A stretch of DNA of 35,787 nt from Treponema sp. GTDB lineage: Bacteria; Spirochaetota; Spirochaetia; Treponematales; Breznakiellaceae. Below, piece by piece: positions 1-35,787 of the stretch (positions are counted from its first letter, which is position 1; each line of letters begins with the position of its first letter). Made by a program: the position numbers and the translations under genes. Where the stretch lies: positions 1 to 35,787 of the forward strand of contig JAITIK010000139.1 of NCBI GenBank assembly GCA_031279555.1, in the 5' to 3' direction. A model generated the notes under the pieces. That model saw nothing but the letters and a program-made list of their open reading frames with translations, did not search any database and was not told where the DNA came from.

Positions 1-59
1 CGCGCCGAGCCGGTATGTATTGAAGCGAGAATCAAACCGATTTTCTTTCTTTCCGCCAT
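1..59 (-). CDS. Start of a gene cut by the window edge; possible LacI/periplasmic-binding-like sensor
   Basis: Reading leftwards from the ATG at 57-59, the frame is open to the window edge and gives 19 residues: MAERKKIGLILASIHTGSA. A charged start followed by a short beta-strand of the type IGLILASI resembles the first strand of type-I periplasmic-binding-protein domains found in LacI-like regulators and in spirochaete sensor proteins. No Shine-Dalgarno sequence is visible, but a good promoter lies directly upstream (68-95) and would start the transcript close to the ATG. The family call rests on few residues and is tentative; that a gene starts here is better supported than its function. 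Confidence 0.5.
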   Translation of the reverse strand, partial: MAERKKIGLILASIHTGSA

Positions 60-67
60 AGAATATA

Positions 68-95
68 ATTATATACCATATTTTGTATTTTGCAA
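68..95 (-). promoter_or_regulatory. Sigma70-like promoter for the edge gene
   Basis: On the minus strand TTGCAA (95-90) is followed after 16 bases by a consensus TATAAT (73-68). The ATG begins 8 bases after the -10 box, so the transcript would be leaderless or nearly so. Confidence 0.6.
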
Positions 96-178
96 GAATC
101 TTTCACTACCGGACAATTGTCGCCAAGCGCAGTCCGCCACAAATTGCGCAATGCGGCGATGATGTCTTACTTTCGGGA

Positions 179-215
179 GCCTCTGGAAACTCAACCGGAG
201 TTTCCAGAGGCTTTT
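179..215 (+). terminator. Strong intrinsic terminator
   Basis: A perfect 14-bp stem (179-192 with 198-211, loop AACCG) is followed by TTTTAT. The T-run is on the plus strand, so it would stop rightward transcription. No gene that it could serve is visible between 1 and 178, so it may end an RNA starting in or before this stretch, or be a stand-alone hairpin element. Confidence 0.6.
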
Positions 216-368
216 ATACTTTCGGTCGCAAAACTGGCGTTCTACCCTAGATATTGCGGGAACAGGATACGCCTACGGACATGACCGGCAAGTTGGCTAA
301 AACAGGAAAATGTCGCCGCAGGGGATGTTATTGAAAATTCAGATAATCCTTCGATAAAGTTTATTCCC

Positions 369-945
369 CTTGTGGTTTAACACCGCGCCGCTGTGCGGCG
401 GTTTAAATAACGCTTTGAAAAAGATATAATATAAAGATGGGCGAATATATACGCAAATCTCACGACGTGTCGGCGTTGCCGCGTCACATAGCATGTACTG
501 CGAAGCGTAGGCGCGCGGCAGTCAATGGAGATGCGGATGAACCATTGAAAGAAGCATGCGGAGGAATCGGCGGACGGCATGGGATGGAATTCCTTGAGAT
601 GGGGGCGGGAGGGGATCGCGCGCGTTTTCTGGCGCGGCCGGCGCCGTCATGCGGTCAGGCGGAGACAGCCGGGACGATAAAGAGTATAACGGCAAAGGAA
701 GCGTTTGGGAAGCGCCCCGGCGTGAAGGGGCAATTATGGAGGAGAATTCCGGGCGGACGGACATTTCGCGGGCGCGGCGGCGAATACGTGACAACGAGCC
801 GGGCAAGATCACAGGGAGCGGAAGGGCGCCGCGAACGGTTGCGAAAGACAAGAGATGGCGGTCAACCCGCATTGTTCGACTGAATCTCAAACAAAAATCT
901 TAAATGCCCCAACGCAAGGCGGCGGGGAGGATCATTCATAAAAGC
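369..945 (+). repeat. Dispersed repeat R1, copy A (hairpin-bounded)
   Basis: This segment matches the reverse complement of 6093-6506 at both ends and in the middle. The left end has GGTTTAA followed by a GC-rich hairpin (about 381-403). The core shares blocks such as cttgagatgggggcgg and gatcgcgcgcgttttc. The right end shares AATCTTAA, then CCCC...GGGG and TCATT. Frames through the core read like each other in translation (EFLEMGAGGDRARF against KFLEMGAEGDRARF) but show no known domain, no ribosome site and no codon constraint, so this looks like non-coding repeat DNA. Copy A is about 160 bases longer than copy B because of extra sequence near 430-565. The terminal hairpins resemble those of IS200/IS605-type elements, but no transposase is present. 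The rest of 216-1046 shows nothing else. Confidence 0.7.
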
Positions 946-1046
946 GGAGAAAATCAAAAATGGAGCGCGACCCGCTTCGTATGGCCGGTCCAGTTTTCGC
1001 CCAGCGTCCCGCGATGCATCCTCGCAGGTTTTCCCGATCAAGACAG

Positions 1047-1075
1047 TTGCCCAAAAGCGTATAAATTAGTATAGT
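1047..1075 (+). promoter_or_regulatory. Sigma70-like promoter of the DUF2156 gene
   Basis: TTGCCC (1047-1052), 17-base spacer, TATAGT (1070-1075). The predicted start point falls at about 1082, exactly on the second in-frame ATG. Confidence 0.55.
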
Positions 1076-1081
1076 ATGAAT

Positions 1082-2011
1082 ATGCAATTGCCTTGTTATC
1101 CTGATTTCGCCCCGCTTGTCCTTGACATGCAGGCTGAAATACAACCCTTGCTTGCGCGTCTGCCGGACGGCGTATCGGAATTCACCTTTGCCAACTTGTA
1201 TCTGTTCAGAAAGCGGTACGCCTACCGCATTTGCCTCGCGCAAGACGCCGATAAGACCGGAGGACATACCGCGCTGGCGGGCGCGTCCGGCGGAAATACC
1301 ATAATCATCTCAGGAGAGCGGGATGGCAAGAAATTCTTTGAGACCCCTTCGCTCCTGCCCCCTAAAAAGATTCTCTTGTCCCTGTTCAAGACGCATGATT
1401 ACTGGAAGTGCATCCCGGATTCGACGCTAAATTCGAACAAAGCGCTTATTGAGCAATGCGGCGTTGAGATCACGGAAGATCGTGACAATTTTGATTATCT
1501 TTATCTCAGAACCGATCTTGCCGAGCTTTCCGGCAAGAAATTTCACAAAAAACGAAATTTGGTGAACGCGTTCCTTAATATGTACATTCCACAGGTTGAG
1601 GAACTCACGGAAGACAAAATCCCCCTTGCGCTTAAAATTCTGGAGCGGTGGCGACTCGACAAGGGAGAAGAGGGGGATTACACAGCCTCAAAAGAAGCGC
1701 TTGATTTGTTCAGCGTTCTCGGCTTGCAAGGGAACATCTATTATATCAACAACTACCCCGTGGGCTGGTGTTTGGGGGAAAGTCTCGCAAACGGAACCAT
1801 GTTCGGCATCCACTTTGAAAAAGGGCTTGACGAATACAAGGGCATCTATCAGTACATCAATCAAAATTTTGCGGCTTCGCTCGACGAACGCTATGTGTAC
1901 ATCAATCGTGAACAGGATCTCGGAGATGAAGGATTACGCCAAGCGAAGATGACATATCGCCCCATAGGTTTTGTGCGGAAATATATGGGGAAAATCGCGG
2001 GCGGCGGCTAA
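1082..2011 (+). CDS. DUF2156 (phosphatidylglycerol lysyltransferase-like fold) protein
   Basis: A 309-residue soluble protein of the DUF2156 family, with the conserved opening VSEFTFANLYLFR (about residues 34-46) and the later block GWCLGESLANGTMFGIHFEKG (two short parts: GWCLGESLANGT and FGIHFEKG) typical of the double GNAT-like fold shared with the C-terminal domain of MprF. Members of this stand-alone family are mostly uncharacterised; transfer of an aminoacyl or acyl group is a family-level guess. No membrane segments are seen, so it is not a full MprF. There is no Shine-Dalgarno site; an ATG also exists at 1076, but the promoter position favours 1082. The gene is convergent with the GH13 gene, with a GC-rich 7-bp hairpin (CGGCGGC/GCCGCCG, about 2015-2030) between them. 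Confidence 0.8.
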   Translation: MQLPCYPDFAPLVLDMQAEIQPLLARLPDGVSEFTFANLYLFRKRYAYRICLAQDADKTGGHTALAGASGGNTIIISGERDGKKFFETPSLLPPKKILLSLFKTHDYWKCIPDSTLNSNKALIEQCGVEITEDRDNFDYLYLRTDLAELSGKKFHKKRNLVNAFLNMYIPQVEELTEDKIPLALKILERWRLDKGEEGDYTASKEALDLFSVLGLQGNIYYINNYPVGWCLGESLANGTMFGIHFEKGLDEYKGIYQYINQNFAASLDERYVYINREQDLGDEGLRQAKMTYRPIGFVRKYMGKIAGGG

Positions 2012-2080
2012 TCGTCCGGCGGCCAGCCGCCGCGAGGCGCGGTACCGTTTCGCCCCTATGAGCGTGTTCCCGCGCTTCCG

Positions 2081-3631
2081 CTATATCCTCCACATTCCGA
2101 AACTCTGCGCTTCCATGCGGCAATAGCCTTCATGCAAAGAACAAGCGCCGATGGCGTAGACCGGCTTGCCCGTCAAGGGTAAAACCGTTTCAGCGGCGGC
2201 TGCGCCTGAGTTTACGGCAAGAACCAGATCGCTGCGGCGGTATATAAAGAGCCGTTTTTCCGCGTGGAGGATTTCAAGATTCGGTTTTGACTGCAAGTCC
2301 GGCTCCGCGCGGCGCAACTTCAACAGCGCTTTCACCGTATTGAGCGGCGAATTTGGGTCGCGCCGCTGTTCTTCTACCGTTGGCGCATCCGCGCTTGGAT
2401 CCACCGGAAGGTAAAGATTGTCCGGTTCGGCTGTAGAAAAGCCCAGATTTTTGCCTTTGTTCCACTGCATGGGCGTACGGCTCCCTGTGCGGGTATAGCC
2501 GCCTTCCTTGGTCGGCAGGTACAGGTAGCGCATGCCGATTTCATCCCCGTAGTAGAGGAAAGGAACGCCCGGCATGGTAAAGAACAGCGCGTACGCCAGC
2601 GCAAGCTCCCGGTTCGACAAATTGCCGCTGATGCGTCCGGTATCGTGGTTTCCCGTGATCAGGCTGATATAGCCGATCTCCTTGACGCTTTCGTACCACG
2701 GGAGATACTGATCAAGGAACCGTCTGATATCGCCGTTTCCGTCCTTTTTGAAGAAACTATTGTCATTGAAGGGGCGCAAGTTGCCGTCCAACTGGTAATC
2801 CCGCACGAGGCTCCGGTACCCGCCGCCGGCGTGGTCAAGCAGAAAATCCATGTGAAAACCCGCGTTCAGCGCAAGCGGCGGATTGCTCCATTCGCTCACC
2901 AGAGCGGCTTCGGGGTAGTCGTTGTCAAGCATGGCGCGTACGTCCTTCCACACTGCGGACGTACCGCTCTTTTGCCCGTCGTCAAATTTAACCAGAGAGT
3001 CCGCCATATCCACCCGGAAGCCGTCCGCACCGGCGTCCAGCCAGAAACGCATGACATCTTTGAGCGCGTCTCGTGTGGCGAGCGCATCGGGGTGGTTGAC
3101 CGGGAGTTGCCACGGCTCTTTGGGGTTGAGAAATCCGTAATTCAGGGCGGGCTGGCATTTGAAGAAATTGGTGATGTACGAAGCGTTGCGCGGCGCCTCT
3201 CCCGCGATCACGCGCAGTCCGTCCTCGCCCCACGTGAACCAATTGTCCGTCCAGACGTAGCGGTTCCAGTACTTATTCGGCGTTTCTTTCTTGCTTTCCA
3301 GAAACCACGGATGCTCCTCGCTTGTATGTCCCGGCACCAGATCAAGCAGTACATGCATGTTCCGCGTATGCGCTTCGGTAAAAAGCCGCTTCAAGTCTTC
3401 GTTTGTCCCGTAGCGAGGAGCGGTTTTCTTGTAATCCCGTACGTCATATCCCGCATCCTTAAAGGGCGAATCAAAACACGGATTGAGCCACAATGCGCTG
3501 CAACCCAGTTCCTTGATATAGTCGAGTTTTTGAATAATCCCTTCAAAATCCCCGATTCCGTCTCCGTTCGCGTCATAAAATGACTGCGGATAAATCTCGT
3601 AAAACACCGCGTCATCCAACCATTGCGGCAT
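2081..3631 (-). CDS. GH13 alpha-glucosidase/alpha-amylase family enzyme
   Basis: A 516-residue glycoside hydrolase family 13 protein. It opens with DAVFYEIYPQSFYDANGDG and has the complete catalytic set: nucleophile D208 in DGFRVDMAD, acid/base E247 in LVSEWSNP and D330 in TGNHDTGR. No signal peptide is present, so it acts in the cytoplasm, presumably on imported alpha-linked oligosaccharides (oligo-1,6-glucosidase-like enzymes are the nearest group; exact bond specificity cannot be read from the sequence). The start at 3631 is chosen because AAGGAG lies 7 bases upstream and the protein alignment begins here; an open frame continues upstream but contains the promoter and palindrome. The gene stands alone, divergent from pbpC, and probably has operator control through the palindrome at 3651-3685. 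Confidence 0.9.
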   Translation of the reverse strand: MPQWLDDAVFYEIYPQSFYDANGDGIGDFEGIIQKLDYIKELGCSALWLNPCFDSPFKDAGYDVRDYKKTAPRYGTNEDLKRLFTEAHTRNMHVLLDLVPGHTSEEHPWFLESKKETPNKYWNRYVWTDNWFTWGEDGLRVIAGEAPRNASYITNFFKCQPALNYGFLNPKEPWQLPVNHPDALATRDALKDVMRFWLDAGADGFRVDMADSLVKFDDGQKSGTSAVWKDVRAMLDNDYPEAALVSEWSNPPLALNAGFHMDFLLDHAGGGYRSLVRDYQLDGNLRPFNDNSFFKKDGNGDIRRFLDQYLPWYESVKEIGYISLITGNHDTGRISGNLSNRELALAYALFFTMPGVPFLYYGDEIGMRYLYLPTKEGGYTRTGSRTPMQWNKGKNLGFSTAEPDNLYLPVDPSADAPTVEEQRRDPNSPLNTVKALLKLRRAEPDLQSKPNLEILHAEKRLFIYRRSDLVLAVNSGAAAAETVLPLTGKPVYAIGACSLHEGYCRMEAQSFGMWRI

Positions 3632-3650
3632 TTTTTTCTCCTTAATAACG

Positions 3651-3685
3651 CTGAATTTGTTCCAAAATTTTTGGAACAAATTCAG
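3651..3685. promoter_or_regulatory. 35-bp perfect palindrome at the GH13 promoter (operator or 5' hairpin)
   Basis: Two perfect 17-bp arms (CTGAATTTGTTCCAAAA and its reverse complement) around a single T. On the minus strand its upstream edge overlaps a -10-like TATACT (3689-3684; a TTGATT lies 15 bases further up), so the palindrome covers the predicted start point and the first part of the GH13 leader, just before the Shine-Dalgarno site. This is the classical place for a repressor operator; as RNA it would be a very stable hairpin. There is no T-run, so it is not an intrinsic terminator in either direction. TTCCAAAA also occurs in the hairpin at 7285-7323, so it may instead be a member of a repeat family. 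Confidence 0.6.
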
Positions 3686-3743
3686 TATATATCTGAATGT
3701 ATAAAAAATCAATATGCTTTTAAGCAGGCGAGGATACGGCGGC

Positions 3744-3772
3744 TTGACAATCCTGATAAGGCGGAATACCAT
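3744..3772 (+). promoter_or_regulatory. Sigma70-like promoter of pbpC
   Basis: Consensus TTGACA (3744-3749), 17-base spacer, TACCAT (3767-3772). The start point would be near 3779, giving a leader of about 42 bases that has no clear Shine-Dalgarno site. Confidence 0.45.
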
Positions 3773-3820
3773 GAAGCGGCAGACAGACAAGCGCCTTGTT
3801 GCGTTTGCCGCTTCAGAAAA

Positions 3821-6088
3821 ATGAAAAAAAACATAAAATTTCTTGGAACATTTCTTTTCATGTTTGCTCTCTTCTCTTTTGCGGCGTACCTTGCGCTCCG
3901 CTTTCTTCCCTATCCTGAATTGACGGCGTTTTTAGAACGGGATTACAGCCTTGTTCTCACGGATAAAAACGGCGTGACGCTGAGAGTGTTTCCGGCGCGA
4001 GATGGCGTTAGGCGGGAGCGGACGAATGTACAAGATGTTCCTCAAGGCATACGGAACGTGTTTATTAGAGCGGAAGACAGACGATTCTACCACCATATAG
4101 GCGTCGATCCGGTCGCGGTTATAGCGCGGGCGATCCGCAACGCCTCCGCAAGGCGGGTGGTGTCCGGCGCGTCAACCATCACCATGCAGCTTGCGCGGCT
4201 CATAAAGCCCCACGCGCGGGGGTTTGGCGGGAAAATAGCGGAGGCTGTTGACGCATTGCGGCTTGAAGCGCGGCTTTCAAAAGATGCCATTCTGGAACTG
4301 TGGCTCAACGCGATTCCTTTTGGAAGCAACATCGAAGGACTCGGCGCTTTTAGCCGCGCCCGTTTTGGTGTGGCGGCGGCGGAATTGGACGAGGCGCGAG
4401 CCGTAGCGCTTGCTGTTGTGCCGCGCCGGCCTGGTTTGTACGACCCTGTTTACAATGCGGAGGCTGCGCTTGTCGCGGCGCGACAGCTTGCCGTCCGGTG
4501 CAATGTGGATGCCGCCGCTGTCGCCGCCGCTGTTGCGGAAGCCGCCGCGCCGTTATCGGATGGTCCGACGGCGGACGCCAAAACTCCTTTCTACGCGCCG
4601 CACTTTACGGAAAGGATGCGATCCCTGCTTAACTATGAGGAATCTTCGAAGGGCGCCTCTGGAAGCCGCATTCAGCGTCTTATCAAAACAACGCTTGATC
4701 TCGATCTCCAATTGTATGCCGAAGAGCGACTCGGCGCGGAACTCGCAAAACTCTCTCTTAATCGCGTGAGCAACGGCTCCGTATTGGCAATAGAAAATTC
4801 GACTGGCGCGGTATTGTGCTATGTGGGTTCGGCTTCGTGGTTCGATGACGCTGTTTCCGGCAAGATAGACGGCGTACAGGCGCGAAATCAACCCGGTTCA
4901 TGCTTAAAGCCGTTTCTGTACGCGCTCGCTCTGGACAGCGGTTTTGGTCCCAACGCCATTCTGCCCGATATTCCCAGTGTTTTCGGCGCGGGAGAAGCGT
5001 ATATACCGGTGAATTTCAACCGCAGGTTTAACGGACCGGTGCGTATGCGGGTTGCGCTCGCCTCATCTCTGAACGTACCGGCAGTGTGGATGCTGGAGCG
5101 GATCGGCGTGAGCCGGTTTGAAGACAGCCTTGAGTCCCTGGGTTTTACATCTATCGCCGAAAAACGAGGGGCGTATGGAACAGGGCTTGCCTTGGGCAAC
5201 GCGGAAGTTAGTCTGGAAGAACTGGTGCGGGCGTTTTCCGTGTTTCAACGGGAGGGAAAACTGACTGGCCTCCGTTTTATTGAAGAAGACCATGGCAATA
5301 CGCAGAGCATACAAACCCTGTCTCCATACGCGGCTTTTGTCATCCGCGATATTCTTTCTGACAAGGCGAGCCGCTGGATGGGCTTTGGCGCCGCGCCGGT
5401 GTTTTCAACGCCCTTTCAGTCCATGTTTAAAACAGGGACGGCTAATCAGTACCAGAACATCTGGGCGTTGGGCGCGACCAGGCGATGGACGGTTGGGGTG
5501 TGGATGGGCAATTTTTCGGGTATGACTGTGGTTGGAAAGACGGGCAGTTCCATTCCGGCGCGTATTGCGGCGGATATTCTCAGCGCTCTGGAAATGGCGG
5601 ATCCCGATGACGCGCCGGACGGCGCGGTAAATGGCGTTGGCGAGATGGTCGAGGTTGAAATATGCGCGTTTTCCGGCATGAGGGCGACGCGATTCTGCGC
5701 CGGAACCTTGCATGAATGGCTGCTCCGTGAGAGAACGCCTGACGTCTGCGATTGGCATCGCGCGGGCGGCGTTGTCTATCCCAGCGAGTACCAGTCATGG
5801 CTTGCGGAATGGCTCCGTGTAGGGCAAGCGCGGCGGGGCGATGGAACCATACGGCTGCCCCGCCGCGGCTCCGTGTTTTATGTTGATCCGTCATTGCCGG
5901 TGGACGCCCAAGCGATTCGGATAGAGACATTCGGTTTTGGAGACGACGCGCTTGTGTTTGTTGACGGCGTTCTGGCGGGACGACTTGACAGCGCGGGCGT
6001 TTTCGTGGCGCCGGTTTCGCGGGGAAAGCGGACGGTTTTTGTCGAAGATGACGTGAGCGGCGCTCACGTTGAGTTTGAAGTGCGGTGA
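3821..6088 (+). CDS. pbpC: Penicillin-binding protein 1C (bifunctional transglycosylase/transpeptidase)
   Basis: A 755-residue class A penicillin-binding protein that polymerises glycan strands and cross-links peptidoglycan in the periplasm. It has an N-terminal membrane anchor (about residues 6-28). The GT51 transglycosylase has EDRRFYHHIGVD (E85) and GASTITMQLARL. The transpeptidase has the active-site SCLK (S360, K363), SLN (416-418) and KTG (537-539). A C-terminal domain of about 130 residues matches the extension typical of PBP1C. Length fits the family. The start at 3821 is chosen because the signal anchor begins there; the frame is open further upstream but runs through the promoter and the palindrome. 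No alpha-2-macroglobulin gene, a common partner of pbpC elsewhere, is adjacent. A GC-rich 8-bp hairpin follows the stop (about 6102-6126) but belongs to repeat R1. Confidence 0.92.
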   Translation: MKKNIKFLGTFLFMFALFSFAAYLALRFLPYPELTAFLERDYSLVLTDKNGVTLRVFPARDGVRRERTNVQDVPQGIRNVFIRAEDRRFYHHIGVDPVAVIARAIRNASARRVVSGASTITMQLARLIKPHARGFGGKIAEAVDALRLEARLSKDAILELWLNAIPFGSNIEGLGAFSRARFGVAAAELDEARAVALAVVPRRPGLYDPVYNAEAALVAARQLAVRCNVDAAAVAAAVAEAAAPLSDGPTADAKTPFYAPHFTERMRSLLNYEESSKGASGSRIQRLIKTTLDLDLQLYAEERLGAELAKLSLNRVSNGSVLAIENSTGAVLCYVGSASWFDDAVSGKIDGVQARNQPGSCLKPFLYALALDSGFGPNAILPDIPSVFGAGEAYIPVNFNRRFNGPVRMRVALASSLNVPAVWMLERIGVSRFEDSLESLGFTSIAEKRGAYGTGLALGNAEVSLEELVRAFSVFQREGKLTGLRFIEEDHGNTQSIQTLSPYAAFVIRDILSDKASRWMGFGAAPVFSTPFQSMFKTGTANQYQNIWALGATRRWTVGVWMGNFSGMTVVGKTGSSIPARIAADILSALEMADPDDAPDGAVNGVGEMVEVEICAFSGMRATRFCAGTLHEWLLRERTPDVCDWHRAGGVVYPSEYQSWLAEWLRVGQARRGDGTIRLPRRGSVFYVDPSLPVDAQAIRIETFGFGDDALVFVDGVLAGRLDSAGVFVAPVSRGKRTVFVEDDVSGAHVEFEVR

Positions 6089-6092
6089 TGTT

Positions 6093-6506
6093 CCAATGAA
6101 CCGCCCCGCGCTGAAGGGCGGGGCGTCTTAAGATTGTCGTTTGAACCATTAGAATAATTCCAATCGCCTCTTGTCCATCTGTTTGCGTTCTTTCTCCATT
6201 CCCTGCGATTTGACGCCGCCTCTTCGCTCTCATACGCGCCCGCCGCGCCCGCAAAACATCCGCCGCTCCAGATCCTCCTCCCCACAACCGTCCCTTCGCC
6301 TCCGGATGCACCCAAAACGCTTCCCCTGGCGCGGCGCCCCTCGCCGCCGCCGCTGTTTTTGTCGGGCCGTATGGCGGCGCCGGCTGGGCGGGAAAACGCG
6401 CGCGATCTCCTTCCGCCCCCATCTCAAGAAATTTCATCCCATATAGCCCGTCACATTTCGCTTATAAACCGAGCCGCCCTAAAGGGCGGGGAATTAAACC
6501 CCAAGA
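6093..6506 (-). repeat. Dispersed repeat R1, copy B (hairpin-bounded)
   Basis: On the minus strand this is the same element as 369-945: GGTTTAA plus hairpin CCGCCC/GGGCGG (6473-6488) at its left end, the shared core (cttgagatgggggcgg, gatcgcgcgcgttttc), then AATCTTAA and a GCGGGGCG/CGCCCCGC hairpin near 6102-6126 at its right end. It fills almost the whole gap between pbpC and mntP. The paired hairpins, with AATTAAACC beside one of them on the plus strand, resemble the ends of IS200/IS605-type elements, so R1 may be a non-autonomous derivative; this is inference. No coding capacity is supported. Confidence 0.7.
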
Positions 6507-6508
6507 GA

Positions 6509-7075
6509 TTAAAAAAACATATGTTCAATCACAATTTTTATCCCAATGATGACAAGAACCGTTCCTCCCATACATTCCGCCATTGATTTAAATTTCATCC
6601 CAAATATACCGCCAATTATGACTCCGCCCATCGCTATAAAACATGTTATTACGCCGATTATTGACGCCGCCGTATATATATTGACCTTAAAAAAGGCGAA
6701 TGTTACGCCTACAGCCAGCGCGTCAATGCTGGTAGCGACAGCCAAAACAAGCATTCTTATAAACCCAAAAGAGTCGCCGTCCGCCTCGCCCTTTCCAGGT
6801 TCCTTTGAGAAACTGTCTTTTATCATGTTCCCGCCAATAACCCCAAGCAAACCGAACGCAATCCAATGATCTAAATATTCGATCTTATTTGCAAAATAAA
6901 CGCCCGCAAAATACCCGATTATCGGCATAAGGAATTGAAAAAAGCCAAAATACACGCCTGGAAATATTATGCGCATTGGCCTAAGCTTTCTTGTGGACAA
7001 GCCCAGTGTAATTGAGACGGCGAATGCGTCCATCGCCAATCCTACGGCAATTAAAATAATTTCCAATAAACCCAT
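6509..7075 (-). CDS. mntP: Manganese efflux pump MntP
   Basis: A 188-residue inner-membrane protein, the same length as E. coli MntP (formerly YebN). It is made of two related halves of three membrane helices. The two halves carry the characteristic acidic helices GLAMDAFAVSI (about residues 11-21) and ATSIDALAVGV, with the Asp residues known to matter for Mn(II) export in the family. The start at 7075 gives the standard N terminus MGLLEIILIAVGLAMDAF; an ATG four codons upstream abuts the GGGAG site too closely to use it. The gene sits directly behind a manganese riboswitch with a terminator, so expression should rise when Mn(II) is high. The gene is followed by repeat R1. Confidence 0.93.
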   Translation of the reverse strand: MGLLEIILIAVGLAMDAFAVSITLGLSTRKLRPMRIIFPGVYFGFFQFLMPIIGYFAGVYFANKIEYLDHWIAFGLLGVIGGNMIKDSFSKEPGKGEADGDSFGFIRMLVLAVATSIDALAVGVTFAFFKVNIYTAASIIGVITCFIAMGGVIIGGIFGMKFKSMAECMGGTVLVIIGIKIVIEHMFF

Positions 7076-7104
7076 AATAATCCGCATCTCCCAAAATTAG
7101 GCAT

Positions 7105-7158
7105 AAAAAAAGACTTTTAACATAATTTTCCCAAAAAGGAAAAACCATGTTAAAAGTC
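7105..7158 (-). terminator. Riboswitch-controlled intrinsic terminator before mntP
   Basis: On the minus strand a perfect 12-bp stem, GACTTTTAACAT (7158-7147) with ATGTTAAAAGTC (7123-7112), is followed by seven T (7111-7105). Its left arm contains the ten bases that close stem P1 of the riboswitch, so the two structures cannot form together. Confidence 0.9.
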
Positions 7159-7243
7159 TCGTCATCCACAAGGGATTCAGAACCAGGCGGACTTATCCGC
7201 CAGCATGTTGATTCTGAATTTTACAACTACTCCCTTCCAACAT
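7147..7243 (-). ncRNA. yybP-ykoY manganese riboswitch aptamer
   Basis: The minus-strand leader of mntP has the hallmarks of the yybP-ykoY aptamer. P1 is formed by ATGTTGGAAG (7243-7234) pairing over ten positions (two G-U) with CTTTTAACAT (7156-7147). Just inside P1 is the conserved GGGAGTAG. A long arm pairs TTCAGAA with TTCTGAA, and it carries a GCGGA/TCCGC hairpin. The family is known to bind Mn(II). Here P1 shares bases with the downstream terminator, so ligand binding should favour P1, block the terminator and turn mntP on. Size (about 97 nt) fits. The exact loop bases would need a covariance-model score. Confidence 0.88.
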
Positions 7244-7247
7244 TTTA

Positions 7248-7277
7248 AGCGTATCATAATTTTTAATTTTTTGTCAA
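7248..7277 (-). promoter_or_regulatory. Promoter of the riboswitch-mntP transcript
   Basis: A consensus TTGACA -35 box is on the minus strand at 7277-7272. The -10 box is less certain: TACGCT lies after 18 bases (7253-7248), while TATGAT is only 13 bases away. Either starts the RNA just before the P1 stem. Confidence 0.5.
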
Positions 7278-7284
7278 GCGAGGT

Positions 7285-7323
7285 TGTTCCAAAACGCGCC
7301 TTAGCACGTCAACTTTTGGAACA
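7285..7323. repeat. Intergenic hairpin TGTTCCAAAA...TTTTGGAACA
   Basis: Two perfect 10-bp arms (7285-7294 and 7314-7323) around a 19-base loop that contains CGCGCC. It shares the TTCCAAAA motif with the palindrome at 3651-3685 and CAAAACGCGCC with the hairpin at 14801-14847. It lies upstream of the mntP promoter; no T-run follows. Confidence 0.5.
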
Positions 7324-7410
7324 GATTCCATGCCGAATCTTTGGTTCATGGAACATAGCCCGCGTTTTCTATTAAATCTAAGGCGGCTTTCCCAAAAATT
7401 GACGCCCCAT

Positions 7411-7558
7411 TATGAAAAACGCAATTTCGCATCCGGTTAACCGCTGGTTCATTTGCGGGAAATTATAAAACTCGTTCGACTGCCAACCAGGTTGTCGAAC
7501 GAGTCCAATGAACAGACCTGTCCGGGCGACTTTCTCATAGGGCGCGTTTTTAAAAAGC
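7411..7558 (-). repeat. Dispersed repeat R2, copy 1
   Basis: Read on the minus strand, this segment matches 31678-31800 in order: AAAAACGCGC, then CATTGGACT, a long hairpin (7470-7504; 11-bp arms ACTCGTTCGAC/GTCGAACGAGT with an inner AACC/GGTT), then CAATTT-like sequence and GAAATTGCGTTTTT followed by CAT. On the plus strand the hairpin loop shares gactgccaacc and ggttg with the second copy. Together with the hairpin at 7285 it fills the gap between mntP and the DeoR gene (7244-7648); a frame runs through it but carries no protein signal. Confidence 0.6.
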
Positions 7559-7648
7559 ATCGCATGATTGTGGATAAGGCGGAATCGCCCGCTGGAATTC
7601 CACCGGAGTTTCGCAACGCAAACGCGCCGCAGTCGCACGGCTACGCGG

Positions 7649-8422
7649 CTACGCTTGCACGCCGGCTTTCGACGCCGGCACTTTATGCACCAGAATGTTA
7701 TTTTGAAGCAGATGCGCCTCTTTTTCAGGCGGGATGCCGGCATCGGTGTACATGACATTGATATTCTCAACAGAAGCCACTTTCACCACACCGCTGTTGG
7801 AGAATTTTTCGGAATCAAAAAGCATCACGACCTGCCGGGCTTGTTTTGCCAATTCCTGAACGGTCTGCGCTCTGAAATAATCATGTCCGGTAAAGCCGAA
7901 CGTTTCAGAAAAACCGTTTGCGCTGATAAAAAACTTGTTCGGCGAGAACAATTCCGCGTTTTTATGGGCGATAGGTCCAACAAGCACTTGTGAATTGCGC
8001 TGATAGTAACCGCCGAGCAGAATAATCTTGCCATGCGGCGACTTGTTGATATAATTCGCAATGAACGCCGAATTGGTGATAATCGTCACATCTTTTTTTG
8101 TATAAGCAAGCTCTTCAGCAAGAATGACGCAACAGGAACCGCAACCTATCATAACGGTCTCGTTTTCTTCAACGCTGGCCGCCGCCGCTTGCGCTATGCG
8201 GTGTTTTATTTCATAATTGTACACAAGCTGCGTTCCGTCATTGGAGCCGGTTTCAATGTAGGCGTATCCGTGTTCACGGCGGATAAGCCCGCGTTGCTCA
8301 AGTTGGTCCAGATCTTTACGAATCGTCACCGGAGAAACATTCATTCTTTTTGCAAGGTCAGTTACTTCGATACGTTGTTGTCTCGCAATCGCTTCTAAAA
8401 TTTTGCTTTGTCTGTTGTTCAT
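7649..8422 (-). CDS. DeoR-family transcriptional regulator
   Basis: A 257-residue DeoR-type repressor. The N-terminal winged helix-turn-helix (about residues 5-56) has the family pattern RQSKILEAIARQQRIEVTDL and NVSPVTIRKDLDQLEQRGLIRREHG. The C-terminal sugar-phosphate-sensing domain includes IGCGSCCVILAEEL and a TNSAFIANYI strand. It should bind DNA and release it upon binding a phosphorylated sugar. AGGAGG lies 7 bases before the ATG. It has no metabolic gene beside it, so its targets are not shown by context; autoregulation through the inverted repeat at 8446-8466 is possible. The nearest sugar genes in the window (GH13, PfkB, GH67) are far away. The last residues are rich in small and basic amino acids, and the stop lies next to repeat R2. 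Confidence 0.9.
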   Translation of the reverse strand: MNNRQSKILEAIARQQRIEVTDLAKRMNVSPVTIRKDLDQLEQRGLIRREHGYAYIETGSNDGTQLVYNYEIKHRIAQAAAASVEENETVMIGCGSCCVILAEELAYTKKDVTIITNSAFIANYINKSPHGKIILLGGYYQRNSQVLVGPIAHKNAELFSPNKFFISANGFSETFGFTGHDYFRAQTVQELAKQARQVVMLFDSEKFSNSGVVKVASVENINVMYTDAGIPPEKEAHLLQNNILVHKVPASKAGVQA

Positions 8423-8445
8423 GGTAGAACCTCCTGTAATGGTAA

Positions 8446-8466
8446 GAAGACATTGAAGTTGTCTTC
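8446..8466. promoter_or_regulatory. Inverted repeat in the deoR leader (possible operator)
   Basis: GAAGACA (8446-8452) and TGTCTTC (8460-8466) form a perfect 7-bp inverted repeat separated by 7 bases, directly upstream of the AGGAGG site of the DeoR gene. This spacing suits a dimeric repressor and suggests autoregulation. Confidence 0.4.
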
Positions 8467-8549
8467 GTTATGATTATTATTACTAAAATGCTAATAAATT
8501 ATCCAGAAGTCAAATTTTTTATCTTCAATCTTATGTAAACTTAGGTGAA

Positions 8550-8606
8550 ACGATGAACCGCCCCGCAACTCCGCAACAGGGCGTCAGATTTTTTTGAAAA
8601 ATCTGT
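8550..8606 (-). repeat. Degenerate end of repeat R1 (copy C)
   Basis: The plus strand has atgaaccgccccgc, identical over 14 bases to the border of copy B at 6096-6109, followed by a diverged GGCGTC...AGATT block in the same order. A perfect 9-bp hairpin CAGATTTTT/AAAAATCTG (8585-8605) follows. Only this end of R1 can be recognised. Confidence 0.5.
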
Positions 8607-8889
8607 GGTTCAAGGGAAGCGGTATTACCGGAAGTCCGCGTCCCCGCCATTTGCGCAGATACACAAACGAGTATGGCAAATGGATGCGCGGCGGGACGTC
8701 GGGACGAGGGGCCAGCCTCCGAATAAAAATTCGAAAGAAGATTTCATGATGCGCTGTAGCAAGGTTAAATAATCATTATACCGCATTATAGCATAAGATG
8801 TTAGTTTTGTACAGAGACAAATGATTGAGGTTTTCTCAAAATTTCAGTTTACGGATGAATTGTGGAAGCGCACTCTGGGATCCACTCCC
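8607..8889. other. Gene-free stretch with an inverted repeat
   Basis: No coding sequence is supported between the DeoR gene and the EndoQ-UvrD gene. The only structure seen is an interrupted inverted repeat: CCATTTGC (8647-8654) with GCAAATGG (8676-8683), flanked by GTCCCCG and CGGCGGGAC-like bases that could extend the stem. This may be decayed mobile DNA or a structured leader; nothing identifies it. Confidence 0.35.
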
Positions 8890-8918
8890 TTGTTTGAAAG
8901 TTCGATATCGTTTATCAT
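8890..8918 (+). promoter_or_regulatory. Sigma70-like promoter of the EndoQ-UvrD gene
   Basis: TTGTTT (8890-8895), 17-base spacer, TATCAT (8913-8918). Six bases separate the -10 box from the ATG at 8925, so the predicted first RNA base is the A of the start codon; no Shine-Dalgarno site exists. Confidence 0.55.
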
Positions 8919-8924
8919 AGAAAC

Positions 8925-11900
8925 ATGCGCATTATCGCCGACTTACACATACATTCACGCTTTTCCCGCGCCACGAGCAAAAAGCTGACGCCCGCGTATC
9001 TTGACCGCTGGGCTGCCGTCAAGGGCATAGACGTGGTGGGAACCGGAGACTGTACGCATCCTGCATGGCTTGCGGAGTTGAAAGAACAACTTGAAGAAGC
9101 GGAACCGGGTTTTTATACGCTTAAAGACAGCATACGGAACAATTTTGATGTGACGGATGCGTCAGCGGCGCGACTGCCGAAACCGTTTCGCGCATCCGAC
9201 TGCCGTTTTGTACTGACTGGTGAAATCAGTACTATTTACAAGAAAGGCGATAAAACACGGAAGATACATCATCTTGTCATACTGCCGGATATTAAGGCTG
9301 CGGAAACGTTTCAAAACCTGCTTGAGCGGGTGGGCAACATACGTTCGGACGGACGCCCTATTTTGGGCGTCGATTCCCGCGATGTGTTACGCCTGTTGCT
9401 TGACGCCGACGATCGCTCGCTGCTGATTCCGGCGCATATCTGGACGCCGTGGTTTTCCGCGTTGGGCGCGAAATCGGGCTTTGATTCTATAGACGAATGT
9501 TACGGCGATCTCACGCCGTACATTCCGGCCATTGAGACTGGGCTTTCTTCCAATCCGCCAATGAACTGGGCGCTTTCGAGCCTCGACCGGTTTTCCATTA
9601 TCTCTAACTCCGACGCCCACTCGCCGGACAAACTGGGGCGGGAAGCGACGATCTTTGAGATGGACCGTTCATTTCGCTCCCTGTCAAAAGCATTGCGTCT
9701 TGAGAAAGAAGGGCGAAAAAAAGAAGATGTCGCCGGCACCATTGAATTTTATCCCCAGGAAGGCAAATACCACTATGCCGGACACCGGAAATGCGGCGTC
9801 AGCGTGGCGCCGGAAGACGCGGCGTCTGACGCGCCAGGCGGCGTTTGTCCCCGGTGCGGGAAACCGCTTACAGGCGGCGTGATAAACAGGGTGCTTGAAC
9901 TTGCCGACCGTCCGGTTGACGAATGGGGCGTTTGCCCTCCTTCTTGGCGTGGTACGAACAAACGCCCGTATGTGTCCCTCATTCCGTTGCGGGAATTGCT
10001 CGGTGAAACGCTCAATACCGGCGGCGCCTCGAAAAAGGTTGACGGCGCCTATACCGCGCTCATCGAAAAGGCGGGCGGTGAAATCGGCATATTGATGGAC
10101 ATGCCCATAGACAAGATCGAGGCGCAAATCATCCCGTTTGTTTCCGGAGAGCTATTAGCGCAAGCCGTGGCAAGAATGAGGGCGGGGCGCGTATTCATAC
10201 AAGCTGGATATGACGGCGAATACGGGGTGATCCGAGTCTTCGATCCCCGTAGCGAAGATCCGCGCAATGGAATGCTTTTTGAAGAAGACGCCGCGAATCC
10301 ATCGCCCCCGCCGCTTTCTGTGAAAAGGGCGGGGGCGCCGGAAAACCCGCCACAAGCGGTTGAGACTCGCATCCCGGATGCCAATCAGCCTTTTTTCCTT
10401 GACGCCGAACAGAAAGAGGCTGTCTTGTACACGGGAAACCGCGCGCTGGTCATTGCCGGACCCGGTACCGGAAAAACCGCAACGTTATCCGCCCGCATCG
10501 CCCATCTCGTACAAAACGGCGTGGAGGGCGCTTCCATCCTTGCCATAACATTCACCATAAAAGCCGCCAGAGAGTTACGGGAACGCATCGCCAAAACCAT
10601 TTCGGAACCTGCGGCATCCGGAGGCGCCGCCATCGCCGCATCAACCTTTCATGCGCTCTGCACCTCAATACTAAGAGAACAAGCCGAACAACAACCCGCT
10701 CTTTTCAACAATTTTAGAATCATAGACAGCGACGAGCGGGATCGGCTGTTGCGGGAAATCTGTCAGGAAGCGGGCGGCGCGGTCAAGGCGCGCGCGATAA
10801 AAGAGCGCAGTTTGGGGAATTACATTGACGAGAAAAAACGCCTGCTCATGCTCCCCCATGAAAAAACGCCGTTTTTGATTGCAGACGAACTGGATGGCGC
10901 GGAAACCGCCATCCGCAATTGGGCGTTTGACGTCGGCGCTGACGCTGAATTCAATGAGGAAAAAGACCATTTCTATGGCGCATATCAGGATCGGCTCCGC
11001 AAAGAAGCCGCGTATGACTTTGATGATCTCGTAACCGAAACCGTACGGCTGTTCGCCGAACATCCGCGTATCCTTTCCCATTATAGAAACCGATTCCGCT
11101 TCATCTTTGTTGATGAATACCAAGACATCAACTTTGCCCAATACGCCCTTATACGTCTTTTAACAGCGGAAACAACTTCGCTCTGGGTCATCGGCGATCC
11201 CAATCAGGCGATCTACGCCTTCCGCGGCGCGGACAAACGCTTCATCGCCGGCTTCATGACCGACTATCCAGAAGCCAGGGTATTCCGCCTGACCCGCAGT
11301 TTTCGTTGCGCCGCGCCCATCATAGCCGCGGCTGGACGGCTTGTAAACGCCGATATACAAGGCTTTGCCAGCGTCGCCGCAGGCGGCGTCGCGTTTTCCC
11401 GAAGCTGTTACGCCAGCGAAAAAGCGGAGGCGGAGGCTATTGCCCGTAAAATAGCGGCGCTTATCGGAGGAACCAGCTTTTTTGCGCTTGACAGCGGTAC
11501 GGCGGAAGGAAACGCTGGCAGCGCCGCTATGGAAGACTGCGTTGTGCTTGTCCGTGCGGCGATTCTCGCGGATCCTATCGCCACGGCGCTCGCGGATCAC
11601 GGCATCCCCTTCAAGCTCATCAAGGAATTGGACGATACGCTCGGCATAACCGTACACGGCGTACGCCTTATGACGATGCACGCCTCCAAAGGACTTGAGG
11701 CGGAACATGTTTTTATCCCGGCTTTGGAGGACAGACTCCTTCCATTCACGCTCTACGGGGACATGCGGGACAGCCATATTGAGGAAGAACGGCGATTGCT
11801 CTACGTCGCAATGACACGGGCAAAACGCGGTCTATATCTTTCGTGGGCTAAAAAACGGGTTTTTCAAAACCGCGTTATGAAAAACGAGCCAAGCCGCTTT

Positions 11901-11999
11901 CTCAGCGTTTTGGAACCGCTTGTTCCGTTTGTACAGGAGCGCCAGCGTCCGCGCCGTGGAAGCGCGCCGGATGCGCCGGTTCAAATGGATTTATTCTGA
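8925..11999 (+). CDS. EndoQ-like PHP nuclease fused to a UvrD-type helicase, with C-terminal beta-clamp motif
   Basis: A 1024-residue fusion. Residues 1 to about 330 are a PHP domain of the TIGR00375/endonuclease Q type: metal-binding DLHIHS (6-11), NSDAHSPD, and a Cys-rich zinc segment (C290, CPRCG at 308-312) followed by GVINRVLELADRP. EndoQ enzymes cut DNA beside deaminated bases and abasic sites. From about residue 485 a superfamily-1 helicase follows: Walker A AGPGTGKT, DEYQD (730-734), GDPNQAIYAFRGAD, LTRSFRC, MTMHASKGLEAEHVF and RRLLYVAMTRAKRG, so all main motifs look intact. The last five residues, QMDLF, fit the sliding-clamp binding consensus. The inferred role is repair of deaminated DNA: incision, unwinding and clamp contact in one chain. 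The gene has its own promoter and overlaps the convergent QueG-like gene by 19 bases. Confidence 0.88.
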   Translation: MRIIADLHIHSRFSRATSKKLTPAYLDRWAAVKGIDVVGTGDCTHPAWLAELKEQLEEAEPGFYTLKDSIRNNFDVTDASAARLPKPFRASDCRFVLTGEISTIYKKGDKTRKIHHLVILPDIKAAETFQNLLERVGNIRSDGRPILGVDSRDVLRLLLDADDRSLLIPAHIWTPWFSALGAKSGFDSIDECYGDLTPYIPAIETGLSSNPPMNWALSSLDRFSIISNSDAHSPDKLGREATIFEMDRSFRSLSKALRLEKEGRKKEDVAGTIEFYPQEGKYHYAGHRKCGVSVAPEDAASDAPGGVCPRCGKPLTGGVINRVLELADRPVDEWGVCPPSWRGTNKRPYVSLIPLRELLGETLNTGGASKKVDGAYTALIEKAGGEIGILMDMPIDKIEAQIIPFVSGELLAQAVARMRAGRVFIQAGYDGEYGVIRVFDPRSEDPRNGMLFEEDAANPSPPPLSVKRAGAPENPPQAVETRIPDANQPFFLDAEQKEAVLYTGNRALVIAGPGTGKTATLSARIAHLVQNGVEGASILAITFTIKAARELRERIAKTISEPAASGGAAIAASTFHALCTSILREQAEQQPALFNNFRIIDSDERDRLLREICQEAGGAVKARAIKERSLGNYIDEKKRLLMLPHEKTPFLIADELDGAETAIRNWAFDVGADAEFNEEKDHFYGAYQDRLRKEAAYDFDDLVTETVRLFAEHPRILSHYRNRFRFIFVDEYQDINFAQYALIRLLTAETTSLWVIGDPNQAIYAFRGADKRFIAGFMTDYPEARVFRLTRSFRCAAPIIAAAGRLVNADIQGFASVAAGGVAFSRSCYASEKAEAEAIARKIAALIGGTSFFALDSGTAEGNAGSAAMEDCVVLVRAAILADPIATALADHGIPFKLIKELDDTLGITVHGVRLMTMHASKGLEAEHVFIPALEDRLLPFTLYGDMRDSHIEEERRLLYVAMTRAKRGLYLSWAKKRVFQNRVMKNEPSRFLSVLEPLVPFVQERQRPRRGSAPDAPVQMDLF

Positions 12000-12937
12000 G
12001 AGCCGCCGGCGCAAGCCAACGCAAGCCTCGCGCTCCGTCTGATATGCTTCGGCTTGAGCCACGAAAGTCCCATAGCGGTTCCCTTGAAAAACGTCTTTAT
12101 CTCCTCATCAGACATGGCAAGGAGCTTTCGCGCATCCACATAGGCGGGTAAGATTCCCTCGCGGGTCTCCACCCCCCTGATTGGCTTTTTGTTGTGGGGA
12201 CAGACATCCTGGCACGCCGTGCAGCCGTAGAGCCGCCGCCCCCATTGTTCGGCGATATGCCGCGGGACGGACGCCTCGTTCCCCGACGCGTACCATTGGA
12301 TGCACTTGTTCCGCTCAATGCCGCCTTCGCGCCGGATCGCCTTCGTGAGGCAGGCTTCCACGCAGAAGCCGCATCTAACGCATACGGATCGGTTCGATTC
12401 GGGCGCGTCGCTTTCGAGCGGGAATGGGAGGGTCATGGCGGCGATGATGACAAGCGATCCCGCTTCCGGCGTTATAACGAGGCTGTTGCGTCCCTGGCTT
12501 CCCAGCCCGCAGGCAAGAGCAAGCGGCTTTTCCGGTATTGGCGAGTTGCAAAAAATGCGGTAACTGGAGCGGCGGTCCGCATGAATTCCGCCGGCATTTA
12601 TGCCGGTGAATAAACGCCTGAATGTTTGGGAGAGCTTCTGCAATCGTTTGACGGCCTCTTTGTAGTAGTTACGTCGCGCAAAAGGCGCAATATATGCGCG
12701 GCAGTTTTCCTCAATGTCTTGTTCAGCGGATGCGCATCCCGCCGCCGCATCTTCATTTCCATACGGCAAAGCCGCCACTAACAGCGAGGGCGAGCTTTCT
12801 CCCCAGCGGTCTTGTAGAACGCCGCGCTTTATAAAACCGCTGGCGTTTTCAGAAAGTATAAATGGAGCGAGAATACGAACGCGGCTAAACCCGGCGTCCA
12901 GCGCCATAGCGCGTATGGTTTCTTTCAAAGCGTCCAT
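11981..12937 (-). CDS. QueG-like double [4Fe-4S] protein (epoxyqueuosine reductase family, catalytic Asp replaced)
   Basis: A 318-residue protein of the QueG family. It has two ferredoxin-type cluster motifs, CVRCGFCVEACLTKAI and YGCTACQDVCPHN, plus the cobalamin-domain segment PEKPLALACGLGSQGRNSL. QueG performs the last step of queuosine synthesis in tRNA. In E. coli QueG the catalytic Asp134 sits in VDSAPILER; the matching stretch here is FCNSPIPEK, with Asn131 (codon AAC) and a one-residue gap. It may therefore be a QueG paralogue (a double-cluster-binding protein of other function) rather than a true epoxyqueuosine reductase. It follows the tetR gene by 24 bases, with no Shine-Dalgarno site, probably in one transcript. 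Confidence 0.8.
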   Translation of the reverse strand: MDALKETIRAMALDAGFSRVRILAPFILSENASGFIKRGVLQDRWGESSPSLLVAALPYGNEDAAAGCASAEQDIEENCRAYIAPFARRNYYKEAVKRLQKLSQTFRRLFTGINAGGIHADRRSSYRIFCNSPIPEKPLALACGLGSQGRNSLVITPEAGSLVIIAAMTLPFPLESDAPESNRSVCVRCGFCVEACLTKAIRREGGIERNKCIQWYASGNEASVPRHIAEQWGRRLYGCTACQDVCPHNKKPIRGVETREGILPAYVDARKLLAMSDEEIKTFFKGTAMGLSWLKPKHIRRSARLALACAGGSQNKSI

Positions 12938-12961
12938 TACAGCGCCGCATTCGCAACGTCA

Positions 12962-13558
12962 TCAGCAATTCGCCATGCGCCGTATCAAAACACTCGCCGC
13001 ATGTTTTATATCTTCACCTGACTGCGCCTGTAGAATCGTAATGCGGAAAACCGCGGCTTCCAGCAATCCGTAAAGAATTTCGTTGATGTCTTTTATCAAA
13101 ATGGGGCGGAATTCTCCTTTTTTCTTGCCTCCAATAATAACGCTTGAAAGAATATGGCGCAACCGTATGGTCCTGCGCCGGACATATTTTTCAGGATCGC
13201 AGTTGTTTCCAGCGAGAGTTTGCAGATAATCAAGGATTGCGATGAGAAGCCGCTGGTTTTCCATAATTTTATCTACTATGCAATCGAAAATTGATATGAG
13301 CCGTTCGGTGTAACTTTGTTCGGCGTTTTTATTACGTGTTTGAATGTCAGCTTCAAGATCGTTCAGCAGTTGTTTTATGCTGTAATTAAATATTTCTTTT
13401 TTATTCTTAAAATAGATGTACAAGCTAGTACGGGTGATGGCGCACCTGTCCGCTATTTTCTGAAGAGTCGTATTTTCAAATCCTTGTTCAATAAACACAT
13501 CAAGCGCTTTGCCGAGTATTTCTTTACACCGTTTTTCATGTTCTATCGTAATAGACAT
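12962..13558 (-). CDS. TetR-family transcriptional regulator
   Basis: A 198-residue TetR/AcrR-type repressor. The N-terminal helix-turn-helix (about residues 10-56) has ILGKALDVFIEQGFENTTL, then IADRCAITRTSLYIYFKNKK. The C-terminal ligand and dimer domain is alpha-helical and not informative about the ligand. The gene lacks a Shine-Dalgarno site; its promoter places the RNA start on the ATG. It is followed closely by the QueG-like gene, which may be a target or just a co-transcribed neighbour. No transporter, the usual TetR partner, is adjacent. Confidence 0.9.
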   Translation of the reverse strand: MSITIEHEKRCKEILGKALDVFIEQGFENTTLQKIADRCAITRTSLYIYFKNKKEIFNYSIKQLLNDLEADIQTRNKNAEQSYTERLISIFDCIVDKIMENQRLLIAILDYLQTLAGNNCDPEKYVRRRTIRLRHILSSVIIGGKKKGEFRPILIKDINEILYGLLEAAVFRITILQAQSGEDIKHAASVLIRRMANC

Positions 13559-13564
13559 ATACTC

Positions 13565-13593
13565 ATTATACCATATCGTATTGAAAAAAGTAA
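13565..13593 (-). promoter_or_regulatory. Sigma70-like promoter of the tetR gene
   Basis: TTACTT (13593-13588), 17-base spacer, consensus TATAAT (13570-13565), six bases before the ATG at 13558. The -10 box includes the TAA stop codon of the upstream methyltransferase gene. Confidence 0.6.
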
Positions 13594-14753
13594 GAAGTCA
13601 TTGATCCGTTGGTGATTTCTTTGCAGGAGTCCGCCTGCTTGCCGAAAAACGATTCAAACCCGGGATCATCGGTGACAACGCCGAGTTTCCAACGCGGAAA
13701 CCGCGTCCCGATCCCCGCCATGCGGCCGTATGTGGCTTCCGCTTCCGTTTTGCCGCCCAGACGCTTCCCGTACGGCGGGTTGGTGATGATGAATCCGGCT
13801 TCCTTGTCAGGCGCAACCGCGTCCTCCATAGGCGTCATCCTGATGTTCGGGACGAAAGGGAGCTTCAACTCCGCATGGATGCCGGACGAAGGTTTTTTCC
13901 CCAACGCAATCTCATACGCCCTGTTTATGTTGGCTCTCGCTATGGAAACGGAACGGGCGTCCGCGTCGCTTCCGTAGATGCGGATGACGCGGTTCACATC
14001 GACTTTTGCGAGCAATTCTTCGCGCGTCTTTTTCTCCAACAACTCGTTATGAAAGGCGAGGCCGGAAACCGCGAATGTCCGCATACTGCAAGGAGCCGCA
14101 TCCCACGCATACAGGGCGGCTTCTATGGCAATGGTTCCCGACCCGCAAAACGGATCGTACAGGGGAAATTTTCTACGCCAATTCGCAAGCAACAGAATAG
14201 CCGCGGCCGTAGTCTCGCGCAATGGCGCAACGCCGCCCTCGCTCCGGTACCCCCGTTTGAAGAGAGGATCCCCTGAAAGATCGAGCGACACGGAAACCTG
14301 ATCTTTTTCGATGTACACCCGTATTTCCGCGATAAAACCCGTCTCAGGCAACCGGTTGATCGCGCGCTTTTCACACAGCCGCAGAGCCGCCGCCTTGTGA
14401 ACCATAGCCTGTATGGTGGTCTCCGCCGTCAGTTTGGAACGGTTTGTTCGCACCTTGCCGACTCGGACGCCGGCGCCTGCGGGAATAAGATCTTCCCACG
14501 GAGCCGAGCGAACGCCTTCAAAGAGCGTGTCAAAGTTGTCAGATGGAAAAGCCGCGATCTCAAGCAACAGCCTGTCGGCGGTACGCAACGACATGAGGGC
14601 GCGATAAACGCCCGCAAGATCGGAGCGGAACCGCACTCTGCCGAAACTTCCGGCAATGACGGAAAATCCCAGCTTGCGCAACTCATTGGAAAGCGGCTTT
14701 TCGGCTCCGACGGCGCACAGGGCGACAAGCGTTGCGTTAAAAGAAGTCACCAT
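13566..14753 (-). CDS. THUMP-domain RNA (guanine-N2) methyltransferase, RlmL/YpsC-like
   Basis: A 395-residue class I RNA methyltransferase. The N-terminal half is the ferredoxin-like/THUMP RNA-binding region (ending around KDQVSVSLDLSGDPLFKRGYR). The C-terminal catalytic domain has the SAM site LYDPFCGSGTIAIEAAL and the target-base motif NPPYGKRL. The family modifies guanine in 23S rRNA (RlmL N-terminal unit; Bacillus YpsC type) using S-adenosylmethionine. It lacks the second methyltransferase domain (RlmK) of the long E. coli RlmL. AAAGGA is 8 bases from the ATG. It lies downstream of dprA with a hairpin between, and upstream of tetR. Exact rRNA position cannot be read from sequence. Confidence 0.87.
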   Translation of the reverse strand: MVTSFNATLVALCAVGAEKPLSNELRKLGFSVIAGSFGRVRFRSDLAGVYRALMSLRTADRLLLEIAAFPSDNFDTLFEGVRSAPWEDLIPAGAGVRVGKVRTNRSKLTAETTIQAMVHKAAALRLCEKRAINRLPETGFIAEIRVYIEKDQVSVSLDLSGDPLFKRGYRSEGGVAPLRETTAAAILLLANWRRKFPLYDPFCGSGTIAIEAALYAWDAAPCSMRTFAVSGLAFHNELLEKKTREELLAKVDVNRVIRIYGSDADARSVSIARANINRAYEIALGKKPSSGIHAELKLPFVPNIRMTPMEDAVAPDKEAGFIITNPPYGKRLGGKTEAEATYGRMAGIGTRFPRWKLGVVTDDPGFESFFGKQADSCKEITNGSMTSYFFQYDMV

Positions 14754-14800
14754 ATTTATTTTCCTTTATTCGTAGCGGGGCAGTTCATTTTTCCTATAGG

Positions 14801-14847
14801 GCCTTTTCAAAACGCGCCCTGAAAGGGCGGCAAATTTTGAAAAAGGC
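14801..14847. repeat. Intergenic hairpin between dprA and the methyltransferase gene
   Basis: GCCTTTTCAAAA pairs with TTTTGAAAAAGGC (one bulged A), and inside it CGCCCT pairs perfectly with AGGGCG over a GAA loop. On the minus strand it could weaken or stop the dprA transcript, but no T-run follows it. The CAAAACGCGCC segment links it to repeat R2 and to the hairpin at 7285. Confidence 0.5.
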
Positions 14848-14848
14848 T

Positions 14849-15844
14849 CTATATTCCTAAATCTCTCATCCATTCCGCGGCGCTGTCTTCAGGACTAAAC
14901 GCGCCTTCCCCATCTCCGCGTCCGCCATTGGAAGCGCGCGATTCTGCATTCTTTTCAATAACGCGGCCCCAATCTTTGAGAATGTCAGTGGCGGAAGTTA
15001 CGATTTTCACACCCTGTTCCACAAGTTTTTCCGTGCCTTTCCCAACAGGGGAACTGGTCAAAACAACCCACAGATCGCGGTTTTGTTCAAGCGCAAACCG
15101 CGCCGTTATGAGCGCTCCTGATTTTTCCGGCGCTTCGACGACAAGGGTTCCCCGCGCAAGCGCGGATATGATCCGGTTTCTGGCTGGAAACTGCCACTTT
15201 GCGGGACGGGTGCCAGGCGGATATTCGCTGAGCAAGGCGCCTCCCCGCTCAAGGATGCGCCTTGCAAGGCTGCGGTTTGCGCTTGGATAAACTTCGTCAG
15301 GGCTTGACCCAAGCACCGCGAAGGTCGGCGCATTCGTCTCAAGGCAACCGCGGTGAGCCATGGCGTCAATGCCCAGCGCGAGTCCCGACACCACCGAATA
15401 GCCGAGTCCGCCCAATTCACGCGCAATAGTAAACGCGGAAGCGGAGGCGGGAGGGCTTGGCCTCCGTGTTCCTACCATCGCAACGAGCGGCGCGTCAGGA
15501 TCCGGGAGTTTTCCCCTGTAAAAGAGCGCCACTGGCGGATCGTACATTTCGAGGAGTAGGGGAGGGTAGGCGGCGTCGCTCTTTGAAACGAAACGAATAT
15601 TCCGTTTTTCGGCACGTTCAGCGTCTTTCTCGGCTAATGATCGAATGGCGCTCATAGTGAAAGCTTTTCGAATGGGAGTTCCCAATATCCACGCAAGATC
15701 GTCCGCCGAAGAATCGAAAAAAGCGAAATCGACCGCTTCCGCAGTTTTTGAAGAGAAAAAATCATATAAAACTATTTTACTGTGAGCCTTTATCGGAAGA
15801 CGCGCAATGCCTAACGCAAGAAGGCCATCCCCCCTGTCACCCAT
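14849..15844 (-). CDS. dprA: DNA-processing protein DprA (Smf)
   Basis: A 331-residue DprA/Smf protein, which binds single-stranded DNA taken up or exposed in the cell and loads RecA. The Rossmann-like core shows VAMVGTRRPS, GYSVVSGLALGIDAMAH, AVLGSSPDEVYPSANR, FPARNRIISALARGTLVVEA and SGALITARFALEQNRDLWV. An N-terminal helical region precedes it; a poorly conserved C-terminal tail of about 40 residues follows. Its ATG overlaps the stop of the TPR gene (ATGGGTGA), so translation is coupled. It is the last gene of the ftsQAZ-xerC-TPR-dprA block. No natural competence genes are nearby. Confidence 0.92.
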   Translation of the reverse strand: MGDRGDGLLALGIARLPIKAHSKIVLYDFFSSKTAEAVDFAFFDSSADDLAWILGTPIRKAFTMSAIRSLAEKDAERAEKRNIRFVSKSDAAYPPLLLEMYDPPVALFYRGKLPDPDAPLVAMVGTRRPSPPASASAFTIARELGGLGYSVVSGLALGIDAMAHRGCLETNAPTFAVLGSSPDEVYPSANRSLARRILERGGALLSEYPPGTRPAKWQFPARNRIISALARGTLVVEAPEKSGALITARFALEQNRDLWVVLTSSPVGKGTEKLVEQGVKIVTSATDILKDWGRVIEKNAESRASNGGRGDGEGAFSPEDSAAEWMRDLGI

Positions 15845-16592
15845 TCATCGTCCTCAGCGTTTGTTGTTTCAGGTCCGCAGCCCGCTCAAGTTTACTCTTG
15901 TTCTTGCTCACGCTTAGTATCCCATCGTACTGCTCTATGGCTCTGCGGTATTCCCCTATGGTGTAATACGCCCGCGCCAGCACAAACATGGCGTCTGCGG
16001 CGCCTTCGGGATTTCCCGAATTAAGATCGATGTAGCGTTGGAGATAGGGAATCGCGTCAGCCGGACGGTCAAGCTCAAACACATAAAGAATACCGATTCC
16101 ATAAAGCGGCTTGTCATAGCGTCCATTGAGTTCAATGGCGCGTAGATAGCCTTCTTCAGCGAGTCTGTAATAATCCTCGCGTTTTTTTCCGCTTGCCGTA
16201 CCCGGAAAATCCAACTCTGATTTCGCCATGATGCCTGCGGAAACGCCGGTCATGTAAAAAAGAGCCGTATCTTCGGGATTGTATTGGATGGCGTTTTGCA
16301 GGGCTTCCAAAGCCTCGCCATGCTGATTTTTGTCCTGCAATCGGGCGGCGAGTATTTTCCAATACGTTCCGGATTTTGCGCTTGCCTTGATAAACTGCTC
16401 CAGTTGGGCTTCATATGCGGCGATGGTTCTTTTGAGATCGTCAATAGTTTGGGCGTTTTTGCTGTTGCTTATATCGGCTATCCGCTCCGCTTCCTGAGAG
16501 CGGGCCGATATTTTTCGCAACACGGCGCCGCCGATAACAAGCAGAGCGATGACGGCGATCGCCATGACGCCTATAATGGTTTCTTTTTTCAT
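15837..16592 (-). CDS. Membrane-anchored TPR protein
   Basis: A 251-residue protein with an N-terminal membrane segment (about residues 5-25, IIGVMAIAVIALLVIGGAVL), a charged, possibly coiled-coil stretch (30-75), and four or so tetratricopeptide units from about residue 80, such as ALEALQNAIQYNPEDTALFY, AIPYLQRYIDLNSGNPEGA and AIEQYDGILSVS. TPR units bind partner proteins. It starts 9 bases after xerC with AGGAGG overlapping the xerC stop region, so it is in the same operon. Function is unknown; its place beside division genes suggests a scaffold at the envelope, but that is inference. Confidence 0.8.
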   Translation of the reverse strand: MKKETIIGVMAIAVIALLVIGGAVLRKISARSQEAERIADISNSKNAQTIDDLKRTIAAYEAQLEQFIKASAKSGTYWKILAARLQDKNQHGEALEALQNAIQYNPEDTALFYMTGVSAGIMAKSELDFPGTASGKKREDYYRLAEEGYLRAIELNGRYDKPLYGIGILYVFELDRPADAIPYLQRYIDLNSGNPEGAADAMFVLARAYYTIGEYRRAIEQYDGILSVSKNKSKLERAADLKQQTLRTMNG

Positions 16593-16601
16593 TCCGCCTC
16601 C

Positions 16602-17492
16602 TTACTTCTTCCATTCCTTTAATTTTGGCAAAAATTGCCTGTGACTCTCTTTAAGACGGGAATTTACATGCGTGTAAATCTGCGTTGTGGTTAAATCAGC
16701 GTGCCCCAAAAGTTCCTGTACGCTCCGCAGATCGGCGCCGCCAGCCAACAACTCAGTCGCAAAGGTATGCCGCAACGTATGCAGTTTAGAACTGATGCCC
16801 GCAAGCTCCGCAATAAGCGCGTAACTCTTCCATATGCCCTTTCTTGAAAGCCTTTTGCCATTTTTGCTTAAAAAAAGAGCTTTCGAGGGCTTCTTTCCGG
16901 TCAGTTTGGGACGCGCTTCGTCAAGATACCGTTTGAGCCACGCCTTAGCCTGTTCGCCGAACACCACCAGCCGCTCTTTTGCGCCCTTGCCAAGCACTTT
17001 CACAATGCCTTCCGGCGCTATGTCATTGCAGTTAAGGGAAACCGTCTCGGAAATACGCAGCCCTGATGAATAGATAAACTCGTAAATAGCCCGGTTGCGA
17101 ATGCCGAATGGCGTTTTTGTATCGACCAACTCAAGCATACGGTCAACCGTTTCCTTGCTCAGCACCGCCGGCAGATGCTCCGGACGTTTCGGCATTTCAA
17201 GAACATCAGCCGGATTGTCGGTTCTGATGTTCTCATCAATCAAAAAACGAAAAAAAGAGCGCAAAACCGAAATGACTTTCGCTGCGGTGCGCCCGTCTAT
17301 ATTGTTGACTGAGCGCCTTTTCTCAAGATACGCGCCCAGATCCAACGCATGGATGTGGGATATGTCAAGAGACTCGCGGTCAAGCCATTGCAAAAAAATT
17401 TGAATCTCTGACTCGTACGTTGAAGCGGTAAGCGCGGAATGGCGTTCCGTTGCGACGAGTCTTATCCGGTATTTTTCCAGTATACTTTGCAA
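16602..17492 (-). CDS. xerC: Tyrosine recombinase XerC/XerD
   Basis: A 296-residue tyrosine recombinase, the usual length of Xer proteins, which resolve chromosome dimers at dif. The N-terminal SAM-like domain (EKYRIRLVATERHSALTAST) is followed by the catalytic domain with R in SSGLRISETVSL, K in LGKGAKERLVVF, HTLRHTFAT (HxxR), LGHADLTTTQIYTHV (H and the nucleophile Y). The start is a TTG preceded by GAAGGG; no ATG is available before the conserved region. It lies 95 bases downstream of ftsZ and directly before the TPR gene. XerC and XerD cannot be separated from sequence alone; the symbol is by convention. Confidence 0.88.
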   Translation of the reverse strand: MQSILEKYRIRLVATERHSALTASTYESEIQIFLQWLDRESLDISHIHALDLGAYLEKRRSVNNIDGRTAAKVISVLRSFFRFLIDENIRTDNPADVLEMPKRPEHLPAVLSKETVDRMLELVDTKTPFGIRNRAIYEFIYSSGLRISETVSLNCNDIAPEGIVKVLGKGAKERLVVFGEQAKAWLKRYLDEARPKLTGKKPSKALFLSKNGKRLSRKGIWKSYALIAELAGISSKLHTLRHTFATELLAGGADLRSVQELLGHADLTTTQIYTHVNSRLKESHRQFLPKLKEWKK

Positions 17493-17587
17493 ATTTCTAC
17501 CCTTCGAAATCTTTCAATCATTCGGGGTTTTTAAATGAAAATTTTAGAAATTTGAAAAGAGGCTTACAAGCCCTGACTCAGCGAAAG

Positions 17588-18757
17588 TTACATACCGCCC
17601 ATTTGTTTCCGTAGGATAGCCGGTTTCTCAAGCTCGTCTTCGGTAAAGATGTTGGGCCTGCTTGGAGCGCCGCCGACGCCGGATGACTTGCCGCCTCCCA
17701 GAATGTCCCCCCATTCATCAGATTTGATGAAATCTCCGCTTTTCTTCACCCCAGCGTTTCCACCTGGTTTCTCGGTCTTTTGTTCCTTATTTTTCTGAAA
17801 CCCTGTCGCAATAACCGTCACCCGCAACTGATTGTCCAGCGTCAAGTCCTGACTTGCGCCCGCAATGATAATGGCGTCCGGATCGGCGTTCGCCGTGATG
17901 ATCCTGACCGCTTCGTCAAGCTCAGTTAGGGCGAAGTTTTTGTCGCCGGTAACATTAACCAGAATTCGAGTCGCGCCTTCAATGGAGGTGTCTTCAAGCA
18001 AAGGGTTGTCAATGGCTGATGACGTCGCGTCGGCGACGCGGTTGTCGCCGACGCCATACCCTATACCCATCAAAGCCTCGCCCTGTTCCTTGATGGTGGT
18101 CTCAAAATCCGCAAAATCAACGTTGATAAGCCCGGTTCCCGTAATGATGTCGGAAATGCCCTGCACCGCCTGACGAAGCACGTCGTCCGCCTTGAGAAAG
18201 GCTTCTATAATGGGAGTATTCCTTCCCACAATGCTTAACAGATGCTGGTTGGGTATTACGACAAGCGTATCAACCGCTTGCCTCAGTTTGATAAGACCTT
18301 CTTCGGCGAGATGCATCCGATGGCGCCCCTCAAAATCGAAGGGTTTTGTCACCACGCCAACGGTGAGCGCCCCCACCTCCCGTCCAATCTGCGCAATAAC
18401 CGGAGCCGAACCCGTACCGGTGCCGCCCCCCATGCCCGCAGTTACGAAAACCAAATTCGCCCCGCGCAAGACGTCGGCTATCTTTTCTCTATCCTCATTT
18501 GCGGCTTTTTCTCCGATTTCAGGCTTTCCACCCGCTCCAAGCCCCTTGGTCAGCTTTGATCCAATCTGCACCTTGATATTCGCCTTGCATTTGTTCAAAT
18601 CTTGGACGTCAGTGTTGGCGACAATAAATTCCACCCCGTGAAGTCCGCATTCGATCATACGATTGACCGCATTGGAACCTCCTCCTCCGGCGCCGATCAC
18701 TTTAATATAAGCAGGTGTTGGATTTAAGACTTTTTCATCAAGCACTTCAACATTCAT
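17588..18757 (-). CDS. ftsZ: Cell-division GTPase FtsZ
   Basis: A 389-residue FtsZ, which polymerises into the cytokinetic ring. The GTP-binding domain has [10 protein letters not shown] (22-31), VANTD, the tubulin signature GGGTGTGS (110-117) and the T7-loop region [12 protein letters not shown] flexible linker of about 50 residues leads to the conserved C-terminal peptide EKPAILRKQ, which binds FtsA. The start at 18757 is preceded by GGAGGGG; a longer reading from 18772 is possible but would place the start inside that site. A separate strong promoter lies in the gap after ftsA. A weak hairpin GGGCTTGTAAGCCT follows the stop on the minus strand. Confidence 0.97.
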
Positions 18758-18781
18758 ACACCCCCCTCCCAATTTTTCCCT

Positions 18782-18810
18782 ATTATAGACTCTTTTTCAA
18801 TTATTATCAA
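18782..18810 (-). promoter_or_regulatory. ftsZ promoter
   Basis: TTGATA (18810-18805), 17-base spacer, consensus TATAAT (18787-18782), in the 89-base gap between ftsA and ftsZ. It would make an ftsZ-only transcript with a short leader carrying the Shine-Dalgarno site. Confidence 0.7.
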
Positions 18811-18846
18811 GAGGGTTTTACCGCAAGCCGGCATATTAACCATATT

Positions 18847-20139
18847 TTACACAAAATCGTTTCCAAGCCATTCGAAGAATTTGTGGATGATAGAAGGTTC
18901 GGACGAGGGTTTCTTTTCACGCGCTGGACGTGGGGCATGTACATCCGATTCCGAGCTTGCCGGTATGTAAACCTGTTGTTCGCGCTCAAATCCTAAAAGA
19001 AGCAGTCCGACGGCTGTTGAAAAGATAGGACTGCGGTACTCGCTGGCGAGACCCGCAACGGGAAGGGGAAGCCCTATGCGCACCGGCGCCTTAAAGATAT
19101 GCGCCGCAAGTTCGGCGGATCCCGCCAACAGAGCGCCGCCGCCGGTAAGCACTACCCCGGCTCCAAGCGATTTATAGTAAATCTTGTCGAGTTTCTCCTT
19201 CACCATCATAAAAATTTCTTCCATTCTGGGGCGTATGATGGCTAGAATCTGAGAGCGCGGTATGAGCATCGGAGGTCTTCCGCCGACGCCAGGCACCGGA
19301 ATATCCGTGTCGGTGTCCATGACGCCTTCCCAGCAACAACCGTCCTCTATCTTGAGTTTCTCCGCTATCTCGTAAGAAACAGCCTTCACTTTTGAAATAT
19401 CACTTGTAATAAGCGTACTCCCCACCGGTATTGAGGCGTTGGAGAAAGGCACGCCATCCAAATAGACCAAGACGTCAGTGGTGCCGCCCCCTAAATCAAT
19501 GAGCGCCACACCCATCTCCATTTCTTCCGGCGTAAGCGCCGATCTGCCTGCGGCAAGCGTCTGCAACACAACTTCATTCACCACGAGCTTCGCGCCATTG
19601 ACGCATTTGATGAGGTTTTGCTCGCTGGTGACGGAGCAGGTGATGAGATGCACCTCAGACTCAAGACGCACGCCAATCATGTTAAGCGGATCGCGGATGC
19701 CTTTTTGATCATCAACGATAAAACTCTGGGGAATAACCTGTAAAATGCGCCTGTCCATCGGGATCGCCACGGCTTTTGCGGCGTCTATAACGCGGTCAAT
19801 ATCACTCTGCGCGATTTCCTTCAGATTTTTGTTGTCTTTATTCCTTCCGGTAACCCCGACCACCCCGCGAGAATTAATGCCTTCAATGTGATTCCCGCCG
19901 ATGCCGGGCCAACACAGCCGCACTTCGTGTCCGCTCATCAATTCAGCGGCATCAACCGCATTCCGTATTGATTGAACGGTCGCCTCTATATTTACCACAA
20001 CCCCTTTTCTCAGCCCGGTTGAAGGGCAGATTCCCACACCGATAATCTCAACTTGCCCCCGCTCGTTAGGCTCGCCAATCATGGCGCATGTTTTAGTTGT
20101 ACCGATGTCCAAACCCAAAACAAAATTGTCATTCGCCAT
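18847..20139 (-). CDS. ftsA: Cell-division protein FtsA
   Basis: A 430-residue actin-fold ATPase that anchors FtsZ filaments to the inner membrane. It has VLGLDIGTTKTCAMIG at the N terminus, the phosphate-2 motif ALIDLGGGTTDVLVY, and GAGVVLTGGGALL near the adenosine site. The FtsA-specific 1C domain lies between residues about 85 and 165. The C-terminal helix SIIHKFFEWLGNDFV is amphipathic and matches the membrane-targeting sequence. The ATG overlaps the TAA of ftsQ by one base (TAATG), so the two are translationally coupled. Confidence 0.96.
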   Translation of the reverse strand: MANDNFVLGLDIGTTKTCAMIGEPNERGQVEIIGVGICPSTGLRKGVVVNIEATVQSIRNAVDAAELMSGHEVRLCWPGIGGNHIEGINSRGVVGVTGRNKDNKNLKEIAQSDIDRVIDAAKAVAIPMDRRILQVIPQSFIVDDQKGIRDPLNMIGVRLESEVHLITCSVTSEQNLIKCVNGAKLVVNEVVLQTLAAGRSALTPEEMEMGVALIDLGGGTTDVLVYLDGVPFSNASIPVGSTLITSDISKVKAVSYEIAEKLKIEDGCCWEGVMDTDTDIPVPGVGGRPPMLIPRSQILAIIRPRMEEIFMMVKEKLDKIYYKSLGAGVVLTGGGALLAGSAELAAHIFKAPVRIGLPLPVAGLASEYRSPIFSTAVGLLLLGFEREQQVYIPASSESDVHAPRPAREKKPSSEPSIIHKFFEWLGNDFV

Positions 20140-20957
20140 TAGCGGGATACTCCTTTGGAAATAAATACCGGATCATTGGAGCGATAGTCAATTTCATCCG
20201 TGGTATACCGCGGATCTTCCTCCAGCGTTTTGACGGCAAGCAACATCCTACGGATATAGGCGTCATCAAGATCCGCGTTCATGCGAACTCTGATGGAAGA
20301 CAAGCGAGGATAAACGATCAGGTCGTATAAATCAAGCCGATACCCGCCGGTTATTATCCAATTGATTTCAATTTCAGATATATGACTGAGCAAGGTCGAC
20401 GAGATGTTCGATAGCGTTCTCAAGAGGGGCGTAACAGAAGAATGGAATTGGGCGCCTGCATAGGGGTTCTGCATATTGATGTCCGTAATGAGCGGAAGAT
20501 GCGCGGAAAAAACGCTCCTGCCTTTCTCAAACACTTTGCCTGTTTCATCGACATATTGAAGAATCCCGGCGTCGCCGACGCGCGACATAACTATAGCGGC
20601 GGGTTTCCGCGTTTCAAGCGTAATGACAAGCCTGTCGGGAAAATGTTTCTCAACAACGGCCTCTTTTATAGCCGCGATAGCAAGCAGATTCGTTCTAATT
20701 TGTGTTTTATTAATCGTCCAGTACGTCTGGTTTTCAATTCCGGCTCTCGCCAAGATGTCGGCCCGCTCCATATTGAGGATTTCAGTCATGTCAATACGCG
20801 AAATAGGCATGAAAGATCTTCCTCCATAAGCGACGCCGCCCGCCAGAAAAGCGACGGCGAGTACAAAACCAGCGATTGCTAAAAGCGCAAGAATTACCTT
20901 TCTTTTTTGAGCCGGTATTCTGCTTATGAGTAATTTTAAAGCTATACTATCGTCCAT
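20139..20957 (-). CDS. ftsQ: Cell-division protein FtsQ/DivIB
   Basis: A 272-residue bitopic division protein. It has a short basic cytoplasmic part (IPAQKRK), one membrane helix (about residues 20-42), a POTRA domain beginning near ISRIDMTEILNMERADILAR, and the beta domain typical of FtsQ (VVEKHFPDRLVITLETRKPAA). It links the early FtsA-FtsZ ring to septal wall synthesis. The start at 20957 has AGAGGA 7 bases upstream; an ATG seven codons earlier (20978) coincides with the predicted RNA start and could also be used. The genes that usually precede ftsQ (mur genes, ftsW) are not here; instead about 500 bases without recognisable genes lie upstream. Confidence 0.9.
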   Translation of the reverse strand: MDDSIALKLLISRIPAQKRKVILALLAIAGFVLAVAFLAGGVAYGGRSFMPISRIDMTEILNMERADILARAGIENQTYWTINKTQIRTNLLAIAAIKEAVVEKHFPDRLVITLETRKPAAIVMSRVGDAGILQYVDETGKVFEKGRSVFSAHLPLITDINMQNPYAGAQFHSSVTPLLRTLSNISSTLLSHISEIEINWIITGGYRLDLYDLIVYPRLSSIRVRMNADLDDAYIRRMLLAVKTLEEDPRYTTDEIDYRSNDPVFISKGVSR

Positions 20958-20984
20958 GAACGAATCCTCTTTTAGCATACTTTA

Positions 20985-21012
20985 ATTATACATATTTCTT
21001 CAAGTTTGTGAA
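20985..21012 (-). promoter_or_regulatory. ftsQ-ftsA promoter
   Basis: TTCACA (21012-21007), 16-base spacer, consensus TATAAT (20990-20985). The predicted start is near 20978, leaving a leader of about 20 bases with the AGAGGA site. Confidence 0.65.
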
Positions 21013-21328
21013 GCGTACTTTTTGCGAAAAAAGATGAAAAAGATTAAAAAAGACGGCATATCGCCGCGCAAAAAACAAAAGGGTAGGGAGGAACGGCTCC
21101 GGCAAGACAGGCGTGGCTGTGTGTCCCGCCGCCCATTGGCGGCGTACCAGACGCCATCATCTATTCTGCGGGGAAATCAATCGAGCCTGCCGCTGGAGCG
21201 CATCCCGCGCCCTTTTGGCCGTTTGCGGGCGGCAGGATAAAGCGGCCGTACGCCCAACCCTTTACTATTGATAATGTGTATTCTGTCTACTTGCTTCAAT
21301 TCTTTCCTGTATTGTATTGAGAAGACAA
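21013..21328. other. Gene-free stretch upstream of ftsQ
   Basis: No frame here looks coding: the plus-strand frame at 21022-21240 is rich in basic residues and low-complexity and has no family resemblance. Short GC-rich blocks (such as CGCCCATTGGCGGCG) could be remnants of repeats. I see no RNA gene or terminator. Confidence 0.4.
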
Positions 21329-21484
21329 TCAGACGCGGACGCTTCCGCTTGAAGCCAACAATGAAGCCGGCATATAGGGATAGCGTACAAAAAACGCGCG
21401 CAAACCCATCACGCCCCAGAACTGGCCGGGTTTGGCAAAAACAGAAGGCGCTTCATTCTGGCTGTCTTTAATATGCGTTTCCAT
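21329..21484 (-). CDS. Possible small protein of 51 residues, unknown
   Basis: An ATG at 21484 opens a 51-residue frame that ends in TGA at 21329. It begins METHIKDSQNEAPSVFAK and continues with the aromatic-rich stretch GQFWGVMGLRAFFVRYPYMP. The composition looks more protein-like than the surrounding shadow frames, but there is no Shine-Dalgarno site and no known family. It starts 15 bases after the radical-SAM gene and could be its co-transcribed tail, a small membrane-associated peptide, or the remnant of a larger gene. Confidence 0.25.
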   Translation of the reverse strand: METHIKDSQNEAPSVFAKPGQFWGVMGLRAFFVRYPYMPASLLASSGSVRV

Positions 21485-21499
21485 AATGACAACAGTTTA

Positions 21500-23980
21500 T
21501 CATGTTTGCAGGCTCTTGTCAACTCCATTTTCAGCGCTGCAAGCGGCGGGATACAGCGCTTTGTATACCTCAAAGTAGGATTTGCCCGTTTCCGCGCCAC
21601 AGATGCCTTTTGCCAACACCGACATCCGCTCCAAGCCATACACCGGTCCTTCCCCTATCCGCTCCCGCCGGTATTCTTTTTCATCGCAAGCCGGTACGAC
21701 ATCAATGATTTCGTTGTTTTTATACTCATAGCCCCATAATAGTGAAGATAAAGAATGTTTTTTCTCCCCAATCGGGATAAGAATGGCAATCGCGTCTACG
21801 ATATGGAGTCCTTTTGGGAGTTTTTGGCTCATTTGATTGACAAATGCGGAAGAATCGAAAAAATCCTGCGTGTCAACTGAGGCGATTTCCCTGTTTCCGG
21901 CGATGCCAATGGACAATGGAGCGGCTATTTCCAGTTTTGGCAGAGGATTAAACCCTCGTGAGTATTGGACAGGGACACCCGCCCGCAAAAACGCCATGTA
22001 AAATATTTCCATGAGGGACAAATGCGAATAGAACACAGCCTCTTCTTTCTTGGAAAAGCTGAAAACAATCCGCCATGAAGGTCCCTCATGCGCGCTGTTT
22101 TGCGGACGCCGGTCGGATTGTCTTTCATAAAGTGATTTATTATTATGTATTATATTTCTGACTATACTACGCTCTTTATCGCAATTCCCACATATATTGT
22201 TACATTTTTCAATACATATCGATGTAGTTTCTCTCATTCTTGAGCGACTCAATTCTTTGTCTAGATAGCCTTTTGCCATTCCTGCGCCGATATTTTGCCA
22301 CGGAAGCGCGTCGCCCCGCCCGGCGCCGTCATCTTTTCCTTCGAAAATTTCCTCAACGAGTTTTTTGTGATCTTCAAGCGTGACGCGCCACGCATCTTTA
22401 TTGAGATATTCGCTCCATGCGTCAAGGCGGCAACCTCTATTAAAAGCGTCCTCAATGACATCCCCCACCCGGTCATCGCCCCGGCTCAAAACGCCTTCTA
22501 TTACAGAAATAAACGCATCCTGTACACCGACCTTATGTCCTAACGGTTGCAGTTTGTTCCGTATAAATTCAAGCTTTCGGCGGCTTGCCGCCTCGTCAAG
22601 CTGTTTCGCCCATTGAAAAGGGGTGTGCGGTTTTGGAATGAAAGTTCCAACATTGACATTAAAATGCATATTGGTTCTACGGGCGACTTCAAGCGCAAAA
22701 TCAACTATTTCAACTTCTTCATCAGCGCAATGCACCGTGCAGGGCGCTCCTTCTCCACTGTCTTCCATTGCCATGTTGACTGGCAGCCCGATCATAAAGT
22801 AGAATTTTGCGCCGCGCCACCCCCTTTTTTTTGCCTCCAGGAGGATGTTGACGACATTTTCGCGCGAAACCTCTTTATTTATCATCATTTGCCATGAGTC
22901 TACAGGTGTTTCTATGGCGAACGTGAGACCACTCTTCCTCACTTTGGAGATTTTATCCAGAAGCGGCAAGGAAAATGTCGATACACGCAACGACGGAAGC
23001 TGAAATGAGATGTGATCCTGAGCGTGAACGGCGTTGAGCCTGTCAATAAGAGCCTCAAGCCCGTTGTAATCGCCTGACGAAAGAGAAGAAAGGCTTATTT
23101 CATGGTACCCGCCCTCTTTGATAAAGGCGGCGGCTTCTTTCTCAATAATTTCCGCCGGTTTTTGCCGCATGGGCCTATACCAATATCCCGCGTGGCAGAA
23201 CCGGCACCCGTTTGGACAGCCGCGCATAATCTCCACCGCTCCGTGATGTTGAACGACTTTCATGTTTGGAATGGGAAAAACCGCGGCGCTCGCCTCTCTC
23301 CGTGAAAAACCGGCGTCAACAGCGCGGCGCGCCGGCCCGCGCCCGTCTCCGCCAGTCCACACCGAAGGATGGGAAGCCGCCAATTCAAGCATCGCCGCTT
23401 TTCCCGCTCCCGTTGTTTTAAGCGCGGCAAGCCGCTCCATAAGTTCAAAGAAACCGGCTTCCGCCTCGCCAATCCAGAAAGCGTCAATAAAACGGGCGTA
23501 TGGCAAAGGATTTGACACGCAGGGGCCGCCCATAATGACTATGGGGAGCGAGGCGTTTTTTTTTCGTTCGTCCGTGCGGAGCGGGACGCCCGCAAGCTCA
23601 AGCATCGCAAGTACGTTGGTTATGCCAAGCTCATACCCGAGCGTAAACATAAGTACGTCAATATCTCCCAGCGCGACGCCGGTGTCCAAACCGTACAGCG
23701 GAATCGCGCCGCGCTTGAGAAGGTCCATGAAATCCGGCGCGGGCATAAAGGCGCGGTCGCAGGAAACATCGTCAATGCTGTTCAGGCGGTTGTATATGAT
23801 GCGAAGCGCCTGGTTGGACATGCCGATTTCATACAGATCGGGAAAGGCGATGGCCGTTTGCAAAGCGGCGCTCTTCCGGGCAAGTCTGCCGTATTCGCCT
23901 CCTACGTAACGGACGGGTTTCTCGACGCCCAAAAGCTGTTTCCCAAAATCAAGAGGATTAACATAGCGCCGGTAATTCAC
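21500..23980 (-). CDS. Radical SAM protein with C-terminal DUF2344 (TIGR03960/TIGR03936 type)
   Basis: An 826-residue two-part protein. Residues 1 to about 600 are a B12-binding-like plus radical-SAM unit of the TIGR03960 family; the [4Fe-4S]/SAM motif is CPNGCRFC (C255, C259, C262), inside RGCPNGCRFCHAGYWYRPMR. A second Cys cluster, CIEKCNNICGNCDK, lies near residue 600. The last 200 residues are a DUF2344 domain (SKKEEAVFYSHLSLMEIF, YSRGFNPLPKLEIAAPLSIG). In other bacteria the pair is often encoded as one gene near ribosomal or RNase G genes; its substrate is not established. GTG start, overlapping the stop of the alpha-glucuronidase gene (GTGA), with GGAGG upstream. Confidence 0.9.
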   Translation of the reverse strand: MNYRRYVNPLDFGKQLLGVEKPVRYVGGEYGRLARKSAALQTAIAFPDLYEIGMSNQALRIIYNRLNSIDDVSCDRAFMPAPDFMDLLKRGAIPLYGLDTGVALGDIDVLMFTLGYELGITNVLAMLELAGVPLRTDERKKNASLPIVIMGGPCVSNPLPYARFIDAFWIGEAEAGFFELMERLAALKTTGAGKAAMLELAASHPSVWTGGDGRGPARRAVDAGFSRREASAAVFPIPNMKVVQHHGAVEIMRGCPNGCRFCHAGYWYRPMRQKPAEIIEKEAAAFIKEGGYHEISLSSLSSGDYNGLEALIDRLNAVHAQDHISFQLPSLRVSTFSLPLLDKISKVRKSGLTFAIETPVDSWQMMINKEVSRENVVNILLEAKKRGWRGAKFYFMIGLPVNMAMEDSGEGAPCTVHCADEEVEIVDFALEVARRTNMHFNVNVGTFIPKPHTPFQWAKQLDEAASRRKLEFIRNKLQPLGHKVGVQDAFISVIEGVLSRGDDRVGDVIEDAFNRGCRLDAWSEYLNKDAWRVTLEDHKKLVEEIFEGKDDGAGRGDALPWQNIGAGMAKGYLDKELSRSRMRETTSICIEKCNNICGNCDKERSIVRNIIHNNKSLYERQSDRRPQNSAHEGPSWRIVFSFSKKEEAVFYSHLSLMEIFYMAFLRAGVPVQYSRGFNPLPKLEIAAPLSIGIAGNREIASVDTQDFFDSSAFVNQMSQKLPKGLHIVDAIAILIPIGEKKHSLSSLLWGYEYKNNEIIDVVPACDEKEYRRERIGEGPVYGLERMSVLAKGICGAETGKSYFEVYKALYPAACSAENGVDKSLQT

Positions 23981-26004
23981 GGATAAATCTTCCTCCCTTT
24001 CTCGTCTCCAATGCCGGTGTGTCTGAAAAAATACGTGTTGATGACATCACGCCACTGACGGGCGTTTTCAAGCTGCCGCTCCATACGCGCGTTCACGCTC
24101 TCAAAAACAGTGTCATTGAGCTTGTCTTTCAAACCACCCCATGCGTCAAGCATGACATTCACTTCATCATACCCTTCAAAGTGAGTGTCATAGATGTTCT
24201 GGAGCAATGTTTTCCCATTTTTCATTACATAATCATAGGGAATCCGGTGAAAAAAAAGCAAAAGTTCTTCGGGACACGTCGCCGGGTCGGCGAACATCGC
24301 GGCGTTTTTAGGCGCGTATTGCTCCGTGTAACCGGAGCCTGCGGGGGTTCTGTCTACGCCAATAGCCTTATAGTCAGCCCGGTGGTAGGTACCCCATTTC
24401 GAGAATTCGTACGCCTCGATGTTTGGGCCGTAATGATGACCGGATTCCACCATGAAGCAAACGCCGAAAGGAGCGTTGTATTTTTGGTACGTCGGATATG
24501 AATCAAGGAGGATTTTTGCAACGCTCCGGCTGACGCTTTCGTCGTCAGGAAACGTCAGCCGGCTCCACTCATCCGCGATTTCATGCGGGGATAGAGATGG
24601 GTTCCACGCAAGGCGTCCGTAGCCGAAAAGATTCGCCTGCGCCAGAGTATGCCCCGTCCAGTTGCCGTCAAGCCCCGTATTCCCTACAGCGGCAAGCCCG
24701 TCAATACGTCCGCTTGCAAGAAGCGAGCGGATTGTTCCGTTTTCCGCAGCGTCCCCATATCCAGAATCGAATTTCATCACATCGCTCCACATCCACGGCA
24801 GGAAGCATAGATCTATTTGTTGACCCGTATATTCCTGGGTTATCTGTAGCTCCATGGCGTACCGTGTCTTTTTAAATGCGCCGAACAGCGGGGACACCGG
24901 CTCCCGCACCTGAAAATCGTAGGGACCATGCTTTATTTGCAGGATGACGTTATCGTCAAACTGTCCGTCAAGGGGTTTGAAATTGTCAAAAGCGGCGCGG
25001 GCGCGATCAATGGCGGCGTCTCGCCAATCTTGTACGCAGTTGTACACAAAACACCGCCAGACAACTTCTCCGTTGTGCGGCGCGAGCGCTTTCGCAAGCA
25101 TATTAGCGCCTTCCGCGTGGTTTCTCCCATACTGAATGGGACCGGATTCGTATTCGGAATCGGCTTTGACCAGAAATCCCGCCAAATCCGGGATATAACG
25201 GTAGATGACAGCCGCCCTGTTTTTCCACCATGCGGCGACCCCTTCATCAAGCGGATCCGCGGTTCCTATTTCGGCGCGAGGAGCGCCGAAGTTAACGCTA
25301 AGCATGAGCCGGACGCCGAACGGCCTGAAAATATCCGCAATCTCCGCGACCTTCGGCAAAAATTTCTCGCTGATCAATTCCTTCGCCGCGCCGCGTACAT
25401 TTACATTGTTGATTGAAATCCGGTTGATGCCCACAGAAGCTAAAAGCCGGGCGTAATCCTTCAAGCGGACAGGATCGAATTCGACGCGGTCGCCGTTGAA
25501 AAAGAGAGAGCGTCCCGCATACCCGCGTTCTACGCCGCCGTCAAGGTTGTCCCAATGGTTGATCATGCGCAGTGTTGAAACCGGCGCATCCGCGACGTCA
25601 ACGCCGAAAACAAACTGGTTCAGGGCAATCAGGCGGACAAACCGGTATACGCCGTAGAGAACGCCTTGTTCGTCAGCCCCTCCAATGACTATCCTCGAAC
25701 CTACAGACCGGATGATAAAACCCTCGCTTTTCTGTTTTGGAAGAGAAAAGCCGTATTTTGCATTAAGATGATCAATGGTTCCAAGCAGAATGCGCTTCCC
25801 ATCCGTATTTTCATCCATTTTCCGGCTTTTTTGAGCGACGCCGAAACAGTGGGCTAGAGCAAACCGCAGTTCCTCCGCCGCGTTTTCTACAATGCCCCCC
25901 TTTTCCTCGCACGCCACATTTTCAAGAAAACCGATTGTGTCTACGGCGCCTTCCATATCTCCGCGCTTTTGAAACCAGCAGTCGTATTCCATTACAATGG
26001 TCAT
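23977..26004 (-). CDS. aguA: GH67 alpha-glucuronidase
   Basis: A 675-residue GH67 enzyme that removes (4-O-methyl)glucuronic acid from the end of xylo-oligosaccharides. The family's catalytic region is complete: acid in GFLVKADSEYESGP, and the two carboxylates in DDNVILQIKHGPYDFQVREP. N-terminal (about 1-130) and C-terminal helical domains fit the usual three-domain layout and length. No signal peptide, so it works on imported aldouronic acids in the cytoplasm. AAAGGAG precedes the ATG by 5 bases. No xylanase, xylosidase or transporter is adjacent; its downstream partner is the unrelated radical-SAM gene, to which it is translationally coupled. Confidence 0.93.
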   Translation of the reverse strand: MTIVMEYDCWFQKRGDMEGAVDTIGFLENVACEEKGGIVENAAEELRFALAHCFGVAQKSRKMDENTDGKRILLGTIDHLNAKYGFSLPKQKSEGFIIRSVGSRIVIGGADEQGVLYGVYRFVRLIALNQFVFGVDVADAPVSTLRMINHWDNLDGGVERGYAGRSLFFNGDRVEFDPVRLKDYARLLASVGINRISINNVNVRGAAKELISEKFLPKVAEIADIFRPFGVRLMLSVNFGAPRAEIGTADPLDEGVAAWWKNRAAVIYRYIPDLAGFLVKADSEYESGPIQYGRNHAEGANMLAKALAPHNGEVVWRCFVYNCVQDWRDAAIDRARAAFDNFKPLDGQFDDNVILQIKHGPYDFQVREPVSPLFGAFKKTRYAMELQITQEYTGQQIDLCFLPWMWSDVMKFDSGYGDAAENGTIRSLLASGRIDGLAAVGNTGLDGNWTGHTLAQANLFGYGRLAWNPSLSPHEIADEWSRLTFPDDESVSRSVAKILLDSYPTYQKYNAPFGVCFMVESGHHYGPNIEAYEFSKWGTYHRADYKAIGVDRTPAGSGYTEQYAPKNAAMFADPATCPEELLLFFHRIPYDYVMKNGKTLLQNIYDTHFEGYDEVNVMLDAWGGLKDKLNDTVFESVNARMERQLENARQWRDVINTYFFRHTGIGDEKGRKIYP

Positions 26005-26035
26005 AAAAACTCCTTTTATTTTATCGTACCATACA

Positions 26036-26064
26036 TTGACATTTTATTTAATATGCGGTAGAAT
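26036..26064 (+). promoter_or_regulatory. Strong promoter of the lipoprotein-GT operon
   Basis: Consensus TTGACA (26036-26041), 17-base spacer, TAGAAT (26059-26064). Seven bases separate the -10 box from the ATG at 26072, and no Shine-Dalgarno site exists, so the message would be leaderless. The promoter lies in the divergent gap to the alpha-glucuronidase gene. Confidence 0.7.
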
Positions 26065-26071
26065 CATAAAC

Positions 26072-26452
26072 ATGAGAATTATTATAAGCTTCTTTTTTCT
26101 TTGGCAGATCATCTCATGCGCCTCCGGACCTGTAGAGATACCTGAAGGAACAACGCCCGACAAACTTATCCAGTTAGGGCAGGAAGCTTCGGATAAGAAC
26201 AAATATGATCTGGCGATCCAGTATTATCAAGCCGTAATAGACAGATTCCCAACACAGATCGACAGCGTATGCGGCGCGGAATATGAAATTGCGTTTATCC
26301 ATTACAAGCAAAAAAAATATGACGTCGCGCGCCAAAGGTTAAACGCCCTGCTCGCCCGTTACGACGAACCAGATGCGGAGTTGCTTCCTGGAGAATATAA
26401 AATACTTGCCAATATTGCGCTTGACAAAATGACGGTGGATAAGGATCACTAG
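26072..26452 (+). CDS. Small TPR-type lipoprotein
   Basis: A 126-residue protein with a short signal peptide (IIISFFFLWQIISC) ending in a relaxed spirochaetal lipobox, acylation expected at C16. After it come about two TPR-like helical hairpins (KLIQLGQEASDKNKYDLAIQ, YEIAFIHYKQKKYDVARQRL). The start at 26072 is set by the signal peptide and promoter; an in-frame ATG 25 codons earlier would put the promoter inside the gene. It stops 4 bases before the glycosyltransferase and should be in the same operon. Its shape recalls a short BamD- or YbgF-like scaffold, but no specific function can be given. Confidence 0.75.
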   Translation: MRIIISFFFLWQIISCASGPVEIPEGTTPDKLIQLGQEASDKNKYDLAIQYYQAVIDRFPTQIDSVCGAEYEIAFIHYKQKKYDVARQRLNALLARYDEPDAELLPGEYKILANIALDKMTVDKDH

Positions 26453-26456
26453 TGAA

Positions 26457-27554
26457 ATGACCGTCATTCATGTCCTTGAACCATTCGCTTCCGGCGTTGT
26501 CACTGCCGTTATAAACATAATACAGCAGTTGCCTGGCATAAATTATATTGTGGTGCATGGCTCCCGATTGTGGGTTGAGGATATTGAAAGCGTTAAAAGA
26601 AAATTTCCGCAGGGGGTTGTCTTTGTAAATTGGGTGGATGTCCAAAGAGAAGTAAGCCTTAGGCACGATTTTCTCGCTTTGAAATCGCTTCTAAAAATAC
26701 TCGCCCCTTACAAAGGCGCCGATGTCATCGTCCATTTGCACTCGTCGAAAGCCGGCTTTTTAGGCAGGTTGGCATGCAAAATGCTAGGCATAAAAAAGGT
26801 GATCTACACGCCGCATGGGGCGTCTTTCGTCCGTACGGATATAGGGTTTTTCAGTAGATGCTTTTACCGGTTTCTTGAGAGACTGGGCGGAAAATTCGGC
26901 GGAATAATAGCGGCATGCGGACATTCCGAAGCGGAATTATATAAAAACATGGCGGATCAAGTGATCGTTGTGCCTAATGGAGTTCCCACCGTCCGTTCTG
27001 TGGAAGAAAAGTTTATTGCGCTGCAAAATCCCGAAGAAGAGCCGTTCGTTATGTTCACGGGCATTGCGAGCGTTCAAAAAAATCCGGCGTTGTTTAATAC
27101 AATAGCCTCATCCTTGTCTGGAGTGCGTTTCTACTGGATTGGAGACGGTCCCCTCTGCTCCGCACTCGTCTCGCCCAATATTACGGTGACGGGTTGGAAG
27201 GATAAAGATACAGTCAACAGGTACCTCGACCGGTGTTTGATATACCTTTCCGCTTCCAAATGGGAAGGTTTGCCTTATGGGATGATTGAGGCGATGGCTT
27301 CCGGATGCGCCTTGCTCGTAAGCAATGTGTACGGCAACCGCGATCTTGTGATCGCCGGAGAAAACGGCTTTGTATACAACAACGCAAATGAAGCGGTGAT
27401 GTTGTTGTCGGAGATGCTTGAAAAGCGGGAGAAAACGCTCGCTATGGCGAGAAAAAGCAGGGAGATTGCGGAGAGCGAGTACTCGGTTGAAAAGATGGGG
27501 AAAAAATATAGGGCTATCTACGAGACGATTGGGGGGGGGGGGGGCAAAGCATAG
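26457..27554 (+). CDS. GT4-family glycosyltransferase with poly-G tract near its 3' end
   Basis: A 365-residue retaining glycosyltransferase of the GT-B fold, GT4 type. The N-terminal acceptor half has VIHVLEPFASGVVTAV and HLHSSKAGFLGRLACKMLG; the C-terminal donor half has FTGIASVQKNPALF, FYWIGDGPL and the conserved EGLPYGMIEAMASG (E-x7-E). It should transfer a sugar from a nucleotide donor to a surface glycan or lipid at the inner membrane. Codons 359-363 are inside a run of 14 G, so the last residues (IGGGGGKA) depend on tract length. It follows the lipoprotein by 4 bases, with AAGGA 11 bases upstream of the ATG. Confidence 0.88.
   Translation: MTVIHVLEPFASGVVTAVINIIQQLPGINYIVVHGSRLWVEDIESVKRKFPQGVVFVNWVDVQREVSLRHDFLALKSLLKILAPYKGADVIVHLHSSKAGFLGRLACKMLGIKKVIYTPHGASFVRTDIGFFSRCFYRFLERLGGKFGGIIAACGHSEAELYKNMADQVIVVPNGVPTVRSVEEKFIALQNPEEEPFVMFTGIASVQKNPALFNTIASSLSGVRFYWIGDGPLCSALVSPNITVTGWKDKDTVNRYLDRCLIYLSASKWEGLPYGMIEAMASGCALLVSNVYGNRDLVIAGENGFVYNNANEAVMLLSEMLEKREKTLAMARKSREIAESEYSVEKMGKKYRAIYETIGGGGGKA
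27531..27544 (+). repeat. Homopolymeric G tract, 14 G
   Basis: Fourteen consecutive G in the last codons of the glycosyltransferase. As written the protein ends ...IGGGGGKA. One G fewer replaces the end with AKHRLRRLEYGDKYAVALP (stop at 27603); one more gives QSIDCGGLNMAISTL before a stop. Such tracts change length by polymerase slippage, and treponemes are known to use poly-G tracts for phase variation. The tract is also 115 bases upstream of the next gene. Confidence 0.9.
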
Positions 27555-27659
27555 ATTGCGGCGGCTTGAATATGGCGATAAGTACGCTGTAGCCCTGCCT
27601 TAAAAAAAGGATATTCTAAGACGTCAGTTTTTAGAATTTTCGTATTTTATGTAGACCTT

Positions 27660-28889
27660 ATGAAACCGAGTTCTTTATATAATATAAAAATCTATTTTAT
27701 TATTCTCTGCGCCTTTTATGCGTTCTTGCCAAGCGGATGCGCTGAAAAGCAAGTTGAAGCTATTACAAGAGAAAACCTCTTTATCCTGCAAATCGGACGC
27801 CTTGAGGATCAAATCGCCTTCTATAATCAAGACGGAGACAGGGGCAGAAACGGATTTTGTATGAGCGAAGGCATTTTCTATATTTCCGACACTGACGGGC
27901 AGAAAGTGACGCGGTTTAATTCCTACGGCGACATCTTGACCATGATCTACAATGACGAGACAAACCCTCAGCCTTTGACGCTCAAACCGAAACTGGATAG
28001 TGAAAGCGTAACCCGTTGGGCTTTCACCTATCCTTTTCAAAAGCCGGGAAGAATTACGATTGATAGGCAGAAACATATTTATGTTGAAGACCTCATCCCG
28101 GATGAGCGGCGTAGTTTTGATCCGGAGAGTAAAGCGTTGTTGGATAGAGTGGCGCTTCATTTTGACGCAGACGGCAGGTTTCTTGAGTATCTTGGGCAGG
28201 AAGGTATAGGCGGGAGTCCATTTCCACAGATAGAGGGGCTGTACACTTCAGTGAACGACGATCTCGCCGTTGTGTGCAGGCTTTCTACGGGGTGGAATAT
28301 CTATTGGTTTGATACGGACGGCATTCTGCTGTATCTCATAAAGATAAAAAACGGCTCCGTTCCCATTCCATCGGACCGCAAAGATGTGGTTTTTGCGTCA
28401 TTGGACAGTATAGCCGTAGCCCCAGACGCCAGAAAGCTCTATATAAAAGTAGACTATTATCGTGATACGTTTGATGATTCCACCAATACGCGCACAGGAA
28501 ATGAAAGCGATAGTTCCATTATCTGGGTGATGCGCGTTGAAGATGGAATTTATGAAAAAAACATTGAAACGCCGCTTTACGAAGCCGTATATACGGAAAA
28601 CAACCGCAAAGTTGTCATAAAAATTCCTTATACGCTTTTGGGAATCGCGGAAAATGAGCGGGTGTTTTTATATTTCCCCGAAGAAAGCGGGTACGCTCTT
28701 TTAATTCTGGATACGCGGGAATCAAACGGCATCCAACATCAAAGCTCCATCAGAGTTGATATGAATGAATTGCAGTTCAACGCCTTTAATTTGTCTCGCG
28801 AGGGTATTTTATCCGCAATGCTGATAAGCGATTGGGACGTCAAGCTGGTATGGTGGAGAACGGATAAATTTCTTGAAGATGATGGATAA
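27660..28889 (+). CDS. Lipoprotein with beta-propeller (NHL-like) features
   Basis: A 409-residue predicted lipoprotein. The signal peptide (about 1-27) has a hydrophobic core IYFIILCAFYAFLPSGC ending at the likely lipidated Cys27. The rest shows repeated short beta-rich units of the kind seen in six-bladed propellers: FYISDTDGQKVTRFNSYGDI, ITIDRQKHIYVEDL, HFDADGRFLEYLG, IYWFDTDGILLYLI. Such proteins usually bind peptides or glycans at the cell surface; no catalytic motif is visible. There is no good Shine-Dalgarno site, and only a weak TATGTA-like box lies before the ATG. It overlaps the start of the NAD(P)HX repair gene, so it belongs to the same operon. Confidence 0.78.
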   Translation: MKPSSLYNIKIYFIILCAFYAFLPSGCAEKQVEAITRENLFILQIGRLEDQIAFYNQDGDRGRNGFCMSEGIFYISDTDGQKVTRFNSYGDILTMIYNDETNPQPLTLKPKLDSESVTRWAFTYPFQKPGRITIDRQKHIYVEDLIPDERRSFDPESKALLDRVALHFDADGRFLEYLGQEGIGGSPFPQIEGLYTSVNDDLAVVCRLSTGWNIYWFDTDGILLYLIKIKNGSVPIPSDRKDVVFASLDSIAVAPDARKLYIKVDYYRDTFDDSTNTRTGNESDSSIIWVMRVEDGIYEKNIETPLYEAVYTENNRKVVIKIPYTLLGIAENERVFLYFPEESGYALLILDTRESNGIQHQSSIRVDMNELQFNAFNLSREGILSAMLISDWDVKLVWWRTDKFLEDDG

Positions 28890-30441
28890 CAAAAAATTGA
28901 TTTCCGCTAAAGCGGCGGCTCAACTTGACAAAGAAGCCTCCCTATCATGGGGTTTGAACGCATTCACGCTTGTTGAAGCGGTGGGGCGTACAGCCGCATT
29001 TCGTCTTGTCCGCGTTTTTCCGGCGTTATTTCAGAGGAAACCCAAAATCGCCGTTTTTGCCGGTTCCGGAAATAACGGCGCGGACGCCATGTCGATGGCG
29101 AGGTCGCTCATCTTGCAGGGCAAGGCGGACGACGCGCTTCTGATCCTCAAAAAGAAGCCGGATGTTTCATGTCCGCAGACGCCTCATTCGCAAGCGTTCA
29201 TATCCCTTGCTAAAATGAATGTCCCTTTTCTGGTGTGGGACGCCGCCCTGTCCTCTTCTCAATATAGAGAAAAGCTTGAAAATTTCGACATCATCCTTGA
29301 TGGCATAACCGGCTCCGGCTTGGAGGGAGAAATAAAAAACCAAGCCGCAGAAATGACTCATGTCATTAACGAAGTAAAAAACGCGAGAAAAATATCCATT
29401 GACATGCCTTCGGGCAATTTTGACGGCTGGAATAAAGAAATGCCCATCGTCAAGGCTGACGCTACGCTTGCCATAGAACCGCTGAAACTATGTCTTTACA
29501 CGCCTGCGGCCCGCCCTTTTGCGGGCAGAATCATCAGCGTTGATGGAATTTTTCCACAGGCGCTTATGGAGGCTTGCGCGGAAGCGGAACTGCTTGATTG
29601 GGAGACAGAGAACCAAAAAATCCCAATGATACAACCGGACGCCTACAAGTACAGCCGCGGTGTCATTGAAATACACGCGGGATCAATAGGCGCCACCGGC
29701 GCCGCCCGTATTGCGGCGCGAGGCGCGGAGGCTTCCGGCGCCGGACTCATCCGCTTGCTAGTTGATGAGGACATTTACCCCATTGTGGCTTCTTCATCAG
29801 GAAGCGTCATGGTCGCGCTTCCTTCCGTTGAAACGCGATTCTCCCCGGATGCGCTGCTTGTGGGTCCGGGCTGGGGTAAAGGCCCCAAACGGCTTCCGGC
29901 GTTGCAAAAGGCGGTTGAACAGGACATTCCGCTCGTATTGGACGCTGACGCCATCCGCCTCGCAAATATGGCGGCGGCGCAATTCAATGGCAAAACCATT
30001 CTCACGCCTCACGCGGGAGAATTTTCCGCTTTTTCAGGGGCATCGAAAGAAGAAATCCTCGCCAATCCGATTCCTATTCTCAAAAAAACGGCGCGTGAGA
30101 AAAAAGCGGTCGTTCTCTTTAAAAGTCATGTCATGTTTATTGCGGCTGAAGATGGAAGAATCGGCGTTGTCGATGGCATGACGCCCGTACTCGGCGCAGG
30201 CGGTTCAGGCGACCTTCTCGCCGGCTTGTGCGCCGGCATTGCGGGGCGCATGTGGCGCGTTAAACGTATGCAAACAAACGTCCGCGCCGCCGGCAACAAT
30301 GCCTTTGACGCCTATACATGCGCTTGTACCGCGGCGACTCTCCTGATCGCCGCCGGCAAGAAAGCCCGCGGCTTTGTTGATCCATTCGTCTTAGCGGACA
30401 ACGCCGCCCAGTTAGCCGCGGACGCTTGGCTTGGACGGTAA
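28879..30441 (+). CDS. nnrD: Bifunctional NAD(P)HX epimerase/dehydratase
   Basis: About 520 residues with two fused domains that repair damaged (hydrated) NADH and NADPH. The N-terminal YjeF-type epimerase (about 1-215) has FAGSGNNGADAMSMAR (usually GNNGGDG; here GA replaces GG), LDGITGSGLEGEI and SIDMPSGNFDG. The C-terminal ADP-dependent dehydratase has HAGSIGATGAARIAARGAEA, LLVGPGWGKGP, LVLDADAIRLA, TPHAGEFSAFSG and the phosphate-site GAGGSGDLLAGLCAGIAGR. The start is one of two ATGs at 28879/28882 inside the end of the lipoprotein gene; a TTG at 28873 is also in frame. Close convergent neighbour of the carboxypeptidase gene (2 bases between stops). The whole-protein symbol in the literature is nnrD or nnrDE. 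Confidence 0.92.
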   Translation: MMDNKKLISAKAAAQLDKEASLSWGLNAFTLVEAVGRTAAFRLVRVFPALFQRKPKIAVFAGSGNNGADAMSMARSLILQGKADDALLILKKKPDVSCPQTPHSQAFISLAKMNVPFLVWDAALSSSQYREKLENFDIILDGITGSGLEGEIKNQAAEMTHVINEVKNARKISIDMPSGNFDGWNKEMPIVKADATLAIEPLKLCLYTPAARPFAGRIISVDGIFPQALMEACAEAELLDWETENQKIPMIQPDAYKYSRGVIEIHAGSIGATGAARIAARGAEASGAGLIRLLVDEDIYPIVASSSGSVMVALPSVETRFSPDALLVGPGWGKGPKRLPALQKAVEQDIPLVLDADAIRLANMAAAQFNGKTILTPHAGEFSAFSGASKEEILANPIPILKKTAREKKAVVLFKSHVMFIAAEDGRIGVVDGMTPVLGAGGSGDLLAGLCAGIAGRMWRVKRMQTNVRAAGNNAFDAYTCACTAATLLIAAGKKARGFVDPFVLADNAAQLAADAWLGR

Positions 30442-30443
30442 CT

Positions 30444-31652
30444 TCACGCGCTTCTTTTTCCTAAACTCCTGAGAAAGAGCCGTATGGCGTCCAGAAGCCG
30501 CGTCCAGAAGCCGCCACGTTCAATATCTTCCGCAACGAGAAGAGGGATGCGCCTGAGTTCTCCGATACTGTCATGCAAAACAATATCCCCTACCCTATCG
30601 CCTTTTGCGCGTGGCGCGACAACGACATCCTCTAGTTCCATTCTAAAGCGCAAATTGCCGCCCCGTTCGATCCGTACGGTAAATGGCAACGCTTCTTCTA
30701 TAGCAAGAGAAGCGTATCGTCGCTTTGACTTCCACACCCTGATGGGTTGAAGTTCTTCGACAACCGGATGCAATGTTTTGTAATGGGAAAAACCCCATTC
30801 AAGAAGCTTCCTGCCGTCAGCGTCGCGCACCTTGTCGCCGCCGTCAGCCGCCGGAGCGCCGAGGATAACGGCGATGAGGCGGGTCTCGCCTTGTTTGGCG
30901 GTAAGCGCTATATTATAGCCGGATTCGTTAATGTAACCAGTTTTCAGTCCGTCAACGCCAAGAAAACCAAGCAAGGTGTTCCGGTTTCTCTGCGTAATGG
31001 TTCCCGGTCTTGCACGATAGGCCGCCGGGACATTTTCAGGCTTTGGATAGGCGAATTCATCGACAGAATGAAGCGTTTTGAGCATTTCAGGGTGCGCTTT
31101 GATGTAAAATCTGCAAAAAACGGCGTAATCATACGCGGTTGTCATATTGTATTCAGAAACGCCGGAGGGTTCGACAAACACCGTATGAGAAAGTCCGAGC
31201 GCTTTGGCTTCTTTGTTCATTCGTTCCGCAAATTCCTCTACGGACGGCGCGCATCTCAGCGCCACCGCAACAGCGGCGTCGTTTCCAGATGGAATCGCAA
31301 GCCCTAAAAGCAATTCTTTCAAGGAGACATTCTGCCCGTCCGCCAGGAACATGAGGCTTGAGCCAAGCGGCTGGTTCACAGCCCAACTTTCCTTCGGAGG
31401 TCTTATCACCTCGTCAAAACTGACATCGCCGTTCGCAACATCAGACAACGCGATATGTATGGTCATAAGTTTTGTGAGCGACGCCGGGGGTATTGGGTCG
31501 TCTTTGTTTTTAGAGAAAAGCAGAGATCCGGTTTCCGCGTCCATAAGCGCGGCGGCGCGGGATTGAATGGTGACGGTCTCCGCCGGGAACCCTTTAGCAG
31601 GCGCCAATACAAAAACAATTAGAAAAAATAGAAATAAAAAAAAATTCCGCAT
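30444..31652 (-). CDS. dacA: D-alanyl-D-alanine carboxypeptidase (PBP5/DacA family)
   Basis: A 402-residue low-molecular-mass penicillin-binding protein that trims terminal D-Ala from peptidoglycan stem peptides. It has a cleaved signal peptide (FFLFLFFLIVFVLAPAKG), SxxK in PPASLTKLM, SxN in IPSGNDAAVA and KTG in VDGLKTGYINESGYNIAL. The C-terminal beta-rich PBP5 domain ends in an amphipathic helix (GGFWTRLLDAIRLFLRSLG) likely to lie on the membrane. The start at 31652 is chosen for the signal peptide; the frame is open 19 codons further up without a site. The RBS is poor. Repeat R2 copy 2 occupies its upstream region. Confidence 0.92.
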   Translation of the reverse strand: MRNFFLFLFFLIVFVLAPAKGFPAETVTIQSRAAALMDAETGSLLFSKNKDDPIPPASLTKLMTIHIALSDVANGDVSFDEVIRPPKESWAVNQPLGSSLMFLADGQNVSLKELLLGLAIPSGNDAAVAVALRCAPSVEEFAERMNKEAKALGLSHTVFVEPSGVSEYNMTTAYDYAVFCRFYIKAHPEMLKTLHSVDEFAYPKPENVPAAYRARPGTITQRNRNTLLGFLGVDGLKTGYINESGYNIALTAKQGETRLIAVILGAPAADGGDKVRDADGRKLLEWGFSHYKTLHPVVEELQPIRVWKSKRRYASLAIEEALPFTVRIERGGNLRFRMELEDVVVAPRAKGDRVGDIVLHDSIGELRRIPLLVAEDIERGGFWTRLLDAIRLFLRSLGKRSA

Positions 31653-31677
31653 GTATATTCCGAGTTTAGTCCGAGAT

Positions 31678-31800
31678 TGTTCAAAAACGCGCGTGGGACG
31701 CCGGAACAACCTCTATTCTCATTGGACTTGTCCGACTGCCAACCGGGTTGCCAGACAAGTCTTGCAATTTCTTACCGCTGTGAAATTGCGTTTTTTCATC
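31678..31800 (+). repeat. Dispersed repeat R2, copy 2
   Basis: Matches the minus strand of 7411-7558: AAAAACGCGC, CATTGGACT, a hairpin (31725-31761; arms GACTTGTC/GACAAGTC with inner AACC/GGTT), CAATTTC and GAAATTGCGTTTTTT followed by CAT. In both copies the hairpin loop carries gactgccaacc then ggttg, on the same relative strand. Most of the dacA-SDR divergent gap is repeat DNA. Confidence 0.6.
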
Positions 31801-31824
31801 AGGAATTTGTTCGAAAACTGAGGT

Positions 31825-31853
31825 TTCCAAACAACTCTATTATAGAATATACT
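31825..31853 (+). promoter_or_regulatory. Promoter of the SDR gene
   Basis: TTCCAA (31825-31830), 17-base spacer, TATACT (31848-31853), with an overlapping TATAGAAT just upstream. It leaves a leader of about 30 bases that carries GAGGTG. Confidence 0.5.
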
Positions 31854-31891
31854 GTAAAATCCGTAAATAAAAAAGAGGTGTTGCGGGAAAA

Positions 31892-32725
31892 ATGAAATTT
31901 TTTCAAGACTTTGACAGCGGCGTTGGAAAAACGGAACGAAAGCCGTTTTCAGGCAAGCAAGCGCTTGTTATAGGCGGTACGGGCGGAATCGGAAAAGAGA
32001 TTGCGCTTCTATTAGCCGAGTCAGGCGCCCGTATTACGTTGCACGGCGGTTCGTCACGGGAACGGCTTGCATTGACCATGGAAGCCATCCATGAACGCGG
32101 AGGCGAAGCCGACGGCTTTCTTTGGCAAATTGACGGCGTAGAAGCGATTGACCGCATATTCTCTGAATATTCCACCTGCGCGGCGCGCGCCGCGTATATT
32201 TCCCGCAACGAGCGTTTTATAAGCGGAGGCTATTATTACCCGGATATTCTTGTTTACGCCTACGGTCCCTTCAAACGCGCCGCTCTTAACGAAACAAACG
32301 CCGCTGATTGGCAGTTTTTAACGCAACAGAATCTCACTCTCCCCGGCGCCACTGTTTCCCGCGTACTGCCGTCCATGCTTGAACGCAAATGGGGGCGCAT
32401 TCTGCTTTTCGGCGGCACAAACACCGACGCCATACGGGGCTTTGCCACCACCGCCGCCTATTCAGCGGCAAAAACCAGCCTCGGCGTTTTGGCAAAATCG
32501 GTTGCAAAAGCCGCAGGCGGCGCGGGCGTCACCTGCAATGTCATTTGTCCCGGGCTTACGGACACTGAATACGCCAATGAAGCGGTCCGCGTCTACAACC
32601 GCGGCAAAAGCCCAACCGGAAAATCTCTGTCCTCCAAAATGGTGGCTTTAACCGCGATGTACGTATTGGCGAACCGCTCCATAAACGGCGCCATTATACC
32701 TGTCGATGAAGGCGTAGTTGTGTAA
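31892..32725 (+). CDS. Short-chain dehydrogenase/reductase (FabG-like)
   Basis: A 277-residue SDR oxidoreductase. The nucleotide site is GGTGGIGKEIALLLAESG (about residues 29-46). The substrate strand ILVYAYGPFKR replaces the usual NNAG, and the active site is Y-x3-K in YSAAKTSLGVLAK with the upstream Ser position less clear (LFGGTNTDA). PGLTDTEY follows, as in the family. GAGGTG lies 11 bases before the ATG. The substrate is not predictable; FabG-like 3-oxoacyl reduction and sugar or steroid oxidation are all possible. The changed NNAG motif suggests it is not a housekeeping FabG. It stands alone, convergent with the PfkB kinase. Confidence 0.85.
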   Translation: MKFFQDFDSGVGKTERKPFSGKQALVIGGTGGIGKEIALLLAESGARITLHGGSSRERLALTMEAIHERGGEADGFLWQIDGVEAIDRIFSEYSTCAARAAYISRNERFISGGYYYPDILVYAYGPFKRAALNETNAADWQFLTQQNLTLPGATVSRVLPSMLERKWGRILLFGGTNTDAIRGFATTAAYSAAKTSLGVLAKSVAKAAGGAGVTCNVICPGLTDTEYANEAVRVYNRGKSPTGKSLSSKMVALTAMYVLANRSINGAIIPVDEGVVV

Positions 32726-32748
32726 GCGCGCCTTTTCAAACAGCGGAA

Positions 32749-33747
32749 TCAACGGTTGTTATTCTCGGATAAAAATCGCTTGACCTCTTCCAGATGAGGC
32801 ATTGCCGGTATTCCGCCGCGTTTCTGGACGCACAACGCCGCAACCGCGTTCGCAAAAGCGACAAAATCCGTCAGGGAGCGGGAGTCTATATCTTTCAATG
32901 TGTTGCGGGTAAGCCCGCGTTCCACTATTTGAAACAGAAAGCCGCCCCAAAAAGCGTCGCCCGCGCCAGTGGCGTCAATCACCGGCACATGCCGCGCCGG
33001 AACAGCCGCCGAGGCTTTTGCCATATACGCCGCGGCGCCCTTGTGTCCCAGCGTTACCGCCACACAGGAACACCCCCGCTCCAGCAACTTTTCCGCGCCT
33101 TTCTCACAACAAGTCTCGCCGGTCAGCAAGGGGACTTCTTCTTCGCTGAGCTTGATGACGTCCGCATATACCGCCGCGTCACGCATCATTCGAATGGCTT
33201 CGTCCTCGCCGCGCCAAAGTTTGGCGCGGTAATTGGGATCGTATGAGACAATCGCACCGGAAGCGCGGGCGAAGGCGACCGCCTCCAGCGTAGCCTGCCG
33301 CGCCGGTTCTTCGGTGAGGGACAAGGAACCAAAATGAAAAATTCCGCATCGCTCAATAATATCACGCGGCAGTTCTTCCGTACGCAGGCGCGTATCCGCG
33401 CCGGGTTTGCGGGCAAAAGCAAAACTGCGCTCGCCCGCGGCGTTCAAACTGACAAAGGCAAGCGTCGTAAAGGCATCTTCGTCAACGATAAGCCCCGATG
33501 TATCAATATGTTTGCCATTTAAAGTTTCCCTCAGAAAATCTCCGTGCATATCCGCGCCCACTTTGCCGATAAAGGCGGCGCTACAACCAAAATTCGCAAG
33601 CGCGATCAGCGCGTTTGCCGGAGCGCCACCCGGATTCTGCTCAAAAAGGCGCATTCCGTTTTGACTTACACCCGCGTACGTGAAGTCGATCAACAATTCG
33701 CCCAGCGCGACAACATCAAACGCGCCCCCTCCTCGCCGGCAGATCAT
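32749..33747 (-). CDS. PfkB-family sugar kinase (fructokinase-like)
   Basis: A 332-residue ribokinase-fold kinase. It has the N-terminal signature GELLIDFT, the glycine-rich substrate segment NPGGAPANALIALANFG, and the ATP/anion-hole signature IDATGAGDAFWGGFL with the catalytic Asp. The best match is the fructokinase group, forming fructose 6-phosphate, but ribose, gluconate or related sugars cannot be excluded. Its ATG overlaps the TGA of the upstream outer-membrane-like gene (ATGA), which fixes the start and couples translation. A GAGGAGG run occurs just inside the gene and is probably not its ribosome site. Confidence 0.87.
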   Translation of the reverse strand: MICRRGGGAFDVVALGELLIDFTYAGVSQNGMRLFEQNPGGAPANALIALANFGCSAAFIGKVGADMHGDFLRETLNGKHIDTSGLIVDEDAFTTLAFVSLNAAGERSFAFARKPGADTRLRTEELPRDIIERCGIFHFGSLSLTEEPARQATLEAVAFARASGAIVSYDPNYRAKLWRGEDEAIRMMRDAAVYADVIKLSEEEVPLLTGETCCEKGAEKLLERGCSCVAVTLGHKGAAAYMAKASAAVPARHVPVIDATGAGDAFWGGFLFQIVERGLTRNTLKDIDSRSLTDFVAFANAVAALCVQKRGGIPAMPHLEEVKRFLSENNNR

Positions 33748-34622
33748 CGTATGCGGTATGTCGCAATGAGCGCGACGCGGAAAAAATCCCACCGGCGGCT
33801 GAAATCGCTCTCAACCGGGTGCAACAATTCGTTTTTCCATTGCCCTAGAGCCATGATGGCGACGTTTTTCGGCAGTTTGAAGTCAGCGGCAAGCGATAGG
33901 GTCATTTCCGGACCGCGGTCTGTGAGGCTTCCGTCCGTATACGGATTGTAGAACGGTTCTTTCAATTCAAACATCACTCCAACCAAATCAATAAAGAGCG
34001 GCATTTGATACCCTAGCAAAGCGGAAAAATAATAAGAAAAAGCGTTTTGATTCACACCGTCATCGTTTTCATAATACCATGACTCATGTCCCCGCGCTCC
34101 GGTATAGTTCTGGAAGCTGATTTCATTGTAAACCTTCATTACGACATGCCGCCAGTCGCCGGGAAAAAGGGCGGCGAGATCGAACTGAATGGTCGCCCCT
34201 GCCTGAGTGTTCCACACAACGCCATCCAAACCGGTTCCATCCACCCCTTCATCTTTATCCGAAAATTTGCGGTATACGCCCATGCCTTTCATGGGGACGC
34301 CGAACAGCGGATAATTCCAGCCGCTTCCCAGTCTCGCGCCGAGCGACAGCGTAAAAAACGCGATGGGCGTCCAAACTGCATCGGCGAGGATGTTGCATGA
34401 AATCGGCGATGCATTCGCGCCGAGTTTCAGGTTGATGTTGTTTCCGGATACAAGCGGGCCTTCCCCTTGTAAAAAAGGAAACACAAAACTCTGCGCGACG
34501 GCGGCTTGCGCTTCCGGCAGAGAAGAGACCCTCAGCGATAGATCGGTATGCGCTTCCACTGAGGAATCTTCAGCCCAAACCGGCAACGCGAGCGCGAAAC
34601 AGATAACGATGATTTTTTTCAT
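33744..34622 (-). CDS. Predicted outer-membrane beta-barrel-like protein
   Basis: A 292-residue protein with a signal peptide (IIVICFALALPVWAE, cleavage near residue 18) and many alternating amphipathic strands rich in Tyr, Phe and Trp, such as GARLGSGWNYPLFG, AFSYYFSALLGYQ and FFRVALIATYRIR at the C terminus. This is the pattern of a small outer-membrane barrel. It resembles uncharacterised treponemal exported proteins in style, but I cannot name a family. AGGAG lies 5 bases before the ATG. Upstream TATACT and TATAGG boxes (around 34750-34765) could serve as its promoter. Coupling to a sugar kinase suggests a part in sugar uptake, by inference only. Confidence 0.65.
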   Translation of the reverse strand: MKKIIVICFALALPVWAEDSSVEAHTDLSLRVSSLPEAQAAVAQSFVFPFLQGEGPLVSGNNINLKLGANASPISCNILADAVWTPIAFFTLSLGARLGSGWNYPLFGVPMKGMGVYRKFSDKDEGVDGTGLDGVVWNTQAGATIQFDLAALFPGDWRHVVMKVYNEISFQNYTGARGHESWYYENDDGVNQNAFSYYFSALLGYQMPLFIDLVGVMFELKEPFYNPYTDGSLTDRGPEMTLSLAADFKLPKNVAIMALGQWKNELLHPVESDFSRRWDFFRVALIATYRIR

Positions 34623-35420
34623 TTTTTCTCCTATGGATTTGCATTGCGTTCTTTGGGGAGACTCCTGGGGAGTTCCCTTGGACGTTTGAAACCCTTCTTC
34701 CTTGATAGCGCGGGCATAAAACCCGCATATAATCTATCTCCTGAAAGTATAGCGTGATTCCTATAAATTTTGTAGGGCTTTTGTAAAAATTTTTTGGATA
34801 AGTTCCAGAGCTTGTTAGGGTCTGTGGCTATCAACCTTTCCGTACGCCTTTTTCAAAATTTGTTTGTTACATTCGGGTTGGTTTTGGGAAAAGCTAAAGT
34901 TCTTATAGCTATCGGGAGAAAGAGCGAGCCGGCGCATCACGCTCCCATCCCCAGCGCGTTTACAACGGCCAATGTTTTTACCATGCCGCCGCCCGCCGCC
35001 GGCAGAAATAGAAATGGCAGGACACCCGCAATTGTGGCGCTGATTGTGGAAAGCGGCGCGGAGAGCGTGCGCCTGATTGCGCAATAAAAACCGCGCGCCG
35101 TTCTATGGCGGCGGATCTCGTCCAGTACCGCTTGCCGCGATGGACGAGGAGACCGCAGATATTGTCAAAAGGGCGGCGTCAACAGCGGCATCCATGCCTG
35201 CGGAAAGTCCCGCAAAGGTATTTTTTTCAAGGGGGAAGCCGAGCGAGACCAGAATCGCGGCGGAACACACCGCGATAAAAGGCGCGGTAAGCGTTGCTAT
35301 TCCGGCAAGGCAAGAAACCGGGATATTAGACACACATAAACCGGCCGCCTGGGCGTCCGGTTTGTCCAAGCGCAAATATCTGACTGGCGTGATCGGGGGG
35401 TTTCGTGGAGCGGATATTGA
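34623..35420. other. Decayed stretch without a supported gene
   Basis: After the 5' leader of the outer-membrane-like gene I find no intact coding sequence. The minus-strand frame within 35103-35639 contains one hydrophobic segment (LAGIATLTAPFIAVCSAAIL) that could be an old receptor membrane helix, but it has no start signal and runs across the receptor tail on the other strand. A GCGGG/CCCGC hairpin sits near 34712-34728. The stretch reads like pseudogene debris. Confidence 0.4.
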
Positions 35421-35588
35421 GGAGGGAGGAATTTGGAGGAGTTGAGCGCGGATCTGACGAATGGAATAGGGGAAGTGAGCGCAGGCATGAGTCAGATCAA
35501 CACGGACATCTCGCGCATCTCCGATAGAGCGGTTGAAAACAAGGACAGCGTAGTCGCGCTCGTCCAAGCCCTGTCCAGAGGCTTCCGG
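35421..35588 (+). pseudogene. C-terminal remnant of a methyl-accepting chemotaxis protein
   Basis: The plus-strand frame from 35421 (just after a stop at 35418) reads ...LEELSADLTNGIGEVSAGMS followed by QINTDISRISDRAVENKDS and VVALVQALSRGF. This is the usual end of the cytoplasmic signalling domain of spirochaete chemotaxis receptors (helical heptads, then NK-S-x3-LV-x-x-SRF). The rest of the receptor is missing upstream in all frames, and the normal stop after SRF is absent: the frame continues through a hairpin into the 21-bp tandem array. It is therefore a broken or rearranged copy. Confidence 0.65.
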
Positions 35589-35606
35589 GAGCCTGTTGCA
35601 TTTGTA

Positions 35607-35637
35607 GGTTTTTGCGCCGTTTTGTACCGCAAAAACC
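35607..35637. repeat. Perfect hairpin GGTTTTTGCG...CGCAAAAACC
   Basis: Two perfect 10-bp arms (35607-35616, 35628-35637) around an 11-base loop. It lies between the receptor remnant and the tandem array and may be an intergenic repeat unit or a former terminator; no T-run follows. Confidence 0.6.
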
Positions 35638-35666
35638 ACGGTTATCGGGATACTGCGAACCTTTGG

Positions 35667-35787
35667 CGAAGGTTTCTACAAGTCCTAGAAAGGTTTCTAC
35701 AAGTCCTAGAAAGGCTTCTACAAGTCCTAGAAAGGCTTCTACAAGTCCTAGAAAGGCTTCTACAAGTCCTAGAAAGGCTTCTACAAG
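35667..35787 (+). repeat. 21-bp tandem repeat array, cut by the window edge
   Basis: Five full units and one partial unit of GAAAGGYTTCTACAAGTCCTA with exact 21-base spacing (units start at 35667, 35688, 35709, 35730, 35751, 35772). The first begins CGAAGG and the first two have T where later ones have C. In the frame of the receptor remnant each unit encodes the heptad ERLLQVL (first two: RRFLQVL, ERFLQVL), open to the window end. Another plus frame reads KASTSPR; the third stops in every unit. Confidence 0.9.

Follow-up and report, generated by a model that had tools for sequence, protein, structure and literature searches.

Does a single bacterial gene join a nuclease for deaminated DNA to a helicase and a clamp-binding tail, and how would three such parts act together? 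The question is raised by a reading frame in a 35,787-nucleotide stretch of a Treponema sp. genome (contig JAITIK010000139.1, positions 1 to 35,787, from the 2.9 Mb assembly GCA_031279555.1), which we call the window.

8925..11999, + strand: EndoQ-UvrD fusion gene, 1024 aa, uninterrupted ORF with an ATG start and no co-directional neighbour

The position of this frame and its motifs DLHIHS, NSDAHSPD, CPRCG, GVINRVLELADRP and QMDLF are exactly as a first-pass annotation had given them. On one side, a DeoR-type regulator (7649-8422, - strand) is transcribed away from the fusion gene; on the other, a gene for a Fer4_16 protein resembling QueG (11981-12937, - strand) converges on it. The two converging frames share 19 bases (window 11981-11999), which span the clamp motif and the stop codon. 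The surroundings of the fusion gene are not conserved across phyla and consequently, beyond the pairing with a helicase described below, say nothing of its function. The nearest relatives, Treponema MAGs, carry a fusion protein that is 92% identical, and we read their isolate names as those of termite-gut bacteria.

The nuclease half has the fold and catalytic residues of endonuclease Q

8925..10241, + strand: EndoQ-type PHP nuclease domain, residues 1-439 (fold match to 5zb8; phmmer alignment)
8940..8954, + strand: PHP motif D6-x-H8-x-H10, invariant in 64 of 64 aligned members and equal to PfuEndoQ D6/H8/H10 (PMC4357722)
9609..9620, + strand: conserved SDAH motif, S229-D230-A231-H232 (alignments)
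9783..9857, + strand: zinc-site candidates H287, C290, C308 and C311, invariant and aligned to PfuEndoQ

Residues 1-439 match the sequence of PfuEndoQ 5zb8 (E 5.2e-47) at about 30-35% identity, and their predicted structure superposes on 5zb8 across 386 of 398 residues, C-terminal part included (Z 44.3, 2.4 A). Across the 64 aligned family members, D6, H8, H10, D42, H45, E100, H115, H171, E204 and H232 are invariant; D230 is nearly so, being replaced by N in one of the 38 fusions compared. By alignment, the catalytic residues correspond to the PfuEndoQ set D6, H8, H10, E76, H84, H139, E167 and SDAH (listed in PMC4357722), and none has been lost. Fold and conserved residues thus support the EndoQ identity that had been proposed for this PHP domain, and the likeness to the characterised enzymes (PfuEndoQ, TkoEndoQ, MacEndoQ and Bacillus pumilus EndoQ) extends over the whole domain. 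One difference lies in the candidate zinc site, where the first ligand is His and PfuEndoQ has Cys, as part of a four-cysteine site. The four candidates are invariant in the 64 aligned members, and the same His-Cys-Cys-Cys pattern (H287/C290/C308/C311) is found in the fusions, the operon forms and the solitary bacterial homologues, in all bacterial rows compared.

Of the two profiles named in the first-pass annotation, the UvrD model fits the other half of the protein strongly (PF00580, E 2.1e-71), whereas TIGR00375 gives E 4.2e-47 but only 161.3 bits, under its curated cut-off of 326.6 bits. That cut-off is reached in 0 of 296 genomes of the phylum. We therefore class the protein as EndoQ-type and not as a TIGR00375 equivalog.

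Two other forms of the nuclease gene were seen. The EndoQ genes of two Omnitrophota loci (L204:1759-4089 and L205:2587-4908) carry an in-frame insert of about 340-360 residues with LAGLIDADG_3 matches, starting with CYDEKTEVLT and ending in WCGN/S; it is an intein, inserted at the catalytic ETGLS segment. Two further loci (L206 and L207) have 282-aa nuclease ORFs with a stop codon inside the domain. In the genome of the latter, an additional match to the end of the nuclease domain adjoins the truncated ORF, so this copy appears to be a frameshift or a pseudogene.

The motor half has lost its 2B subdomain

10398..11936, + strand: SF1A UvrD/PcrA-type motor, residues 492-1004 (PF00580 match; predicted structure)
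10458..10478, + strand: Walker A, GPGTGKT, residues 512-518 (alignment)
11112..11126, + strand: Walker B, DEYQD, residues 730-734, invariant
11601..11666, + strand: site of the absent 2B subdomain, residues 893-914 (length comparison among fusions)

The PF00580 match scores 241 bits against a gathering cut-off of 23. A single structure prediction of the fusion contains, besides the PfuEndoQ fold, a motor that matches PcrA, UvrD and Rep with Z 36-38; it shares their 1A, 1B and 2A folds (Z ~37) and all their motor motifs, and GPGxGKT, DEYQD, GDxxQ, R794, KGL and YVxxTR are invariant among the 64 aligned members. The equivalog models for PcrA, UvrD and Rep have cut-offs of 911-1168 bits, well above the best score of 317 bits (PcrA).

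The annotation had called this a complete UvrD-type helicase. It does have every motor motif but lacks the regulatory 2B subdomain: the span G893-R914, which is where 2B sits in PcrA and UvrD, measures 22 residues in the window protein versus 88-175 residues in most fusions. Comparable shortening occurs in three other fusion loci (L048, L109 and L212) and, by a related measure that gives 35-44 residues, in 8 of the 13 helicases from operons; one relative that keeps 2B is L075. The shortened helicases are scattered through the helicase tree and are not adjacent. Consequently, 2B has apparently been lost several times, independently, within the family.

What such a loss would do can be gauged from Rep. 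Without 2B, a Rep monomer is activated as a helicase (PMC13238157), and RepDelta2B unwinds naked DNA better while displacing proteins less well (PMC6158625). Whether the motor of the fusion is likewise set free by doing without 2B is a matter of speculation. These data also bear on what the motor is for. Instead of displacing a strand after incision, it might scan for lesions or clear obstacles before incision, a role that is in keeping with the translocation of UvrD-family monomers on single strands (PMC13238157) and for which clamp tethering would suit patrolling. Set against it, 2B is missing from the window protein and several relatives, and the RepDelta2B profile (PMC6158625) suits strand opening more than road clearing. 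A pre-incision motor is accordingly unlikely in our estimate, and we favor strand opening at the nick.

A conserved clamp motif ends the protein

11982..11996, + strand: predicted C-terminal clamp-binding motif QMDLF, residues 1020-1024 (family conservation)

The annotation had proposed that the QMDLF ending fits the beta-clamp consensus, a proposal that homologues could have undermined by lacking any such motif. They do not: among 66 non-redundant fusions from about ten phyla, 62 have a strict Q..[LMF]F within their last 25 residues and 65 have a looser Q..[LMFI][FLW] ending, and the sole fusion without it (L055) is cut off by a contig end. In comparison, 16 of 530 other ORFs from the same loci have the strict motif, in a background set that retains some truncated fusions. 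The frequency of the tail motif is far above chance.

The consensus for beta-clamp motifs is QL[S/D]LF, since revised to Q-aliphatic-x-[L/M]-[F/L] (PMC13254535); QMDLF departs from the strictly aliphatic residues of the revised form by its Met at position 2. Residues 1011-1024 are disordered in the predicted model (pLDDT < 50), and the residues ahead of the motif form an unconserved stretch of variable length. QMDLF thereby has both the QL[S/D]LF type and the exposed, disordered position expected of a beta-clamp client. A tail at the motor end also fits what is known of the archaeal enzyme, because PCNA binds and stimulates archaeal EndoQ through the EndoQ C-terminus (PMC4858679); the same study had already noted clamp motifs in bacterial EndoQ. 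The fusion shares with known EndoQ proteins a C-terminal sliding-clamp motif, a PIP box in archaea and a clamp motif in bacterial homologues (PMC4858679), and the difference here is that the intact motif stands at the end of a fused or paired UvrD-type motor.

In congeneric genomes the expected binding partner, DnaN, contains the canonical pocket sequences TDGRRLA, FPNYxRVIP and MPMQ, judged by E. coli DnaN. Two models found no dnaN in the assembly to which the window belongs; that assembly is incomplete, to which we attribute the missing gene, given its presence in 11 of 11 congeners.

Could QMDLF instead be a structural piece of the helicase C-terminus, and no clamp ligand? The motif does lie at the motor end in all full-length members. 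It follows, however, a low-pLDDT stretch of variable length, the PcrA-type paralogues of the relatives lack it, and a like motif ends 21 of 25 stand-alone nucleases that have no helicase at all. We consider a purely structural role highly improbable, and by analogy with characterised relatives the tail would bind the clamp. A helicase and nuclease carrying a clamp motif has a parallel in RecBCD bound to the beta clamp (PMC13254535), which differs in its nuclease fold and in its task at double-strand ends. The other SF1A helicases, UvrD, PcrA and Rep, are unlike the fusion in both its clamp-motif ending and its N-terminal nuclease.

A second motif at the start of the linker

10266..10379, + strand: disordered linker, residues 448-485 (pLDDT < 50; sequence and length variable)
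10266..10280, + strand: NGMLF, residues 448-452, decayed internal clamp motif (position equals Qxx[LIMF]F in relatives)

Where the linker between nuclease and motor begins, 16 of 27 non-Treponema fusions carry Qxx[LIMF]F, against 0.86 expected from shuffled linkers, and this internal motif nearly always lies 10 residues past the end of the nuclease domain. Its position is that of the C-terminal end of stand-alone EndoQ proteins. Treponema-like fusions have nearly always lost the Gln and keep the hydrophobic-F part alone (30 of 39). One fusion with both motifs (L093) has QISLF internally and QLSLF at its end. Double occupancy of the clamp has been described (PMC13254535). In one fusion (L109), the linker past the nuclease domain is enlarged by tandem repeats of a GTNAECI-type unit.

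Fusions and gene pairs across phyla

Judged by strong matches to the nuclease or the fused helicase, in genomes many of which are incomplete, the fusion occurs in every one of the 12 congeneric genomes; among 25 other genomes from the family 9 have it, and among 23 from the order 4 do. Of the 46 positive genomes in the whole phylum, fusion-length frames occur in about 32 and stand-alone ones in about 11. Carriers, with taxa as labelled in their records, belong to Spirochaetota, Omnitrophota, Bacteroidota, Calditrichota, KSB1, Cloacimonadota, Aminicenantes, Elusimicrobia, Planctomycetota, Nitrospinota and Deltaproteobacteria.

The spirochaetal stand-alone proteins that we read have no clamp tail. 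One of them (L128, genome G193) groups with the fusions in the tree and has neither a clamp tail nor a helicase within the 7 kb read; it has likely lost both secondarily. Others (L129 and L131-L137) are EndoQ-like proteins that are more divergent and also end without the tail.

Omnitrophota show the same partnership in a second form. A TIGR00375-type match is found in 129 of their 193 genomes, mostly in stand-alone ORFs of 400-470 aa, together with about a dozen fusions. We read 43 loci of stand-alone nucleases in this phylum: in 34 the protein ends in a clamp motif, and in 13 a gene for a short UvrD-type helicase comes next on the same strand. The paired frames overlap or are separated by fewer than 40 bases in 9 of these 13 cases, and by 97-699 bases in the others. 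The clamp motif is present on 12 of the 13 paired helicases and on 10 of the 10 nucleases counted; at one pair (L198), both frames contain a motif-like stretch but continue beyond it.

In the helicase tree, the operon helicases form a single clade (100/100) nested among the fusion helicases, and a supported branch (100/99) separates the PcrA-type paralogues from all fusion and operon helicases. The nuclease tree has one cluster of helicase-linked proteins (SH-aLRT 99), which takes in a few solitary ones, and sets 25 solitary nucleases apart. The trees fit either a partnership that arose once and was later split in Omnitrophota or repeated fusion. The recurrent fusion or pairing of the two genes suggests a DNA-repair partnership of EndoQ and helicase.

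A nuclease paired with a UvrD-like helicase is also the layout of the Gabija defence system (GajA/GajB), and the fusion might in the same way attack foreign DNA with odd or deaminated bases. Its helicase scores 276 bits against the PADLOC GajB models, yet the PcrA model scores higher, at 317 bits. The nuclease is a different one, Gabija having no EndoQ, and a scan with Pfam models found no GajA-type domain among six neighbours in the window, where no defence setting was seen. The neighbours are housekeeping genes that differ between lineages; all 12 congeneric genomes carry the fusion; and tblastn returned no match among 72,556 plasmid and 50,697 phage records. The conserved replication-clamp tail, in turn, indicates host replication and repair. 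Together, these observations make a defence role very unlikely.

Proposed incision, unwinding and resynthesis at the clamp

We propose that the fusion is probably a sliding-clamp-tethered, incision-first repair enzyme for deaminated bases. By analogy with characterised relatives, its EndoQ domain would flip out the damaged nucleotide, whether uracil, hypoxanthine, xanthine or abasic site, and nick the DNA 5' of the lesion; one side of the nick would end in a 3'-OH, and the strand on the other side would start with a 5'-phosphate and the lesion. EndoQ cuts 5' of uracil and also at hypoxanthine, xanthine and AP sites, the Bacillus pumilus enzyme included (PMC6202378), and its products carry 5'-P and 3'-OH ends (PMC4357722). 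The attached motor, presumably 3'-to-5' like its relatives, would open the duplex at the nick; moving with this polarity along the intact strand, it would strip off the lesion-bearing 5' end. A clamp-bound polymerase could then extend the 3'-OH as a primer, a flap nuclease could cut away the displaced piece and a ligase could seal the strand. Throughout, QMDLF would anchor the enzyme flexibly to the beta clamp and so bring incision, strand opening and resynthesis together at a single place. Incision, unwinding and clamp binding by the fusion itself are what its relatives lead us to infer; the order of events and the flap route are speculative. Several points weigh against the proposal: the scores under the TIGR00375 and the PcrA, UvrD and Rep equivalog cut-offs, the His at the first zinc position, the Met in QMDLF and the dnaN gene missing from the window's assembly.

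Contrary to what the annotation had suggested, the machine would not be self-contained. That description overstates the case, since Omnitrophota have the pair as two genes and a polymerase, a flap nuclease and a ligase are still needed.

Little is known of how deamination repair proceeds once EndoQ has nicked the strand. For the next step, a helicase fused to or beside EndoQ in about ten phyla is a candidate, with the shared clamp motif indicating where that step would occur. A broader reading, for which we judge the chances to fall a little short of even, is that of a dedicated bacterial incision-first pathway: EndoQ and a UvrD-family motor of its own would act together, both held at the sliding clamp. 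This partnership would have one origin and be fused or split according to phylum, many fusions would grip the clamp with two motifs, and the tethered motor would shed its autoinhibitory 2B, lost repeatedly. EndoQ, its bacterial members and the clamp motif in bacterial EndoQ are already published (PMC4858679, PMC6202378); in the open-access literature, where a negative is weak, neither the fusion of EndoQ to a helicase nor the adjacent pair, the double motif or the 2B losses turned up. The family also supplies natural 2B-less UvrD-type motors, where until now mainly engineered deletions have been studied.

Candidate lesions

We considered whether the fusion replaces uracil-DNA glycosylase (UDG) and rejected this explanation, because UDG coexists in 54 of 60 relatives; it is present in 35 of the 35 more complete ones and in 13 of 16 distant carriers. 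Uracil repair by the fusion would consequently be redundant, which counts against our preferred explanation.

The coexistence of UDG and the modest identity to PfuEndoQ would also be expected if the nuclease had drifted to another substrate, such as AP sites in general or an intermediate of repair, and acted on deaminated bases secondarily. The conserved residues of the PHP center speak against such drift, as does the B. pumilus EndoQ, which retains the archaeal specificity (PMC6202378). Moreover, EndoV is found in 0 of the 60 relatives, which leaves hypoxanthine without its usual enzyme, and we regard the drift as quite unlikely. Genomes lack EndoV whether or not they carry the fusion, so the two do not vary together. 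Since most carriers have UDG and not one of the 60 relatives has EndoV, hypoxanthine may be the main lesion, the one for which the fusion matters most.
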